Of a stretch of DNA of 64,000 nt, positions 1-64,000 are shown piece after piece. The notes below the pieces were generated by a model. The model did not search any database. It was not told where the DNA came from and saw nothing but the letters and a program-made list of their open reading frames with translations. The translations under genes were made by a program, and so were the position numbers. Every line of letters begins with the position of its first letter. Position 1 is the stretch's first letter. This DNA comes from Ferrimonas marina (GTDB taxonomy: Bacteria > Pseudomonadota > Gammaproteobacteria > Enterobacterales > Shewanellaceae): assembly GCF_900129905.1 (NCBI RefSeq), contig NZ_FQXG01000006.1:206580-270579 (forward strand), given 5' to 3'.

Positions 1-52
1 CAGATAAGCGAAGGTATTTGATCTCACGACCGAAACCATCAATCAGTGCCAT
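1..52 (-). CDS. moaA: GTP 3',8-cyclase MoaA, N-terminal fragment
   Basis: Only the first 17 codons lie in the window; the gene continues beyond base 1. The visible start reads MALIDGFGREIKYLRLS, which matches the usual N-terminus of MoaA just ahead of its radical-SAM cysteine motif. MoaA makes the first committed step of molybdopterin synthesis from GTP. It follows the mobB/moeA fusion on the same strand with a gap of 12 bases, so it is probably the last visible gene of the tup-mob-moe operon. The identification rests on a short segment plus context. Confidence 0.75.
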   Translation of the reverse strand, partial: MALIDGFGREIKYLRLS

Positions 53-64
53 TATGACTCTTCC

Positions 65-1861
65 TTACAACAGATCGGCGAAGGGTTGGATCCACACCGA
101 CTCACCCGCCTGCACTTGGGCCAGGGGCTCTTCGATGATGATCAGGCAGTTGGCCTTGGACATGGAGCCCAGCATACCGCTGCCCTGGTGACCGGTGCTG
201 ACCACCTGCAGTTGGCCAACGGCACCCAGTTGGGCAACGCCACGGAGAAACTCGGTGCGGCCAACCCGGCTGCGCAGGCTCTCGCCCGCCACGGCACGCA
301 GTCTCTGCGGCTGCCAGTCACGCTCACCGGCCAGCTTGCGCAGGGTCGGCTGGACAAACTGCATAAAGGAGACCATCACCGCAACCGGGTTACCCGGCAG
401 GCCGAAGAACAGGGTGTCGCCCAGGGTGCCAAAGGCCAGGGGGCGGCCCGGCCGCTGAGCGATCTTCCAAAAATCGATCTGGCCCAGCTTGGCCAGGGCG
501 CCCTTGATAAAGTCGGCGTCGCCAACGGAAACACCGCCTGAGGTCAGCACCACATCCGCTTGCGCCGCGGCCTGCTCCAGGGCGTGGACCATGGCCGCCT
601 CGTTGTCTTCGATGATCCCCAGATCGATGATCTCACAGCCGAGCTTGGTCAGCATGCCGTGCAGGGTGAAGCGATTGGAGTCGAAGATGCAGTTGGGCTT
701 GAGCGGTTGGTCCGGTGCACAGACTTCGTCACCGGTGGAGAAGATCGCCACCTTGGGGCGACGCAGCACCTTGGGCTGACCCAGCCCCAGTGAGGCTAAC
801 AGACCCAGCTCCGCGGCGCCGATGCGCTTGCCTGCCGGCAACGCGGTGGCACCCAGGGCGATGTCTTCCCCTGCCTGGCGAACATTCTGGCCTGGCTCGA
901 TGGGGCCTTCGAAGCGTACCTGGTCACCCTCTTGCTGGGCCAGTTCACGCATGACCACGGTGTCGGCGCCGGCGGGCATGGGTGCGCCGGTCATGATCTT
1001 AACCGCTTCGCCGGGCTGCAGCGGTTCCGGGTAGTGGTAGCCGGCAAAAACCTCGGCCACCACGCGGTACTGCTCGCAGGTGGGATCGTAGGCAAAGCCG
1101 TAGCCATCCATCGCCGAGTTGGTGTGCTGCGGCACGTTGATGGGGGAGACGGTCTCCTCGGCCAGCACCCGGTTGAGGCTGTCGATCAGGCTGACCGCCT
1201 GTTGTTCAGTGATGGGGTTTGCCATCGCCAGGATGCGATCCAGGCCCTGTTGCACCGACAGCTGCTTGCGCTCGGTGTCATCGCAGCTGGGCCCCAGCGG
1301 CGTCAGCGCCACCGGCTGCCAGCGGGCCATGAAGCCCTGAACGAAGTCGGCAATGGCGGCGACGTCGTTGATGTCCAGTTGCGGCAGGGTGCAGGAGTCG
1401 GGCAGCTGGGTGGCTTCATCGCAGGCGATGCCCTGGATCAGCGGGTCGTCGGTGAAGACAAAGGGCTTGCCCACCTCGGCCCGGTGCAGCTCCAGCTTGG
1501 GCAGGGGCAGCTTCTTAAAGCCCTCCACCAGGATAAGATCGACCCGGCTCTGGTCGACCAAGCCCAGCAGCTCCTTGAGCTCCGGGTCGCCCTCCACCGG
1601 GCGCTCCATCATCAGGGCGCGTCGCTTAGAGGAGGCGATCAGCATCTGATCGGCGCCGGCCTTGCGCAGCTCGTAGCTGTCCTTGCCGGGCTTATCCACC
1701 TCGAAGTTACAGTGGGCGTGCTTGAGCATCGCCAGGCGGACACCGCGCTGGTTCAATTCGGGGATCAGCTTGCGCAGCAGCGTGGTCTTGCCGGTGCCAC
1801 TGTAGGCACACAGGCCCAGCACCGGGACGCGGCAATCGGCCAATAATTCATTCAGGGTCAT
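65..1861 (-). CDS. MobB-MoeA fusion: molybdopterin-guanine dinucleotide adaptor / molybdopterin molybdenumtransferase
   Basis: A 598-residue two-domain cofactor protein. Residues 1-180 are MobB-like, with a P-loop SGTGKTTLL near residue 21 and the LKHAHCNFEVDKPGKDS segment typical of MobB. Residues about 185-598 are MoeA, with the NSAMDGYGF motif, GGVSVGDADF and the LPGNPVAVMV segment of the MogA-like fold. MoeA inserts molybdate (or tungstate) into adenylylated molybdopterin; MobB assists MobA in nucleotide attachment. The start at 1861 is chosen because the MobB homology begins at MTLNEL; longer in-frame starts run into mobA. It lies 8 bases after mobA in the tup-mob operon. Fused mobB-moeA is known in other bacteria but is not the E. 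coli arrangement. Confidence 0.93.
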   Translation of the reverse strand: MTLNELLADCRVPVLGLCAYSGTGKTTLLRKLIPELNQRGVRLAMLKHAHCNFEVDKPGKDSYELRKAGADQMLIASSKRRALMMERPVEGDPELKELLGLVDQSRVDLILVEGFKKLPLPKLELHRAEVGKPFVFTDDPLIQGIACDEATQLPDSCTLPQLDINDVAAIADFVQGFMARWQPVALTPLGPSCDDTERKQLSVQQGLDRILAMANPITEQQAVSLIDSLNRVLAEETVSPINVPQHTNSAMDGYGFAYDPTCEQYRVVAEVFAGYHYPEPLQPGEAVKIMTGAPMPAGADTVVMRELAQQEGDQVRFEGPIEPGQNVRQAGEDIALGATALPAGKRIGAAELGLLASLGLGQPKVLRRPKVAIFSTGDEVCAPDQPLKPNCIFDSNRFTLHGMLTKLGCEIIDLGIIEDNEAAMVHALEQAAAQADVVLTSGGVSVGDADFIKGALAKLGQIDFWKIAQRPGRPLAFGTLGDTLFFGLPGNPVAVMVSFMQFVQPTLRKLAGERDWQPQRLRAVAGESLRSRVGRTEFLRGVAQLGAVGQLQVVSTGHQGSGMLGSMSKANCLIIIEEPLAQVQAGESVWIQPFADLL

Positions 1862-1869
1862 GGCGGTTC

Positions 1870-2472
1870 TCACAGCGGATCGTTGTTGGCCAGGGCCTGT
1901 TCCATCTGCTGGCACTGCTCTGGCGTATTAATGTTGGCGAAGTCGTTGGCTTGGCCGCTAAAGGTACAGCGTGCCAGCGTGTGCTGACGGTACCAGACGG
2001 CGATCTTGCGTTCACCACTGCTCAGGAAGGCTTGCATCGAGGGCAGCAGCTCGCGTTTCAGCAGCAGGATCACCGGGTGATCCCACTCGCCGTCGTTGGC
2101 CACCACCACGTCGGCCTGCTGCGCCTGCTGGGTTTGGTGCAAGCGCTCGATCAGATCCGGCGGCAGCCTCGGAGTGTCACAGGGGCAGACCACCACGAAG
2201 GGGGTCTCGGCCTGCTGCAGGGCCACTTCCATCCCGGCCATCGGCCCGGGGTAGTCTGCCCGCTCATCGCCAAAGACCGGAAACCCCAGGGCCCGATAGG
2301 CGTCCTGGTTGCGGTTGGCGATGATCAGGGTGGCCATGCCTTCGGGTCGTACCCGAGAGAGCACATGCTGCACCATGGGGCGGCCGGCGACCGTGATCAA
2401 CCCCTTATCTTTGCCATCCATTCGGCTGGCCCGTCCCCCGGCGAGGATGGCCAGAGTGGTATCTGCCTTCAT
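1870..2472 (-). CDS. mobA: Molybdenum cofactor guanylyltransferase MobA
   Basis: A 200-residue protein carrying the nucleotidyltransferase signature [16 protein letters not shown] near its N-terminus and the GPMAGM and CDTPRLP segments expected in MobA. It attaches GMP to molybdopterin to make the bis-MGD cofactor used by DMSO-reductase-family enzymes such as the formate dehydrogenases encoded at 14975 and 20875. Its ATG overlaps the tupC stop codon as ATGA, indicating translational coupling; a second ATG two codons upstream is possible. Placement directly inside a tungstate transporter operon is the notable feature. Confidence 0.93.
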
Positions 2473-3113
2473 GCGCATTGGTCCTGTTGATGGGGTTGGT
2501 GCAACTGTTGGTCCTGTAAGGTCCAGACTTGCCGACATAAAGCGGTCAGCTCGGTGTGCTGGTGGCTGACCAGCACCACGCCACAACCCTGGGCGTTAAG
2601 CTCGATCACCATCTGGGTGATCAACTCGATGGATTCGGGATCCAGGTTGGCGGTGGGTTCATCCAGCAGCAGGAATTGTGGGTCAAGCACCCAGGCCCGC
2701 GCCAGCGCCAGGCGCTGACGCTCGCCGCCGGACAGCACCTGGGCAGGGCGGTCCTGCAGGTGTTCCAGGTGGGCCAACTGCAGCGCTTTGCGCACCCGCT
2801 CCTCCTTGGCCACTGAGGTCAGGCGACGGTGTTTGAGGCCAAACCGCAGGTTTTCAATCACGGTGCGGTCAAACAGGTAGGGGCTTTGATGCAGGTAGAC
2901 AATCTGGCCCAGCTCAACCTTGTTGTCGCCCAGGCGAACCTGGCCCCGACTGGGCTTGATCAGGCCAGACAGGGTCTTGAGCAGGGTGGTTTTGCCGGTG
3001 CCGTTCTTGCCCTTGAGCCAGATCGCCTCGCCGGCGGACACCGACAGTTGCGGGATACGGAACAGCAGACGGTCTTCGAAGCGCTTCTCCAGCGCGGTGG
3101 CGGTCAGCAACAT
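2469..3113 (-). CDS. tupC: Tungstate ABC transporter ATP-binding protein TupC
   Basis: A 214-residue ABC ATPase with Walker [17 protein letters not shown], signature [14 protein letters not shown] and Walker [16 protein letters not shown], followed by a switch histidine in LVSHQHTEL. It energises uptake of tungstate together with TupB and TupA. It lacks the long C-terminal regulatory (TOBE) extension of ModC, which fits the TupC type. The gene starts 3 bases after the tupB stop and its own stop overlaps mobA. Tungstate rather than molybdate specificity is inferred from the binding-protein family. Confidence 0.9.
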
Positions 3114-3116
3114 GGG

Positions 3117-3827
3117 TTAACCTCGACGCAAGCCTTCCTGACGGCTGCGTAAGCTGCCCAGGGAGAAATTCAAAATCAGGGCCAGTACCAGCAGCACCGT
3201 GCCCAGGGCAACGGCCTGGGCAAACTCGCCCTTGCTGGTTTCCAGCGCAATAGCGGTGGGGATGTTGCGGGTGACATTCTGGATGTTGCCGCCCACCAGC
3301 ATCGATGCCCCCACCTCAGTGATGATACGGCTAAAGGCGGCGATCACGGCCACCAGCAGCGGCGCGCGCAGTTCGTGGCAAAACACGAAGAAGGCCTGCA
3401 ACCGGTTGGCACCCAGGGTGCGGGCGGTTTCCCAGGCGCGCCAGTCGCCGCTGGCAAAGGCACCGTAGCTGAGGGAGACCAGCACCGGGATGGCCAGCAG
3501 CATCTGCGCCAGCACCATGGCGTTCTGGCTGAACAGCCAGCGCAGATCCCCCAACGGCCCCTGGCGATAAAGCATCAGGTAGACCGCCAGGCCGACCACC
3601 ACCGTGGGGATCGCCTGCAGGGTCTGAAACATGGAGATAGTAAACCAGCGGCCGGGGAAGCGGCCGACGGCCAGGGCAAAGCCCAGGGCAATAGTAAAGG
3701 GCAGCACCAGCAGCAGCGCTTTAACGGAAACGCTAAAGGAGACGGCGATGATGGTCCAAACATCGGGGTCAAAGGTCAGCAGCAGGGCCAGGCCCTGCTG
3801 CACGGTGGCGAGGATGCCTTCGTTCAT
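3117..3827 (-). CDS. tupB: Tungstate ABC transporter permease TupB
   Basis: A 236-residue integral membrane protein with about five or six hydrophobic segments and the permease loop motif EVGASMLVGGNI (the EAA-type loop that docks on the ATPase). It forms the inner-membrane channel for tungstate with TupC. The family match is to the WtpB/TupB type of permease. The gene sits between tupA (2-base gap) and tupC (3-base gap), so the three are co-translated from one message. Confidence 0.9.
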   Translation of the reverse strand: MNEGILATVQQGLALLLTFDPDVWTIIAVSFSVSVKALLLVLPFTIALGFALAVGRFPGRWFTISMFQTLQAIPTVVVGLAVYLMLYRQGPLGDLRWLFSQNAMVLAQMLLAIPVLVSLSYGAFASGDWRAWETARTLGANRLQAFFVFCHELRAPLLVAVIAAFSRIITEVGASMLVGGNIQNVTRNIPTAIALETSKGEFAQAVALGTVLLVLALILNFSLGSLRSRQEGLRRG

Positions 3828-3829
3828 TC

Positions 3830-4636
3830 TTATCTCTTATAGGTGGCGTGAAACAGTTGCTTGCCGTTGACGCGGAACTGGTCGATCAGGGACTGACCCT
3901 GCTCGCTGACCAGCCAGTCGCTCAGCGCCTGGGCGCCGCGGTGGTTCAGATCCGGGTACTTGGTCTCGTTGATCAGGATGATCTGGTAGGGGTTGGCCAG
4001 GTTATCGGCGCCCTCGTACACCACCTCGAGATCGAGCCGGTTGATGAAGGCCAGGTAGGTGCCGCGGTCCGACAGAAGGTAGCCGCGCATCTCGTTGGCG
4101 GTCAGCAGGGCAGGGCCCATGCCCTGGCCGATGGCGGCGTAACCGGAAAAGTTCGGTTCCACCTCGGCCGCTTGCCACAGCGCCATCTCTTTCATGTGAG
4201 TACCGGAGTCGTCGCCACGGGAAACGAAATGGGCCTGGTTGCGGGCAATGCTTTGCAGCGCCTGCTCCAGCGAGGGCGCCTGCTTAACCTGGGCCGGATC
4301 GCTGGCCGGCCCCAGCAGCACGAAGTCGTTCATCATCAGGTAGCGCGGGATGCGACCAAAGCCATCGGCAACAAACTGGGCCTCAGCCTCAGGGGCGTGG
4401 GTCATCACCACGTCCACATCACCGTTGCGGCCATGACGCAGCGCCTTGCCGGTGCCGGTGGCGATCACCTGGACCTGGTAGCCGCTTTGGCGCTCAAACT
4501 CCGGCAGCAGGTAGGCCAGCAAGCCGGTGTTGTCCGTACTGGTCGTGGTGGCCAGTCGGACGATCTTGTCGTCGGCCGCCTGCACCAGGGTGGGCAGTAC
4601 GAGGGCCAGCAGGGCGGCTTTTAGCAAGGTTTTCAT
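3830..4636 (-). CDS. tupA: Tungstate-binding periplasmic protein TupA
   Basis: A 268-residue secreted binding protein. Residues 1-20 form a Sec signal peptide ending LVQAA. The mature N-terminus holds RLATTTSTDNTGLL, the oxyanion-binding TTTS motif of TupA, followed by ATGTGKALRHGRNGDVD and MTHAPEAE, also characteristic of TupA rather than ModA. It captures tungstate in the periplasm for TupBC. First gene of the tup-mob-moe-moa operon; a sigma54-type promoter lies at 4684-4699 and a dyad operator farther upstream, divergent from a sigma54 response regulator gene. Confidence 0.93.
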   Translation of the reverse strand: MKTLLKAALLALVLPTLVQAADDKIVRLATTTSTDNTGLLAYLLPEFERQSGYQVQVIATGTGKALRHGRNGDVDVVMTHAPEAEAQFVADGFGRIPRYLMMNDFVLLGPASDPAQVKQAPSLEQALQSIARNQAHFVSRGDDSGTHMKEMALWQAAEVEPNFSGYAAIGQGMGPALLTANEMRGYLLSDRGTYLAFINRLDLEVVYEGADNLANPYQIILINETKYPDLNHRGAQALSDWLVSEQGQSLIDQFRVNGKQLFHATYKR

Positions 4637-4683
4637 CTCTGCGTTCCTTAGCGTGAATCAACATCAGAGGGATGTCGCCCATG

Positions 4684-4699
4684 TGCAATTTCGATACCA
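4684..4699 (-). promoter_or_regulatory. Candidate sigma54 (-24/-12) promoter of the tup-mob operon
   Basis: Read on the minus strand the site is TGGTATCGAAATTGCA: GG and GC are separated by exactly 10 bases, as RpoN requires, and the -12 half is a perfect TTGCA. Predicted transcription start is about 12 bases downstream, near 4672, some 35 bases before the tupA ATG. Confidence 0.7.
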
Positions 4700-4787
4700 C
4701 ATGTTCATTCACCGTCTTTTTTTGCACTCAATCACGTTTTTTGGGTGGAAAACTGGGTCAGAATGACTCACCTTACACAGGCCGATA

Positions 4788-4819
4788 GCCAAAATGACCG
4801 GGGTACGGACATTTTGGCC
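4788..4819. promoter_or_regulatory. Inverted-repeat operator, candidate enhancer for the sigma54 regulator
   Basis: GCCAAAATG (4788-4796) and CATTTTGGC (4810-4818) are perfect 9-base inverted repeats separated by 13 bases. The right half extends to GGACATTTTGGCC (4807-4819), which differs at two positions from the palindrome GGACAATTTGTCC at 11046. It lies about 110 bases upstream of the tupA sigma54 promoter and 33 bases before the regulator gene, a position suited both to activation of tupA and to autoregulation. Confidence 0.6.
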
Positions 4820-4851
4820 CAACCATAAGACCATTTGGGTAACCCACTCCT

Positions 4852-6216
4852 ATGTCAGAGACCTTTCAAAACCCCACGGCCATGTCGGTGCTGGTGGTAG
4901 ACGATGAATCCGGCATGCGCTCCTTCCTTAAGAAGGCGCTGGCCCGTCGCTTTACCCTGGTCGAGGTGGCCGGCAGTGTGGAGGAGGCGGAGCAGCTGCG
5001 CAGCCGTTGCCATTTCGACCTGCTGATTGTCGACATCAGTCTGCCTGGGCGTGACGGTATCGAATGGCATGAGGCCCTCGATCTGGATACCCGCCGCTCT
5101 GACGTGATCTTCATGACCGGCTTTGCCGACATGGACACCGCCATCCGGGCGCTGCGCGCTGGCGCCGCCGACTTCATCCTCAAGCCGTTCCGGCTGGAGC
5201 AGATGATGCAATCGGTGGATCGCTGCATCGAGCGTCGCCTGCTGCGGCGCGAGAACCTGATGCTGCGACGGGAGATGGCCCACAGCCACCCCAATACCAT
5301 CATCGGCAACAGCGCCAACCTGATGGAGGTGAAGGAGGTGATCCGTCGGGTCGCCCCCACCAACTCGGTGGTGTTGATCGAGGGGGAATCCGGCACCGGC
5401 AAGGAGCTGGTGGCCCGTTCGCTGCACCAGCTGTCCGGCCGCAGCGGTTCCTTTGTGGCGGTCAACTGTGGCTCCATCGCTCCCGAGCTGCTGGAGAGCG
5501 AGCTGTTTGGCCATGTGGCCGGGGCCTTCACCGGCGCCCGCGGGGCCCGGGAGGGGCTGTTCAGCTTTGCCAACGGCGGCACCATCTTCCTCGATGAGAT
5601 CGGCGAGATGCCGCTGCAGATGCAGACCGCCCTGCTGCGGGTGCTGGAGCAGCGCACCATCCGTCCGGTCGGCTCGGAGAAGGAGCTGCCGGTGGACGTG
5701 CGGGTGGTGGCGGCCACCAACCGCGAGCTGTTGGCGGAGGTGGACGCTGGTCGATTCCGTCGCGATCTCTACTACCGTCTCAACGTGCTAAACATCACCA
5801 TCCCCGCACTGCGTGAGCGGCCCGATGACGTGGTCGATCTGGTGCACCACTTTACCCGTCAACTGGCGGCGGAACTGGGGGTACGGGAGGTGGCCTGGAG
5901 CCACGAGGATCTGCAGGTGATGCAGAACTACGACTGGCCCGGCAACATCCGTGAGCTGCGCAACCTGGTGGAGCGCTGCTTGCTGCTGGGTAAGCCACCG
6001 GCGGAGTACTGGCGCAGCCAGGAAGCCAATGACGCCCCGGCCATGGCCGGCGGTGAGGGCTACCCGGTGGAGATGGCGCTCAAAGAGGTGGAGCGGCTGC
6101 ACGTGCTCAAGGTGGTCGAGGAGCAACAGGGCAACAAATCCGCCGCCGCGCGGGTGCTCGGGGTGTCTCGCAAGACCCTCGACCGTAAATTCAAAGAGTG
6201 GGGTCTGAGCGAGTAA
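4852..6216 (+). CDS. Sigma54-dependent response regulator, NtrC/DctD type
   Basis: A 454-residue transcription activator with three domains. The receiver (residues 12-125) has the acidic pair D17-D18, phospho-acceptor D61 in LLIVDISLPG and K near residue 113 in FILKPF. The AAA+ domain (about 150-385) has Walker A GESGTGKE, the sigma54-contact loop GAFTGA, and arginine fingers in RFRRDLYYRLNV. The Fis-type helix-turn-helix is at the C-terminus (SAAARVLGVSRKTLDRKFK). Its stop codon overlaps the start of the partner kinase gene. The ligand or signal is unknown; nearby sigma54 promoters before tupA, DUF3305 and the polyferredoxin gene are the natural targets. Confidence 0.93.
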   Translation: MSETFQNPTAMSVLVVDDESGMRSFLKKALARRFTLVEVAGSVEEAEQLRSRCHFDLLIVDISLPGRDGIEWHEALDLDTRRSDVIFMTGFADMDTAIRALRAGAADFILKPFRLEQMMQSVDRCIERRLLRRENLMLRREMAHSHPNTIIGNSANLMEVKEVIRRVAPTNSVVLIEGESGTGKELVARSLHQLSGRSGSFVAVNCGSIAPELLESELFGHVAGAFTGARGAREGLFSFANGGTIFLDEIGEMPLQMQTALLRVLEQRTIRPVGSEKELPVDVRVVAATNRELLAEVDAGRFRRDLYYRLNVLNITIPALRERPDDVVDLVHHFTRQLAAELGVREVAWSHEDLQVMQNYDWPGNIRELRNLVERCLLLGKPPAEYWRSQEANDAPAMAGGEGYPVEMALKEVERLHVLKVVEEQQGNKSAAARVLGVSRKTLDRKFKEWGLSE

Positions 6217-8297
6217 TGCTGGGTCGTTGGCGTCGTCAGTTCCGTAACGATGTACGGGTCCTGACCAGCACCGTCCGCTACCGTTTGTTGGTGCTGATGC
6301 TGCTGCCGGTGCTGGTTACCCTGGCCAGCCTGGTGTTCATCACCATCTACTGGAACGTCACCTACACCGGCAACCAGCTGTTCATGAAGGTACGCAGCGA
6401 TCTGGCGGTGGCTCAGGGGGTGCTCTCCAACGAAGCGGAGAACCAGCAGCTTGCCTTGCGTCAGCTGCAGCATGCCTGGGAGTTCACCCGCCTGATCCAG
6501 AGCCTGACCTATTCCGACCGCTCGATGGATCGCCTGCTGGAGCGTAATCGTGAGCAGCTGGGTCTACAGTTCCTGCGCCTGGTCAGCCTGGAGCAGGCGC
6601 AAAGCGATCCCCAGTTGCGGCCGCTGATCCCGGAGTCCAACCAGTGGGGGCGCTCCAGTTTGCAAGTGCTCAGTCGCCAGCAGATGCTGCAGATAAGCCC
6701 GGTGCTGGCGCGGGAAGCCAGCATGCCGCTGCAGCCGACCCCGATGGCGATGCTGCCGATGAAGGGCTTCGAACAACGCGGCTTGGTGGGACGCTCGCTG
6801 GTGGAGGTTCGGGCCCCGGACGGCCGCCGGGTCGGCTTCCTCGATGGCGGTGTGCTGCTTAACCACAACACCGATCTGGTGGATGGGATCCGCGAGCTGA
6901 CCTATGCCGATGGCACCCTGCCGGCCCGCACTCGCGGCACCGTGACCCTGTTCCTGGATAACGTGCGGATCAGCACCAATGTCCCCTCCGACGACGGCTA
7001 TGGCCGCGCCATCGGCACATTGGTGTCGGAGCAGGTGCGGCTCAAGGTACTGGAGCAGGGCGAGATGTGGGTAGATCGGGCCTTCGTCTACAACGATTGG
7101 TACATCTCCGCCTATGCGCCACTGACTGACATCAATGGTGACCGCATCGGCATGATCTACACCGGCTTTACCGAGGCGCCCTTTGTTCACAATTACCTGA
7201 TGAACATCGTTGAGCTGGGCACCATCCTGTTGCTGGTGATGCTCGGCTCCGGCCTGGCGGTGTTTTACGGCGCCGCCGGCCTGCTCAAGCCCATCGATCG
7301 CATCCATTCGGTGGTGCGGGATGTTCAGCTGGGCCACGATGGCCGCATCGGCGATCTGGGGCTGGACCCGTCCAACGAACTGGCCCAGCTGGGTCACCAG
7401 TTTGACCGCATGCTGGACCAGCTGCAGGAGCGCAACCGCCAGATCCAGCTGGCCAACGACCAGTTGGAGCAGAAGGTGGAGCAGCGCACCGAGATCCTCA
7501 AGCGCCGCACCCAGGAGTTGAAGCGCAACATCGAGCTGCTCAACGAGACCCGTCAGCAGATGGTGACCAATGAAAAGCTGGTGGCGCTGGGGGAGATGAC
7601 CGCCGGCATCGCTCACGAGATCAACAACCCCACCGCGGTGATCCTAGGCAACATGGAGCTGATCAAGCTCGAGTTGGGGGATCAGGCCGACAGCATCGAT
7701 GATGAGATTGAGCTGATCTTCCAGCAGGTGCAACGCATCAAGGAGATCATCCAGTCGCTGCTGCAGTACGCACGGCCGGGGGATCTCAACATGCCACTCA
7801 AGCGCCAGACGGTGAACCCCATCGTTGAGGAGATGCTGGTGCTGGTGCGCCACTCCCTGCGCAAGCAGTCGGTGGCGGTGGACCTGGAGCTGGAGGCGGA
7901 TCAACTGGTGGAGGTCAATCGCCAGCAGCTGCTGCAGGTGCTGATCAACCTGGTGGTGAATGCCGCCCACGCCATGGACGGACAGGGCCAGGTGCGGGTA
8001 CGCAGCGGCAACTGGCAGGAGCAGGGCCAACTCAAGGGGGTGTGGATCTCCGTCTCTGACGACGGCATCGGTATTCCCCCCGAGCTGCAGACCCGCATCT
8101 TCGATCCCTTCTTCACCACCCGCAAACAGGGGACCGGGCTGGGGTTATCGCTGAGCTACGGCATCATCCGCCGCTTCGGTGGGGTGATGGAGCTGGAGTC
8201 CCAGCCTAACGTGGGTTCCACCTTCACCATTCGCCTGCCGCTGCAAAGCCCGGCAATGGATGGCGAGTCGGCGCCGCTGCCGATCACCCTGCAGTAG
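6216..8297 (+). CDS. Membrane sensor histidine kinase, partner of the upstream sigma54 regulator
   Basis: A 693-residue inner-membrane kinase. A first membrane segment near residues 25-47 and a second near 330-355 flank a large periplasmic sensor region of about 280 residues, possibly a double-Cache fold. HAMP and coiled-coil segments follow, then the phospho-acceptor H box GEMTAGIAHEINNPTAV, the N box NLVVNAAHAMD, and the ATP-lid motifs SDDGIGIP and GTGLGLSLSYGI. The ATG at 6216 overlaps the regulator stop (TAATG), which fixes the start. A DctB/NtrB-type phosphorelay to the adjacent regulator is expected. The sensed compound cannot be read from sequence. Confidence 0.9.
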   Translation: MLGRWRRQFRNDVRVLTSTVRYRLLVLMLLPVLVTLASLVFITIYWNVTYTGNQLFMKVRSDLAVAQGVLSNEAENQQLALRQLQHAWEFTRLIQSLTYSDRSMDRLLERNREQLGLQFLRLVSLEQAQSDPQLRPLIPESNQWGRSSLQVLSRQQMLQISPVLAREASMPLQPTPMAMLPMKGFEQRGLVGRSLVEVRAPDGRRVGFLDGGVLLNHNTDLVDGIRELTYADGTLPARTRGTVTLFLDNVRISTNVPSDDGYGRAIGTLVSEQVRLKVLEQGEMWVDRAFVYNDWYISAYAPLTDINGDRIGMIYTGFTEAPFVHNYLMNIVELGTILLLVMLGSGLAVFYGAAGLLKPIDRIHSVVRDVQLGHDGRIGDLGLDPSNELAQLGHQFDRMLDQLQERNRQIQLANDQLEQKVEQRTEILKRRTQELKRNIELLNETRQQMVTNEKLVALGEMTAGIAHEINNPTAVILGNMELIKLELGDQADSIDDEIELIFQQVQRIKEIIQSLLQYARPGDLNMPLKRQTVNPIVEEMLVLVRHSLRKQSVAVDLELEADQLVEVNRQQLLQVLINLVVNAAHAMDGQGQVRVRSGNWQEQGQLKGVWISVSDDGIGIPPELQTRIFDPFFTTRKQGTGLGLSLSYGIIRRFGGVMELESQPNVGSTFTIRLPLQSPAMDGESAPLPITLQ

Positions 8298-8307
8298 CGA
8301 CCGCATC

Positions 8308-8559
8308 GTGGCTAAACCCAACAAACGCCTGCCGGGGCGCACCGTCGATGTGCTGTGTTGTCGCTGTGGTACCCGGCTGTTTGTTTACCACAAGGGCGGC
8401 AAGGGCAGCCTGGTGAAGTGCTTCAAGGAGCGCATTGCCAAGGACTTCACCGAGAAGCCCTGTCACTGTCCCGGTTGCGGTGGCCAGTTCGCTCGCGAGA
8501 CCCTGGTGCGGGGCACCCCGGCCTACAAGATCATCGGCGGCAAGGCGGTGGCCAAGTAA
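8308..8559 (+). CDS. Small zinc-ribbon protein of unknown function
   Basis: An 83-residue basic protein with two CxxC knuckles, CCRCG near residue 16 and CHCPGCGG near residue 51, consistent with a four-cysteine zinc ribbon. It starts most plausibly at GTG 8308 (VAKPNKRLPG), 10 bases after the kinase stop; the longer in-frame ATG lies inside the kinase gene. It probably belongs to the two-component operon. I do not recognise the family by name; a nucleic-acid or metal role would be a guess. Confidence 0.7.
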   Translation: MAKPNKRLPGRTVDVLCCRCGTRLFVYHKGGKGSLVKCFKERIAKDFTEKPCHCPGCGGQFARETLVRGTPAYKIIGGKAVAK

Positions 8560-8595
8560 GCGAGTGCTGACCTCGCCCAGGTCGTATCGACAAAC

Positions 8596-9048
8596 TCACT
8601 GCAGGCTGTAGCCCCGTCCTTCCATGCAGGCCCGGAAGGCACGGTTAAAGCTGTCCATCTGGGCCTGACGGTCCTGCTCCTGGGCCTGAACCGCGGCCTC
8701 ATTGCCTGCCTGTTTGCGGCGCTGGCGCGCGCCGCCGGCAATCACCCCAGTACCGGCCCCGATGGCCGCCCCTTTGCCAGCATCGCCGGCGATGGCGCCG
8801 ATCACCGCACCGGTAGCCGCACCACCCACTGCGCCGCCCAGGCGCTCACCGCCACTCTCCTGCTGAGCCGGTGCGCTCTGGTTGGCCAGGGCCACGGGAT
8901 CGACCCCGGTGTTGTCCGTCGCCCACAGCTGGCACTCCGCCTGGTCCTGTTTTTGCTGTTCCGGCGATTGGCCCTCGGCGGGATAGATGATGGGATTGGC
9001 CAGCAGCGGGCTGGCGAACAGGGTAACAAGCAGCAGGTTGGGGCGCAT
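8596..9048 (-). CDS. Secreted glycine-zipper protein
   Basis: A 150-residue protein with a Sec signal peptide (residues 1-17, ending ASPLLAN) and a central glycine zipper, GGAVGGAATGAVIGAIAG followed by GAAIGAGTGVIAGG, about residues 72-105. Two cysteines (WATD region and RACMEGRGY at the C-terminus) may form a disulfide. Such YMGG-like proteins associate with the outer membrane or periplasm; function unknown. It is convergent with the zinc-ribbon gene and separated from the HTH-PBP gene by a terminator. Confidence 0.75.
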   Translation of the reverse strand: MRPNLLLVTLFASPLLANPIIYPAEGQSPEQQKQDQAECQLWATDNTGVDPVALANQSAPAQQESGGERLGGAVGGAATGAVIGAIAGDAGKGAAIGAGTGVIAGGARQRRKQAGNEAAVQAQEQDRQAQMDSFNRAFRACMEGRGYSLQ

Positions 9049-9110
9049 GGGACAACTCCTTGGGGGGCCTGCTTTAGGTATAGATCGTCCCGCCTGGGCC
9101 CAGGCAACAA

Positions 9111-9139
9111 AAAGGCGGGCCCCAGGGCCCGCCTTTTTG
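9111..9139. terminator. Bidirectional Rho-independent terminator
   Basis: AAAGGCGGGCCC pairs perfectly with GGGCCCGCCTTT across a 2-base loop, with A-run and T-run on either side. It ends the fdhD/HTH-PBP transcript on the minus strand. Confidence 0.85.
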
Positions 9140-9178
9140 TCTTGCTACGCTGTCTTGCCTTTTATGGCAGGCCTGGCG

Positions 9179-10084
9179 TCAGGCGCCGCTCCACAACAGC
9201 TTGCCGGAGTCGGTCAGGTCGTAGCCCCCCAGGCGCTGGGCATGGGTCAGGGTATCCGGGTGCTGCATCACATTGAACAGCTGCTGCAGGTGCTGACGGA
9301 AGAACACTCCCTGGGGCATCACCATATCGAACGACTCCCGCCCCAGTGGCAGGAAGGCCAGGCCGAACTCGCCGGCCACGCCCTGGCAGCCGAAGCCAAA
9401 GTCCGCCTCGCCCCGGGCGATGCCCGCCGCCAGCTCACGCTCGCTGAAGGCGGTGCCCACCAAGTTGATGTCGGTGCCGGACAGGCCGCGTTCCGACAGC
9501 CAGTTATCGAAATGGTAGCGGGCACCGGCACCCTCCTGGCGGCTGAGCCAGCGGTAGCGCAGCGACAGCGCCTCGTCGATCGCCTGGCCCAGGTGGTGGT
9601 GCTCGTTGCGCATCAGCAGGCCATAGTCACGGCTGGCCACGTGCACCAGTACCCACTGCTTGTAGTTGGCGTGGCGCTTGAGCAGGGCCGGATGACGCAG
9701 GTCCCGCTCCGCCTCGTTGCCCCAGTGGATGCAACAGACGTCGGCGTAGCCCTGGCCCAGGTGGGTCAGGCCCAGGCGGGAGTCGGTGGCGGAGTAGTTC
9801 ACCATGCCGGCACTGCCGATGCGTTGCCCCACCCGGCCTACCACCCAGTGCATCAGCGGGTCGTCGGAGCCGGTGATAATCAGCCGGTCGGACAGCATGC
9901 CACTGTGACAGGATTCGATGATCCAGCGGTCAATCAGCGCCTTCGGGAACAGCCACTTACCGGTGATCTTGGTGCCCGGCAGCTGACGCTCGTTGGCCAT
10001 GGCATAGACCTTCTTCTCGTTCAGATCGAGATAGTCGGCGACCTGCTTGGCGTTGAGAAACAGGTTATCGGCGTTGTCGTTCAT
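9179..10084 (-). CDS. Excisionase-type HTH fused to a periplasmic-binding-protein-like domain, probable regulator
   Basis: A 301-residue cytoplasmic protein. Residues 8-55 form an excisionase/MerR-like helix-turn-helix (LNAKQVADYLDLNEKKVYAMANE then GKWLFPKALIDRWI). Residues about 66-290 resemble the PBP-like domain seen in molybdate-related regulators (SDDPLMHWVV, ATDSRLGLTHLGQGYADVCCIHW, SRQEGAGARYHFDNWL, GEADFGFGCQGVAGEFGL). The gene overlaps fdhD by 4 bases, so it is part of the formate dehydrogenase locus. A role sensing molybdate, tungstate or cofactor and tuning fdh expression is inferred from fold and neighbours, not demonstrated. Confidence 0.8.
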   Translation of the reverse strand: MNDNADNLFLNAKQVADYLDLNEKKVYAMANERQLPGTKITGKWLFPKALIDRWIIESCHSGMLSDRLIITGSDDPLMHWVVGRVGQRIGSAGMVNYSATDSRLGLTHLGQGYADVCCIHWGNEAERDLRHPALLKRHANYKQWVLVHVASRDYGLLMRNEHHHLGQAIDEALSLRYRWLSRQEGAGARYHFDNWLSERGLSGTDINLVGTAFSERELAAGIARGEADFGFGCQGVAGEFGLAFLPLGRESFDMVMPQGVFFRQHLQQLFNVMQHPDTLTHAQRLGGYDLTDSGKLLWSGA

Positions 10085-10929
10085 GCAAGTTCCCCATCAA
10101 ATTGGACGGTATCCGCGCCGTGGTAAATCAGGAAGTGACGGCCCTTGGCCCGGGCGATCATGGTGATCCCCAGCTGTTGCGCCAGGGTCAGGCCCATCTC
10201 GGTGATGCCGGAGCGCGACAGCAGCACCGGGATCCCCATCTTGGCCACCTTGATCACCATCTCCGAGGTCAGTCGACCGGTGGTGTAGAAGATCTTGTCG
10301 CCCCCCTGCAGCCCCTCCAGCCACATCTCGCCGGCCAGGGTATCCACCGCGTTGTGGCGACCCACGTCCTCGACGAAGCTGAGGATCTGGTCACCCTGGC
10401 AGATAGCGCAGCCGTGCACGGCGCCGGCATTCTTATAGGTGTCGTTGTACTGGCCCAGGTTCTTCAGCAGGGCGTAGATCCCGCTCTGGCTCAGGCTGGG
10501 AGTAGGCAGCTGGATCTCGTCGATACCGGCGGTAAAGCTGCCAAACACCGTACCCTGGCCGCAGCCGCTGGTGACCGTCTTCTCCGACAGCTTCTCCTGC
10601 ACATGGCTGGTGTCCTCGTCGGTGATGATGGCGGCGGAGTTCACCTCCCAGTCGACGATCACCGAGGTGACCCGATGGATGTCGGTGATGAAGCCCTGGT
10701 TCTTCAGGTAGCCCAGTGCCAGCGCTTCCGGCCGTGCCCCCAGGGTCATCAGGGTGACGATGGGCTGCCAGTTGAGGTACAGGGTCAGTGGCCGCTCGCA
10801 GGCGATCATCTTGTCCTGGGTCTGGCCCTTCTCATCGACCGCGGTAACGGCCAGGGTCAGCGGAGCTTCCGCATGGGTGCGCGACAGGCGCGGGCGGGAC
10901 AGGTTCTGGGTCATAGCGTGCATTACCAT
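10081..10929 (-). CDS. fdhD: Formate dehydrogenase accessory sulfurtransferase FdhD
   Basis: A 282-residue protein that carries sulfur from IscS to the metal of bis-MGD, required for active formate dehydrogenase. Conserved features visible are TSGCGQGT near residue 120 (the catalytic cysteine loop), HGCAICQGD, the VEDVGRHNAVDTLAG motif and YTTGRLTSEM. Family members have CxxC or CGxx in the active loop; here it reads CGQG with a single cysteine. Starts at 10929, 10923 or 10914 are all possible. It is divergent from the DUF3305 operon and overlaps the HTH-PBP gene. Confidence 0.93.
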   Translation of the reverse strand: MVMHAMTQNLSRPRLSRTHAEAPLTLAVTAVDEKGQTQDKMIACERPLTLYLNWQPIVTLMTLGARPEALALGYLKNQGFITDIHRVTSVIVDWEVNSAAIITDEDTSHVQEKLSEKTVTSGCGQGTVFGSFTAGIDEIQLPTPSLSQSGIYALLKNLGQYNDTYKNAGAVHGCAICQGDQILSFVEDVGRHNAVDTLAGEMWLEGLQGGDKIFYTTGRLTSEMVIKVAKMGIPVLLSRSGITEMGLTLAQQLGITMIARAKGRHFLIYHGADTVQFDGELA

Positions 10930-10990
10930 GGGCAAACAATATCCCCCAGCGATGCAAAAGCCGTTCCAGCCGTCCACGGGGATCGGTGCG

Positions 10991-11088
10991 GGATCCGGAT
11001 CACGCTTTGCTCTGCCAGGTGTCCCAGCTTGTCCCACCCTGCTAAGGACAATTTGTCCCGTTCGACCGCCACAGCGTGATCCGGATCC
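10991..11088. repeat. Long-range perfect inverted repeat in the fdhD / DUF3305 intergenic region
   Basis: GGATCCGGATCACGCT at 10991-11006 is repeated exactly in inverted form at 11073-11088, 66 bases apart. The enclosed stretch holds several TTGTCC/GGACAA half-sites, including the palindrome at 11046. The arms could be paired regulator sites or a cruciform-forming element between two divergent promoters. Confidence 0.85.
11046..11058. promoter_or_regulatory. Palindromic candidate enhancer GGACAATTTGTCC
   Basis: A perfect 13-base palindrome about 55 bases upstream of a sigma54 promoter, within a cluster that also has TGTCCC and TTGTCCC at about 11020-11034. It closely resembles sites at 4807, 12091 and 20452. 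Confidence 0.6.
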
Positions 11089-11110
11089 TGTCTGGAGGCC
11101 GAAATCAGGT

Positions 11111-11126
11111 TGGAACGAAAATTGCC
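11111..11126 (+). promoter_or_regulatory. Candidate sigma54 promoter of the DUF3305 operon
   Basis: TGGAACGAAAATTGCC has GG and GC spaced by exactly 10 bases and a TTGC -12 element. Predicted start near 11137, 25 bases before the DUF3305 ATG. Confidence 0.7.
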
Positions 11127-11161
11127 TAGACTGTGTCATACGCTCGATACGCAGGTATGCC

Positions 11162-11617
11162 ATGCAACATAGTGAATCTATCTGGCCACTTTACGTGTCC
11201 TTGAAGTCCACCGAAGTCAAGGTGGGGCGCTGGAGCCAATTGCGCTGGGAGATCGACTCCCTGCTGCCCGCCAAGGGTGAGAAGCCGGAGGGCGCCCACC
11301 TGGTGGCCATGGAGCTGTTCCTTGATGAACGGGCCAACTACCGCCTCAACCTCGACCTGCCCAACCCCAAGCTGTTTGTGGTCTGTGATGACAAGGGCGA
11401 TGGCGTGCCGATCCCTATGCTGATCACCGCCAATCAGAACGTGGCGGCGGGTGCGCTGGAGGGGGATACCCCGGTATTGACCTGTCCCATCCCGGAGGCG
11501 ATCGCCTGCTGGCTGGAGTCCTTCCTGACCCGTCATGGTGAGCAGCCCATTCAGGCTCACCGCCGCAAGCACATTGATGTCCGCGGTGAGGTGAAGGACA
11601 AGAGGAACAAGGCATGA
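11162..11617 (+). CDS. DUF3305-family protein of the formate dehydrogenase locus
   Basis: A 151-residue soluble protein without signal peptide or membrane segment. The N-terminal WPLYVSLKSTEVKVGRWSQLRWEI and the following LDERANYRLNLDLPNPKLFVV fit DUF3305, a family found in fdh gene clusters next to DUF3306. Function is unknown; an accessory role in enzyme assembly is inferred from that constant linkage. Its stop overlaps the DUF3306 start (ATGA). The start is the first ATG downstream of the sigma54 promoter. Confidence 0.8.
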   Translation: MQHSESIWPLYVSLKSTEVKVGRWSQLRWEIDSLLPAKGEKPEGAHLVAMELFLDERANYRLNLDLPNPKLFVVCDDKGDGVPIPMLITANQNVAAGALEGDTPVLTCPIPEAIACWLESFLTRHGEQPIQAHRRKHIDVRGEVKDKRNKA

Positions 11618-12147
11618 GTGGCCTGTTCAAGCGCTGGCAGCAGCGCCGCGACGAGGTCGCGCGCGAGGAGGAGAGCGACGAAGCCGAACAGGCCGAGCTG
11701 CAACAGGCCCAGGCCGCCGAGCAGGCTCCCTCAGAGCCGGAAGGCGAAGAGGTAGCGGCGGAAGAGGAGGTACTGCCCAATCCCGAGGAGATCGAGGAGG
11801 GGGGCAGCTTTGCCGCCTTTATGAAGCCGGACGTCGATCCGCTGCAGCGCAAAGAGGCGCTGCGCTCGCTGTGGAAGCAGCCCCACTACAATGTGCGGGA
11901 TGGCTTGTGCGAGTACGACCTGGATTACGCAGCGCAGCCCAAGCTCACCGCCAAGGTAGCGGCAGAGCTGGCGGAGAAGGTGTTCCGCCATGTGGTGAAA
12001 GAGGTGGACGAGGAGGAGACCCAGTTGGCCGAGCAGGCCCCGGCGACCCCCCGAAAAGACCCAGAATTAACCAGCGACGGGGATGCGGACGGACAAATTG
12101 TCGCAGACCTGGACAAATCGGCGGACAAACCGCAGAGCGAGGCGTAA
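11614..12147 (+). CDS. DUF3306-family protein of the formate dehydrogenase locus
   Basis: A 177-residue, strongly acidic protein. The N-terminus SGLFKRWQQRRDEVAREE is followed by a glutamate-rich stretch to about residue 65, then the conserved core FAAFMKPDVDPLQRKEALRSLWKQPHYNVRDGLCEYDLDY (about residues 66-110) typical of DUF3306. The C-terminal 35 residues look disordered. Coupled to DUF3305 by ATGA overlap. Function unknown. The 3' end of the coding sequence overlaps a candidate regulator site at 12091, so this region has a double role. Confidence 0.8.
   Translation: MSGLFKRWQQRRDEVAREEESDEAEQAELQQAQAAEQAPSEPEGEEVAAEEEVLPNPEEIEEGGSFAAFMKPDVDPLQRKEALRSLWKQPHYNVRDGLCEYDLDYAAQPKLTAKVAAELAEKVFRHVVKEVDEEETQLAEQAPATPRKDPELTSDGDADGQIVADLDKSADKPQSEA
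12091..12103. promoter_or_regulatory. Candidate enhancer inside the 3' end of the DUF3306 gene
   Basis: GGACAAATTGTCG matches the palindrome GGACAAATTGTCC (reverse reading of the 11046 site) at 12 of 13 positions. Two more GGACAAA half-sites follow at 12111 and 12123. It is about 72 bases upstream of the sigma54 promoter at 12175. Confidence 0.5.
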
Positions 12148-12174
12148 CCGAGCTGAACCTGACTCATCCAGGAG

Positions 12175-12190
12175 TGGTGCATTTTTTGCA
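12175..12190 (+). promoter_or_regulatory. Candidate sigma54 promoter of the polyferredoxin-torD-fdhXABC operon
   Basis: TGGTGCATTTTTTGCA has exact GG-N10-GC spacing and a perfect TTGCA -12 element. Predicted start near 12201, about 70 bases before the GTG of the next gene. Confidence 0.7.
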
Positions 12191-12273
12191 CAATGCCGGA
12201 TGGGTCAACGCCATGCAGCCCAAACCCGCAGAGGTGGCCGCGTGGAAACGATCACAATAACTAGGAACGCATA

Positions 12274-13968
12274 GTGAGCACATTTGAAAATGCGGCGTTG
12301 GACCAGGCTCGTGAGCAAAGCCTGGCCCAAACCACAATGTTGGAAAACCTGATCCCGCAAACGGTGTCTTACAACACTGCGGGTCACTTGTTGATCCTCG
12401 GTGCCGAGGACCAGATCCGCCTGGCCGCGGCCCAACTGGACGGCATGGCCAGTCGAACCCTGCTGGCCACCGAAGCGGTGAGCAGCCAGGACGAGGCCCA
12501 CCTGGAGCGGGTGATGGCCGCTGCCGAGGCCACCGAGTCTCTGCCCGCCTTTTACAGCCGCGAGCTGACCATCAAGGGCTTCCTTGGTCAGTTCCAGGTG
12601 TTCATCCGTGAGCCAGAAGGGATCAGCCAGATTGAGCTGGCCCCGGGCGCCGTGCGTCGCCCTCACTACGACCTGATCCTGGACCTGGGTCAGCAACCGG
12701 CCATCAGCCTTGAGCTGCTGCCGCCGGGCTACTTCCACGTTGGCGACGATGCCGACAAGCTGGCGGATGCCCTGGCCCAGTTGCCGGAGCTGGTGGGCCA
12801 GTTCGACAAGCCCCGCTACGTTAAGATCAACAGCGACATCTGCGCCCACCACTCCAGTGGTGTGGATGGCTGCACCCGCTGCCTCAACGTCTGCCCGGCA
12901 GACGCCATCGAGTCAGTGGAAGGCATGATCCAGATCGACCCCTACCAGTGTCACGGTGCCGGCAGCTGTGCCAGTGCCTGTCCCACCGGGGCGATCAGCT
13001 ACGACCAACCCACCCCCAGCGTGCTGCGGGATTACCTCAAGCGCCTGCTGACCCGCTACCTGGAGCTGTCTGATCAGCGTCCGGTGGTGCTGTTGCACGA
13101 TCAGACCGCCGGTGAGGCCGCCCTCAAGGCGATGCAACAGCTGCCCGGTCAGGTGCTGCCGGTGGCCCTGGAAGAGGTGGCCGTGGCCGGCATCGACAGC
13201 TGGTTTGCCGCCCTGGCCTGGGGCGCGCGCCAGGTACTGGTGCTGACCACCGAGATGACCCCGCCGACCCTGCTGGCGTTGGTGGAGAAGGAGCAAGCCC
13301 TGGCCCAGTCCCTGCTCAGCGCCGTTGGCACTGAGGCGGACCGCATCGCCCTGATCCGCAGCGACGACCTGGCGCAGCTGGCGGCGCAGGTGGCTCAAAG
13401 CGGCCAATGGCCTGCGCTGCCGGTGGCAGCCTTCCCGAATGACCTGGCCAAGCGCGATACCCTGTTCAACGCCCTGGACCACATCAACGGTGCATGCGCT
13501 GCGTCCACCGAGGCCCTGGCCCTGGCTGGCGTGCCCTACGGCCAGATCCAGGTCGACACCGACAAGTGCACCCTGTGCATGAGCTGCACCTCGCTGTGCC
13601 CCACCGGCGCCCTGCTGGATGGTGGTGACAGCCCGGCCCTGAAGTTCCAGGAGCAGCCCTGTGTCCAGTGCGGCCTGTGTGAGCGGGCCTGCCCCGAGAA
13701 GGCGATCACCCTGTCCAGCCGGGTTCTGCTCGACCGCGATGCGCGTCAGGCGGTAACCGTGTTGAAGGAGGAGGAGCCCTTCGAATGCATCACCTGTGGC
13801 AAGCCGTTTGCCACCAAGGCGGTGATCGAGAAGATGACCACCGCGCTGGCGGGCCACAGTGCCTTTGCCGGTGACGCGCTGCAGCGTCTGAAAATGTGTG
13901 AAGACTGTCGGGTTAAGGACATGTTCACCGACATCCTGAACGATCCCGAAAAGCAACTGCGGGTCTGA
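12274..13968 (+). CDS. Polyferredoxin-type 4Fe-4S protein of the formate dehydrogenase locus
   Basis: A 564-residue soluble iron-sulfur protein starting at GTG, with AGGA upstream. Four ferredoxin-like clusters are visible: CTRCLNVCPADAI (near 197) and CHGAGSCASACPTGAI (near 225) in the middle, CTLCMSCTSLCPTGAL (near 430) and CVQCGLCERACPEKAI (near 463) in the C-terminal part. Additional CxxC pairs are CITCGK and CEDCR near the C-terminus. The region between (about 250-420) has a nucleotide-binding-like pattern. Related proteins in Shewanella-type fdh clusters are annotated as iron-sulfur proteins of unknown role; electron transfer or cofactor maturation are both possible. Confidence 0.88.
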   Translation: MSTFENAALDQAREQSLAQTTMLENLIPQTVSYNTAGHLLILGAEDQIRLAAAQLDGMASRTLLATEAVSSQDEAHLERVMAAAEATESLPAFYSRELTIKGFLGQFQVFIREPEGISQIELAPGAVRRPHYDLILDLGQQPAISLELLPPGYFHVGDDADKLADALAQLPELVGQFDKPRYVKINSDICAHHSSGVDGCTRCLNVCPADAIESVEGMIQIDPYQCHGAGSCASACPTGAISYDQPTPSVLRDYLKRLLTRYLELSDQRPVVLLHDQTAGEAALKAMQQLPGQVLPVALEEVAVAGIDSWFAALAWGARQVLVLTTEMTPPTLLALVEKEQALAQSLLSAVGTEADRIALIRSDDLAQLAAQVAQSGQWPALPVAAFPNDLAKRDTLFNALDHINGACAASTEALALAGVPYGQIQVDTDKCTLCMSCTSLCPTGALLDGGDSPALKFQEQPCVQCGLCERACPEKAITLSSRVLLDRDARQAVTVLKEEEPFECITCGKPFATKAVIEKMTTALAGHSAFAGDALQRLKMCEDCRVKDMFTDILNDPEKQLRV

Positions 13969-13981
13969 GTCCGAGGTAGTA

Positions 13982-14608
13982 ATGACTGAACAACAACAAA
14001 ATCGCATCGTCACTGAGCACCACCAGCTTCGGGCTGACATCTACCAGTTGCTGGCGGCGCTGCTGCGTCAGGCACCGACCCCGGAGCTGATCGGCTTCCT
14101 GGCCGAGCTGGAGCTGGAGAGCGACAGCGACAACGAGATGCTGCGTGCCTGGCACGCGCTCAAGCTGTCTGCCCAAACCCACCAGGGCAAGCCGCTGGAA
14201 GATGAGTACTTCAACCTGTTTATCGGCCTGGGACACGGTGAGGTAATCCCCTACACCAGCTGGTACCTGACCGGTTCGCTGATGGACCAACCGCTGGCGC
14301 TGCTGCGCCAGGACCTGGCCCAGCTGGGCTTTGCCCGCCAGGAGGAGGTCAAGGAGCCGGAAGACCACCTGGCCGCGCTGTGCGAGGTGATGGCCTTCCT
14401 GCTGCTGGAGGGCGGCCAAGCCGACCAGCTGACCTTCTGGCAACGTCACCTGGAGCCCTGGGTCAGCAAGTTCTTTGATGATCTGGCCAAGGCCAGCAAC
14501 GCCTCCTTCTACACCGGTGTTGCGGCACTGGGTCAGGCGTTCTTTGCCACTGAGGCCACCACCTTCAGCAACCAGCTGCTGGATGTGAAGGTGCAACAGA
14601 CCGGCTAA
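13982..14608 (+). CDS. TorD-family molybdoenzyme chaperone
   Basis: A 208-residue all-helical protein matching the TorD/DmsD/NarJ chaperone family: DEYFNLFIGLGHGEVIPYTSWYLTG (about residues 72-96) carries the family's E-Y-x-x-LF-x-G-x-G and YxSxY-like motifs, and PEDHLAALCEVMAFLL (about 123-138) the conserved helix. It likely binds the Tat signal of FdhA1/FdhX1 and holds the apoenzyme until cofactor insertion. Located 13 bases after the polyferredoxin gene and upstream of fdhX1. Confidence 0.88.
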   Translation: MTEQQQNRIVTEHHQLRADIYQLLAALLRQAPTPELIGFLAELELESDSDNEMLRAWHALKLSAQTHQGKPLEDEYFNLFIGLGHGEVIPYTSWYLTGSLMDQPLALLRQDLAQLGFARQEEVKEPEDHLAALCEVMAFLLLEGGQADQLTFWQRHLEPWVSKFFDDLAKASNASFYTGVAALGQAFFATEATTFSNQLLDVKVQQTG

Positions 14609-14743
14609 GCCGGAAACAGGCCGGTCTGTTCGATTTCCGGTGGTGGGGCAGAGGGTTGTCGCCCCACCTTAAACCAAAAGGTACTGGCGGCCTTTTGTGA
14701 TGGGCTTTCCCGCTGAGAGTCCATCACAAAGGCCACCAGCACC
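14596..14743 (+). other. Three consecutive RNA stem-loops between torD and fdhX1
   Basis: ACAGACCGGC (14596-14605) pairs with GCCGGTCTGT (14620-14629) across the torD stop. GGTGGGGC (14642-14649) pairs with GCCCCACC (14661-14668). A long stem pairs 14680-14703 with 14721-14743, about 22 base pairs with one bulge and two mismatches. No T-run follows, so RNA processing, stabilisation of the fdhXABC part or partial termination is likelier than simple termination. Confidence 0.65.
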
Positions 14744-14764
14744 TCAAAACACCATGGAGGTGTT

Positions 14765-14965
14765 ATGAAAGACAGGCAGCCCCAACAGGACCGCCGCCGA
14801 GCCCTCAAGGCCTTAGGCCTGGGCGCGGGAGCCGCGGCGCTGACCAGCACTGCTGTGCAGGCAGCCCCGGAGAGCCAAGCGGCCACTCCTGACGACACGA
14901 AGTCAACCGGCTATCGTGAAACCCCCCACGTCCTCACCTACTACGCAACCTTGCGTCTCAAATAG
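14765..14965 (+). CDS. Formate dehydrogenase region Tat target protein FdhX1
   Basis: A 66-residue protein with a twin-arginine signal (QDRRRALKALGLGAG) and the short conserved tail GYRETPHVLTYYATLRLK. This tiny Tat-signal protein is a fixed member of fdhXABC loci; its role is unresolved, with export or maturation of FdhA suggested. A strong ribosome site (GGAGGTGTT) precedes the ATG. It lies 9 bases before fdhA1. The paralog FdhX2 is at 20666. Confidence 0.85.
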   Translation: MKDRQPQQDRRRALKALGLGAGAAALTSTAVQAAPESQAATPDDTKSTGYRETPHVLTYYATLRLK

Positions 14966-14974
14966 GAGGTCAGG

Positions 14975-17839
14975 ATGAAGCTCACACGTAAAGTACCAAC
15001 CAAAGCATCCACTACCGAGAGGGACTCGCTAGGTCTAAATCGTCGTCAGTTCCTCAAGCAAGCCGGGGTGACCACAGGTGGCATCGCCGCCGCCTCGATG
15101 CTGGGCACCGGCATGATCCAAAAGGCCCACGCCGCCGACGCCGGTGGCTCCGGGGAAACCAAGACCGTTCGCACCATCTGCTCCCACTGTAGTGTGGGAT
15201 GTGGCGTTTACGCCGAAGTTAAGAACGGGGTTTGGGTTGCCCACGAGCCGGCCTTTGACCACCCCATCAACCGGGGCAGTCACTGCGCCAAGGGCGCCTC
15301 GCTGATCCACCACACCCACAGTGAGAAGCGGGTGAAGTACCCGATGAAACTGGAGAATGGCCAGTGGAAGAAGCTCAGCTGGGAAGAGGCGATCAACCAG
15401 GTCGGTGACCTGATGCTGAAGATCCGTGAAGAGTCCGGTCCGGACTCCATCTACTTCATGGGCTCGGCCAAGACCAACAACGAGCAGTCCTACCTGTACC
15501 GCAAGCTGGCGGCCATGTGGGGCACCAACAACGTCGACCACTCCGCCCGGATCTGTCACTCCACCACGGTGGCCGGGGTAGCCAACACCTGGGGCTACGG
15601 GGCGATGACCAACTCCTACAACGACATGCACAACTGTGCAGCGATGCTGTTTGTCGGCTCTAACGCGGCGGAAGCGCACCCGGTGGCGATGCAGCACGTG
15701 CTGCTGGGCAAGGAACGCGGCGCCAAGATGATCGTGGTGGACCCACGTTATACCCGCACCGCGGCGCACTCGGACGAGTACGTTCACATCCGTCCCGGTA
15801 CCGACATCCCCTTCATCTACGGCCTGCTCTGGCACATCTTTGAGAACGGCTGGGAGGATCAGGACTTCATCGACCGTCGGGTCTGGGGCATGGAGGCGAT
15901 CCGCGAGGAGGTGCAGAACTATCCGCCGGCCGAGGTGGAAAACATCGTCGGCGTCGGTGAGAAGCAGATGCATCGCGTCGCCAAGATGCTGCATGAGCAC
16001 AAGCCTGGCACCATCGTCTGGTGTATGGGCGGCACCCAGCACACCATAGGTAACGCCAACACCCGCGCCTACTGCATCCTGCAGCTGGCCCTGGGCAACA
16101 TGGGCGTCTCCGGTGGTGGTGCCAACATCTTCCGTGGCCACGACAACGTACAGGGGGCCACCGACTTTGGCCTGCTGTTCGACAACCTGCCCGGCTACTA
16201 CGGCCTGTCCGAAGGCGCCTGGCAGCACTGGTCACGGGTGTGGGATCTGGAATACGACTGGGTTAAGGGCCGCTTTGATCAGGGCACCTACCTGGGCGCC
16301 ACACCGATGAACGCACCGGGGATCCCCTGTTCTCGCTGGCACGATGGCGTGCTGGAGGACAAGGACAAGATCGGTCAGAAGGACAATGTCCGTCTGGCGT
16401 TCTTCCTGGGCCAGTCGGTCAATACCGAAACCCGTGGCCGTGAGGTGCGGGAAGCGCTCAACAAGATGGACGCCATCGTGGTGGTAGATCCCTACCCGAC
16501 CATGGCCGGGGTGATGCATACCCGCAAGGACAACGTGTTCCTGTTGCCAGCGGCAACCCAGTTTGAGACCTACGGCTCCGTATCCGCTTCCAACCGTTCG
16601 CTGCAATGGCGTAGCCAGGTAGTGGAGCCGGTGTTTGAGTCCAAGCCGGATCACGAGATCATGTACTTGCTCGCCAAGAAGGTGGGTATCGCCGACCAGA
16701 TGTTCAAGAACATCAAGGTGGAAGGCAGCGTGCCGCTGATCGAGGACATCACCCGTGAGTACAACCGCGGAATGTGGACCATCGGCTACACCGGCCAGTC
16801 GCCGGAACGCCTCAAGCTGCACCAGGAGAACTGGGGCACCTTCGAGTACGAAGATCTGCAGGCCAAGGGCGGCCCGGCCAAGGGCGAAACCTACGGCTTG
16901 CCGTGGCCGTGCTGGGGCACCCCGGAGCTCAAGCACCCGGGTACCCACATCCTCTATGACACCTCCAAGCACGTGATGGAGGGGGGCGGTAACTTCCGTG
17001 CCCGCTTCGGTGTGGAGTACGAAGGGGACAATCTGCTGGCGGCGGACGCCGGCTCCAAGGGCAACGAGATCGGCGATGGCCATCCGGAGTTCACCTCGGA
17101 CATGCTCAAGCAGTTGGGCTGGTGGGATGAACTGACCCCGGAAGAGCAGGCTGCCGCAGAAGGGCGAAACTGGAAGACCGACCTGTCCGGTGGTATCCAG
17201 CGGGTCGCCATGGCCCACGGCTGTATCCCGTTCGGTAACGCTCGGGCCCGCTGCCGGGTCTGGACCTTCCCGGATGAGATCCCGGTTCACCGTGAGCCGC
17301 TGTACACCCCGCGTCGCGACCTTGCGATCAAATACCCCAGCTACGAGGACCGTCAGGTTGCCCGTCTGCCTACCCTGTACCGCTCCATCCAGGAGAAGGT
17401 GATCGCCGAGGACTTGGACAAGAAGTTCCCGATGATCGTGACCTCCGGCCGTTTGGTGGAGTACGAGGGCGGTGGCGAGGAAACCCGCTCCAACCCCTGG
17501 TTGGCGGAGCTGCAGCAGACCATGTTCGTGGAGATCAACCCAGCCGATGCGGCTGATAGGGGGATCCGCGATGGCGATGCGGTGATCCTGCACTCGCCGG
17601 AAGGACCCAAGCTGCACATCCACGCCATGGTGACCGAACGGGTGATCCCGGGCGAATGTTTCATGCCCTATCACTTTGCCGGCATCTTCGAAGGCGAGTC
17701 CCTGGTTCCGGGATACCCGGAGGGAACGGTGCCCTATATCCAAGGGGAATCGGCCAACACGGCCCTGACCTACGGCTATGACATCGTCACCCAGATGCAG
17801 GAGACCAAGGTGTCGATCTGCCAGATCAGTAAGGCTTAA
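14975..17839 (+). CDS. fdhA: Formate dehydrogenase catalytic subunit FdhA1
   Basis: A 954-residue periplasmic bis-MGD enzyme of the DMSO-reductase superfamily oxidising formate to CO2. It has a Tat signal with twin arginines R23-R24 (LNRRQFLK), a 4Fe-4S site at C69, C72, C76 and C104, and the metal ligand C194 in ARICHSTTVAG, a cysteine where E. coli FdnG has selenocysteine. H195 and an arginine farther on complete the active-site set. No UGA codon is present in frame. It is nearly full-length identical in plan to FdhA2, a tandem operon duplication. Metal could be Mo or W; the tungstate operon nearby makes W plausible. Confidence 0.95.
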   Translation: MKLTRKVPTKASTTERDSLGLNRRQFLKQAGVTTGGIAAASMLGTGMIQKAHAADAGGSGETKTVRTICSHCSVGCGVYAEVKNGVWVAHEPAFDHPINRGSHCAKGASLIHHTHSEKRVKYPMKLENGQWKKLSWEEAINQVGDLMLKIREESGPDSIYFMGSAKTNNEQSYLYRKLAAMWGTNNVDHSARICHSTTVAGVANTWGYGAMTNSYNDMHNCAAMLFVGSNAAEAHPVAMQHVLLGKERGAKMIVVDPRYTRTAAHSDEYVHIRPGTDIPFIYGLLWHIFENGWEDQDFIDRRVWGMEAIREEVQNYPPAEVENIVGVGEKQMHRVAKMLHEHKPGTIVWCMGGTQHTIGNANTRAYCILQLALGNMGVSGGGANIFRGHDNVQGATDFGLLFDNLPGYYGLSEGAWQHWSRVWDLEYDWVKGRFDQGTYLGATPMNAPGIPCSRWHDGVLEDKDKIGQKDNVRLAFFLGQSVNTETRGREVREALNKMDAIVVVDPYPTMAGVMHTRKDNVFLLPAATQFETYGSVSASNRSLQWRSQVVEPVFESKPDHEIMYLLAKKVGIADQMFKNIKVEGSVPLIEDITREYNRGMWTIGYTGQSPERLKLHQENWGTFEYEDLQAKGGPAKGETYGLPWPCWGTPELKHPGTHILYDTSKHVMEGGGNFRARFGVEYEGDNLLAADAGSKGNEIGDGHPEFTSDMLKQLGWWDELTPEEQAAAEGRNWKTDLSGGIQRVAMAHGCIPFGNARARCRVWTFPDEIPVHREPLYTPRRDLAIKYPSYEDRQVARLPTLYRSIQEKVIAEDLDKKFPMIVTSGRLVEYEGGGEETRSNPWLAELQQTMFVEINPADAADRGIRDGDAVILHSPEGPKLHIHAMVTERVIPGECFMPYHFAGIFEGESLVPGYPEGTVPYIQGESANTALTYGYDIVTQMQETKVSICQISKA

Positions 17840-17857
17840 GGAAGGGAGACGTTACTT

Positions 17858-18436
17858 ATGGCAACGATGAAATTCCTGTGCGACACCAAGCGCTGCATCG
17901 AATGCAACGGTTGTACCGTCGCCTGTAAGAGTAAGAACGACACCGCCCTGGAGTGGGGGATCTCCCGCCGACGGGTGGTGACCATGCACGATGGTGTGGT
18001 CGGCAAGGAGGTCTCCATCTCGGTGGCCTGCATGCACTGCTCCGATGCGCCCTGCATGGCGGTGTGCCCGGCGGACTGCTTTGAGCAGACCGCAGAAGGG
18101 ATCATCCGCCACAGCAAGGACAAGTGCATCGGCTGCGGTTACTGCCTCTACGCCTGCCCCTTTGGCGCGCCGCAGTTCCCGAAAAAGGCAGCGTTTGCCG
18201 GCAAAGGCAAGATGGACAAGTGCACCTATTGTGCCGGTGGTCCGGATGCCGAGGTGGGCAGCGAGAAGGAGGCCCGGCTGTACGGTGCCAACCGCATCGC
18301 CGAAGGCAAACTGCCGTTCTGTGCCGAGGTGTGTGCCACCAAGGCCCTGCTGTCCGGTGACTCTGAGGTGATCTCCGGGATCTTCCGGGAGCGCGTAGCA
18401 GTTCGGGGTGCCAAAGACGCAGGCTGGGCCGGCTAG
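17858..18436 (+). CDS. fdhB: Formate dehydrogenase iron-sulfur subunit FdhB1
   Basis: A 192-residue electron-transfer subunit with four 4Fe-4S motifs: CDTKRCIECNGCTVACK at residues 7-23, CMHCSDAPCMAVCPADC near 58, CIGCGYCLYACPFGAPQFP near 90, and the linking cysteines CTYCAGG and CAEVCATKALL. It shuttles electrons from FdhA to the membrane cytochrome. There is no twin-arginine signal, so it should be exported by hitchhiking on FdhA. Eighteen bases follow fdhA1; nine bases separate it from fdhC1. Confidence 0.94.
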   Translation: MATMKFLCDTKRCIECNGCTVACKSKNDTALEWGISRRRVVTMHDGVVGKEVSISVACMHCSDAPCMAVCPADCFEQTAEGIIRHSKDKCIGCGYCLYACPFGAPQFPKKAAFAGKGKMDKCTYCAGGPDAEVGSEKEARLYGANRIAEGKLPFCAEVCATKALLSGDSEVISGIFRERVAVRGAKDAGWAG

Positions 18437-18445
18437 GGAGGAGCT

Positions 18446-19495
18446 ATGAAACAGGCTAAGCATTGGCACTGGCTACTCGCCCTGGCGTTTGCGCTGGGTA
18501 TGGGCAGTGCGTTGGCCGAAGAGGCGCCGGATCAGGACGCCGCCCTGGTGCAATCCGTAATGGCGGCCCAGGCCGCTGAAGTGGAAGGCACAGGGGGTGG
18601 CACTACCGAGGGACTCAATCCACTTTGGTTGGATATCAAGAACGGCGAGGTGGGTCGCACCACCTCCGCCGGGGAGTTCCATGGCAGCCTGATCAACACC
18701 TACGATCTGGGGCTGTTGACGGCCCGTTCCGACTGGATCGCGCCGGCGCTGTCACTGGCGCTGTTTGGCATGATCCTGGTGTTCGCGCTGTTCGTGATGG
18801 TCAATGGTGCCGCCAAGTTGGAGCATGGCTACTCCGGCGTCGAGGTACTGCGGTGGAAAAAGATCGACATCTGGATCCACTGGCTGATGGCGATCCCTTG
18901 TCTGCTGTTGATCGTCACCGGGCTGGCATTGCTGGCGGGGCGTTTCGTCTTTGGCTCCTTCCTGGGGCAGGAAGGCGTAGGCGCCCTGGCGGGCATCGCC
19001 AAACCGGTACACGACTACATGGCGATACCGTTCTCCATCTTTGCGGTGCTCGCCATGGTGCGCTGGATGGCCAACAACATCCCGGCCAGCTACGACCTGA
19101 AGTGGTTCATGGTGGTGGGGGGATACCTCAACTTCGGGCCCTTCAAGGGCAAGCACCCGGATGCGGGGTTCTCCAACGCCGGTGAGAAGCTGTGGTTCTG
19201 GAGCTTTGTGATCTTTGGGTTGGCGGTGATCGGCTCCGGTGCCGTCATGCTGTTCCCGGAGTACATCAACCCCAGCCGCACTGCCAGCATGACCGCCATC
19301 GTCATCCATGGCGCCTCAGCCATCGTGCTGACCGGCTTTACCGTGGTGCATATCTTTATGGCCACCGTACTGTCCGAGGGGGGCTTCCCGGCGATGACCT
19401 CCGGCTACGTGGACGAGAACTGGGCCAAGCAGCACCACAATGTCTGGTACGACGACATCAAGGCCGACGGTACCCTTCAGTACAAAGAGGGGTGA
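18446..19495 (+). CDS. fdhC: Formate dehydrogenase cytochrome b subunit FdhC1
   Basis: A 349-residue membrane subunit with an N-terminal Sec signal (ending GSALAEE), a periplasmic linker and four to five membrane helices. The helix histidines in WIHWLMAIPCLLLI, KPVHDYMAIPF and VIHGASAIVLTGFTVVHIF are candidate heme b ligands. It passes electrons from formate oxidation to quinones. The C-terminal tail VWYDDIKADGTLQYKEG is the segment duplicated downstream. Good ribosome site GGGAGGAGCT precedes the ATG. Last gene of fdh operon 1. Confidence 0.93.
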   Translation: MKQAKHWHWLLALAFALGMGSALAEEAPDQDAALVQSVMAAQAAEVEGTGGGTTEGLNPLWLDIKNGEVGRTTSAGEFHGSLINTYDLGLLTARSDWIAPALSLALFGMILVFALFVMVNGAAKLEHGYSGVEVLRWKKIDIWIHWLMAIPCLLLIVTGLALLAGRFVFGSFLGQEGVGALAGIAKPVHDYMAIPFSIFAVLAMVRWMANNIPASYDLKWFMVVGGYLNFGPFKGKHPDAGFSNAGEKLWFWSFVIFGLAVIGSGAVMLFPEYINPSRTASMTAIVIHGASAIVLTGFTVVHIFMATVLSEGGFPAMTSGYVDENWAKQHHNVWYDDIKADGTLQYKEG

Positions 19496-19749
19496 CTTCG
19501 GGGGCGGGTGTTGCTGTAGCAGCACCCGCTATGATGTTCCGGTACGACGACATCAAGGCCGACGGTACCCTGCAGTACAAGGAAGGCCGACGGAGTGAAG
19601 CTAGATTAGCTGGTGTTTTCCGCAGCACCAGCAATCCCTTCCGGTACGACGACATCAAGGCCGACGGTACCCTTCAGTACAAAGAGGGGTGACTTCGGGG
19701 GCGGGTGTTGCTCAAGCAGCACCCGCTACGATGTTCAGAAACGCCGACA
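19446..19749 (+). repeat. Tandem copies of the fdhC1 3' end separated by hairpins
   Basis: The last 50 bases of fdhC1 (19446-19495, starting GGTACGACGACATCAAGG) recur at 19541-19590 and 19643-19692, and a decayed start of a fourth copy is at about 19732-19753. Offsets are 95, 102 and 95 bases. Copies 1 and 3 are identical over their full 50 bases; copy 2 differs at five third-codon positions plus TGA to CGA. Between copies are hairpins: GCGGGTGTTGCT/AGCAGCACCCGC (19504-19529 and 19701-19726) and a weaker one at 19610-19633. The extragenic copies 2 and 3 are preceded by TTCC, unlike the gene. Confidence 0.9.
19531..19692 (+). other. Small open frame encoding two FdhC tail repeats
   Basis: From ATG-ATG at 19531 a 53-residue frame runs to the stop of copy 3 and encodes FRYDDIKADGTLQYKEG twice, because copy 2 has CGA where fdhC1 has its TGA stop. 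There is no clear ribosome-binding site, and a stem-loop lies immediately upstream, so translation is doubtful. It is reported because the reading frame and synonymous changes are preserved. Confidence 0.3.
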
Positions 19750-19751
19750 TC

Positions 19752-19777
19752 AAAGCCCCGCATCGCGGGGCTTTTTC
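19752..19777 (+). terminator. Rho-independent terminator of fdh operon 1
   Basis: AAAGCCCCG pairs with CGGGGCTTT (plus an inner C-G pair) and is followed by TTC. The left arm overlaps the decayed fourth copy of the fdhC1 tail. Confidence 0.85.
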
Positions 19778-20331
19778 TTGGTTCTTCGCAAATTTGCGGG
19801 GTTAACTGCCAATAGTGCGACTAATCACTATTTACTAGGTAACTTTGTCGCGTTGGCGACAGCAACCAAAGGGGCGTTCCGCCCCCTTGGAACCCCCTTG
19901 CCTCCAATCGGTGCTTAATCCTCGTATTGGCGGCATCGACTGGCGGCAAAGACCAGAGTCGGCCTCCATGCCTCCGCTGGTCATTCGGGCCATCCTGGCC
20001 CTCAGCCTTGTCGATGACGCCTCTACTCGGGCACCTCAAAGTCGGCGCAAGAGCCGTTGGTTCATCAAGCATGGGAAGGAAGTTTGATCAAACTGAGATG
20101 TGCCGATTTCACACAGTTTTAGAGCTTCAATGGGCACTTGTCCTCGGAGATCCGCGATAGGGCTTTTTCTTGGCCACGTATCCTCCCCTCGGGGCACCCA
20201 CCGATTTACCCCTGAAAGCCTGAACCCGGTTTGCCAACCTGGCGCTTTGAGCGACGGCCAATCCGGTCTCACTCAAGCCGGAGGAGATCGCTGGAAACCA
20301 TAAGTGAAGGCGTTTGAACTCAACTACTTGG

Positions 20332-20347
20332 CGTGATGCGTGTCACA
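20332..20347. promoter_or_regulatory. CRP-like site upstream of fdh operon 2
   Basis: CGTGATGCGTGTCACA matches the TGTGA-N6-TCACA consensus at 9 of 10 defined positions. It is about 320 bases upstream of fdhX2. Confidence 0.5.
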
Positions 20348-20451
20348 AAATGGCAATTTGAATATGTGCGCTACGACGGCCAAAAACCGAGCCAGATTAC
20401 CGTGTTTCAACCCGCTCCCATCCAACTGATAACTGTTCTCACACTGGCGTG

Positions 20452-20475
20452 TCCCAAATTGTCCACTTTGGACAA
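20452..20475. promoter_or_regulatory. GGACAA/TTGTCC-type site upstream of fdh operon 2
   Basis: TCCCAAATTGTCC (20452-20464) matches the 13-base palindrome of operon 1 at 10 positions, and TTGTCC-N5-GGACAA (20459-20475) forms a second perfect dyad. No well-spaced GG-N10-GC promoter was found after it, unlike at the other three sites. Confidence 0.45.
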
Positions 20476-20665
20476 AAAGACGAAGAAATTAGGCCTGCTG
20501 GTGCTTTTTTGAGCGCCTTCAAAGGTTGTGCTGGATCAAGTTATTTTGCACCTCCCTTCGTCATTCTTGCCTCTGCGTGTGAGCAATGACGCGAAAGGAT
20601 CAAACCTGTGACCCAAGCCTTGGGTGGCGGGTTGGGCAGTGAGAAGTAACCCAGTAAGGATGGTT

Positions 20666-20860
20666 ATGAATAAGAAACCCGAGATGGCTCGTCGCCAATT
20701 CCTCAAGACGGTCGCCGCTGGCTCCGCAGTAGGTGTTGCAGCCGCAGCCGTAAGCCCTGCCGCTCTGGCAGACACTCCGAAGGTCGAAGCTAAAGATGGC
20801 ATCGGCTACCGCGAAACCGACCACATCCGCAACTACTACGCCGTTGCGCGTGGTCAGTAA
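20666..20860 (+). CDS. Formate dehydrogenase region Tat target protein FdhX2
   Basis: A 64-residue paralog of FdhX1 with a clear twin-arginine signal MARRQFLKTVAAGSAVG ending near PAALA, and the conserved tail GIGYRETDHIRNYYAVARGQ. AAGGA lies 8 bases before the ATG. First gene of fdh operon 2, 14 bases before fdhA2. Function as for FdhX1: unknown small partner of the exported enzyme. Confidence 0.85.
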   Translation: MNKKPEMARRQFLKTVAAGSAVGVAAAAVSPAALADTPKVEAKDGIGYRETDHIRNYYAVARGQ

Positions 20861-20874
20861 GGGGGAGAGCAACA

Positions 20875-23739
20875 ATGAAACTGACTCGAACTCAAGCGGT
20901 TGCTGAGAATGCCAAGGCCCTGGGCCTGAACCGTCGCCAGTTTTTGAAGAACGCCGGTGTGACCACCGGTGGCATCGCCGCTGCCTCCATGCTGGGTGCC
21001 GGCATGATGCGCAAGGCGGAAGCGTCCGTCGCCGCCAGCGCCGGTGGCAAGACCGAGACCGTGAAGACCATCTGTTCTCACTGTTCTGTTGGTTGTGGTG
21101 TCTACGCCGAGGTTGAGAACGGTGTATGGGTTGGCCAGGAGCCGGCTTTCGATCACCCCATCAGCCGCGGTGGCCACTGTGCCAAGGGCGCCTCCCTGCG
21201 TTACCACACCCACAGCGACAAGCGGGTGAAATACCCGATGAAGCTGGAAGGTGGTAAGTGGAAGAAGCTGTCCTGGGATCAGGCGATCAACGAGATCGGC
21301 GACAAGATGCTGGCCGTTCGCGAAGAGTCCGGTCCGGATTCCATCTACTTCATGGGCAGCGCCAAGTTCTCCAACGAACAGTGCTACCTGTACCGTAAGA
21401 TGGCAGCCGTCTGGGGCACCAACAACATCGACCACTCTGCCCGGATCTGTCACTCCACCACCGTAGCCGGTGTGGCCAACACCTGGGGTTACGGTGCGCA
21501 GACCAACTCCTACAACGACATGCACAACTGTAAGTCGATGCTGTTCATCGGTTCTAACGCCGCTGAAGCGCACCCGGTTGCCATGTCCCACGTGCTCACT
21601 GGTAAAGAGCGCGGCGCCAAGATGATCGTGGTGGACCCCCGCTTCACCCGTACTGCAGCCCACGCTGACGAGTACGTGCATATCCGCCCCGGTACTGACA
21701 TCCCCTTCATCTACGGCCTGCTCTGGCACATCTTTGAGAACGGTTGGGAAGACAAAGACTTCATCAAGCGTCGTGTGTACGGTATGGACGCCATCCGTGA
21801 AGAGGTGAAGCGCTGGACTCCGGCAGAAGTGGAAGACGTGACTTCCGTTTCTGGTGAGCAGATGTACCGCGTGGCCAAGACCCTGGCCGAGCACCGTCCG
21901 GGCACCATCGTATGGTGTATGGGTGGTACCCAGCACACCGTCGGTAACGCCAACACCCGTGCCTACTCCATCCTGCAGCTGGCGCTGGGCAACATGGGCG
22001 TATCCGGTGGCGGTGCCAACATCTTCCGTGGCCACGATAACGTACAGGGCGCGACCGACTTCGGTCTGCTGTTCGACAACCTGCCGGGCTACTACGGTCT
22101 GTCCGAAGGTGCCTGGCGTCACTGGTCCAACGTTTGGGATCTGGAGTTTGACTGGGTTAAGGCCCGCTTCGACCAGGGTACCTACCTGGGCAAGGTGCCG
22201 ATGAACACCCCCGGGATCCCCTGTTCTCGCTGGCACGATGGCGTGCTGGAAGACAAGAACAAGATCGGTCAGAAAGACAACATCCGTCTGGCATTCTTCT
22301 GGGGTCAGTCCGTTAACACCGAAACCCGTGGCCGTGAGGTGCGTGAAGCACTGAACAAGATGGACACCGTGGTGGTGGTTGACCCGTACCCGACCATGGC
22401 CGGTGTCATGCCGCAGCGTCAGGACGGTGTTTACCTGCTGCCGGCGGCGACCCAGTTCGAGACCTACGGTTCTCTGTCTGCGTCCAACCGTTCTCTGCAG
22501 TGGCGTACCCAAGTGACCGAGCCGATGTTCGAGTCCCTGCCGGACCACGTGATCATGTACAAGATCGCTAAGAAGGTGGGCATCGCTGACCAGCTGTTCA
22601 AGAACATCAAGGTGAACGGCGACGAGCCGCTGATCGAAGACATCACCCGCGAATTCAACAAGGGTATGTGGACCATCGGTTACACCGGTCAGTCTCCGGA
22701 GCGTCTGAAGATGCACCAGGAAAACTGGCACACCTTCTCCTGGGAAGACCTGTCCGCACCGGGTGGCCCGGCTCGCGGCGAAACCTACGGTCTGCCGTGG
22801 CCGTGCTGGGGCACCGCGGAGCTGAAGCACCCGGGTACCCACATCCTGTACGACACCTCCAAGCACGTAATGGAAGGTGGCGGTAACTTCCGTGCCCGCT
22901 TCGGTGTGGAGCACGATGGGGTCAACATCCTGGCTGAAGATGCCGGTTCCAAAGGCAATGAGCTGGGTGACGGTCACCCGGAATTCACCGCCGACATGCT
23001 CAAGCAACTGGGCTGGTGGGACGAGCTGACCGCGGAAGAGAAGCAGCACGCCGAAGGCAAGAACTGGAAGACCGACATCTCCGGTGGTATCCAGCGTGTG
23101 GCCATGGCCCACGGTTGTATCCCGTTCGGTAACGCCAAGGCCCGTTGTAAGGTCTGGACCTTCCCGGATGAGATCCCGCTGCACCGTGAGCCGCTGTACA
23201 CCCCGCGTCGTGACCTGATCACCAAGTACCCGACCCACGATGACATGCAGGTACATCGTCTGCCGACCCTGTTCAAGTCCATCCAGGATAAGGTAATCAG
23301 CGACAACCTCGATAAGAAGTTCCCGCTGGTGGTGACCTCCGGTCGTCTGGTGGAGTACGAGGGTGGTGGTGAAGAGACCCGTTCCAACCCGTGGCTGGCG
23401 GAGCTGCAGCAGGAGATGTTCGTTGAGATCCATCCTGCCGATGCAGCCGACCGTGGTATCCGCGACGGTGACGAGGTCAAGCTGAAGTCGCCGGAAGGTG
23501 CCGTTATCGGCATGAAGGCGATGGTGACCCCGCGTGTGACCGAGGGCGAGTGCTTTATGCCTTACCACTTTGCTGGTGTGTTCGAAGGCGAAGAGCTGCA
23601 GTACCCCGAGTCCGGTGGTGTCAGCACCAAGCCCTACGTGGTGGGCGAATCCGCCAACACCGCCATGACCTACGGTTATGACCCGGTGACCCAGATGCAG
23701 GAAACCAAGTGTTCCCTGTGTGAAATCGAGAAAGCGTAA
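20875..23739 (+). CDS. fdhA: Formate dehydrogenase catalytic subunit FdhA2
   Basis: A 954-residue periplasmic bis-MGD enzyme, very similar to FdhA1. Twin arginines R20-R21, 4Fe-4S cysteines C67, C70, C74 and C102, metal ligand C192 in ARICHSTTVAG followed by H193. Substitutions relative to FdhA1 are scattered and conservative. Codon choice differs strongly: GGT, CGT, GTT and TCT codons are frequent, as in highly expressed genes, whereas fdhA1 prefers GGC, CGG and GTG. This suggests fdh operon 2 supplies the bulk enzyme. The long minus-strand open frame opposite this gene is a codon-bias shadow. Confidence 0.95.
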   Translation: MKLTRTQAVAENAKALGLNRRQFLKNAGVTTGGIAAASMLGAGMMRKAEASVAASAGGKTETVKTICSHCSVGCGVYAEVENGVWVGQEPAFDHPISRGGHCAKGASLRYHTHSDKRVKYPMKLEGGKWKKLSWDQAINEIGDKMLAVREESGPDSIYFMGSAKFSNEQCYLYRKMAAVWGTNNIDHSARICHSTTVAGVANTWGYGAQTNSYNDMHNCKSMLFIGSNAAEAHPVAMSHVLTGKERGAKMIVVDPRFTRTAAHADEYVHIRPGTDIPFIYGLLWHIFENGWEDKDFIKRRVYGMDAIREEVKRWTPAEVEDVTSVSGEQMYRVAKTLAEHRPGTIVWCMGGTQHTVGNANTRAYSILQLALGNMGVSGGGANIFRGHDNVQGATDFGLLFDNLPGYYGLSEGAWRHWSNVWDLEFDWVKARFDQGTYLGKVPMNTPGIPCSRWHDGVLEDKNKIGQKDNIRLAFFWGQSVNTETRGREVREALNKMDTVVVVDPYPTMAGVMPQRQDGVYLLPAATQFETYGSLSASNRSLQWRTQVTEPMFESLPDHVIMYKIAKKVGIADQLFKNIKVNGDEPLIEDITREFNKGMWTIGYTGQSPERLKMHQENWHTFSWEDLSAPGGPARGETYGLPWPCWGTAELKHPGTHILYDTSKHVMEGGGNFRARFGVEHDGVNILAEDAGSKGNELGDGHPEFTADMLKQLGWWDELTAEEKQHAEGKNWKTDISGGIQRVAMAHGCIPFGNAKARCKVWTFPDEIPLHREPLYTPRRDLITKYPTHDDMQVHRLPTLFKSIQDKVISDNLDKKFPLVVTSGRLVEYEGGGEETRSNPWLAELQQEMFVEIHPADAADRGIRDGDEVKLKSPEGAVIGMKAMVTPRVTEGECFMPYHFAGVFEGEELQYPESGGVSTKPYVVGESANTAMTYGYDPVTQMQETKCSLCEIEKA

Positions 23740-23753
23740 GGAGAAGCTGACTC

Positions 23754-24329
23754 ATGGCTCAAATGAAGTTTATGTGTGACACCAAGCGCTGCATCGAGTG
23801 TAACGGCTGTGTCACCGCCTGTAAGAACGAGAACGACTCCGCGCTTGAGTGGGGCATCCAGCGTCGCCGCGTGGTGACGGTCAACGACGGTGTCGTTGGC
23901 AAGGAAGCCTCCATCTCCGTGGCCTGCATGCACTGCGACGACGCCCCTTGTATGAAGGTGTGCCCGGTCAACGTGTTCAGCCAGACCGAAGACGGTATCG
24001 TCCTGCACGACAAGGACCGCTGCATCGGCTGTGGCTACTGCCTGTACGCCTGTCCGTTTGGTGCCCCGCAGTTCCCGAAAAAATCGGCGTTCGGCGGCAA
24101 GGGCAAGATGGACAAGTGCACCTTCTGTGCCGGTGGCCCGAACACCGAGCCGGGCTCCGCCGAGGAGAAGGTGAAGTACGGTGCCAACCGTATCGCCGAA
24201 GGCAAGCTGCCGATGTGTGCCGAGCTGTGTTCCACCAAGGCCCTGCTGGCCGGTGATGCGGGCGTCGTGTCCGACATCTACCGCGAGCGTGTGGTCACCC
24301 GTGGTCACAAAGACGGTGCCTGGGGCTAA
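23754..24329 (+). CDS. fdhB: Formate dehydrogenase iron-sulfur subunit FdhB2
   Basis: A 191-residue paralog of FdhB1 with the same four 4Fe-4S motifs: CDTKRCIECNGCVTACK, CMHCDDAPCMKVCPVNVF, CIGCGYCLYACPFGAPQFP and the CTFCAGG/CAELCSTKALL pair. FdhB1 has an additional cysteine (PADC) where FdhB2 has PVNV. No signal peptide of its own. A ribosome site AAGGAGAAG precedes the ATG. It follows fdhA2 by 14 bases and is separated from fdhC2 by 59 bases containing a strong hairpin, in contrast to the 9-base gap in operon 1. Confidence 0.94.
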   Translation: MAQMKFMCDTKRCIECNGCVTACKNENDSALEWGIQRRRVVTVNDGVVGKEASISVACMHCDDAPCMKVCPVNVFSQTEDGIVLHDKDRCIGCGYCLYACPFGAPQFPKKSAFGGKGKMDKCTFCAGGPNTEPGSAEEKVKYGANRIAEGKLPMCAELCSTKALLAGDAGVVSDIYRERVVTRGHKDGAWG

Positions 24330-24342
24330 GGCCTGAGTAACG

Positions 24343-24370
24343 AAGGGGCGATCCTCGGATCGCCCCTTTC
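24343..24370 (+). terminator. Strong hairpin between fdhB2 and fdhC2, attenuator or processing site
   Basis: AAGGGGCGATCC pairs perfectly with GGATCGCCCCTT over a 2-base loop and is followed by TC then GTG. The short T-tail suggests partial termination or RNA protection that would lower fdhC2 relative to fdhXAB2. Confidence 0.65.
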
Positions 24371-24388
24371 GTGCCGCAAGGAGTAACT

Positions 24389-25372
24389 ATGTTCAAAAAC
24401 CTGATAAAGCCCCTGTTGGCGTTGGTGCTGATGTTGCCGGCCCTGGCTCTGGCGGCGGACCCTGGTACCGTGGCCGAACAGGCCGGGAACCCGTCCGACG
24501 TGCTGTGGCAGGCGATCCAGCAAGGGGAAGTGGGTCGCACCACCTCCTCGGTGGATCACCACGGTCAGCTGATCAACACCGTTGATGAGCGCCTGTTGCC
24601 GGCGCGCAGCGACTACCTGGCGCCGGCCCTGGCGCTGGCGCTGTTTGGCATGATCGGGGTGTTCATCCTGTTTATCCTGGTGAATGGCCCGTCCAAACTG
24701 CACGACGGCTTCTCCGGTAAGATGGTGTACCGCTGGTCCAAGGCCGACGTGGCGATCCACTGGCTGGGGGCGATCCCCTGCCTGCTGCTGATCCTCACCG
24801 GTCTGGTGCTGTTGGCCGGCCGTCTGATCATCGAACCGCTGATGGGTCCGGAAGCCCTGGCCAGCTTGGGCGCCATTGCCAAGCCGGTGCACGACTACAT
24901 GGCGATCCCCTTCCTGTTGGGTTGGTTGCTGATGAGCGTGAAGTGGGCCAAGAACCAGATCCCCGCCAAGTACGACATCGCCTGGTTCATGGTGGTGGGT
25001 GGCTACATCAACTTCGGTCCGTTCAAGGGCAAGCACCCGGATGCGGGCTTTGCCAACGCCGGTGAGAAGGTGTGGTTCTGGTGCTTCGTGCTGTTCGGTG
25101 CGGTGATCGCCGTCTCCGGTGTGATCCTGCTGTTCCCCGAGTACGTCAACCCGTCCCGTAGCCTGAGCCTGCTGGCTCTGATTGCCCACGGTGCGGCGGC
25201 CATCATCATCACCGCGTTCTCCGTGGTGCACATCTTCATGGCCACCGTGCTGTCTGAAGGTGGCATGGAGTGCATGGTGTCCGGTTACTGCGACGAGAAC
25301 TGGGCGATCCAGCACCACAATGTGTGGTACGACGAGATCAAGGCCGACGGTACTCTGAAGTACAAGGAATAA
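24389..25372 (+). CDS. fdhC: Formate dehydrogenase cytochrome b subunit FdhC2
   Basis: A 327-residue membrane subunit paralogous to FdhC1: Sec signal ending LALAAD, then four to five membrane helices with candidate heme histidines in AIHWLGAIPCLLLILTG, KPVHDYMAIPF and IAHGAAAIIITAFSVVHIF. The start at 24389 has AAGGAG at ideal spacing; an ATG-like extension upstream is not favoured. The C-terminal NVWYDEIKADGTLKYKE is the segment repeated twice downstream. The N-terminal linker is about 20 residues shorter than in FdhC1. Confidence 0.93.
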   Translation: MFKNLIKPLLALVLMLPALALAADPGTVAEQAGNPSDVLWQAIQQGEVGRTTSSVDHHGQLINTVDERLLPARSDYLAPALALALFGMIGVFILFILVNGPSKLHDGFSGKMVYRWSKADVAIHWLGAIPCLLLILTGLVLLAGRLIIEPLMGPEALASLGAIAKPVHDYMAIPFLLGWLLMSVKWAKNQIPAKYDIAWFMVVGGYINFGPFKGKHPDAGFANAGEKVWFWCFVLFGAVIAVSGVILLFPEYVNPSRSLSLLALIAHGAAAIIITAFSVVHIFMATVLSEGGMECMVSGYCDENWAIQHHNVWYDEIKADGTLKYKE

Positions 25373-25552
25373 GCCTATGGGCGGTGCTGGGGTCCAGCAC
25401 CAGCTCAAGTGTTCCGGTACGACGAGATCAAGGCCGACGGCACTTTGAAGTACAAGGAATAAGCTTGTGGCTGGTGCTGGAGTCCAGCACCAGCTCAAGT
25501 GTTCCGGTACGACGAGATCAAGGCCGACGGCACTCTGAAGTACAAGGAATAA
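25326..25552 (+). repeat. Three tandem copies of the fdhC2 3' end with hairpin spacers
   Basis: The final 47 bases of fdhC2 (25326-25372) recur at 25416-25462 and 25506-25552, an exact 90-base period. Relative to the gene the copies differ only at third positions or at a synonymous leucine codon (GGT to GGC; CTG to TTG in copy 2), and each ends with the same TAA. Spacers contain GGTGCTGG/CCAGCACC and GCTGGTGCTGG/CCAGCACCAGC hairpins. Both extragenic copies are preceded by AGTGTTCC. The 90-base period keeps all copies in the fdhC2 reading frame. Confidence 0.93.
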
Positions 25553-25585
25553 GGGGCCATCCAGCATTAGCTTGATGATCTCTGT

Positions 25586-25599
25586 TTGATCCGTATCAA
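25586..25599. promoter_or_regulatory. Perfect FNR/EtrA box
   Basis: TTGATCCGTATCAA is an exact match to TTGAT-N4-ATCAA. It sits after the fdhC2 repeats and 122 bases before the lipoprotein gene at 25722, with TAAAAT at 25637 as a possible -10 element. It overlaps the left edge of a terminator. Confidence 0.65.
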
Positions 25600-25628
25600 T
25601 GGCGCCCCCAGTGGGCGCCATTATTGTT
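25598..25628 (+). terminator. Rho-independent terminator of fdh operon 2
   Basis: AATGGCGCCC pairs with GGGCGCCATT over a 5-base loop, followed by ATTGTT. Confidence 0.8.
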
Positions 25629-25721
25629 AAAGAGAGTAAAATATAGGCACTTGCGGAACTTTGTCCCGACCTTTAGGGACGAACTCTATGCCGCCTGTCG
25701 AGACACGGAAGAGGAAGCCCT

Positions 25722-26240
25722 ATGACCCCATGGATGGCGCTGCTGCTGGTTGCCCTGCTCAGCGGCTGCAGCAGCTATGTCAGAACCACCGCTACCCCCA
25801 GGGTGGATTGTCACACCGAACTGGCCAGCATCGAGCAGCTTTATCACCGCGCCTTGACCCAGTTCGAGGCCAATCCCAACCTGCATGACTTCCCCAAGTA
25901 TTTTCAGCACTTCGATCATGTACCCAGTGACGATGGCGTGCTGCGCTACCGGGTCTCGCATGATCAGCCCTATCACCTGACGGATCCGCAGGCCCACTGG
26001 GGCAGCAAGCTGTACCGCTTGATGCGTCATACCCTCAGGCTGGAGGGTAAGGCCCCTTACCACCTCAGGCAAAGTATGGTGTTCCAGTGGCGCCAGGGCA
26101 GCTATCTTGGCCACCAGGTTGAAGCACCCAAGTGCTTCCTTGGCAACCAGGCGCTGACCAGCTGCGATGGGGCAGTGACGGCAGAGTTGGCGACCGGGGT
26201 GACGGCGGAATTGCCCAGCCATTCAGGAGCCCAGTTATGA
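25722..26240 (+). CDS. Lipoprotein of unknown function, first of a paralogous pair
   Basis: A 172-residue protein with a lipoprotein signal: hydrophobic MALLLVALLSGCSS gives a lipobox LLSGC with C17 (approximate). The body holds IEQLYHRALTQFEANPNLHDFPKYFQHFDHVP and VFQWRQGSYLGHQVE, both echoed in the next gene, so the two are tandem paralogs. No known family is recognised. The ATG lies 10 bases after AGAGGAAG. Position after fdh operon 2 and an FNR box suggest anaerobic expression. Confidence 0.75.
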   Translation: MTPWMALLLVALLSGCSSYVRTTATPRVDCHTELASIEQLYHRALTQFEANPNLHDFPKYFQHFDHVPSDDGVLRYRVSHDQPYHLTDPQAHWGSKLYRLMRHTLRLEGKAPYHLRQSMVFQWRQGSYLGHQVEAPKCFLGNQALTSCDGAVTAELATGVTAELPSHSGAQL

Positions 26241-26773
26241 GCCTCAGCGGCGGGATGAGTGACAACGCCAGAGCGCGGCGTTTGCCATGGTATGCGCCGG
26301 CATTGCTCTTGCTCCTGCTGATTGGCTGCAGCAACCCACTGCGCAGTACCCTGCCTGGCTATGAGCCCAAGGTGATCGACAGCCTGGCGGAGCTGGAGGA
26401 CATTGAGCAGGCCTACCGTGTCTCGCTCAAGCAACTGGATTCCGAGCCGACCCTGGCCAACTTCAGCCGCTATTTTCCCGGTCATCATCGCCTGCCCAAC
26501 CAGGGTGAGACCCAGCGCTACCAGGTCTACCTGGATCAGCGCTATGTGCTCAAGCGGGATGATGTCGTGGTGGACAGCTTCAACCTGCTGGTCTGGCTCT
26601 ACAACCTGCTGGAGCGCAACAAGATCAGCAACGAGGGGCAGTTGGAGACCTCACCCCGGCTGTACCGTCAGTACATGACCTTCCGCTGGCAAGGCGAGCA
26701 ATACCTGGGCTACCAGATCGCCGAGCGCTACTGCACCAGTGATAGGGTCAACACTATGAATTGCGAGTATTGA
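26237..26773 (+). CDS. Lipoprotein of unknown function, second of a paralogous pair
   Basis: A 178-residue protein with a membrane-type signal ending LLLLLIGCSNPL (lipobox cysteine near residue 30). The segment LEDIEQAYRVSLKQLDSEPTLANFSRYFPGHHRLP and MTFRWQGEQYLGYQIAERYC align with the preceding protein. Its ATG overlaps the stop of the first gene (ATGA) with CAGGAG upstream, so the pair is co-translated. Function unknown. Confidence 0.75.
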   Translation: MSLSGGMSDNARARRLPWYAPALLLLLLIGCSNPLRSTLPGYEPKVIDSLAELEDIEQAYRVSLKQLDSEPTLANFSRYFPGHHRLPNQGETQRYQVYLDQRYVLKRDDVVVDSFNLLVWLYNLLERNKISNEGQLETSPRLYRQYMTFRWQGEQYLGYQIAERYCTSDRVNTMNCEY

Positions 26774-26783
26774 GGTGCTGTTG

Positions 26784-26841
26784 GTTCTATTTAATAGAAC
26801 GCTTTAGCCGTTTATTTGCGATTTTACTCTTAGTAAATCGC
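26784..26841. promoter_or_regulatory. Two dyads upstream of the DoxX gene
   Basis: GTTCTAT-TTA-ATAGAAC (26784-26800) and GCGATTTTACT-CTT-AGTAAATCGC (26818-26841, one base bulged) lie in an AT-rich stretch before the gene at 26890. Paired dyads of this size suit a dimeric repressor or LysR-type regulator, which is not encoded in the window. Confidence 0.5.
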
Positions 26842-26889
26842 ACTAATATAGTCCTTGTCTTCAATCAAGATCGAATCCAAGGACTGACC

Positions 26890-27309
26890 ATGAGCACCTC
26901 GCAAACCACCTCTCACCCTGTTTCGCAAAACCACTCCCTCGCGGCCCCCACCGATCTGCTGGCCCGCGCCCTGATGGCCTTCATCTTCATCATGGCCGGC
27001 TACGGCAAGATCGGCAGCTTCGCCGGGACCCAAGGCTGGATGGAGTCCATGGGCGTCCCCGGCATCCTGCTCTATCCGGTGGTGGCGCTGGAGCTGTTCG
27101 GTGGCATCGCCCTGCTGATCGGCCTGAAAACCCGACTGGTGGCCTTTCTGCTTGCCGGCTTCTGTGTCCTTTCTGCGCTGATCTTCCACAATGACCTGGC
27201 CAATGACTTCAACGCCCTTGCCAAGAACCTGGCGATGGCTGGCGGCTTCCTGCTGCTGACCCTGCACGGCCCGGGCAAGCTGAGCCTCGACGCCAAGCTG
27301 GCCAAGTAA
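26890..27309 (+). CDS. DoxX family membrane protein
   Basis: A 139-residue protein with four membrane helices: LLARALMAFIFIMAGYGKIG, GILLYPVVALELFGGIALLIG, VAFLLAGFCVLSALIFH and a final helix near AMAGGFLLLTLHGPG. This is the DoxX/YphA-type fold linked to thiol and quinone redox stress. ATG 26890 is the first start after the dyad operators. It is followed by a glutathionyl-hydroquinone reductase gene, a pairing consistent with quinone detoxification. Confidence 0.85.
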   Translation: MSTSQTTSHPVSQNHSLAAPTDLLARALMAFIFIMAGYGKIGSFAGTQGWMESMGVPGILLYPVVALELFGGIALLIGLKTRLVAFLLAGFCVLSALIFHNDLANDFNALAKNLAMAGGFLLLTLHGPGKLSLDAKLAK

Positions 27310-27387
27310 CCCCCATCCGCGGCGCCGGCCAACGGCGCCTCGGAGCACGGCATTTCCCCAAGATGGTAAACCGCTAAGGAGCTGACC

Positions 27388-28365
27388 ATGGGACAACTGG
27401 TAAAGGGCGTCTGGCATGACGTCTGGTACGACACCGAAGGCAACAAGGGCGAGTTTGTGCGTGAGCAGGCACAGCTGCGCAACTGGATCACTCCGGATGG
27501 CAGCCCGGGCCCCACCGGCAACGGTGGCTTCAAGGCCGAAAAGGGGCGCTATCACCTGTATGTCTCCCTGGCCTGTCCCTGGGCTCACCGCACCCTGATC
27601 TTCCGCGCGCTGAAGGGGCTGGAGGACTACATCGAGGTCTCGGTGGTCAGCCCGGATATGCTGGATAAGGGCTGGACCTTCGACACCGCCACCGGCTCCA
27701 GCGGTGACAAGCTGCACGGCTTTGATTACCACTACCAGGTCTACACCGCCAACCAGGCAGACTACTCCGGTCGGGTTACCGTGCCGGTGCTGTGGGACAC
27801 CCAGACCCAGCGTATCGTCAACAACGAGTCGTCGGAGATCATTCGCATGTTCAACAGCGCCTTTGATCATCTCACCGGCAATCAACAGGATTTCTGGCCA
27901 GAGGCGTTGCGTGATGAGATCGAGCAGGTCAACGAAGAGGTGTACGCCAACATCAACAACGGCGTCTATCGGGCCGGCTTTGCCACCAGCCAGAGCGCCT
28001 ACGAGGCGGCCTATGAACGCCTGTTCGCCTCGCTCGACCGGCTGGAGCTGCGGCTGGGTCAGCAGCGCTACCTGTTGGGCAGCCAGGTGACCGAAGCTGA
28101 CTGGCGCCTGTTCACCACCCTGGTGCGCTTCGATGCGGTCTACTTCGGCCACTTCAAGTGCAACCGGCAGCTACTGGCCAGCTTCCCCAACCTGTCCGGC
28201 TACCTGCGGGAGCTGTACCAGTGGCCCGGGGTCGCCGCCACGGTCAACATGGAGCACATCAAGCGGCACTACTACTACAGCCACGACATGATCAACCCTA
28301 CCCGGGTGGTGCCGGTGGGGCCGGAGCTGGATCTGGATGCACCGCATGGCCGGGAAGCGCTCTGA
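27388..28365 (+). CDS. Glutathionyl-hydroquinone reductase (YqjG/EcnM4 type)
   Basis: A 325-residue soluble xi-class glutathione transferase. The catalytic cysteine is in LYVSLACPWAHRTLIFRALKGL (CPWAHR, about residue 64), and the conserved NNESSEIIRMFN and VTEADWRLFTTLVRFDAVYFGHFKCN motifs are present. It reduces glutathionyl-hydroquinones, protecting against quinone electrophiles. AAGGAG lies 6 bases before the ATG. Likely co-transcribed with the doxX gene 78 bases upstream. Confidence 0.93.
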   Translation: MGQLVKGVWHDVWYDTEGNKGEFVREQAQLRNWITPDGSPGPTGNGGFKAEKGRYHLYVSLACPWAHRTLIFRALKGLEDYIEVSVVSPDMLDKGWTFDTATGSSGDKLHGFDYHYQVYTANQADYSGRVTVPVLWDTQTQRIVNNESSEIIRMFNSAFDHLTGNQQDFWPEALRDEIEQVNEEVYANINNGVYRAGFATSQSAYEAAYERLFASLDRLELRLGQQRYLLGSQVTEADWRLFTTLVRFDAVYFGHFKCNRQLLASFPNLSGYLRELYQWPGVAATVNMEHIKRHYYYSHDMINPTRVVPVGPELDLDAPHGREAL

Positions 28366-28420
28366 CCGACGCTGCGACGGCTACACTTAAAGCAGGATGT
28401 AACCGTCGTTGGGAGGGGTT

Positions 28421-28936
28421 ATGGGTGTTGCTATCCGCGTCAGCGATTATCTGAAAAGCTTGGGGGTGTCCTACTCGTTGGTGCCCCACAGCCACAGCCA
28501 GTCGGCGGTTCAGTCCGCCATCAGCGCCGGGGTGCCGGTGCGTCAAACCGCCAAATCGGTGTTACTGGAGGACCATGAGGGGCGCCGGATCCTGGCGGTG
28601 ATCCCCGCCGGTAACCGGGTGCTGTTGAAGAAGCTAAGTGACCAACTTGGTCGCGAGCTGCATCTGATCAAGGAGAGCCAGATGCGCGGCAGCTTTGACG
28701 ACTGCGAGCTGGGTGCCTTGCCAGCCATCGGTGAGCCCTATCATCTCCAGGCGATCTACGACGAGCTGCTGTCGGAGGAGCCGGAGGTGTACATGGAGGC
28801 GGGCGATCACGAGCACCTGGTGCGCCTGAGCCACGCGGCCTTCCTGGCGGTGATGGCCAATCACCCTCACGGTCGCTTCAGCATCGACCGCAGCGCCGAT
28901 TATGGCCAGCCCTCCCGGGGCTGGGACTGGCAATAG
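28421..28936 (+). CDS. YbaK/ProX-type aminoacyl-tRNA deacylase-like protein
   Basis: A 171-residue protein with the YbaK/prolyl-tRNA-editing domain: HSQSAVQSAISAGVPVRQTAKSVLL near the N-terminus (histidine, then the lysine equivalent that positions the tRNA end) and RILAVIPAGNRVLLKKLSDQLGRELHLI. It may hydrolyse mischarged tRNA. The C-terminal 60 residues extend the domain. Start at 28421 has GGGAGGGG at good spacing. Confidence 0.8.
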   Translation: MGVAIRVSDYLKSLGVSYSLVPHSHSQSAVQSAISAGVPVRQTAKSVLLEDHEGRRILAVIPAGNRVLLKKLSDQLGRELHLIKESQMRGSFDDCELGALPAIGEPYHLQAIYDELLSEEPEVYMEAGDHEHLVRLSHAAFLAVMANHPHGRFSIDRSADYGQPSRGWDWQ

Positions 28937-28960
28937 CAACAGTGCTAACACTGTATCCAG

Positions 28961-28984
28961 GGGCGCCAAGGGCGCCCTTTTTTG
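28961..28984 (+). terminator. Rho-independent terminator
   Basis: GGGCGCC and GGCGCCC form a 7-base stem over AAG, followed by six T. Ends the YbaK-like gene. Confidence 0.85.
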
Positions 28985-29085
28985 ATCCCGGGTTTATGAA
29001 GAATCCATGACCGGTGAGGTCAATCACAGTTACCGATAACATAAAGAGGGAGAATCCTACGGTTTTGATTTAGTTAGGAAAAAAT

Positions 29086-30708
29086 ATGTCGCTGTTATCC
29101 AGATTACCGATCCGGCGCAAGCTGATGCTGCTGAGCCTGATGGCTGCTTTGGCCACCCTGACCCTGCTGGGGTACGCCGCCTGGACCACCACTCAGGCTA
29201 CCCGCGTGGCCATCGATCACGATCTGGAAAATGACCTGCGCCTGGGGGCCTCCATCCTGGTGCGTTACCAAAGCCAGCAGCAGGAGCTGGGGCAGGCCGC
29301 AGCCCAGGAGCGCGCACTGGAGGTGATCAGCGGCTTGCGTTACGACGAGGGCAATTTCTTTTGGGTGATGGACAGCGAGGGGCGGCTGCTCAGTCACCCC
29401 CATTGGCCTGCGCTGCTGGGCCAGGACGTTCGCCAACAGCACCTGCAGGGCGATCACTACTGGGACCGGATGCTGACCCTGGTGGCGCAGCAAAGCGAAG
29501 GGTTTGTCCGTTATAACGAGCAACTGCCCGGTGAGCTGGCCCAGGCCAAGTACGCCTACGTCAAGGCGATCCCGGAATGGGACTGGGTGATCGGCACCGC
29601 CATCGATGCGGTGGATCCCCTGGCACTGGCCAAGGAGGTACTGATGCAGCTGGTCTGGGTCGCCCTGGCCGCATTGCTGTTGACCGAGGTGGTCAACCGC
29701 ACCATACGACGGGACATCGTCGGCCCAATTGCCGAGCTGGAGAAGGTCTGCGAACGGCTGGCACAGGGGGATCTGCGGGAGCGAACCTCTGCACTGACCG
29801 AGCGAGGCGATGAGCTGGGCCACCTGGCCCAGGCGCTGAAACAGGCCCAGCAACGGCTGGCGCAACTGCTGGGCCAGGTGCAGCAGGCGGTGAGTCAAAA
29901 TGAGAGCCAGGCGCAGCGGATCGCCGAGGCCTGTCAGTCCAGCCAGAACGAGGTCAACCTACAGCAGCAGCAGCTCGACCAGGTGGCCTGTGCCATGACC
30001 CAGATGCGTGAATCGGTGCAGCAGGTGGCACAACAGGCGGAGCAGACTGCCGAGGTGACTCAACGGGTCAGCCAGCGCAGCGCCGAGGGCGCCGGGGATA
30101 TGACCCAGGCTGCCACCCAGATCCGCCAGCTGACCGACACCATTGAGTGCAGCAGTGAGCAGATCACCGCACTGCGCCAGGGGGTGTTGGCGATCAATGA
30201 GGTGACCGAGGTGATCGATGGCTTGTCCGATCAAACCAACCTGCTGGCACTGAACGCCGCCATCGAGGCGGCCCGGGCCGGTGATCAGGGCCGGGGCTTT
30301 GCCGTGGTGGCCGATGAGGTGCGCCAGCTGGCCAGTCATACTCAGCAATCCACCTCTGAGGTCAAGCAGCAGGTCACCCGGTTGCAAAGCGACGCTGCCA
30401 CCTCGGTCAAGATGATGAGCGACAGCCGTCAGCTGGCGCTCAAGGGGGCGGAGTCGGTAGAGCAGCTGTCCGAGGGACTGCAGGAGGTGGTGGTGCAGGT
30501 GCAGCAAGCCAATCAGCGCAGTGGCCACATCGCCGCGGCGGCAGAGGAGCAGCGGGCGGTGGCGGCCCAGGTCAGCGATAACCTGCAGCGAGCCAACGAC
30601 GCCGGTCACAACGTCAGTGAGCAGGCCGAGCGACTGGCTCAGCGTAGCCAGGAACTGCGCCAGAGCGCCCGCCACCTCAGCGACCAGCTGGCGAAATTTA
30701 AACTGTGA
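29086..30708 (+). CDS. Methyl-accepting chemotaxis protein with a single-Cache sensor
   Basis: A 540-residue chemoreceptor. Membrane helix 1 is near residues 12-34. The periplasmic sensor has the sCache motif [20 protein letters not shown] and [10 protein letters not shown]. Membrane helix 2 is near 187-205, followed by HAMP (about 206-258). The cytoplasmic hairpin ends at the highly conserved tip [39 protein letters not shown] (about 375-415). No C-terminal CheR-binding pentapeptide is seen. Ligand unknown; Cache receptors of this type often sense carboxylates. Monocistronic. Confidence 0.93.
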
Positions 30709-30788
30709 TCTGAAGGGCAAAGTGAGCTGACAGGGTGGGGGCGATGTCGCATAATGGCGCCATCGTTATCCCTGATAAGGCAGGATCC

Positions 30789-31658
30789 ATGCTCGCAGTT
30801 ATGCAGGGTCGCCTGGACGCCTACTGGCGCCTGGCTCGCCTTGACCGGCCCATCGGCACGTTCTTATTGATGTGGCCCACCCTGGCCGCCCTTTGGTTTG
30901 CCGCTGGCGGTATTCCCGACCTGTTTGTATTGGCCGTGTTTTTTACCGGTGTCTGGCTGATGCGCGCCAACGGCTGCATCATCAACGACTTTGCCGACCG
31001 TAAGATCGATGCCCATGTGGCCCGAACCCGTGGCCGGCCGTTGGCCAGCGGTGAGATCCGCGCCAAGGAGGCACTGGCGCTGTTCGTGCTGGTGGGGCTG
31101 ATCTGTTACGGCCTGGTGCTGCAGCTCAACCCTCTGACGGTCAAGCTGGCCTACGTTGGTATCGTGCTGACGGTGATCTACCCCTTTACCAAGCGCTTTC
31201 TTGCCGCCCCGCAGATGTTCCTCGGGGTGGTATGGAGCTGGTCGATCCCCATGGCCTTTGCGGCACAGACCGGTGAGGTACCGACCATCGCCTGGTACCT
31301 GTTCCTGGCCAACTGGTGCTGGACCGTGGCCTACGACACCATGTACGGCATGGTGGATCGGGAGGACGACCTGAAGATCGGCGTGCGCTCCAGCGCCATC
31401 TGGTTTGGTCGCTGGGAGCGACACTGGATCGCCCTGTTCCAGCTGGCCACCCTGGTGTTGCTGCTGGGCATCGGCCTGCGCCTGGCGATGGGGCCGGTCT
31501 TCATGCTGGGGCTGTTGCTGATGGCTGCGCTGTTCGTCCATCAACAGCGTTTGATCCGCGGCCGAGAGCGCGAGGCTTGCTTCCAGGCCTTCCTCAACAA
31601 TAACTGGGCCGGCGCGGTGCTGTTCACCGCCGTGGTGGTGGATTTCGCCCTGCGTTAA
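30789..31658 (+). CDS. ubiA: 4-hydroxybenzoate octaprenyltransferase UbiA
   Basis: A 289-residue integral membrane prenyltransferase with the two aspartate motifs [19 protein letters not shown] (about 70-88) and [13 protein letters not shown] (about 193-205) that bind Mg-diphosphate. It attaches the polyprenyl tail to 4-hydroxybenzoate in ubiquinone synthesis. ATG 30789 follows CAGGATCC. No ubiC neighbour is present here, unlike E. coli. Confidence 0.95.
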
Positions 31659-31671
31659 CCCGAAACCACAA

Positions 31672-31702
31672 AAAAAGGCAGCCCTCGGGGCTGCCTTTTT
31701 TG
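31672..31702. terminator. Bidirectional terminator between ubiA and the GNAT gene
   Basis: GGCAGCCC-TCG-GGGCTGCC with a run of A before and T after serves both convergent genes. Confidence 0.9.
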
Positions 31703-31713
31703 TTGCGGTCGAC

Positions 31714-32340
31714 TCAGGCCGCAGCCGGGGTACGGCGTGCCATCTCGTCGCCGGCCACCCGGGCCGAGCGCTGGTACTGGGCGGCGGTCATGGCGAACCA
31801 GCACTGGTCGATCTGACCCTGCTCAAAGTGGCCATAGATCTTGTGGGTTCGGCCGTAGCCACACTTCTCCAGCACCCGCTTGCTGCCCTGGTTGCTGTCG
31901 TAGGTGTCGGCCCGGACTCGCTCTGCGCCCAGCTGGTCGAAGGCGATCTGGGTCAGCACCCGGCAGGCGGCAGTCGCCAGGCCCTGGCCCCAGCTGGCCA
32001 CCGGCAGCTGGTAGCCGATGTCATAGACACCCGCCTCGCCCTCGACCGGCACCAGTGCTGCCATGCCGGCAAACTTCCCCTGGCCATCGCGCAGAGCCAG
32101 CATCAGCGGGCCCTTTGCCGGCGTACCTTGGGCGATGGCACGGCTCATGGCATCGAACTGCGGGTTGAAATAGTCGTAGAACACCTGCTCCGGTGCCGGG
32201 GCAAAGAACAGGTGACGGTGCACCTGCTCATCCGCCAGCATGGTACAGATCGCCGGCATGTCGCTGGGCTGAAGCAGATCCAGGGTGTATTGGCCTGACA
32301 GGGGCAGGCGGTTGCCATTGAGCAGGGTGTTCAGAGTCAT
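31714..32340 (-). CDS. GNAT-family N-acetyltransferase
   Basis: A 208-residue acetyltransferase of the RimJ/RimL-like subgroup. Motif A is read as GVYDIGYQLPVASWGQGLATAACRVLTQIAF (about 108-138), and NQGSKRVLEKCGYGRTHKIYGHF (about 152-174) is the typical motif B region. The acceptor is not predictable. Start at 32340 is favoured because homology begins around QYTLDLLQPSDM; longer starts lack support. Confidence 0.85.
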   Translation of the reverse strand: MTLNTLLNGNRLPLSGQYTLDLLQPSDMPAICTMLADEQVHRHLFFAPAPEQVFYDYFNPQFDAMSRAIAQGTPAKGPLMLALRDGQGKFAGMAALVPVEGEAGVYDIGYQLPVASWGQGLATAACRVLTQIAFDQLGAERVRADTYDSNQGSKRVLEKCGYGRTHKIYGHFEQGQIDQCWFAMTAAQYQRSARVAGDEMARRTPAAA

Positions 32341-32556
32341 AACTATCCTAAGCGCAGGGAGAAAAAAGGCGGCGCGATTATCCTTCAAGGGCCGCTGGGG
32401 ATCTGTGACCCCAGTATAAAAAGGCGACAGCATGGAACAAAAAACGGAACCGAATCGGTTGCTTTTGTGCAGGTCCGAGCAGTGGCCAGGCGTGACGCGA
32501 TGCCAACAACCGTGAGAGGATAGAGTGGTTATCTTTTCAGCAAGGAGGCTGGTGAC

Positions 32557-33039
32557 ATGACTCGATGGGTAACGCTTGGGACCTTAACGCTCAGTGTGAG
32601 CTTGGTTGCGGGCACGGCGATGGCGACGGACTTTGGCTCGGAGCAACAATTTGGGGGGCCAGCGTCGGGGGTGGCTGCGGCGCAGGCACAGCAACTTGAG
32701 GCGTTAGAAGCACGCTTTGCGGCCCTGATGGCTGAACCTCGGGATGAGGCCTGGGCTTATGATATGGAGCTGGCCATCGCCGATGAGCTTGCACTGCACG
32801 AGCACAAAGACAAGGTCACACTGGAGTCGGTTTACTGCTACAGCACCGGCTGTATCGCCACAGTATTCAGCGAGTTTGCGCCCAGCGGCATGCCCTACTA
32901 TTCCGAGGTACAGGGTAGTCTGATAGAGCGAGGAGGCGAGCCCCCCTTTACTGAGATCCATGGGGTGATGGATCCGGATAGCATGACGCTTGAGCCCCAC
33001 GGGGCTCGCTTCATGACCTACTTTCTGCAGCGTCGCTGA
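32557..33039 (+). CDS. Secreted protein of unknown function
   Basis: A 160-residue protein with a Sec signal (residues 1-23, ending AMATD). The mature part contains a pair of cysteines VYCYSTGCIATVF (about 104-116) that may form a disulfide, and ends HGARFMTYFLQRR. No family recognised. AAGGAGG precedes the ATG at ideal spacing, which supports it as a real gene. Confidence 0.7.
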   Translation: MTRWVTLGTLTLSVSLVAGTAMATDFGSEQQFGGPASGVAAAQAQQLEALEARFAALMAEPRDEAWAYDMELAIADELALHEHKDKVTLESVYCYSTGCIATVFSEFAPSGMPYYSEVQGSLIERGGEPPFTEIHGVMDPDSMTLEPHGARFMTYFLQRR

Positions 33040-33047
33040 GCGGTAAA

Positions 33048-33080
33048 AAGGCGCAAAAAAGGCACCGAGTCGGTGCCTTT
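33048..33080 (-). terminator. Terminator downstream of fre
   Basis: GGCACCGA-G-TCGGTGCC (33061-33077); on the minus strand it is followed by TTTTTTGCGCC. It may also serve the secreted-protein gene on the plus strand. Confidence 0.8.
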
Positions 33081-33083
33081 GGC

Positions 33084-33776
33084 TTACTTCATAAAGGCGT
33101 AGGCATCGCCGTACAGGTGAGCCTCGTCAACACCGTGCTCACGGAAGCGCTCCCGCGCCGCGCCCGCCATCTCGAAGCGGCCAGCTATGTAGATGTCGTA
33201 GTCGTGCAGACCGACAAAATCCTCGCACACCGCATCGATCACCGTGCCCTGACGCTGCTCCCCCTCGACTTCGTCAAAGACGGGCACAAAGGTCAGTTTG
33301 GGATGGCGCTTGGCCCACTGCTCGGCAATATCCCGGGCGTACATGCTGGCGCTGTCTCGACTGCCCCAGTAGAGGAAGGTGGTTTGGTTGTCATTCTGCT
33401 CGAGCAGCGACTCCATCATGCTGTGGATGTAGGAGAAGCCGGTGCCCCCGGCGATCAGGATGCGCGGCCGTTGGCTGTCGCTGCGCAGATAGGCTTCGCC
33501 GAAGGGCGCCTCGATCTCGATGGTCTCGCTGCTTTGCAGCCGTTCGATCACCTGCATGGCATAGCCTTCCTTGACCGCAGCACCGATGTGCAGCTCCAAC
33601 TCCCCCTGGTGGGGGGCGGAGGCGATGGAGAAGGGGCGCTTGTCCTCGTCACTCATGACGATGGTCAGGTACTGGCCCGGCTTAAACGCCAATGGCATGC
33701 TGGGGGCCAAACGAACGCGGAACACGCTGTCGGTGAAGGGCGTCACGGAGACGACGTGGCATAGGGTACGACTCAT
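33084..33776 (-). CDS. fre: NAD(P)H-flavin reductase Fre
   Basis: A 230-residue flavin reductase. The flavin-binding RPFSIASAPHQGELELHIG (about 47-65) and pyridine-nucleotide-binding LIAGGTGFSYIHSMMESLLE (about 107-126) motifs match the Fre/LuxG family. It supplies reduced free flavins, and is classically linked to ubiD, as here: it starts 18 bases after the ubiD stop on the same strand. Confidence 0.93.
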   Translation of the reverse strand: MSRTLCHVVSVTPFTDSVFRVRLAPSMPLAFKPGQYLTIVMSDEDKRPFSIASAPHQGELELHIGAAVKEGYAMQVIERLQSSETIEIEAPFGEAYLRSDSQRPRILIAGGTGFSYIHSMMESLLEQNDNQTTFLYWGSRDSASMYARDIAEQWAKRHPKLTFVPVFDEVEGEQRQGTVIDAVCEDFVGLHDYDIYIAGRFEMAGAARERFREHGVDEAHLYGDAYAFMK

Positions 33777-33793
33777 GTCTGCCTGGGTCCTTG

Positions 33794-35266
33794 TTATTCT
33801 ATTTCTATTCCGTATTCAGCCCAGCGGCTGTCCACTTTGCTCTTGATGGCGTCGTCCATCACGATGGGTTCGCCCCATTCGCGATCGGTCTCGCCCGGCC
33901 ACTTGTTGGTGGCGTCCATGCCCATCTTCGAGCCCAGACCGGCCACCGGAGAGGCGAAGTCCAGGTAGTCGATGGGGGTGTTCTCCACCATCACTGTGTC
34001 CCGGGCGGGGTCCATCCGGGTGGTGATTGCCCACATCACGTCGTTCCAGTCGCGGGCGTTGACATCGTCGTCACAGACGATGATGAACTTGGTGTACATA
34101 AACTGGCGCAGGAAGCTCCAGGCCCCCATCATTACCCGCTTGGCGTGGCCCGGGTACTGCTTCTTGATGGTGATCACCGCCATCCGGTAGGAGCAGCCCT
34201 CCGGCGGCAGATAGAAGTCCTCGATCTCCGGGTACTGCTTCTTCAGGATCGGCACGAACACCTCGTTCAGTGCCACCCCCAGCATCGCCGGTTCATCCGG
34301 CGGACGGCCGGTGTAGGTGCTGTGATAGATGGCGTCCTTGCGCATGGTGACGTGGGTAACGGTGAACACCGGGAAGCTTTCCACTTCGTTGTAGTAGCCG
34401 GTGTGGTCGCCGTAGGGGCCCTCTTCCGCCTCCAGGCCAGGCTCCAGGTAGCCCTCCAGCACCATCTCACAGGTGGCCGGCACCTGCAGATCGTTGCTGA
34501 CGGATTTCACTACCTCGGTGCGCTCGCCCCGCAGCAAGCCGGCAAAGGCGTACTCGCTCATGGCGTCCGGCACCGGCGTCACGGCGCCCAGGATGGTGAC
34601 CGGATCGGCCCCCAGGGCAACGGAAACCGGGTAGCGCTCACCGGGGTTCTGGCGCTGGAACTCCTGGTAATCCAGCGCGCCGCCGCGGTGGGCCAGCCAG
34701 CGCATGATCAGCTGGTTCTTGTTGAGCAACTGCTGGCGGTAGATCCCCAGGTTCTGTCGCTTCTTGTTCGGTCCCTTAGTGATGGTCAGACCCCAGGTCA
34801 CCAGCGGAGCGACATCGCCGGGCCAGCAGTGCTGGATCGGCAGCTGGGTCAGATCGACATCCTCACCCTGGATCACCACCTCCTGACAGGGTGCCTTCTT
34901 CACCTCTTTGGGCGGCATGTTCAGCGCCTGCTTGAACATCGGTACCTTGGCGATGGCGTCCTTGAAGCCGGAGGGCACCTCGGGCTCCTTCAGAAACGCC
35001 AGCAGCTCACCGACCTGGCGCAACGCCTTGGGATCGTCGTGGCCCAGGGCCATGGCGACCCGCTTGGGGGTACCGAACAGGTTGGCCAGCACCGGCATGG
35101 TGTGGCCCTTGGGATTTTCAAACAGCAGGGCAGGGCCGCCGCTGCGCAGTACCCGGTCGCTGATTTCGGTCATCTCAAGGTGGGTATCCACCTCGGCTGT
35201 AACTCGCTTCAGCTCACCGGCGTCTTCGAGGTGGGTAATAAATTCCCGCAGATCCCGGAACTTCAT
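33794..35266 (-). CDS. ubiD: 4-hydroxy-3-polyprenylbenzoate decarboxylase UbiD
   Basis: A 490-residue prenylated-FMN-dependent decarboxylase of ubiquinone synthesis. Typical landmarks are the N-terminal [34 protein letters not shown], the metal/phosphate segment [25 protein letters not shown] and the active-site [12 protein letters not shown] (E-D-H region). The start at 35266 follows TCCTAATG context with GAGAATCAATCCTA upstream. Needs UbiX, which is not in the window. Confidence 0.96.
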
Positions 35267-35425
35267 TAGGATTGATTCTCTTTCCAAGTGTGATGTCGAT
35301 CGCAATGCGCGGCCCATTATAACGACGGGGGTCGCCCTTGTCCCCGCAGTTGTCGCCTGGGACGCTGGCCCCACTGTACACTTTGGCGTAGGCTCAAAAA
35401 ATGAGCAGTCAGGCGGGGGTGCAGG

Positions 35426-35839
35426 ATGATTGAAGCACTGTTACTGAGCGCGTCGTTGATGCTGGGGGATGTCCACTGGAGCGTCAGCTATGGCAATGGC
35501 TGGGGGCCCTACTGGCGAAGTGGCTACGGCAGCCGCTGGGATTGGCGCTATGGCTACGATTGGCGCTACCGCCATCATTGGCGTAACGACCCCTGGTTTG
35601 ATCGCTACCGCTACGATCGTTATCGCCCGCCGCGCAGACGCGAGCCCGAGGTGCGGGTAATCGCCCCGCCCCAGGACACCACCATCGCCAGCGAGCAGGT
35701 GGAGCGGGGCAGCCGTTCCAGCCTGCCGGCCAACGCCCGCTTGATCCAGACCGACCAAGGCACCCTCTACCGGTGGGAGGGCAGCTGCTACCGGATGGAC
35801 TGGGGCAGTCAGCGCTACCTGGTGGTGGACTGCCCCTGA
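35426..35839 (+). CDS. Tyr/Trp/Arg-rich secreted protein of unknown function
   Basis: A 137-residue protein with a weak N-terminal hydrophobic segment (residues 1-13), then a low-complexity block of alternating Tyr, Trp, Arg, His and Gly (about residues 18-70: [16 protein letters not shown] and similar repeats). The C-terminal 50 residues are more ordered and include [17 protein letters not shown] with two cysteines. Related Y/W-rich periplasmic proteins are common in Alteromonadales, but no function is known. Ribosome site GGGGGTGCAGG precedes the ATG. Confidence 0.6.
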
Positions 35840-36100
35840 CCTAGCCTTAGCGCTCTGTCGCGCTCAGCTTTCACTCTTCCCTTAAGTCAGGCATTCCCTG
35901 CTGGGCCCTATTGCCGATAGGGCCCCGGTTGTCTTGCCAACTGGCCATAGCAACCTGCGCTCAGCCAGTTGCCGGGCTTGGTCCGAATTCCATTGCGTGC
36001 GCCGGCGCAAGAAGATCGGTTTTTCCTCATTCAGTCCCCATTCAGTTTTGGTCGCCTTTGCGTACAATACCCCCGCAACTCTTTGACAAGGATGAGGTTA

Positions 36101-37270
36101 ATGAAACCTGTAGTACTGGGCCTGGTGGCCCTGGCGGTGGCTCCTGCGCTGCATGCGAATACCTTTGCCGATCCCCGTATCGGCGCCATGGGAGGCGCCG
36201 GCGTGGCGTCGGGTGATTTTACCAATGCCCATGCCAACCCCGCGTTGTTGACCCGCTTCCAGGAAGGGCAGAGCTTCTCTGCGCGACTGGGGGTCGGTGC
36301 CATCGGCCGGGACTACGAGGACACCATCGATGATGTGGACGCATTGCAGGACACCCTGGATGACCTGGAGTCCGCCCTCAACAACCTCAACCCCACCGAT
36401 GCGGAGCGCCTGGCGCAGCAGGCCATCACTCAGTTGGAGAACCTGGACGGCACCGAACCCAGTGCCGAGGTGGCCCCCGCTCTGGGCTTCTATGTGCCCA
36501 GCACCCGGGTAGGCTTCGCCCTGACCTTCGGTGCCACCGGCTACGGCGAAGGCCTGTTCACCTTTGTCGAGTCTGACCGCGATGTGATTGAGCAATCGCT
36601 GGTGGACGGCAACCTGAACCAGGATGACCTGGAGTCCTTTGTCGATGCCAACGCGGTGCTGGTGTCGGAGCTGACTCTGAGCTTTGCCACCCAGTTTAAT
36701 GCCCCCCACATCGGTGACTTCTCGGTGGGGATTGCGCCGAAGATGCAGCGTCTGGACAGCTACTTCTACCGCGCCACCGCCGCCAACTTCGACGAGGACG
36801 ACATCACCTCGGACGAGAACATGACCGACAGCACCCAGTTCAACCTGGACCTGGGCCTGCATAAGTCCCATGGCGATTGGCACTTTGGTCTGGTGGGTCG
36901 CAACCTGCTGGGCCACAGTGTCACCAACGTCGATAACGCCAAGCTGGAGCTCAAGCCCAGCTACGTCGCGGCAGTAGCCTTTGAGCGCAGTGGCTTCACC
37001 GCGGCCTTTGACCTGGACCTGATCGAAGACAAATCTTTTGAGGCGTTCCGCCTGCCCAGCCAGTGGGCCAAGCTGGGGCTGGAGTATGATTTCGCCGGTC
37101 ACTTCCAGCTGCGTGGCGGCTACCGCAGCGACCTGGCCAGCAACCATGGCGATCGTGCCACCGTCGGGCTGGGGATCAGCCCCGGTCGACTGATCAACCT
37201 GGATCTGACCGGTGAGTTCGGCGACGACGATGAGATCGGCGCCCGGGTTCAGTTGGGCCTGAACTTCTAA
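36101..37270 (+). CDS. TraF-like outer membrane protein
   Basis: A 389-residue exported protein with signal peptide MKPVVLGLVALAVAPALHA. The mature N-terminus NTFADPRIGAMGGAGVASGDFTNAHANPALL is characteristic of FadL-like and TraF_2 (conjugal transfer TraF-related) outer-membrane families, and the C-terminus ends in a beta-signal-like VQLGLNF. A helical acidic stretch lies at about 70-115. No other conjugation genes are nearby, so a plasmid transfer role is unlikely; an outer-membrane beta-barrel is the safe description. Start at 36101 has GATGAGG upstream. Confidence 0.8.
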   Translation: MKPVVLGLVALAVAPALHANTFADPRIGAMGGAGVASGDFTNAHANPALLTRFQEGQSFSARLGVGAIGRDYEDTIDDVDALQDTLDDLESALNNLNPTDAERLAQQAITQLENLDGTEPSAEVAPALGFYVPSTRVGFALTFGATGYGEGLFTFVESDRDVIEQSLVDGNLNQDDLESFVDANAVLVSELTLSFATQFNAPHIGDFSVGIAPKMQRLDSYFYRATAANFDEDDITSDENMTDSTQFNLDLGLHKSHGDWHFGLVGRNLLGHSVTNVDNAKLELKPSYVAAVAFERSGFTAAFDLDLIEDKSFEAFRLPSQWAKLGLEYDFAGHFQLRGGYRSDLASNHGDRATVGLGISPGRLINLDLTGEFGDDDEIGARVQLGLNF

Positions 37271-37285
37271 GCGTTCGCCAGAGAC

Positions 37286-37319
37286 AAAAAAACGCCCCGC
37301 AGTGCGGGGCGTTTTTTGT
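37286..37319. terminator. Bidirectional terminator between the TraF-like gene and rho
   Basis: AACGCCCCGC-AG(T)-GCGGGGCGTT (37291-37313) with A-run before and T-run after. Confidence 0.92.
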
Positions 37320-37334
37320 TGTCCGTTAAGACCC

Positions 37335-38603
37335 TTACTTGCTCTTGGCGCGCTTCATGGCGTCGAAGAACTCGTCGTTGGTCTTGGTCATCGCCAGCTT
37401 GTCGATGAGGAACTCCATCGCCTCAACCTCCTGCATGGGGTTGAGGATCTTGCGCAGGATCCACATCTTCTGCAGCTCTTCGCTGCCGGCCAGCAGCTCT
37501 TCACGGCGGGTGCCGGAGCGGTTGAAGTCGATGGCAGGGAATACGCGACGTTCAGCGATCTTACGAGACAGGTGCAGTTCCATGTTACCGGTGCCCTTGA
37601 ACTCTTCGTAGATCACCTCGTCCATCTTGGAGCCGGTGTCGATCAGGGCGGTGGCGATGATGGTCAGGCTGCCACCCTCTTCGACGTTACGGGCCGCACC
37701 GAAGAAGCGCTTGGGACGGTGCAGGGCGTTGGCGTCGACACCACCGGTCAGTACCTTGCCGGAGCTCGGGATCACGGTGTTGTAGGCGCGGGCCAGACGG
37801 GTGATGGAGTCCAGCAGGATCACTACGTCCTTCTTATGCTCCACCAGGCGCTTGGCCTTCTCGATCACCATCTCGGCGACCTGGACGTGACGGGAAGCCG
37901 GCTCGTCGAAGGTGGAAGCGACCACTTCGCCCTTCACCAGGCGCTGCATCTCGGTCACCTCTTCCGGACGCTCATCGATCAGCAGCACCATCAGCTCACA
38001 CTCGGGGTGGTTGTAGGCAATGGACTGGGCGATGTTTTGCAGCAGCAGGGTTTTACCGGCCTTCGGCGGGGCCACGATCAGGCCACGCTGACCTTTACCA
38101 ATGGGGCTGGCCAGATCCAGAACCCGGGCGGTGATGTCCTCGGTGGAACCGTTACCGCGCTCCATCCGCAGCCGATCGTTGGCGTGCAGCGGGGTCAGGT
38201 TCTCGAACAGGATCTTGTTACGGGAGTTCTCCGGACGGTCGTAGTTGACCTCGTTCACCTTCAGCAGGGCGAAGTAGCGCTCACCGTCCTTGGGCGGACG
38301 GATCTTACCGGCAATGGTGTCACCGGTGCGCAGGTTGAAGCGTCGGATCTGGCTCGGCGACACGTAGATGTCGTCCGGACCCGCCAGGTAGGAAGAATCC
38401 GCACTGCGCAGAAAACCAAAGCCATCCTGCAGGATCTCCAAGACGCCATCGCCGAAGATGTCCTCGCCGCTTTTGGCGTGGGCTTTGAGGATGGCAAACA
38501 GGATATCTTGTTTACGGGCGCGGGCGAGGTTTTCCAGGCCCATGGATTCAGCGAGGGCAACCAGTTCAGAAACCGGCTTCTGCTTCAGTTCGGTAAGATT
38601 CAT
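37335..38603 (-). CDS. rho: Transcription termination factor Rho
   Basis: A 422-residue hexameric RNA helicase. The N-terminal domain starts [20 protein letters not shown]; the RNA-binding cold-shock domain includes [28 protein letters not shown]; Walker A is [19 protein letters not shown] and the Q- and R-loops follow ([25 protein letters not shown]). It terminates untranslated transcripts. The longer upstream start is rejected because this ATG matches the E. coli N-terminus. The 200-base leader after trxA fits autoregulated rho. Confidence 0.98.
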
Positions 38604-38766
38604 AGGTGGGTCTTTTTGATCGTTTGTGCGCGCATTAGAAGGGCGCCGACGTTTCACTGTCACTGTGAAGGTTTAGGGAGAGTAGGGCCATAAAGGCCGA
38701 GAAATGTACTGGTTATGAAGTTAGCACCAAAGAAAAGGAGCGTCCAGCGGTTTCTTTGGGGAAAGC

Positions 38767-38786
38767 CGGCGGGGTGATCCCCGCCG
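38767..38786 (-). terminator. Hairpin downstream of trxA
   Basis: CGGCGGGG and CCCCGCCG pair over a 4-base loop; on the minus strand CTTTCCCC follows. A weak terminator or attenuator between trxA and rho. Confidence 0.6.
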
Positions 38787-38808
38787 TACTGTGCGCCAGG
38801 CCTGGGGA

Positions 38809-39135
38809 TTACAGGTTGGCGTCGATGAACTCTTTGAGCTGGGTCTTGGAGGCTGCACCGACCTTGGAACCGGCCAGTTCGCCGCCTTTGAACAGCAGCA
38901 GAGTCGGGATACCGCGGATGCCGAACTGGGCCGGGGTGGCGCTGTTCTGGTCCACGTTCATCTTACCGATGGTGATCTGGCCATCGTACTCGTTGGCCAG
39001 CTCGTCCAGTACCGGGGCGATCATCTTACAAGGGCCACACCACTCGGCCCAGAAATCCACCAACACCGGCTTGTCAGACTTCAATACGTCGGCTTCAAAG
39101 CTGTCATCGGACAGGGTAATAATCTTGTCGCTCAT
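38809..39135 (-). CDS. trxA: Thioredoxin 1
   Basis: A 108-residue cytoplasmic thioredoxin with the active site [14 protein letters not shown] (C33, C36 approximately) and the cis-proline segment [12 protein letters not shown]. It reduces protein disulfides. Neighbours rho downstream and rhlB divergent upstream reproduce the conserved enterobacterial and Shewanella order. Confidence 0.97.
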
Positions 39136-39302
39136 TCTTTACTCCATTCATTTCGAGTCGCCTCATGCGTTGGCGACAGGTTAACTGCTATATGGGCACG
39201 GAGCAGACCGGTTTCAAGCCCACTCATCGAATTGGGAATCTGGCGATTATTTGACTCGTATTGGTTCCCAATAGCAAGCGCATCCGATATGCTGCAACCG
39301 TT

Positions 39303-40580
39303 ATGACAAAGACCCATCTTACTGAGAAAAAATTCGCCGAATTCCCGTTAGCCGCTTCTGTTGTGGAAGCCTTGAAAGGCAGTGGATTCACCCATTGTAC
39401 GCCGATCCAGGCGTTGACTTTGCCGATCGTTCTTGGCGGCAAGGACATTGCCGGCCAGGCGCAGACCGGAACCGGCAAAACCCTGGCTTTTCTGGTGGCC
39501 ACCTTCCATGAGCTGCTCAGCCGTGAGCCGGCAGCGGTAGAAGGCAACAATCCCCGTGCGCTGATCATGGCCCCGACCCGCGAGCTGGCGATTCAGATCG
39601 CCAAGGACGCGGAGCCGCTGGCTGAGGCCACCGGCCTTAAGCTGGGGCTGGCCTACGGTGGTGAAGGCTACGAGAGCCAGCGCGAGAACATCGCCGCCGG
39701 TGTCGACATCCTGATCGGCACCACCGGCCGCCTGATCGACTACCTCAAGCAGGGCGTCTACCGCCTGGACGGTATCCAGGTGATGGTGCTGGACGAAGCG
39801 GATCGCATGTTCGACATGGGCTTTATCAAGGACATCCGCTACCTGTTCCGTCGCATGCCGGCCCCGGCCGAGCGTCGCAACATGCTGTTCTCTGCCACCC
39901 TCTCCTTCAAGGTGCGTGAGCTGGCCTACGAGCACATGAACGAGCCGGAGCACATCCAGATCGAGCCGGAGCGCAAGACCGCTGAGCGGGTTAAGGAGGA
40001 GCTGTTCTACCCCTCCAACCGTGACAAGATGCCGCTGCTGCTGACCCTGCTGGAAGAGGAATGGCCGGACAAGGCGATCGTCTTCGCCAACACCAAGCAC
40101 CGCTGCGAAGATATCCACGCCTGGATGGAAGCAGACGGTCACCGGGTTGGTCTGCTGACCGGCGACGTGCCGCAGAAGAAGCGTCTGAAGATCCTGGAGC
40201 TGTTTAAGCAGGGTGAGATCGACTTCCTGGTGGCCACCGATGTGGCGGCCCGCGGCCTGCACATCGCTGACGTCAGCCACGTATTCAACTACGACCTGCC
40301 GGACGATTGCGAAGACTACGTGCACCGCATCGGCCGGACCGGCCGTGCTGGCGCCACCGGCAGCTCCATCAGCTTTGCCTGTGAGCAGTATGCCCTCAAC
40401 CTGCCGGCCATCGAGGAGTACATCGGTCACAGCATCCCGGTGACCAACTACGACCCCGATGCCCTGCTGACCGACCTGCGTCGTCCCAAGCGTCCCCATA
40501 GCCGCAATCGCCGCCCCGGCTCTGGCCGTGGCGATCGCCAGGGAGGCTCCCGTGGCGGGCGCCAGCGTCGCAACGGCTGA
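39303..40580 (+). CDS. rhlB: ATP-dependent RNA helicase RhlB
   Basis: A 425-residue DEAD-box helicase of the RNA degradosome. Visible motifs: Q motif [22 protein letters not shown], Ia [53 protein letters not shown] short arginine/glycine-rich tail ([23 protein letters not shown]) binds RNA. Start at 39303 with the [12 protein letters not shown]-terminus is as in RhlB. It overlaps the following gppA-like gene. Confidence 0.96.
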
Positions 40581-41505
40581 CCTTCCAGCGCATGGCGGCC
40601 CGCTGCTGGCCGCCATCACGCTCGGCTCCAATAGCTTCAACATGTTGCTGGCCCAACCGGGTCAGCCCATGCCTGCCATCCTGGCCAAGTTCAAGCGCAA
40701 GGTCCGCCTGGCGGACGGCTTGACCGCCGGTCAGCCCCTGGCCCCTCACGCCCGTCAAAGCGGGTTGGACTGCCTGGCCTGGTTCGGTGAGATCCTATCC
40801 CATTATCAGCCCCAGCAGGTGGTGGTCTATGCCACCGCGGCGCTGCGCCAGGCCAGTGACAGCGAGGCGTTCTGTGCCCAGGCACTGCCACTGCTTGGCC
40901 ACCCCATCGAGGTGATCAGCGGCGAGCAGGAGGCGGAGTACATCTTCCACGGCATGCGAGCCACCACCCAGACACCCGGCGCGGCGATGATGATCGATAT
41001 CGGCGGCGCCAGTACCGAGCTGGTGGTGGGGGAGCAGCAGATCGACTTCAAGCACTCGCTGCCGCTGGGCGCGGTGCTCTATAGCCACCGCTATTTCGCC
41101 ACCGGGGTGACCGCCGAGGGTTTCCGCCAGGCAGAGCAGGCGGTCGCTGAGGCACTGGCGCCGCTGCAGACCGAGCTGCAAGGGCTCAACTGGCAGCAGG
41201 TGCTGGGGGTGTCCGGCACCGTGCGCAGCCTGTTCGAGTTGGCTGAGCAGCGCGCTGAGCCGATTGCCTCCATCGATTTAGCCTATCTGCAACGGGTTTC
41301 GGCGGAGCTTATCCAGCGCGGTGACGCTGCCCTGCCGGGTCTTGATCCTGAACGCGTTCCCACCTTTGCCGCCGGCGTGGCCATCCTCCAGGCCCTGTTC
41401 CTACAGCTTGGCCTGAACCAACTGCATCTGGCTGGCGGGGCGCTGCGCGAGGGGGTGCTGGTGGCATTGGATCGTCGTTGGCGCGCTCTGCAATCCGCCT
41501 ACTAA
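40528..41505 (+). CDS. Short Ppx/GppA phosphatase family protein
   Basis: A protein of up to 325 residues containing only the actin-like phosphatase module: [10 protein letters not shown] (phosphate loop), [31 protein letters not shown] and [16 protein letters not shown]. coli GppA and Ppx are about 500 residues because of extra C-terminal helical and HD-like domains, which are absent here. Role in pppGpp or polyphosphate hydrolysis is inferred. ATG 40528 overlaps rhlB by 53 bases; GTG 40552, preceded by AGGGAGG at 5 bases, is an attractive alternative start. Confidence 0.85.
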
Positions 41506-41670
41506 TAACCCTAAATAGATTTCTTATTCCATTTGGGAATATAGGGCGGTGCATCCTTTGGTTATCCTGCGCGTCTGAGTTCACGGAGCGCGATACGCTA
41601 ATGGACTCGGCTCCGATAACGCTTCCTACTACGATGACGCCGGGGAACCCGGTTTGAAGGTGTTTGCTCT

Positions 41671-43077
41671 ATGGATCTCTTTGTCCTTGCCAACGTACTC
41701 GTGATGTTGGCGCTGTTCGCCCTGCTCTACAAGATGCAGCGTGATCACGTGAAGTTTACCCGCCGGGTGTTTGTGGCCCTGGGCCTGGGTGTGGCCTACG
41801 GCGCCCTGCTGCAATGGATCTACGGCGCGGGTTCGGCCACCATCGCCGGCTCCATCGAGTACTTCGACATCGCCGGCCGCGGCTATGTGCAGTTGCTGCG
41901 GATGATCATCGTGCCGCTGGTGATGGTGTCGATCATCAGCGCCATCCTCAAGCTCAAGGACGGCGAGTCGCTGGGTAAGATCAGCGCCCTGACCATCGGT
42001 GTGCTGCTGGGCACCGTGGCCATCGCCGGCTTTATCGGCTTCGCCGTGGCCCACCTGTTCGGCCTGACCGCCGAGGGCCTGGTGGAAGGGGGCCGAGAGG
42101 CGCAGCGGGCGGCGGATCTGCTGGCCCGTGAGAACACCGCCCAGGGGATCTCCATCGCCAAGACCCTGGTGGACGTGATCCCGGCCAACCCCTTCCTGGA
42201 CATGACCGGTGCCCGCGATACCTCGATCATCTCGGTGGTGATCTTCTCCGCCTTTATTGGGGTCGCCGCCCTGGGGGTCAACAAGAAGCAGCCGGAGCTG
42301 GCGGCCAAGTTCGACAGCTTTATGCAGGTGGCCTACGCCATCGTGATGCGCATCGTTACCCTGGTGCTGCGTCTGACCCCCTATGGGGTACTGGCGCTGA
42401 TGACCAAGGTACTGGCCTCCTCCAACTTCAGCGACATCCTCAACCTGTTCAACTTTGTGCTGGCCTCCTATGTTGCCTTGATGCTGATGTTCCTGGTCCA
42501 CCTGGTGCTGGTGACCCTGGCCGGCGGCAACCCCTGGACCTACGTCAAGAAGGTGTGGCCGGTGCTGACCTTCGCCTTCACCAGTCGCTCCAGCGCCGCC
42601 ACCATTCCGCTGACGGTACAGACCCAGACCCGTCAGCTGGGGGTACCGGATGGCGTGGCCAACTTTGCCGCCTCCTTTGGGGCCACCATTGGCCAGAACG
42701 GTTGCGCCGGGATCTACCCCGCCATGCTGGTGGTGATGGTAGCGCCGGTGATCGGCCTGGATGTGATGAGCCTGGAGTTCTTCGCTACCCTGATCGCGGT
42801 GATCGTGGTGGGCTCCTTCGGGGTGGCCGGCGTGGGTGGCGGTGCCACCTTTGCCGCCCTGATCGTGTTCTCTGCCCTGGGCCTGCCCAATGAGGCTATC
42901 GCCCTGATTGGCCTGCTGATCTCCATTGAGCCGCTGATCGACATGGGCCGCACCGCGCTGAACGTCAACGGCGCCATCACCTCGGGCTTTGTCACCAGCC
43001 GGGTGCTGGGCCAGACCGATATGGCGGTGTACGAAAGCCAGCAGGAGCTGGAGCTGGATATGGAGTCGGTGTCCTGA
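41671..43077 (+). CDS. tcyP: Cystine/dicarboxylate-type sodium symporter, TcyP-like
   Basis: A 468-residue DAACS-family transporter with about eight to nine membrane segments and the family landmarks GYVQLLRMIIVPLVMVSIISAI, AFTSRSSAATIPLTVQ (the serine-rich re-entrant loop) and GQNGCAGIYPAML. Length and N-terminus (LANVLVMLALFALLYKMQRDHVKFTRRVFVALGLGV) resemble YdjN/TcyP, the L-cystine importer. Substrate is inferred. It is followed by a terminator and then a CoA-disulfide-reductase-like gene, another thiol-related function. Confidence 0.88.
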   Translation: MDLFVLANVLVMLALFALLYKMQRDHVKFTRRVFVALGLGVAYGALLQWIYGAGSATIAGSIEYFDIAGRGYVQLLRMIIVPLVMVSIISAILKLKDGESLGKISALTIGVLLGTVAIAGFIGFAVAHLFGLTAEGLVEGGREAQRAADLLARENTAQGISIAKTLVDVIPANPFLDMTGARDTSIISVVIFSAFIGVAALGVNKKQPELAAKFDSFMQVAYAIVMRIVTLVLRLTPYGVLALMTKVLASSNFSDILNLFNFVLASYVALMLMFLVHLVLVTLAGGNPWTYVKKVWPVLTFAFTSRSSAATIPLTVQTQTRQLGVPDGVANFAASFGATIGQNGCAGIYPAMLVVMVAPVIGLDVMSLEFFATLIAVIVVGSFGVAGVGGGATFAALIVFSALGLPNEAIALIGLLISIEPLIDMGRTALNVNGAITSGFVTSRVLGQTDMAVYESQQELELDMESVS

Positions 43078-43095
43078 GCCGCACCGAACGAATGC

Positions 43096-43123
43096 CGGGC
43101 CGCACCTTGCGGCCCGTTTTGTT
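43096..43123 (+). terminator. Terminator after tcyP
   Basis: CGGGCCGC-ACCTT-GCGGCCCG followed by TTTTGTT. Confidence 0.85.
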
Positions 43124-43149
43124 GAACAGATGACTGAGAAGAGCAAGCT

Positions 43150-44484
43150 ATGAAGATCCTGATCATCGGTGCCGAGGCCGCCGGCATGAGCGCCGCTGCC
43201 AAGGCCCGCCGCCTGGCCCCAGAGGCTCAGATCACCGTGTTGGAGCAGAGCGAGATCGTCTCCTTTGGTGCCTGTGGCCTGCCCTATTTTGTTGGCGGCT
43301 TCTTTGATGAGCCCGGCTACATGGCGGAGCGCAGCGTCGAGCAGTTCCAGGCCAGTGGCATTGATCTGCGCACCGGCCACCGGGTCGAGCGGGTCGACGC
43401 CGAAGCCCAGCGGGTTAGGGTGCGGGTGCTGGCCAGCGACGAGCAGTTCGAGCTTGAGTACGACCGATTGATGATCGCCACCGGCGCCTCGGTGGTACGC
43501 CCCCCCATTGCCGGGCTGGACAAGGAGCGGGTCTACTTCCTCAAGACCATGGCCGATGGCCTGGCGCTGCGGGACTGGGTGGCTAAGCCCCGGATCCAGG
43601 AGGTGGTGGTGATCGGTGCCGGTTACATCGGCCTTGAAGTGGTCGAAGCGATGCACAAGCAGGGCAAGCGGGTGCGACTGATTGAGCTGGCGGACCGGGT
43701 GCTGGCGGAATCCTTCGATGCGGAGATCTCCGAGCAGGTGCAGGCCGAGCTGGCCCGCCAGGGGATCGCCGTGCACCTAGCCGAAGCGGTGACCGAGTTG
43801 GTGGGTGAGGATGGGGTGACCGAGGTTGTGACCGATCAGGGCCGCTACCCGGCGGATCTGGTCGTGGTGGCCACCGGGGTGAAACCCAATACCGACTTCC
43901 TGGCGGACACCGGTATCCGAACCCTGGCCAACGGCGCCCTGGTGATCGACGACCAGGGCCGTACCAGTCTGGAGCAGGTTTATGCCGCCGGCGATTGCGC
44001 TACCGTACCTCATCGGGTGCGCCAGCAGGATGTCTACATCCCGTTGGCCACCACTGCCAACAAGCTGGGCCGGATGATCGGCGAGAACCTCACCGGTGCC
44101 AACAAGCGCTTTGCCGGCACCCTGGGCAGCGCTGCGGTCAAGGTGATGGGGATCGAAGCGGGGCGCACCGGCATCAGCGAGCGGGAGGCTCAGCAGCTGG
44201 GCTGGGCGGTCAAGACCGTGGTGATCCGCGACAAGAACACCACCAACTACGTGCCGGACCAGGCGGACATCCTGGTCAAGCTGGTGTACGACGGCGACAG
44301 CAAGCGGATCCTGGGGGGACAGCTGGTGGGCGGCAGCGGTGCGGTGCTGCGGGTGGACACCTTGGCGGCGGCCATCCAGGGGGAGATGACCACCGAGCAG
44401 CTGGGTATGCTGGATCTCTGTTACGCGCCGCCGTTTGCGCGAACCTGGGACGCCTTGAACGTGGCGGGCAACGTCGCAAAGTAA
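43150..44484 (+). CDS. CoA-disulfide reductase / NADH oxidase family flavoprotein
   Basis: A 444-residue FAD-dependent pyridine nucleotide-disulfide oxidoreductase. The N-terminal FAD motif is IIGAEAAGMSAAAKARR; the redox cysteine is in SFGACGLPYFVGG (about C41), the single-cysteine type of CoA-disulfide reductases; the NAD motif is VVIGAGYIGLEVVEAMHKQGK; the second FAD motif is VYAAGDCATVPH. No C-terminal rhodanese domain. Possible activities include CoA-disulfide, polysulfide or oxygen reduction. Independent transcript flanked by terminators. Confidence 0.88.
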   Translation: MKILIIGAEAAGMSAAAKARRLAPEAQITVLEQSEIVSFGACGLPYFVGGFFDEPGYMAERSVEQFQASGIDLRTGHRVERVDAEAQRVRVRVLASDEQFELEYDRLMIATGASVVRPPIAGLDKERVYFLKTMADGLALRDWVAKPRIQEVVVIGAGYIGLEVVEAMHKQGKRVRLIELADRVLAESFDAEISEQVQAELARQGIAVHLAEAVTELVGEDGVTEVVTDQGRYPADLVVVATGVKPNTDFLADTGIRTLANGALVIDDQGRTSLEQVYAAGDCATVPHRVRQQDVYIPLATTANKLGRMIGENLTGANKRFAGTLGSAAVKVMGIEAGRTGISEREAQQLGWAVKTVVIRDKNTTNYVPDQADILVKLVYDGDSKRILGGQLVGGSGAVLRVDTLAAAIQGEMTTEQLGMLDLCYAPPFARTWDALNVAGNVAK

Positions 44485-44493
44485 GATAGAACG

Positions 44494-44527
44494 CAAAAAG
44501 CCGGGGGCCATGTCCCCGGCTTTTTTG
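44494..44527. terminator. Bidirectional terminator
   Basis: GCCGGGG and CCCCGGC (44500-44520) with A-run before and T-run after, between two convergent genes. Confidence 0.9.
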
Positions 44528-44540
44528 TGAAACAAACAGA

Positions 44541-44894
44541 TTATTGAACGGCGCTGCCACCGATGATGATGGTTTTGTTCTCGTTGCGGGCCAGATCGGT
44601 GATGTTCACCTTGGCCTTGGTCCGGCTGTGGCGGTTGAGGCGATCCACCACCCGCTGGTCGTCGTTGTAGCGTGCCGCGAAGAAGTTGATCGGCTCATCG
44701 TTGCAGGCGATACCGCGGGCGATGCTCTGCAGCTTGTAGCCGGAGCGGTCGATGGCGACGTTCATCTGCAGGGTGTTGGCGGTGGCCGCGGCCATGCACA
44801 GCTTGGTTTCACGGCTGTTGTCAGCGGCAACAAATTCGGTGGCGCCAACGGTGGTGGTCATCAGTACGGCAGAGGCGAGCAGCAGGGTTTTCAT
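44541..44894 (-). CDS. DUF3718-type secreted protein
   Basis: A 117-residue protein with signal peptide MKTLLLASAVLMTTTVGA. The mature sequence FVAADNSRETKLCMAAATANTLQM and IARGIACNDEPINFFAARY has two cysteines and matches the small DUF3718 family of Shewanella-like bacteria. GAGGAACGCCCC precedes the ATG at 44894. Function unknown. Confidence 0.75.
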   Translation of the reverse strand: MKTLLLASAVLMTTTVGATEFVAADNSRETKLCMAAATANTLQMNVAIDRSGYKLQSIARGIACNDEPINFFAARYNDDQRVVDRLNRHSRTKAKVNITDLARNENKTIIIGGSAVQ

Positions 44895-45126
44895 GGGGCG
44901 TTCCTCGGTCAGTGAGTCGATGCCCATCAAGCATGGAGGGTCTGCGCCAGGAAGCTGTTAGCGGGGTATGTGTGGATGTAACCAGCTGCGAGGCACCAAA
45001 GCGGTGCGATTGCCGGGAGAGCCCGCAATTCATGGGGTTGAGTGAAATGTGACCAGATTGACATACATATGCAGTCACAGCCGGAAACAGTTCGACATAT
45101 TTTCGTGCTGGGCCAGCCACAAAAAA
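44895..45126. other. Intergenic stretch before the DUF3718 gene
   Basis: No gene is seen. It presumably holds the promoter of the DUF3718 gene on the minus strand. Nothing else stands out. Confidence 0.5.
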
Positions 45127-45150
45127 ACACGCCCGAGGGCGTGTTTTTTC
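45120..45150. terminator. Bidirectional terminator
   Basis: ACACGCCC-GA-GGGCGTGT flanked by seven A and six T. Confidence 0.92.
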
Positions 45151-45170
45151 TGTCGATTGCCGGCTGAAAA

Positions 45171-45725
45171 TCAGCGGGCGTGGAGGATCTTGAACAGATC
45201 GTGCTCCAGGGTCACCTCGGGGGATTCGACGATGCGACCCACCTCTTCACCGCCCTGGTGCACCAGCACGGTGGGGATGCGCTGGAAGTCGTAGGCAGCA
45301 GCCAGGCCTTCCGGATCGGTGCGGCTGCGATCGATGCCGATGTACTTCACGCTGATGTGCGGGTTGTTGGCCTGCTCCAGGATCTTGGCCAGGCGCGGGG
45401 TTTCGCGGTGGCAGTCTGGGCACCAGGTACCGACAATCACCACCAGCTCGGTGGGGGTGGTGATCTTCTGCAGCGCCGCCACCAGGGTGGCATCCGGCTG
45501 GTAGCTGGCAAAGTTGTCGTCGTAGCCGGGCTGTTGACGCAGATCGTCGAAGCCCAGTTCACCGGTCAGGATCACTTCCTTCTTTTCCTCTTGCTGGTCG
45601 CAGGTGGCGAACAGGCCACCTTGCGCGTTGTCTTCAAAGCCGCAGCCGCCTTTGCTCTCTTCGTCGGCGTGGGCCGGCATCATAAAGAGGGGGGCGATGA
45701 CCGCCGCCAACAGGGCCTTTTTCAT
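45171..45725 (-). CDS. Periplasmic thioredoxin-fold protein
   Basis: A 184-residue exported protein with signal peptide MKKALLAAVIAPLFMMPAHA. After a charged linker, the thioredoxin fold carries VVIVGTWCPDCHRETPRLAKIL with a CPDC active site (about residue 100) and the cis-proline segment FQRIPTVLVHQGGEE. An extra N-terminal cysteine pair (GGCGFEDN and ATCDQQ) is present. A thiol-disulfide reductase or oxidase in the envelope is likely; partner unknown. Confidence 0.85.
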   Translation of the reverse strand: MKKALLAAVIAPLFMMPAHADEESKGGCGFEDNAQGGLFATCDQQEEKKEVILTGELGFDDLRQQPGYDDNFASYQPDATLVAALQKITTPTELVVIVGTWCPDCHRETPRLAKILEQANNPHISVKYIGIDRSRTDPEGLAAAYDFQRIPTVLVHQGGEEVGRIVESPEVTLEHDLFKILHAR

Positions 45726-45834
45726 TATTACTCCTAATCACACACAGTGTTTAGCGCAGTATGACCGCTTCACACAGAATAAGATGCCGCCAGGATCCCA
45801 CAACGGGGCGCCGGGCGGCGAAGCCAAGAGGGGC

Positions 45835-46887
<1,053 letters not shown>

Positions 46888-46921
46888 TTAGCAAAATGCG
46901 GTTTCTGTAAAACGCGCTGGC

Positions 46922-47704
46922 TCACAAAGGAAACAGTTGGTTGACGTTGATTTCGCATTGGCGACACAAGGCCTCATAGGGTTCATCGCGCAGCTCGGCG
47001 ACAACACGGGCAATGTGGGGCAGGTAGGCTGGCTCGTTGCGGCTGCTTTTTGGCTTAGGCTTTAGGTCGCGAGGCAGCAGGTAGGGGGCGTCGGTTTCCA
47101 GCAGCAGGCGGTGGGGGGGGATCTGGGTCACCAGTTGGCGCAGCTCGGTGCCGCGACGCTCATCGCAGACCCAGCCGGTGATGCCGATGTGCAGGTCCAG
47201 CGCCAGGGCGCCGGCCAGCTCGTCGGCGTTGCCGGTGAAGCAGTGCAGTACTGCCCCAGGCAGGGCATCGCGCACCTCGGCCAGCATCGGCAGAAAATCC
47301 TGGTAGGCCTCGCGGCAGTGCAGCAGCACCGGCATCCCCAGCTCTGCCGCCAGGGCTAACTGGGCGGCGAAGGCGTTGCGCTGGGCCGCCGGGGGCGAGT
47401 AGTTGCGGTTGTAGTCCAGGCCACACTCGCCGACGGCGATCACCTGGGGCTGGGCCAGTAGTGGCCGCAGCTGGGCTGCGCTCTGCTCGTCCCACTCACT
47501 GGCATGGTGGGGGTGGACCCCGGCGGTGCTGAACAGGCCATCCCACTGCTGAGCCAGGGTCAGGCATTGCTCGGACTCCGCCAGATCGCTGCCGATCAAC
47601 AACTGACGGTTCACTCCGGCGGCGCGGGCCCGGTGGATCACCTCGTCACGGTCGCGATCGAAGCGAGGCCCGGCCAGGTTAACCGCAATGTCAGTGAGGC
47701 TCAT
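46922..47704 (-). CDS. tatD: TatD-family metal-dependent hydrolase
   Basis: A 260-residue TIM-barrel hydrolase: [17 protein letters not shown] at the N-terminus replaces the usual [43 protein letters not shown] and [12 protein letters not shown] are the metal and catalytic segments of TatD deoxyribonuclease. TatD is linked to tatABC by position, with no role in export. Its start overlaps the stop of the upstream gene (ATGA). Confidence 0.94.
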
Positions 47705-48282
47705 TGGACCCGTTTGACCCGGGTGCTGCTGTTGCTGCCCTCACGCTTGAGCATAAAGGAGCCGAGCGAGCCTTTGCTGATCACCACCTCCTGATCGGCC
47801 TTGAGGCGGAAGCGCTTGGACTCGGTCTGGCGCCAGCGCTGGCCGTTATCCAGGGTGACGGTCCATTTGCCGTAGGGATCGGTGCTGACTTCCGCCACCC
47901 GGGCACTGATGGCGTCGGGGGTGTGGTCGACCGCCTGGGCCTCGAAGCCAAATTCGGTCTGCGGGCTGGCCTGAGGGGCCGGGCTCACCGGGGCTACCGG
48001 CGCGACAGCAACGGCCGCTGGTGCTGCCGGGTCCGGCTCGGGCTGGATGGATTGGGCCTTGGGGGTGCTGTCCGGCGTGCCGCTGACCTGGGTAATGCTG
48101 TCAAAGCAGAGCAGCCGGTCGAGTTGGTCCTGCTGGGCCTGGCACTGGCTGATGGCGGACGCGATCTGGTCATAGCAGGCCAGACGGGCCTTGGGATCGG
48201 TCTGCTCGGCGCAGCCGAAGGTGGTGGCAAAAGCGCCACTGCTGAGCAGCAGTGGCGCTAGTAATAATGGGGTACGACGCAT
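47701..48282 (-). CDS. Exported protein of unknown function between tatC and tatD
   Basis: A 193-residue protein with a signal peptide ([19 protein letters not shown]). Four cysteines fall in [39 protein letters not shown] (about 22-60). A proline/alanine-rich middle (about 70-110) is followed by a domain with [44 protein letters not shown], an SH3-like pattern seen in Shewanella proteins. AAGGAGG before ATG 48282 partly lies in a hairpin with the tatC end. Confidence 0.75.
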
Positions 48283-48289
48283 AATCCCT

Positions 48290-48311
48290 CCTTGGGCTGA
48301 CCAGCCCAAGG
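48290..48311 (-). promoter_or_regulatory. Hairpin covering the ribosome site after tatC
   Basis: CCTTGGGCTG and CAGCCCAAGG form a perfect 10-base stem with a 2-base loop. On the minus strand the downstream arm contains the AAGG of the AAGGAGG ribosome site for the gene at 48282, while tatC stops only six bases before the hairpin, so translation may require ribosomes finishing tatC. Confidence 0.55.
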
Positions 48312-48317
48312 CTGGCA

Positions 48318-49052
48318 TTACTCGGCGTCGTCTTCGTCCTGTTTAGGGCTGTAGATCCGGGCGAACAGCAATCCCACCTCAAACAGCAGCAGCATGGGAA
48401 CCGCCAGCATGGTTTGGGAGATTACGTCCGGCGGAGTCAGGGCCATGCCAATGACGAAGGCGCCGACAACGATGTATGGACGTTTGGACTTGAGGCTCTC
48501 CACCGTGGTGGCGCCGGTCCAGCACAGCAACAGTACCGCGATCGGGATCTCAAATGCCAGCCCGAAGGCGAAGAACAGCTTGAGCACAAAGTTGAGGTAG
48601 CTGTTGATGTCCGTCGCCACCTGCACCCCTTCCGGTGCCACGCTGGTAAAGAAGCCAAACACCACGGGGAATACCACGTAGTAGGCAAAGGCGATACCGG
48701 CGTAGAACAGCACGCTGCTGGAGGCCAGCAGGGGCATGATCATCCGCTTCTCATGTTTGTACAGGCCCGGCGCGACAAAGGCCCAGATCTGGTACAGCAC
48801 GTAGGGGATGGCGATGAAGAAGGAGACCACCAGGGTCAGCTTGAACGGGGCGAAGAAGGGCGACGCCACGTCGGTCGCGATCATCGAGCTGCTCTCCGGC
48901 ATCACTGACAGCAGTGGCTGGGAGAGGTAGTGATAGATGTCGTTGGACCAGTAGGCCAGGGCAAAAAACACCACAAACACCGAGCCCAGGGCGCGCATCA
49001 GCCGCGTCCTCAGCTCCATCAAGTGGCTGATCAACGGTTGTTGTTCGGACAT
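48318..49052 (-). CDS. tatC: Twin-arginine translocase subunit TatC
   Basis: A 244-residue membrane protein with six helices. MSEQQPLISHLMELRTRLMRAL carries the conserved HLxELRxRL, and FxxP/PPD elements are seen in LTPPDVISQTMLAVP. It recognises twin-arginine signals and is required for exporting FdhA1, FdhA2, FdhX1, FdhX2 and IorB encoded elsewhere in this window. Two bases after tatB. Confidence 0.97.
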   Translation of the reverse strand: MSEQQPLISHLMELRTRLMRALGSVFVVFFALAYWSNDIYHYLSQPLLSVMPESSSMIATDVASPFFAPFKLTLVVSFFIAIPYVLYQIWAFVAPGLYKHEKRMIMPLLASSSVLFYAGIAFAYYVVFPVVFGFFTSVAPEGVQVATDINSYLNFVLKLFFAFGLAFEIPIAVLLLCWTGATTVESLKSKRPYIVVGAFVIGMALTPPDVISQTMLAVPMLLLFEVGLLFARIYSPKQDEDDAE

Positions 49053-49054
49053 AG

Positions 49055-49438
49055 TTACTCTTTGGTCTGGGCGCTTTCCGGCTTGGCGGCCGGCTCGCTC
49101 TGCTCGGCGGCAGGGGCCGAGTCAGTCGTCGATGCAGCGTTGGCCTCGTAAGGGCGGGTCACGGACTGGGCCGCGTCCCTCAGTTCCTGGATGGACTTTT
49201 GCAGATCCGGGTCCAGGTCTTTCAAGCCCTTGGATTCGGCCTTCTTCAGGTCCGCTTGCAGCTGCTCAATCTTGAGCTCCTGCTCCAGTTCGGTCTTGAC
49301 CGAGCCGGCCATCCGTTTGATGGCGCGGATCCAGCCTGAGACGGTGCGCACCGCCACAGGCAGTCGCTCCGGGCCCAGCACAATCAGACCCAAAGCGGCG
49401 ATGACGATCAGTTCGAAAAAGCCGAATCCATCGAGCAT
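49055..49438 (-). CDS. tatB: Twin-arginine translocase subunit TatB
   Basis: A 127-residue protein with one N-terminal helix, [28 protein letters not shown], bearing the GPERLP signature of TatB, then an amphipathic helix and a charged, disordered tail. It links TatC to cargo. Three bases after tatA. Confidence 0.96.
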
Positions 49439-49441
49439 GGC

Positions 49442-49663
49442 TTATGCCTGTTCTTTGTTTTTCTGCTCGGTGGTGGTGCGCTCGGCTTTGTCGCCGTCTT
49501 CCAGCGCCTTCTTGTCAGCGGCTTCCTCGTCGGACATCGCCTTCTTGAAGCCTTTCACGGCGCCACCCAGGTCGCCGCCGATGCCACGCAGTTTCTTGGT
49601 GCCGAACAGCAGTACGACGATCAATGCAACAATCAGCAGTTGCCAGATACCAAAATTACCCAT
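49442..49663 (-). CDS. tatA: Twin-arginine translocase subunit TatA
   Basis: A 73-residue pore subunit: membrane helix [39 protein letters not shown] with the FGTKKLR hinge and glycine-rich amphipathic helix. First gene of tatABC; it follows ubiB by 73 bases on the same strand. Confidence 0.97.
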
Positions 49664-49736
49664 GTTGTGTCCCCGTGTGTCGGTGTTTTCCCGCCGCGAT
49701 GGGCCGCAGGAATAAGGTTCAGTGTACCGCTAGTCG

Positions 49737-51371
49737 TTACGGTTTCCTAATCTGCCAGCTCACTAGCCAAGCCAGGATACCTAAACAAAATAGGGTGGCA
49801 GAGGGCCAGATTGTAACGGTTTTACCGAGCAAGATTGTGCTTGAGATCACCAAAACACCGCCGCCCCATAAGAACAGGCTGCTGGTGTGCTGTCGGCGAC
49901 GCTCCAGGATGTAGCGGTTCAGAACCTGTCCAGGGTTGGCCAGCAGGTTGCGGCCCAGGATCAGGTTCTCATGGAGCAGCTCGGGCAGCTCCGGCAGTTG
50001 TTCGGACAGCCTCGGCGCCACCTCTTTCCAGCGCTTGAGCTGGGCCTGGGGGCTGTGCTGCTCGGTCATCCACTGCTCCAGGAAGGGCTTGGCGGTGGCC
50101 CACAGGTCGAGCTCCGGATAGAGCTGGCGGCCCAGTCCTTCGATGTAGAGCAGGGTCTTCTCCAGCAGCACCAGCTGGGGCTTCACCACCATGCCGAACT
50201 CGTGTGCGGTGCGGAACAGCGACACCAGCACGTGGCCGAAGCTGATCTCCGACAGCGGCTTGTTTTCCAGTGGCTGGAACACCTGGCGCAGGGCAAACTC
50301 GAACTCCGCCAGGTCGGCACTGGCGTCGACCCAGCCGGTGGAGAGGAAGATCTGGGCCAGCTGACGGTAGTCGTGGTTGAAGAAGGCCAGGAAGATGGCG
50401 GCCATGTCGCGCTTGTCCTGCTCGGACAGGCGGCCGACGATGCCACAATCGATGCCGATGTAGTAGGGATCCTCCGGGTGCTCGCGGGCAACGAAGATGT
50501 TGCCCGGATGCATGTCGGCATGGAAGAAGTTATCGCGGAAGACCTGGGTAAAGAACACCTCTACCCCACGCTCCGCCAGGCGCTTCATATTGGTGCCTTG
50601 GGCCTTTAGGGCGGGGATGTCGGTCACTGGGATGCCGTCGATCCGCTCCATCACCATCAGGTCGCGGTGGTTGAACTGGGGGAACACCTCGGGCACGTAG
50701 AGGGCATCGGAGCCCTCGAAGTTGACCCGCAGTTGACGGGCGTTGTCCGCCTCTCGCACCAGGTCGAGCTCCGCCAGGATGGTGCGACGGTAGTCGGCCA
50801 CCACCTCCGGCGCGTGCAGGCGCTGGCCGTGGCGGCTGCTGGCCACCAGTTTGGCGCCCCACTCCATCAGGCTCAGATCTGAGCGGATGGTTTGCTCGAT
50901 GCCCGGTCGGATCACCTTGAGCACCACCGCCTGACCGTCGGATTTGAGCCGGGCGGTGTGGATCTGCGCCACCGAGGCGGACGCCAGCGGGGTGGCATCA
51001 AAATCGTCGAAGGCCTCTTCGATGGGGTGGCCCAGGGCCGCCTCGATGCGCTCGATGGCCAGCTGAGAGTCGAACGGTGGCACCTGGTCCTGCAGCAGTG
51101 CCAGGGCATCGGCCAACTCATCCGGTAGCAGATCCCGCCGGGTGGAAAGCATCTGGCCGAACTTGATGAACACCGGCCCCAGGCTCTGCAGCGCCAGCTT
51201 GAGCCGCTGGGCCACCGGGGCTTGTGCTTGCTGGCGAGGAAAGCACACCAGGGCACGATCCAGCAGGCGCAGCAGGGTAGGTTGGCGCTCGGCAGGGAGC
51301 AGATCGATCAGCTGATATTGGCGTAGCACCTTGAGGATGGTGAAGCCACGCCGCAGGGCGCGCCAACTCAT
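49737..51371 (-). CDS. ubiB: Ubiquinone biosynthesis protein kinase-like UbiB
   Basis: A 544-residue atypical kinase-like protein. The KxGQ region GPVFIKFGQMLSTRRDLLP and the alanine-rich loop PLASASVAQIHTARLKSDGQAVVLKV mark the UbiB/ADCK fold; the catalytic segment is DNFFHADMHPGNIF, and two C-terminal membrane helices anchor it. Needed for ubiquinone synthesis. Its start overlaps ubiJ by 4 bases. Confidence 0.97.
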   Translation of the reverse strand: MSWRALRRGFTILKVLRQYQLIDLLPAERQPTLLRLLDRALVCFPRQQAQAPVAQRLKLALQSLGPVFIKFGQMLSTRRDLLPDELADALALLQDQVPPFDSQLAIERIEAALGHPIEEAFDDFDATPLASASVAQIHTARLKSDGQAVVLKVIRPGIEQTIRSDLSLMEWGAKLVASSRHGQRLHAPEVVADYRRTILAELDLVREADNARQLRVNFEGSDALYVPEVFPQFNHRDLMVMERIDGIPVTDIPALKAQGTNMKRLAERGVEVFFTQVFRDNFFHADMHPGNIFVAREHPEDPYYIGIDCGIVGRLSEQDKRDMAAIFLAFFNHDYRQLAQIFLSTGWVDASADLAEFEFALRQVFQPLENKPLSEISFGHVLVSLFRTAHEFGMVVKPQLVLLEKTLLYIEGLGRQLYPELDLWATAKPFLEQWMTEQHSPQAQLKRWKEVAPRLSEQLPELPELLHENLILGRNLLANPGQVLNRYILERRRQHTSSLFLWGGGVLVISSTILLGKTVTIWPSATLFCLGILAWLVSWQIRKP

Positions 51372-51970
51372 GACTTGGCCTCGCGCTGTTCGATCCTTTG
51401 TTGCAGCTGGATGACCCGCTGCGCCAGTTGCTCAACCTCGTCGCTGAAGTCGGCCATCTCGGCGCTGCCCGGGGCCAGGCGTAGCTCTTCCCGGGCCACT
51501 AGGGCGCCGTGCTGTGCCAGGCGCGAGCTTTGCTGCTGGCCGAAGGCGAACAGGCTCTTACCGAACTGGTCGATGCGGTGGGCCATGGCGTCCCCCACCA
51601 GGTGGCTTAACGGCGCGGCGAAATCCGGCTCGATCGCCCCCAGCAACTGGGCCAGCTTGCCCGCCAGGGCGGCATCGCCCTCCAGGGTCAATGCACCCTG
51701 CTTGACTAGGTCCGACAGGCTGTCGCCCTGACGCAGCTGCACCAGGGTCGCCATGCTCAGGGCCAGACGTGCCTGGGGGGCAGCCTCGTAGCGACTGTAG
51801 ACCTGGATCGGGTCACGCATGATCAGGTAAAGGGGAGTCTTCAGCTCGGTCAGCTCGAGCTGGACCACCTGGCCTTGCCATTGGGCCAGGGGGTGCTTGG
51901 AGGGGTGCTGCTTGAGCAGCTGCGCCAGGGCCGTCTCCAGCCCCGCCGCCATCAATGTTGCTATCCGCAT
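51368..51970 (-). CDS. ubiJ: Ubiquinone biosynthesis accessory factor UbiJ
   Basis: A 200-residue SCP2-domain protein: ALETALAQLLKQHP at the N-terminus, then LYLIMRDPIQVYSRYEAAPQARLALSMATLVQLRQGDSL of the lipid-binding SCP2 fold and a C-terminal coiled coil (DFSDEVEQLAQRVIQLQQRIEQREA). UbiJ organises the Ubi complex. It lies between ubiE and ubiB as in E. coli. Confidence 0.93.
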   Translation of the reverse strand: MRIATLMAAGLETALAQLLKQHPSKHPLAQWQGQVVQLELTELKTPLYLIMRDPIQVYSRYEAAPQARLALSMATLVQLRQGDSLSDLVKQGALTLEGDAALAGKLAQLLGAIEPDFAAPLSHLVGDAMAHRIDQFGKSLFAFGQQQSSRLAQHGALVAREELRLAPGSAEMADFSDEVEQLAQRVIQLQQRIEQREAKS

Positions 51971-51992
51971 CGCCTTCCTATTGGCTGGGGGA

Positions 51993-52748
51993 TCAGAATT
52001 TGTAGCCGCGGTGCAGGGCGACCACGCCGTTGGTCATGTTGACGTAGTCCGCCTGGTCGAAGCCCACTTCCAGCATCATGTTCTTCAGGGTTTCCTGGTC
52101 CGGGTGCATGCGGATCGACTCGGACAGGTAGAGGTAGGACTCTTTGTCACCGGCGATCATGCTGCCCATCTGCGGGATCACTTTGAAGCTGTAGAAGTCG
52201 TAGGCCTTCTGCATCATCGGGTTGAGCGGCTTGGAGAACTCCAGCACCAGCAGCTTGCCGCCGGGCTTGAGCACCCGCAGCATCGACGCCAGCGCCTTGT
52301 CCTTCTGGGTCACGTTGCGCAGACCAAAGGCGATGGTGATGATGTCGAAGTGGTTGTCCGGGAAGGGCAGGGCCTCGGCGTTGGCCTGGACGTAGTTGAC
52401 GTTGCCCACCACACCCTGGTCCTGCAGCTTGGCGCGGCCCACCTTGAGCATGGAGTCGTTGATGTCCGCCAGCACCACCTCGCCGGTGTCGCCCACCAGG
52501 TGGGAGAACTTGGCGGTCAGGTCACCGGTACCACCGGCCAGGTCGAGCACCTTCATGCCCGGACGTGCTGCCGCGCATTCGATGGTGAAGCGCTTCCAGT
52601 AGCGGTGCACGCCGAAGGACATTACGTCGTTCATCAGGTCGTACTTGGATGCGACAGAGTGGAACACGTCGGCCACCATCTCCGCTTTCTTCTCAGCATC
52701 TACCTGCTGGTAACCAAAATGGGTTTTGTTGTCACCGCCGTCGGCCAT
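51993..52748 (-). CDS. ubiE: Ubiquinone/menaquinone C-methyltransferase UbiE
   Basis: A 251-residue SAM methyltransferase: TTHFGYQ-like N-terminus ([39 protein letters not shown]), SAM motif [34 protein letters not shown] and the C-terminal [11 protein letters not shown] typical of UbiE. It methylates both quinone types, fitting an organism with anaerobic menaquinone respiration. First gene of ubiE-J-B. Confidence 0.97.
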
Positions 52749-52886
52749 GGTGTCGAGATCCTGTGTTTGCTTCCTCAAGTGTCGGCACAGTCTACACTTT
52801 AACGCGACCAACAGAAACGGGGACAGGGCAAACCTTTGAGGTGGATAAATGAACTGTGACGCCGGGCCACAACCTCGGAATGAACC

Positions 52887-53552
52887 GTGCTGAGGGGGCT
52901 GCTGTTGCTGCTGTTTTTTCCGGTCTGGGCGATGGCCGACGACGTCGAAGAGAGCCTGCTTGAGTACTTCAATCCGGGCCGGTTATCAGCCTTTGAGGAG
53001 CGCTATGGGCCCGAGGGCAGGGAACGGCTGGAAGACCTTAAGGCCTGGGTGCTGGAAGAGCGCCGGACCGAACGGCCGGTGCGGGAACGACTGGACGTGG
53101 TAAACCGCTACTTTAATCAGTTCGAATTCGTTGATGACATCGACCACTGGGGCGTCGACGACTATTGGGCCACCCCGTTGGAGACCGTTGCCAGTGGCGG
53201 CGGTGACTGTGAAGACTTCGTCATCGCCAAGTACATGGCCCTGAGTGTGCTGGGCATCGACGTCGCCCACCTTCGCCTGATGTACGCCAAGGCGGTGGAG
53301 CTGAACCAGGCCCACATGGTGCTGCTCTACACCAACACCCCCGGAGACATGCCCCTGGTGCTGGATAACCTGATAGATGCCATCAAACCCGGCAATCGCC
53401 GACCGGACCTGGTACCGGTGTACAGCTTCAACGCCAAGGGGCTGTGGAAGGCCCGCACCTTCGACAACGACATCCGCCTCAAGGTGGGCGAGAGCGGTGT
53501 GGATCTCTGGGGGGAACTGATGGAACGGCTAGCCGAGGAGGCCAAGGGATGA
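52887..53552 (+). CDS. lapG: Periplasmic cysteine protease LapG
   Basis: A 221-residue bacterial transglutaminase-like cysteine protease. A signal peptide ([13 protein letters not shown]) is followed by [18 protein letters not shown], the catalytic cysteine in [15 protein letters not shown] (about C109), histidine in [10 protein letters not shown] and aspartate in [10 protein letters not shown]. LapG cleaves giant adhesins to release biofilms when c-di-GMP falls. Start is GTG 52887, a weak site. Coupled to lapD by ATGA overlap. Confidence 0.93.
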
Positions 53553-55477
53553 CGCTATACCGCTTACTGATGCTGACCCTGGTGCTGCTGGTCGGCATCC
53601 TCACCACTACCAATCTCTGGCTGTTCCTGCGTGGCTCCCAGGAGCTGCTCAATCACCAGCTGTCCCATCATGCCTTGGACACCGCCACCTCGTTGGGGCT
53701 GTCACTGACCCCGGTGTTGGCGGATGAGGACTGGGTGCTGGCCCAGTCGATGGTGGACAGCATCTTTGACAACGGCGATCTGCAGCTGGTGCGGCTGGAG
53801 AGCCTGGATGGCAGTCGGTCGATTGTGCGCAGCAGTCGGGTCGACATCGAGGGTGTCCCCGCCTGGTTCACCGCCATGCTGCCGCTGGAGTCGCCGTCGA
53901 TGATCAGCCAGGTCAATGCCCAGTGGCGGCTGGTGGCCGAGGTGGAGGTGCAGGCCAACGTGGTGGCGGGCTATCAATACCTGTGGGACATCAGCCGGGT
54001 GGCGATGCTGACCAGCGCGGTACTGGCGGCGGTGGCCCTGCTGGGCGGCGGCCTGGTGCTCAACCACCTGCTTAAGCCGTTGAAGCTTGCGGAGGAGCAG
54101 GCCCGCGGGCTGCGTCGGCACCAGTATATCCGGCAGAAGCACCTGCCCAGGGTGCGCGAGCTCAACTCCCTGGTTAGCACCATGAACCAGATGGTGGACA
54201 CCTCCGAGGCGATGTTTAAGCAACAGGTACGGCGGATGGACCGGCTGCGGGCCCAGACCCTGCTGGATGAGGAGACCGGGCTGGGCAACCTGTCCCGGGC
54301 TCGGCAGCGGCTGGAGCAGCAGCTGTCTGACCGGGAGATGGATGGCGGCATGCTGGCCAAGCTGCACCTGGTGGGGCTGGACAAGGTGGAGGTCAAAGGC
54401 GGGGTCGAGGCGGAGCACAGCCTGCTGAAGACCCTGGCCGGGATCCTGCGGGAGGTGACCTTACGAGTACCCAATGCCCGGGTCTACCGCACCGGTTACG
54501 CCGATTTTCAGCTGATGTTCCCCGGTGCCGGTCCGGCGGAGCTGGCCCAGGTGGAGGGGGAGATCCGCCAGCGCCTGGGAGTCAACCTGATGCAGGCCGG
54601 CGGCGACCGGGTGTTGATGGTGGCCACCCCGTACCGGCTGGATGAGAAGGTCGACCAGCTGGAGAGCAGCCTGGACCAGCTGATGGCGGATGCCCTGGCC
54701 AGCAACGAGCGCAGCCTGTTCCTGGTGGACTCCGGCGATCATACCGAGGTGCCGGAGCGGGCTGAGCAGGAGGCACAGATGGCCCGGATCCTGGCCAACG
54801 CCCCCAAGCTGCTGCTGCAAACCGCGCAAGATGGTAAAGGGGTACCGCTGGCCCATGAGATCCTGACCCGCTTCTACGATGGCGAGCGTTGGCTTTCCCC
54901 CGGGCCGGTAATGGCACTGGTGGCCCAGCAGCAGAACCATCAGCAGCTGGACATCGCGGTGCTGCAGGCGGTGGTCGCCCGACTGGAGGCCCAGCCGGAG
55001 TTGAACGCGCTGACCTACAACCTAACCCCGGAGTCGGTATTGGATCCGGTGTTCCTGGGTAAACTGCGCCAGGCGGTGTCCGGTTACTGGGACCGGATCG
55101 GCTTCGAGGTGCCGGAGCGGGCCTGTCTGATGGACACGGAGCAAACCCAACGCTTTGTCCGTGCCCTGGGGGACGCCGGTGCCAGGGTCTGGCTCGATCA
55201 CGCCACCCCCTCGGGGATGATGATGGTGACCAAGCCGGGGCTGTACGGCATCAAGCTGGATCCCGGCTATACCCAGGCGCTGATGGGCGATCCCAGCCAG
55301 GTTGACCTGGTGGAGTTGATGATCACCGCGGCGCACAGCCGGGGCATTAAGGTGGTGGCGCAACAGGTGGAGGACGCCGAGTTGGCCCAGCGACTTTGGC
55401 AGTTGGGGATCGACGGGGTCCAAGGCTTCGCGGTGGCTCCCCCCCGGCCGATGGGGGAGCAGGATGAGCCGTTATGA
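53549..55477 (+). CDS. lapD: c-di-GMP receptor LapD, inner membrane
   Basis: A 642-residue receptor: membrane helix 1 (about 5-28), periplasmic LapD/MoxY N-terminal output domain (DWVLAQSMVDSIFDNGDLQLVRLESLDGS), membrane helix 2 (about 150-175), HAMP-like S helix, a degenerate GGDEF domain (ARVYRTGYADFQLMFPG, no GGDEF motif) and a degenerate EAL domain (LAHEILTRFYDGERWLSPG instead of EAL). It holds LapG when bound to c-di-GMP. No LapA-type adhesin gene is in the window. Confidence 0.92.
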   Translation: MTLYRLLMLTLVLLVGILTTTNLWLFLRGSQELLNHQLSHHALDTATSLGLSLTPVLADEDWVLAQSMVDSIFDNGDLQLVRLESLDGSRSIVRSSRVDIEGVPAWFTAMLPLESPSMISQVNAQWRLVAEVEVQANVVAGYQYLWDISRVAMLTSAVLAAVALLGGGLVLNHLLKPLKLAEEQARGLRRHQYIRQKHLPRVRELNSLVSTMNQMVDTSEAMFKQQVRRMDRLRAQTLLDEETGLGNLSRARQRLEQQLSDREMDGGMLAKLHLVGLDKVEVKGGVEAEHSLLKTLAGILREVTLRVPNARVYRTGYADFQLMFPGAGPAELAQVEGEIRQRLGVNLMQAGGDRVLMVATPYRLDEKVDQLESSLDQLMADALASNERSLFLVDSGDHTEVPERAEQEAQMARILANAPKLLLQTAQDGKGVPLAHEILTRFYDGERWLSPGPVMALVAQQQNHQQLDIAVLQAVVARLEAQPELNALTYNLTPESVLDPVFLGKLRQAVSGYWDRIGFEVPERACLMDTEQTQRFVRALGDAGARVWLDHATPSGMMMVTKPGLYGIKLDPGYTQALMGDPSQVDLVELMITAAHSRGIKVVAQQVEDAELAQRLWQLGIDGVQGFAVAPPRPMGEQDEPL

Positions 55478-56500
55478 GGTCTTGCGACTAAGCCGGCCCT
55501 GGCAGTAGCTCAGCACCAGCTCCGCCAGCATCTGTCCCACCCGACGGGCGCTGCCCGGCTGGTCATCCGGTGCCCCCTCCGCCAGGTGCAGATAACAGGC
55601 ACCGGGCTGCTGGGCCAGGCGATGGACCAGGTAGCAGGCCTGATCCGGACTGATGCCCAGTCGACTGACGGCGGAACTGGGGATCTCACTGATGGCGTCC
55701 AGGTCGACCTCCACCCCCAGCGGCTGCGACGGCAGCTGAGCCAGCACGCTGGCCAGTACGTCCGCCAGGTTCGGCTGTTGCCATAGCCACATCCGCTGCA
55801 AGCTGTACCACTTCACCCCCGCTTCGGCCATGGCCGACATCGCCTCGGCGTTGTTCTTTTGCTCGTGCAGTCCCAGTACCTGGTAGTGATTCAGGTGGCC
55901 TTGTTGGCAGGCGTAGCGAAAGCCATTGCCGCTGTGGCGCCCCTCGGGACGGCGAAAGTCGGCATGCGGGTCCAGGTTGACTGCCGCCAGTGGCTGGCTC
56001 AGCGCGGCACTGGCCCCGGCCAGGATCGGCAGCGCGTTGTTGTGGCCACCGCCGATCACCACAGGTTCCAGCCCGGCGGCCACCACAGCCTGGATCACCG
56101 GGGTCAGGCGCTGATCCAGTTGTTCGGTCAGGGCCCGAAGCTGCTCAAGCTGGCCATGTTGGCTAGGGTCGAGCGCGTCGGCCTGTTGCATCAGGTCCTC
56201 AACCGCCAGGCTGCCCAGCAGCGCCATGCATCGGCCATCGAAGGCCGGGTTGGATTGCCAGTTGAGCCACTGGTCCAGAAACGCACTCCAGCCCCGCTCG
56301 GCCCCGCCGCGACCGCAGTTGGCCCGCGGGCCGATGGACTCGGGGACCCCCAGCAGCACAAACCGGCCCCCCAGCTGCTGCACCTCGGCCAGCCAGGCTG
56401 CCAGCGGCTGGCCCTGCCATTGGAGCATGACCTCACCCAGGCGTTGTTCGCCCGGGCGGGGGGAGAGGTGGCGGGTGGGATCAACCGGGTTCAGCGTCAT
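55472..56500 (-). CDS. Arginase/agmatinase/formiminoglutamase-family protein
   Basis: A 342-residue ureohydrolase-fold protein. Metal motifs are [11 protein letters not shown] (GGGHN, where most members have GGGHD/E), [13 protein letters not shown] (DPHAD) and [16 protein letters not shown] (DxD). The [24 protein letters not shown]-terminal segment is formiminoglutamase-like. The substrate is uncertain; the Asn change in the first motif may alter the metal site. It overlaps rraA by ATGA and runs convergently 6 bases into lapD. Confidence 0.85.
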
Positions 56501-56982
56501 TCGATGTCCAGCGGGTCTTCCGACAGGATGATGCCGGTACTGTCGACGTAGAGGTGATCCTCCGGCATGAAGGTGACGCCTCCGAAGTTGACCGGGACGT
56601 CGAGCTGGCCTTCACCGTGCTGACTGGCGCCCACCGGGATGGACGCCAGCGCCATGATCCCCAGGTCCAGGTCCTCCAATGCGTCGACGTCACGCACCGA
56701 GCCGTAGATCACCAGCCCCTCCCACTGGTTACTGACCGCCAGGTTGGCCAGCTCCTGATCCACCAGAGCACGCCGCATGGAGCCGCCGCCATCCACCAGC
56801 AGCACCTTGCCCTGGCCATCCTGCTCCAGCGCCTCGGCGATGGCGCTGTTGTCCTCGAAACATTTCACCGTATGGATCTGGCCACCGAAGGAGGGGCAGC
56901 CACCGAAATTGCTGAACATCGGCTCAACCACGTCGATCTGATCGCCGTAGAGATCACAGAGTTCTGAGGTGTTGTAGTGCAT
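56497..56982 (-). CDS. rraA: Ribonuclease E activity regulator RraA
   Basis: A 161-residue Rra[70 protein letters not shown] and [10 protein letters not shown]-like [14 protein letters not shown]. It binds RNase E and dampens degradosome activity. AAGGAGCCC precedes the ATG; the longer upstream start is unsupported. Unusual downstream partner is the arginase-family gene. Confidence 0.96.
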
Positions 56983-57178
56983 GGAGGGCTCCTTATCTGC
57001 GCCATCAGTCCTGACCAAATTAGCCAAAAAACATTGAAATGCAATGCATTGGCCAAAGGAGAGAGGGCGAGCTGGGGCCATTGTCACACAGTGGCCACAA
57101 AGCTGTCACACCGCAGTCGGTTCGATGTCACCGGGCTGTCATTCCAACCCCCTAATTTGAAATTGGAAACTTGGGGGG

Positions 57179-57703
57179 ATGACCATGTGGCAAAAACTCG
57201 ACAGCTTGGATCGTAACGCCATGACCCGGCTGCAACAGATGCCCGGTCAGGCGGTCTGGAAACCGACGGCGAGAGGGATCTCCCTCAGCGGTGACGGCGC
57301 AGGCTACCTGTTGTTCGCTATCCTGATGGCAGAGACCGGTGGCGCACGAGGGGTCACCTTCCTGCTGGCGGGGTTGGCGGCCTTTGCCGTCGAGTTGCCG
57401 CTGTACTGGCTGTTGAAGAACAGCCTCAAGCGCTGCCGCCCCTGTCACGTGATGGGGGACGTGGTTGCCACGGTTCAGCCCCACGACAAATTCAGCCTGC
57501 CGTCGGGCCACAGCGCGGCGGCCTTTATCTTTGCCTCCTTGCTGGCCTGGTATTGGCCGCCCCTGGCCCCTCTGGCGTTTGCCTGGGCTAGTTTGGTCGG
57601 CCTGTCCCGCGTGCTGCTGGGGGTGCATTACCCCGGCGATGTGCTGGCCGGTGCCACCCTGGGCCTCTGGGCCGCCCAGTTGGGACTGTCTTGGGTCGCT
57701 TAA
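57179..57703 (+). CDS. PAP2-family phosphatase
   Basis: A 174-residue membrane phosphatase with the three PAP2 motifs KNSLKRCRPCHVMG (about 80), FSLPSGHSAAAF (about 103) and SRVLLGVHYPGDVLAG (about 143). It dephosphorylates lipid phosphates such as undecaprenyl or phosphatidylglycerol phosphate. A second ATG two codons later is possible. It may form an operon with the glycosyltransferase 33 bases downstream. Confidence 0.92.
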   Translation: MTMWQKLDSLDRNAMTRLQQMPGQAVWKPTARGISLSGDGAGYLLFAILMAETGGARGVTFLLAGLAAFAVELPLYWLLKNSLKRCRPCHVMGDVVATVQPHDKFSLPSGHSAAAFIFASLLAWYWPPLAPLAFAWASLVGLSRVLLGVHYPGDVLAGATLGLWAAQLGLSWVA

Positions 57704-57735
57704 TCCATCAACCACCCGTTCTAGGAAGCCAATCT

Positions 57736-58797
57736 ATGCGCATTCTCTATGGTGTACAGGGAACCGGCAACGGCCACCTGACGCGCGCTCGCGTTATTGC
57801 CCCCGCCTTCGCCCGTGCCGGGGTCGAGGTCGATTACCTGTTCTCCGGTCGCCCCCGGGACAAGTACTTTGATATGGATATCTTTGGCGAGTTTGAGTGT
57901 CGTCGTGGCCTGAGTTTTGTCACTAAGGCCGGCAAGATCCAGATGGTAGCCACCGCCATGGAGAACCGCCTGTTGGAGTGGCGCCGGGACGTAAAGGCCC
58001 TGGACCTGTCCGGCTACGATCTGGTGCTGAACGACTTCGAACCGGTATCGGCCTGGGCCGCTAAGCTGCAGGGCAAGCCCTGCATCGGCATCAGCCACCA
58101 GAATGCCTTTAATCACCCGGTGCCGGTGACCGGCGACAGCTGGGTCAACCGGCTGATCATGAAACACTTCGCCCCAACCACCGTGGCCCTGGGCTGCCAC
58201 TGGCACCATTTCGGTTGTGACCTGCTGCCGCCCTTTATTGAGGCCATCGACCCCACCGATGAGCAAAGCGGTGAGGTGCTGGTTTACCTGCCGTTTGAGG
58301 AAGCCAACGACATCGCCCAGTTGCTGGGCCGCCTGCCGGCGCAGCGTTTTGCTGTCTACCATGGCAGTGAGCCCAGTGTCGAACTGCCTGCTAACGTGCG
58401 CTGGAGCGGTTTCTGCCGCGATGGCTTCCAGCGCGATCTGGCCCGCTGTCAGGGGGTGATCTGCTCCGCCGGCTTTGAGCTGGTGTCCGAGGCCCTGGTG
58501 CTGGGTAAGAAGCTGCTGCTTAAGCCTCTGCAGGGCCAGTTCGAGCAGTTATCCAACGCCATGGCGCTGGAGCTGCTGGGCGCAGCTGACACCATGAAAG
58601 GGATGGATCCGGACAAGATCGGCCAATGGCTGGAGGCACCGGGGATCGAGCCCATCGGCTACCCGCAGATGGGGGACGCCCTGGTGCAGTGGCTGTTGAA
58701 GAAGGAGTGGGACGACGTCGCCAGCCTGTGTCGCGCTGCCTGGCAAGATGCCCAGCTGCCGGAGGCCTGGAAGCACAAGTGGGCCACCGCCTACTGA
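57736..58797 (+). CDS. MJ1255/VC2487-type glycosyltransferase
   Basis: A 353-residue protein of the GT-B fold. The N-terminal MRILYGVQGTGNGHLTRARVIAP, GISHQNAFNHPVP and the C-terminal donor-site region GVICSAGFELVSEALVLGKKLLLKPLQGQFEQ match the MJ1255/VC2487 family related to MurG/UDP-glucosyltransferases. Acceptor unknown. Pairing with a PAP2 phosphatase suggests a lipid-linked sugar pathway. AGGAAGCC is upstream. Confidence 0.88.
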   Translation: MRILYGVQGTGNGHLTRARVIAPAFARAGVEVDYLFSGRPRDKYFDMDIFGEFECRRGLSFVTKAGKIQMVATAMENRLLEWRRDVKALDLSGYDLVLNDFEPVSAWAAKLQGKPCIGISHQNAFNHPVPVTGDSWVNRLIMKHFAPTTVALGCHWHHFGCDLLPPFIEAIDPTDEQSGEVLVYLPFEEANDIAQLLGRLPAQRFAVYHGSEPSVELPANVRWSGFCRDGFQRDLARCQGVICSAGFELVSEALVLGKKLLLKPLQGQFEQLSNAMALELLGAADTMKGMDPDKIGQWLEAPGIEPIGYPQMGDALVQWLLKKEWDDVASLCRAAWQDAQLPEAWKHKWATAY

Positions 58798-58812
58798 ACC
58801 GGCCTGACTAAG

Positions 58813-58843
58813 ACAACGCCACCGCTTGCGGTGGCGTTGTTGT
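58813..58843 (+). terminator. Terminator after the glycosyltransferase
   Basis: ACAACGCCACCGC pairs perfectly with GCGGTGGCGTTGT over a 2-base loop, followed by TGTTTC. Confidence 0.85.
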
Positions 58844-58955
58844 TTCTGCTCCGGGGCCAGGGGAGGCGGTGTAAGCTAAAGGGAGCGAGCAGCGTGGGTG
58901 AGCCCGGCAATGCTCGGTCGGAACAGAATGCTCGGTCGAAACAGAAGGAGAGGGG

Positions 58956-59303
58956 ATGGCGACAGCGTCACTGAGCCCAGTGCAGCGGGCAGAGTTGCAA
59001 CAGGCCCTGGAGAGCAAGCTGGCCCAGGCACAGCAGCGTTTTAACGAGTTAGACCAGGCCCGTCGGGCCAAACCGCCCTGTTACGCCGATGCCATCGAGC
59101 GAGCGTTTTATCAGACCCAGCGCCGTACCCAGGAGCAGCAGATGGAACGGGAACAGACACGAATCGAGGAGCTGCGTCAGGCCCTGGAGCGACTGGAGCA
59201 GGGGTGCTATGGCGTCTGTCAGCGCAGCGGTGAGCCGATCCCGTTTGAGCGTCTTCGGCTGATGCCCGAGGCGCGCTTTGCCGAGGGTTCTGGCCAGGGC
59301 TGA
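58956..59303 (+). CDS. DksA/TraR-like protein with a reduced zinc finger
   Basis: A 115-residue, coiled-coil-rich protein (residues 6-75) ending in a TraR/DksA C4-type finger: LEQGCYGVCQRSGEPIPFERLRLMPEARF. Only the first CxxC pair is present; the second is replaced by leucine-rich sequence, so zinc binding is doubtful. The DksA hairpin acidic tip (DxxDxA) is not visible. It may act on RNA polymerase without zinc. GGAGAGGGG precedes the ATG. Confidence 0.8.
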   Translation: MATASLSPVQRAELQQALESKLAQAQQRFNELDQARRAKPPCYADAIERAFYQTQRRTQEQQMEREQTRIEELRQALERLEQGCYGVCQRSGEPIPFERLRLMPEARFAEGSGQG

Positions 59304-59376
59304 TCCTGCACCCGGGTGAACCTGGGCCGCGACCACCTCGTAGGGAGAACCAGAGACCTATGGGCAAGGGGATGAG

Positions 59377-60825
59377 ATGGTGAGTGAGCAACCAAAGGTA
59401 CTGGTGCTGGGGGCCAGTGGGTTTGTCGGTGCCAACCTGGTACCGGCGCTGGTGGAGCAGGGCTATCCGGTGCGTGCCGCCAGCCGGCGTCCGGCGCAGT
59501 TGGCCCTGCGTCGCTGGCCGGTGGAGCTGTGCCGGGCCGACGTTTTGCAGCAGGACACCCTGGCCGAGGCCCTCGAAGGGGTCGATACCGTCTACTACCT
59601 GATCCACGCCATGACCGAAGGCGCGGGCTTCGACCAGCGCGAACAGCAGGGCGCCCGCAACCTGGCCGAGGCGGCGCAGCAGGCCGGGGTAAAGCGGATC
59701 ATCTATCTGGGTGCGCTGCATCCGGAAGGCGCCGATTCGACCCATCTGCGCAGCCGCAGCCAGACCGGTGAGCTGCTACGCAGTGGGGGCGCTGCGGTGA
59801 CCGAGATCCGGGCGCCGGTGATCATCGGGCCCGGCTCCGCTGCCTTCGAGGTGATGCGTGACTTGGTCTACAACCTGCCGGGCATGATCACCCCCAAGTG
59901 GGTGCGCTCCAAGATGGCGCCCATCGCCCTGCCGGATCTGCTCCATTACCTGATCGGGGTGTTGTCGGTGCCGCAAACCCAGGGCTGCAGCTTCGATGTG
60001 TGCGGGCCGGATGTGCTCAGCTACGAGCAGCAGATGCGGGCCTTTGGCCGGATCGTCGATCGACCGGTGAGGATCCTGGCAGTGCCCTTTCTCAGCCCGG
60101 GTTTGTCGGCGCGCTGGTTGCGCTGGATCACCTCGGTGCCCACCGGCATTGCCAAGGCGCTGGTCGGCGGGCTGAAGCAGGATCTGCTGGCGGACGACAG
60201 CGCCATCCAGGCCTTACTGCCTCGCGAGTTGATGGGCTTTGAACAGGCGGTGCGCTGGTCCCTGGCCCAGGAGCGGGAGCAGGTGGCCTCGGCGTCTCCT
60301 CCGCTGGCGTCACTGCTGCGCCGGCGCTGGCAACCCCAGTACGGCTTCTATGCCAAGCAGGATGGCGCCGAGCGGCTGATCGATGCCTCCCCCCAGGAGG
60401 TGTGGTCGGTGATCAGCCAGATCGGTGCGGCGCCACGCTACTTCGCTTTCGATCCGTTGTGGCGGATCCGCGAGGCGATGGATGCCATGGTGGGCGGGCG
60501 TGGGCTGGCCTACTACCGCCGCGATCCCCTTAAGCTGGCGTTGGGCGACCGGGTCGATTCCTGGACCGTGGCGGAGCATCAGCCTCAACGCCGCTTGACC
60601 CTGCTGTTCGGCATGAAGGCGCCGGGCATGGGCGGCCTGACCTTTGAGCTGCACCCCGTTGGGCGCCAGACTGAACTGCGCCTGACCTGCTGGTGGTACC
60701 CTTCCGGTGCCTGGGGCCTGATGTACTGGTGGGCGATGCTGCCGGCCCACATCCTGCTGTTTCGTCGCATGGTGGCCAACATCGGTCGGCTCAGCGGCAG
60801 CGATGCCCTGCCGGCACCGGCTTAA
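59377..60825 (+). CDS. NAD(P)-binding SDR protein with C-terminal DUF2867
   Basis: A 482-residue fusion. Residues 1-310 form an atypical short-chain dehydrogenase (VLVLGASGFVGANLVPALVEQG; DTVYYLIHAM; IIYLGALHP), and residues about 325-475 a DUF2867/polyketide-cyclase-like domain (RLIDASPQEVWSVISQIGA, WWYPSGAWGLMYWWAMLPAH). Such proteins are common but uncharacterised. Not operon-linked to the DksA-like gene in an obvious way. Confidence 0.87.
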   Translation: MVSEQPKVLVLGASGFVGANLVPALVEQGYPVRAASRRPAQLALRRWPVELCRADVLQQDTLAEALEGVDTVYYLIHAMTEGAGFDQREQQGARNLAEAAQQAGVKRIIYLGALHPEGADSTHLRSRSQTGELLRSGGAAVTEIRAPVIIGPGSAAFEVMRDLVYNLPGMITPKWVRSKMAPIALPDLLHYLIGVLSVPQTQGCSFDVCGPDVLSYEQQMRAFGRIVDRPVRILAVPFLSPGLSARWLRWITSVPTGIAKALVGGLKQDLLADDSAIQALLPRELMGFEQAVRWSLAQEREQVASASPPLASLLRRRWQPQYGFYAKQDGAERLIDASPQEVWSVISQIGAAPRYFAFDPLWRIREAMDAMVGGRGLAYYRRDPLKLALGDRVDSWTVAEHQPQRRLTLLFGMKAPGMGGLTFELHPVGRQTELRLTCWWYPSGAWGLMYWWAMLPAHILLFRRMVANIGRLSGSDALPAPA

Positions 60826-60830
60826 GCACG

Positions 60831-60890
60831 GCGACATAGGACATGGCGGCATAGGATACTGCGGCATAGGACACTGCGACAAAGCAAACG
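60831..60890 (+). repeat. Four degenerate 15-base tandem repeats
   Basis: Units start GCGACATAGGACATG, GCGGCATAGGATACT, GCGGCATAGGACACT and GCGACAAAGCAAACG, immediately after the SDR gene and merging into the terminator stem. A slippage product with no visible coding role. Confidence 0.75.
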
Positions 60891-60914
60891 GCGGCCGAAA
60901 GGCCGCCGTTTTTT
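60887..60914. terminator. Terminator with GAAA tetraloop
   Basis: AACGGCGGCC-GAAA-GGCCGCCGTT followed by TTTT. Confidence 0.92.
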
Positions 60915-60935
60915 CCGGCTGGGTGGGGCTGCGGA

Positions 60936-63086
60936 TCAGCTCATCAGCGGCATCTGGGTACGATACTCGCCAGTGGCATCGGCAATGGCATTGACCACCG
61001 CCGGGGCGATCACCCCGGTGGCCGGTTCGCCCACCCCGGTGGGGGGCTCGGTGGAGGGCATGATGTGCACCGCGATCTCCGGCATATCCCGCATCCGCGC
61101 CACCTTGTGGTTGTTGAAGTTGCCCTGCTTAACCTTGCCATCGGCCAGCTCGAGCTTGGAGAACAGCACCTGGCCCAAGCCGAAGCCGATGCCGCCCTCC
61201 ATCTGCGCCGCCACCACGTCGGGATCGACCGCCAGGCCGCAATCCACCGCACAGGTGACCTTGTCGACCCTGACCTCGTTGCCATCGACGCTGACCTCGG
61301 CCACCAGCGCCACGTAGCTCTCGAAGGAGAAGTGCACCGCCACTCCCATGCCGCGGTTGGGGCCCAGATCCTTACCCCAGCCCGCTTTCTCCGCGGCCAG
61401 ATTGAGCACCGCGTCGTAGCGTGGGTTGGTGCCGTGGGCCAGACGGAAGGCCACCGCATCCTGGCCGGCTGTCCGGGCCAGGGCGTCCATGGTGACCTCC
61501 TTGGCCAGCGCGGTGTGGTTGTGCCCCACCGCGCGCCACCACAGCACCGGCACCTTATGGCTGTGGTTGTGCACTAGGATGTTGGTATTGGCGATGGCGT
61601 AGGGCAGGTCCACCGCCCCTTCGATGCTGGTGTGATCGATGCCATCGTGGATCATGAACTCGGCAAAGGGGGTGCCCTCGGTGACCCGCTTACCGGCGAT
61701 GTGCTGCTGCCAGGCCACCACCTTGCCCTCGCTGTCGACCCCGGCCTTAACCCGGTTGTAGTAGGCCGGGCGATACCAGCCTGCCCGGGTATCCACCTCG
61801 CGGGTGCGGATCATCTTCACCGGTCGGCCCGGGAACTGGCGGGCGATGTCGACGCACTCCATGCCATAGTCCCCGACAGGATTGGCTCGCCGGCCAAAGC
61901 TGCTGCCGGCGATCAATACGTTGACCTTGACCTGCTCCGGTTTCAGACCCAGCATCTGGGCCGCCCCCATCTGCTCCACCGTGGGCATCTGGAAGCCACT
62001 CCACAGCTCGCAGCCGTCCTTGTCGACCCGGGCCACGCAGTTCATCGGCTCCATGGTGGCGTGGCACAGGAAGGGGGTGGTGAACTCCAGCTCCACCGTC
62101 TTGGCGGCGGAGGCCATCGCCTTGTCGCTGTCGCCCTTCTGTTCGGCGATCAGCCCCTGCTGCTGGGTTAACCCCTTGAGCTCGGCGAACATGGCGTCGG
62201 TATCCAGCCGCTCTGCCTCGGCCTCATCCCAGCTGACCTTGACCTGGTCCAGTGCCTTCTTGGCCTGCCAGAAGCTGTCGGCCACCACCGCGACGCCATT
62301 GAAGAAGGTGACGACCCCGGCCACCCCGGGCATGGACTTGGCCTTCTCGCTGTCGACCTCCTTGACCTTGGCGCCGAAGCGGGGCGGATGGATCACCAGG
62401 GCGGTGAGCATCTCCGGCAGCTGCAGATCCATGGTGTAGACCGCAGCACCGGTGGTCTTGCCCAGGTCCAGCCGGCGCTGGGGCTTGCCGATGTAGATAA
62501 AGTCCTTGGTATCCTTCAGTGCCAGGCTGGCGGTCTCCGGGATCGCCTGGGACTGCGCCGCCTCGGCCAGTTCACCGTAGCTGAGGCTCTGCTCGCCGTT
62601 GTAGATCCGGCCCTGTTCGGTACGCAGGCTGCTGGCGGATACCCCCCAGCGCGCCGCGGCAGCGGCGAGCAGCATCTGCCGCATTGCGGCCCCCACCTGG
62701 CGCATCTGCAGGTAGGAGGAGGACAGGCCGGTGCTGCCGCCGGTGCCCTGCATCGGCCCCCACATCAGGTTGTTGTAGAGGGCGGCGTTACCCGGTGCCG
62801 GCTTGGCTTCAAGCTGATCCCAGGCGGCATCCAGCTCCTCCGCCACCAGCATGGCCAGGCCGGTGAAGGCCCCCTGGCCCATCTCCAGATGCTTGATCAG
62901 GATCTCCACCCGGTTGTCCGGATAGAGGGTGATGAAGGCGTTGGGGTCCCAGTTTTGTGGCTGCTCGCCACTGGGGGTTTCGGCCCGTGCCAGGGGCAGC
63001 TGCAGGCCCAGGACCAGGGCACCGCCGGTACCTCCCATCACCTGCAGGAAGCGGCGTCGGCTCAGGCCGGTGCGTCTAAACATCAT
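60936..63086 (-). CDS. Isoquinoline 1-oxidoreductase-type molybdopterin subunit (IorB-like)
   Basis: A 716-residue exported molybdoenzyme of the xanthine oxidase family. The Tat signal is LSRRRFLQVMGGTGGALVLG. Later segments KHLEMGQGAFTGLAMLVAEELD, GGSTGLSSSYLQMRQVGAAMRQMLL and GSSFGRRANPVGDYGMECV are typical of IorB-like subunits, with C-terminal GVGEPATGVIAPAVVNAIADATG. Substrate unknown; an aldehyde or N-heterocycle is plausible. It overlaps iorA by 11 bases with GGGAGG before ATG 63086. Confidence 0.9.
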   Translation of the reverse strand: MMFRRTGLSRRRFLQVMGGTGGALVLGLQLPLARAETPSGEQPQNWDPNAFITLYPDNRVEILIKHLEMGQGAFTGLAMLVAEELDAAWDQLEAKPAPGNAALYNNLMWGPMQGTGGSTGLSSSYLQMRQVGAAMRQMLLAAAAARWGVSASSLRTEQGRIYNGEQSLSYGELAEAAQSQAIPETASLALKDTKDFIYIGKPQRRLDLGKTTGAAVYTMDLQLPEMLTALVIHPPRFGAKVKEVDSEKAKSMPGVAGVVTFFNGVAVVADSFWQAKKALDQVKVSWDEAEAERLDTDAMFAELKGLTQQQGLIAEQKGDSDKAMASAAKTVELEFTTPFLCHATMEPMNCVARVDKDGCELWSGFQMPTVEQMGAAQMLGLKPEQVKVNVLIAGSSFGRRANPVGDYGMECVDIARQFPGRPVKMIRTREVDTRAGWYRPAYYNRVKAGVDSEGKVVAWQQHIAGKRVTEGTPFAEFMIHDGIDHTSIEGAVDLPYAIANTNILVHNHSHKVPVLWWRAVGHNHTALAKEVTMDALARTAGQDAVAFRLAHGTNPRYDAVLNLAAEKAGWGKDLGPNRGMGVAVHFSFESYVALVAEVSVDGNEVRVDKVTCAVDCGLAVDPDVVAAQMEGGIGFGLGQVLFSKLELADGKVKQGNFNNHKVARMRDMPEIAVHIMPSTEPPTGVGEPATGVIAPAVVNAIADATGEYRTQMPLMS

Positions 63087-63573
63087 GGGAACCTCCCGGG
63101 GCGGCTTGGGCGTTGCGTTTGAGCTGCTCGGCAGCCTGCTTGATGCCGCGGCGAACCCGCTCATAGGTGCCACAGCGGCAGATCACCCCGGACATGGCCT
63201 GATCGATCGCCTTGTCGTCCGGGTTGGGGTTCTTCATCAGCAGCGCGGTGGCGGCCATCACCTGGCCGCTTTGGCAATAGCCACATTGATGCACATTGGT
63301 GGCGTCCCAGACCGCGGTAACCGCCTGGCCCTCGGCCGACTGGTTGGCCTCAATGGTGGTGATGGTTTTGCCCTGGGCCGATTTGGCTCTAACCATACAG
63401 GCTCGACTGGCCTTGCCATCGATCAACACGGTACAGGCACCGCACTGGGCGATGCCGCAGCCGTACTTGGTGCCGGTCAGCTGCAACTCATCCCTGAGCA
63501 GCCAGAGCAGGGGAATGTCCTCGGCCGCGTCGACGGAACGCTCGGTGCCGTTGATGTTGAGGGTCATCTTCAT
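63076..63573 (-). CDS. 2Fe-2S subunit of the isoquinoline 1-oxidoreductase-type enzyme (IorA-like)
   Basis: A 165-residue electron-transfer subunit with a plant-type 2Fe-2S site GCGIAQCGACTVLIDGKASRAC (about 43-64) and the second 2Fe-2S cluster QCGYCQSGQ ... GVICRCGTYERV. It carries no signal, so would be exported bound to IorB. Start at 63573 fits the normal N-terminus NINGTERSVD. Confidence 0.93.
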   Translation of the reverse strand: MKMTLNINGTERSVDAAEDIPLLWLLRDELQLTGTKYGCGIAQCGACTVLIDGKASRACMVRAKSAQGKTITTIEANQSAEGQAVTAVWDATNVHQCGYCQSGQVMAATALLMKNPNPDDKAIDQAMSGVICRCGTYERVRRGIKQAAEQLKRNAQAAPGGSHDV

Positions 63574-63595
63574 GGTGAAGCTCCGTGGTTTGCCG

Positions 63596-64000
63596 TTATT
63601 GCGCCAGGAAGCGCTGCAGATCGGCGGGTTCGTCAATGTCGATGGCGGCCTGGCCCAGCTCAATGACTTGGGAGCGGGGCACCGACCGCAGCAGCGCCTG
63701 GGCACCGCGGTCGCCCTCCAGCGCCTGCAGTTGCGCCAGGCAGTGGCGGGGAAACAGGGCGGGCGCACCTTTGATACCAGCATAGCCACTGGCGACGATT
63801 TCGCCGGTGGCCTGGAAGCGTTGAGTCAGACGGTCGAAATGAGAGAGGGGGACGGCGGGTTGGTCCGCCAGGGCGATCAACACCCCGTCCCAGGGTTGGT
63901 CCGCCAGTTGGCGCAGCGCCGCGGCGATGCTGTGGCCCAGGCCCAGCTGGCTTTGCGGGCAGTGCAGCCAGGCGGCACCGGCCAGGTGGGGCAACAGCGC
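63596..64000 (-). CDS. MocA/MobA-like nucleotidyltransferase, partial
   Basis: Only the C-terminal 134 or so residues are inside the window. GLGHSIAAALRQL, DGVLIALADQPAVPLSHFDRL and GAPALFPRHCLAQLQALEGDRGAQALLR match MocA-type CTP:molybdopterin cytidylyltransferases, which make the MCD cofactor used by xanthine-oxidase-family enzymes. This is a different cofactor branch from MobA at 1870 and fits the adjacent iorAB. Confidence 0.88.
   Translation of the reverse strand, partial: ALLPHLAGAAWLHCPQSQLGLGHSIAAALRQLADQPWDGVLIALADQPAVPLSHFDRLTQRFQATGEIVASGYAGIKGAPALFPRHCLAQLQALEGDRGAQALLRSVPRSQVIELGQAAIDIDEPADLQRFLAQ

What the first reader, a model, noticed from the sequence alone, without database searches (positions are those of the whole stretch)
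19446..19749. fdhC1 3' end repeated downstream with hairpin spacers
Seen: the last 50 bases of fdhC1 occur again at 19541 and 19643 and in decayed form near 19732, at offsets 95, 102 and 95. Copy 3 is identical to the gene; copy 2 has five third-position changes and TGA to CGA. Hairpins with 9-12 base stems sit between copies. I know of no described element that places copies of a gene's own C-terminal codons after its stop codon. Possible roles: templates for gene conversion, RNA stability modules, or an alternative tail.
Basis: partly seen in the sequence, partly recalled or inferred. Interest (0 to 1): 0.85.

Follow-up and report, generated by a model that had tools for sequence, protein, structure and literature searches.

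The report
Stacked copies of a gene's ending
In some Ferrimonas and Shewanella bacteria, the last few dozen bases of the formate dehydrogenase gene fdhC are repeated after the gene with hairpins in between, most likely leftovers of recombination that stacks one gene ending in front of another; no use to the cell has been shown.

Summary
All three fdhC genes of this genome carry tail copies, fdhC2 (24371-25372) included. Arrays follow 12 of 40 fdhC ends read in the window's genus (6 of 14 genomes) and at least 9 loci in 8 of 123 genomes of a second genus (Shewanella by name matches). Layout: tail-(linker-tail)n-3' region. In the window's genus 10 of 12 linkers match none of 117 array-less ends; in F. 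sediminum fdhC2 the region after the last copy matches an array-less ortholog's end. In one Shewanella group three arrays stack one kind of gene end in front of another, across a junction shared with a fourth. F. sediminum fdhC1 and fdhC2 share a linker but not tails. Copy-gene differences fall 75 of 94 at third codon positions. I read this as gene-end stacking by recombination, then spread between fdhC alleles and paralogs (tails as homology arms) and concerted evolution. Against: 6 of 21 arrays fit plain tandem duplication, and tails give mixed signals. Origin and function are unproven. Closest known: the E. coli tyrT/tyrV RtT repeats, checked here to have the same layout. New variant of a known kind.

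The parts
18446..19495 (+). fdhC1, formate dehydrogenase gamma (cytochrome b) subunit; its last about 50 bases are the repeated tail
   Evidence: ORF; PF01292 80.5 bits; TIGR01583 163 bits, cut-off 115.85
19446..19495 (+). gene tail (copy 1), in frame, ends TGA
19503..19530 (+). linker hairpin 1 (12 pairs); right arm CAGCACC resembles the gene's own QHH codons
   Evidence: z -4.50
19541..19590 (+). tail copy 2; four synonymous changes, stop TGA to CGA
19604..19635 (+). linker hairpin 2
   Evidence: z -2.61
19643..19692 (+). tail copy 3, identical to the gene tail
19700..19727 (+). linker hairpin 3, near copy of hairpin 1
   Evidence: 118 nt at 92%; z -5.70
19733..19757 (+). decayed fourth tail copy, runs into the terminator
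19752..19774 (+). terminator-like hairpin after the array (1 found, 0.5 expected in shuffles)
24371..25372 (+). fdhC2, second formate dehydrogenase gamma subunit
   Evidence: PF01292 72.1 bits; TIGR01583 170.9 bits
25326..25372 (+). fdhC2 gene tail (copy 1), ends TAA
25378..25407 (+). fdhC2 linker hairpin 1
   Evidence: z -3.30
25416..25462 (+). fdhC2 tail copy 2, TAA kept, two synonymous codon changes
25470..25494 (+). fdhC2 linker hairpin 2, 12-base perfect arms
   Evidence: z -5.22
25506..25552 (+). fdhC2 tail copy 3, TAA kept, one synonymous change

Best explanation
These are stacked gene ends made and spread by recombination, not a coded device. An fdhC 3' end (the last 47-75 bases plus a linker with a hairpin) was placed in front of the resident gene's own end, leaving tail-linker-tail-old 3' region. 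The copies on both sides of the linker are homology arms, so the cassette can pass into another fdhC allele or paralog by ordinary homologous recombination and lands at an fdhC end. Exchange between tails changes copy number and keeps each tail like its own gene. Shown: the layout; an extra linker in front of the old 3' region in F. sediminum fdhC2; one junction shared by four Shewanella arrays, three of which have a second kind of end behind it; a linker shared by two paralogs of one genome. Inferred: that recombination between alleles did it; how the first junction arose (one-sided, homology-facilitated illegitimate recombination, or a hairpin-primed template switch); that no selected function is needed.
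For: (1) Array-less relatives go from stop to a terminator-like hairpin (by eye). F. sediminum fdhC2 is followed, after its last copy, by sequence that matches the array-less F. kyonanensis fdhC2 end (score 71; 34 was the largest of 400 shuffled queries), so about 91 bases are extra. 57 of 66 pairs of g1 linkers score above the null maximum of 20. (3) In Shewanella G153, G112 and G164 the first linker is like the ends of G166 (38-115) and, weakly, G033 (31-53), while the region after the last copy is like the array-less G157/G115 ends (61-84); across the two sets no score exceeds 25. All four arrays (with G166) share the junction before the copy (40-69, null maximum 23 of 300). In G153 the last tail matches G157's gene tail (86) better than the gene tail matches any array-less tail (69). 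(4) F. sediminum fdhC1 and fdhC2 share a linker (60, null maximum 20 of 300) with different tails. (5) Copy-gene differences: 75 of 94 at third positions, 35 copies in 21 arrays. (6) 23 of 28 genomes with an fdhC match have two or more, which offers partners.
Against: In 6 of 21 arrays the linker resembles the region after the last copy (41-109), which plain tandem duplication explains as well; for window fdhC1 this partly reflects an uncounted fourth copy. In the second genus 7 of 9 linkers themselves match an array-less gene end above 34 (two of them only at 35), so there the linker is not foreign. In G112 the tails point the other way from G153: its gene tail matches G157 (69) better than its last tail matches anything (54). 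Only 5 of 12 g1 arrays have an after-array region that matches an array-less end above 34. No donor was found for the g1 linkers. The left edge of the copy falls at or near the same codons in both genera although spacing runs from 89 to 377 bases; one inherited junction explains this inside a group, not between groups. Persistence of such repeats over species is easier to understand with some selection. No recombination was observed.
Confidence: 0.48

Rival explanations
1. Plain tandem duplication of the gene end by replication slippage or a hairpin-primed template switch, later decaying.
For: Hairpins stand at the left edge of the copies, in genus g1 with one arm an inverted copy of the gene's own CAGCACC. 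In 6 of 21 arrays linker and after-array region are alike. Other gene-edge duplications exist: a CusA/CzcA-like 5' end, a tRNA-His 3' half with terminator, a tRNA-Asp, a PrpF-like 5' end. In non-overlapping ORFs 9 of 1,037 gene starts score 34 or more against their upstream region (one of these ORFs lies in the fdhC1 array).
Against: In 15 of 21 arrays linker and after-array region differ (17 or less). G153, G112 and G164 combine two kinds of gene end. In three 400-kb stretches 10 of 2,879 ORF tails (100 codons or more, overlapping ORFs included) have a downstream copy at score 60 or more: 7 are fdhC, 3 lie inside repeat regions. Two of the three stretches were chosen because they hold arrays. 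At score 34 among 1,037 non-overlapping ORFs it is 8, of which 5 are fdhC.
Confidence: 0.24
2. A selected RNA device: repeated 3' UTR hairpins protect or regulate the fdh message, or tail plus hairpin is a processed small RNA kept in several copies.
For: 10 of 15 folded g1 linkers have z <= -2.3 (15 of 19 linkers were folded). At one stem position pairs differ together: G-C in window hairpins 1 and 3, T-A in hairpin 2 and fdhC2 hairpin 2, but mismatched in fdhC2 hairpin 1 (by eye). The scans found no terminator-like site between copies in either window array, so they may be transcribed; the scan also found none after the fdhC2 array. Arrays persist in several species.
Against: No clear extra synonymous constraint in the tail: ratio 0.81 against 0.91 elsewhere, last window rank 17 of 93 (all); 0.83 against 0.87, rank 60 of 111 (g1). 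In F. kyonanensis fdhC3 the copies lie behind a terminator-like hairpin with a T run (by eye). 28 of 40 g1 ends do without. 5 of 15 linkers fold no better than z -1.43. No promoter-like site in 19300-19950. No Rfam family reaches its gathering score in 19200-25800.
Confidence: 0.18
3. An unrecognised site-specific mobile element that targets fdhC 3' ends and restores the tail, as genomic islands do at tRNA genes.
For: The block hairpin-TTCCGG-tail recurs with the same edges behind three fdhC paralogs and in several species.
Against: Spacings of 89-377 bases leave no room for a recombinase gene. No reverse transcriptase (PF00078) in the genome. Tail edges differ between genera. Two Y1_Tnp matches exist in the genome but nothing links them to fdhC.
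Confidence: 0.08
4. Assembly or sequencing artefact.
For: None found.
Against: Arrays with diverged copies in 14 genomes of two genera, two of them single-contig genomes.
Confidence: 0.01

Closest known systems
E. coli tyrT/tyrV terminal repeats (RtT, Rfam RF00391)
   Same: Gene tail-(linker-tail)n-different 3' region. In L267 the last 19 bases of tyrV recur three times at 178-base spacing; RtT matches lie between tyrT and tyrV and three times after tyrV.
   Different: The gene there is a tRNA with a 19-base tail. Here it is a protein gene with a 47-75-base tail, related arrays at several paralogs and species, and no RtT match in window 19200-25800.
Homology-facilitated illegitimate recombination
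   Same: A homologous crossover at one end and an illegitimate join at the other could leave a new gene end in front of the old one. PMC3240628: only the start of its abstract was seen (listing).
   Different: There described for integration of linear DNA in laboratory experiments, not as arrays kept at one gene; not tested here.
REP/BIME palindromes
   Same: Short hairpins after genes; one linker (F. kyonanensis fdhC3) has GCCGGAT...CCTTCCGG ends (resemblance recalled).
   Different: The hairpin pattern has 9 places in the genome, 3 at fdhC, against 1 for the reversed control; the pattern with TTCCGG has 13 places, 4 at fdhC, against 8 for the control. None of the 6 other hairpin places is followed by TTCCGG within 40 bases.
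Genomic islands at tRNA 3' ends
   Same: The insertion supplies a new gene end and displaces the old one (recalled).
   Different: No integrase and no cargo; spacing at most 377 bases.

Membership tests
tyrT/RtT terminal repeats | copies of the gene's own 3' end after it, separated by a linker, last copy followed by other sequence | tested here: met
   window; different region after the last copy in 15 of 21 arrays; E. coli
tyrT/RtT terminal repeats | RtT RNA sequence and structure (RF00391) | tested here: not met
   no RtT match at E <= 1 in window 19200-25800; 4 matches in E. coli L267
tyrT/RtT terminal repeats | host gene is a tRNA | tested here: not met
   host gene is fdhC
REP/BIME | dispersed in many intergenic regions of the genome | tested here: not met
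   hairpin pattern at 9 places, 3 of them fdhC; none of the other 6 has the TTCCGG end; whether those 6 are intergenic was not worked out
Diversity-generating retroelement | reverse transcriptase in the genome | tested here: not met
   PF00078: 0 of 1 own genome; control rings in 3 of 14
Site-specific integrative element | recombinase gene between the repeated ends | tested here: not met
   spacings of 89-377 bases
Homology-facilitated illegitimate recombination product | donor gene end joined by a non-homologous or microhomologous junction in front of the old end | tested here: inconclusive
   two kinds of gene end in series with a shared junction in Shewanella; no donor for g1 linkers
Repeated small RNA array | each unit makes a defined transcript | not testable with these tools
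   no expression data

The most novel reading that the evidence does not exclude
Tail-linker-tail is a gene-specific mobile cassette with no enzyme of its own: a linker flanked by two copies of its target gene's last codons homes into other fdhC alleles, paralogs and related species through the cell's ordinary homologous recombination, and persists because transfer outruns loss. The same route may act at other multi-copy genes, tRNA genes included, and account for tyrT-type repeats.
Probability: 0.25. Interest if true: 0.7.

Novelty: new variant of a known kind. Interest (0 to 1): 0.5.

Why it matters
If right, a gene's ending can be stacked, swapped and passed on separately from the gene, in a repeatable place, and these genera give a natural series (array-less, one kind of end, mixed ends) in which gain, loss and exchange can be followed. 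It would also give tyrT-type tRNA repeats (long known, by recall) a protein-gene counterpart with before-and-after states. If selected instead, it would be a new kind of repeated 3' UTR.

Tried and rejected
Rejected or led nowhere: chance repeat (length, identity, recurrence); assembly error; reverse-transcribed insertion (no PF00078 in the genome); dispersed REP family; a hidden RNA signal in the tail by synonymous constraint (the second His codon, CAC, was nearly fixed, which one column cannot carry); Rfam match; reading the arrays as coding (copies lie behind stops). A resemblance of the hairpin arm to the recombination signal Chi was considered from memory and dropped (7 of 8 bases, not searched). 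Nine paper searches ran; two returned nothing, and in the others at most 20 of up to 1,579 papers were listed. No listed title or abstract opening described fdhC tail arrays or stacked protein-gene ends. No paper was opened. The tyrT literature is recalled; its layout was checked on the E. coli record.

Dropped rows and limits: of 42 genus-g1 fdhC-like loci read, L079 (frame runs past the usual end) and L099 (paralog without this tail) were left out, giving 40; L092 (second genus, end unreadable) and L266 (odd end) were also left out of the end comparison. The lower-identity matches after G003:C1, G036 and G055 included, were not fetched for this. The second-genus count rests on a tail pattern with up to 2 mismatches (listing cut off) or 1, so it is a lower bound. 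One search found arrays at 6 of 65 named loci, all genes already counted. Of 29 repeat clusters, 7 are fdhC, 2 look like runs of N, and 8 of the other 20 were read. The codon-position count uses local alignments, which trim decayed ends.

Full report
What was checked. The tail of fdhC1 is repeated as described. Copy 3 equals the gene over 48 bases, copy 2 has four synonymous changes and a lost stop, and the three linkers fold well. The gene is a formate dehydrogenase gamma subunit, last of an fdhA-B-C set that is followed by a second one. The second fdhC has its own array, three copies at 90-base spacing with all stops kept, and so has the third fdhC of the genome.

How far it reaches. I read the ends of fdhC genes in relatives. 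In the window's genus 12 of 40 readable fdhC ends carry arrays, in 6 of 14 genomes: G000, G005, G007, G008, G011, G012. A tail-pattern screen of 123 genomes of a second genus found 8 with arrays: G029 (two loci), G079, G112, G120, G144, G153, G164, G166. This genus is Shewanella by the same kind of match, G144 being S. corallii. Spacing between tails runs from 89 to 377 bases, with 1 to 3 copies found beyond the gene. Many fdhC genes have none, so the array is not needed for fdhC.

Is fdhC special? In three 400-kb stretches (G000, G007, G029), 10 of 2,879 ORF tails had a downstream copy at score 60 or more; 7 were fdhC and 3 lay inside repeat regions. At score 34 among 1,037 non-overlapping ORFs it was 8, of which 5 fdhC; two fdhC genes of G000 were hidden there by antisense ORFs. 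fdhC genes of this type with arrays in those stretches: 3 of 3, 2 of 3 and 2 of 2. G007 and G029 were picked because they hold arrays, so these numbers compare fdhC with other genes there and are not a rate. Duplicated gene edges do occur elsewhere: a 5' end of a CusA/CzcA-like gene, a tRNA-His 3' half with its terminator, a tRNA-Asp, and a PrpF-like 5' end (names by eye), and 9 of 1,037 gene starts score 34 or more.

Anatomy. The arrays read tail-(linker-tail)n-3' region. A plain tandem duplication should repeat the gene's own downstream sequence after the last copy. In 15 of 21 arrays linker and after-array region are unrelated (17 or less), in 6 they are alike (window fdhC1 is one of the 6 partly because its decayed fourth copy was not counted). 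Array-less relatives run from stop to a terminator-like hairpin (by eye). In F. sediminum fdhC2 the after-array region matches the array-less F. kyonanensis fdhC2 (71; 34 was the largest of 400 shuffled queries), so about 91 bases were added. The after-array region beats that maximum in 5 of 12 g1 and 8 of 9 second-genus arrays. The linker itself beats it in 2 of 12 g1 arrays (those two begin with the gene's own terminator) and in 7 of 9 second-genus arrays (two at only 35), so in the second genus linkers look like fdhC ends themselves. The g1 linkers resemble one another in 57 of 66 pairs (above the null maximum of 20): hairpin GGTGCTG-CAGCACC or a variant, then a spacer ending TTCCGG or nearly so, then the tail. 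The right arm and spacer resemble the gene's own QHHNVW codons with small insertions, so the copy probably starts about 75 bases before the stop and the left arm is an inverted copy of its start. In the second genus the copy starts near the same HH codons, in most cases behind a terminator-like hairpin.

Evidence for exchange between alleles. Two kinds of fdhC end exist in one Shewanella group: X (array-less G033, both ends of G166) and Y (array-less G157 and G115). G153, G112 and G164 have an X-like linker first and a Y end after the last copy: scores within X 31-195, within Y 38-206, across at most 25. The X link of G153 and G112 to array-less G033 is weak (31). All four arrays share the junction before the copy (40-69, null maximum 23), so one cassette seems to have passed between alleles with different resident ends. 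The tails are less tidy: in G153 the last tail fits G157 best (86 against 69 for the gene tail), in G112 it is the gene tail that fits G157 (69 against 54), which crossovers inside the tail would allow but which does not support the simple picture. In F. sediminum, fdhC1 and fdhC2 share a linker (60, null maximum 20) but keep their own tails. Copy-to-gene differences are at third positions in 75 of 94 cases, 66 synonymous against 25 non-synonymous codons over 35 copies. Local alignment trims decayed ends and the copies share history, so this is not an independent count. It fits tails that were recently real gene ends or are kept alike by exchange.

Mechanism. Shown: layout, extra linker in front of the old region (F. 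sediminum fdhC2), shared junction with mixed ends, shared linker between paralogs. Inferred: a one-sided recombination or template switch made the first tail-linker-tail; its two tails then serve as homology arms that carry the linker into other fdhC copies; exchange changes copy number and keeps tails alike. No reverse transcriptase is in the genome, and the spacings leave no room for a recombinase.

Function. Nothing requires one. Linker hairpins recur (10 of 15 folded with z <= -2.3) and the scans found no terminator between copies in either window array, so a message-stability role is open. Against it: no clear synonymous constraint in the tail, arrays behind a terminator-like hairpin in F. 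kyonanensis fdhC3, and 28 of 40 g1 ends without an array.

Known things. The E. coli tyrT/tyrV locus has the same layout: the last 19 bases of tyrV three times at 178-base spacing, with an RtT match in each linker. The window arrays are not RtT, so this works like that case without being a member. Nine paper searches (listings and abstract openings only, lists capped) did not show stacked protein-gene ends described.

Noticed in passing
L127 9025-9234 (G000:C16:109025-109234): The 5' end of a CusA/CzcA-like gene is repeated in front of it (86-base spacing, two extra copies) with a hairpin near the copies' inner edge: a mirror image of the fdhC case.
   Followed up: partly
L164 15650-15879 (G007:C1:55650-55879): The 3' half of a tRNA-His-like gene and its terminator are duplicated 146 bases downstream.
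   Followed up: partly
L199 18954-19169 (G029:C1:4196721-4196936): A second, damaged tRNA-Asp-like copy with a short insertion in the anticodon region, 154 bases from the intact one.
   Followed up: partly
L182 3384-3620 (G029:C1:3841151-3841387): The first codons of a PrpF-like gene recur 194 bases upstream, separated by what looks like an inserted intergenic element.
   Followed up: no
L144, L145, L156, L157 after the fdhC stop; also L126 5885-5984: CCTAGGAACTAG-type short repeats next to fdhC ends in Shewanella and a long run of a seven-base CTAGCAC repeat in the window's contig; origin unexplained.
   Followed up: no
L203 and L240: A record titled Marinobacter nauticus DP3N21-5 has the contig length of G006, which groups in the window's genus (Ferrimonas); the label is probably wrong.
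   Followed up: no
L079 (G002:C60:79783-80658) and L092 (G018:C64:16615-17616): fdhC-like matches with one in-frame TAA each: possible pseudogenes.
   Followed up: no
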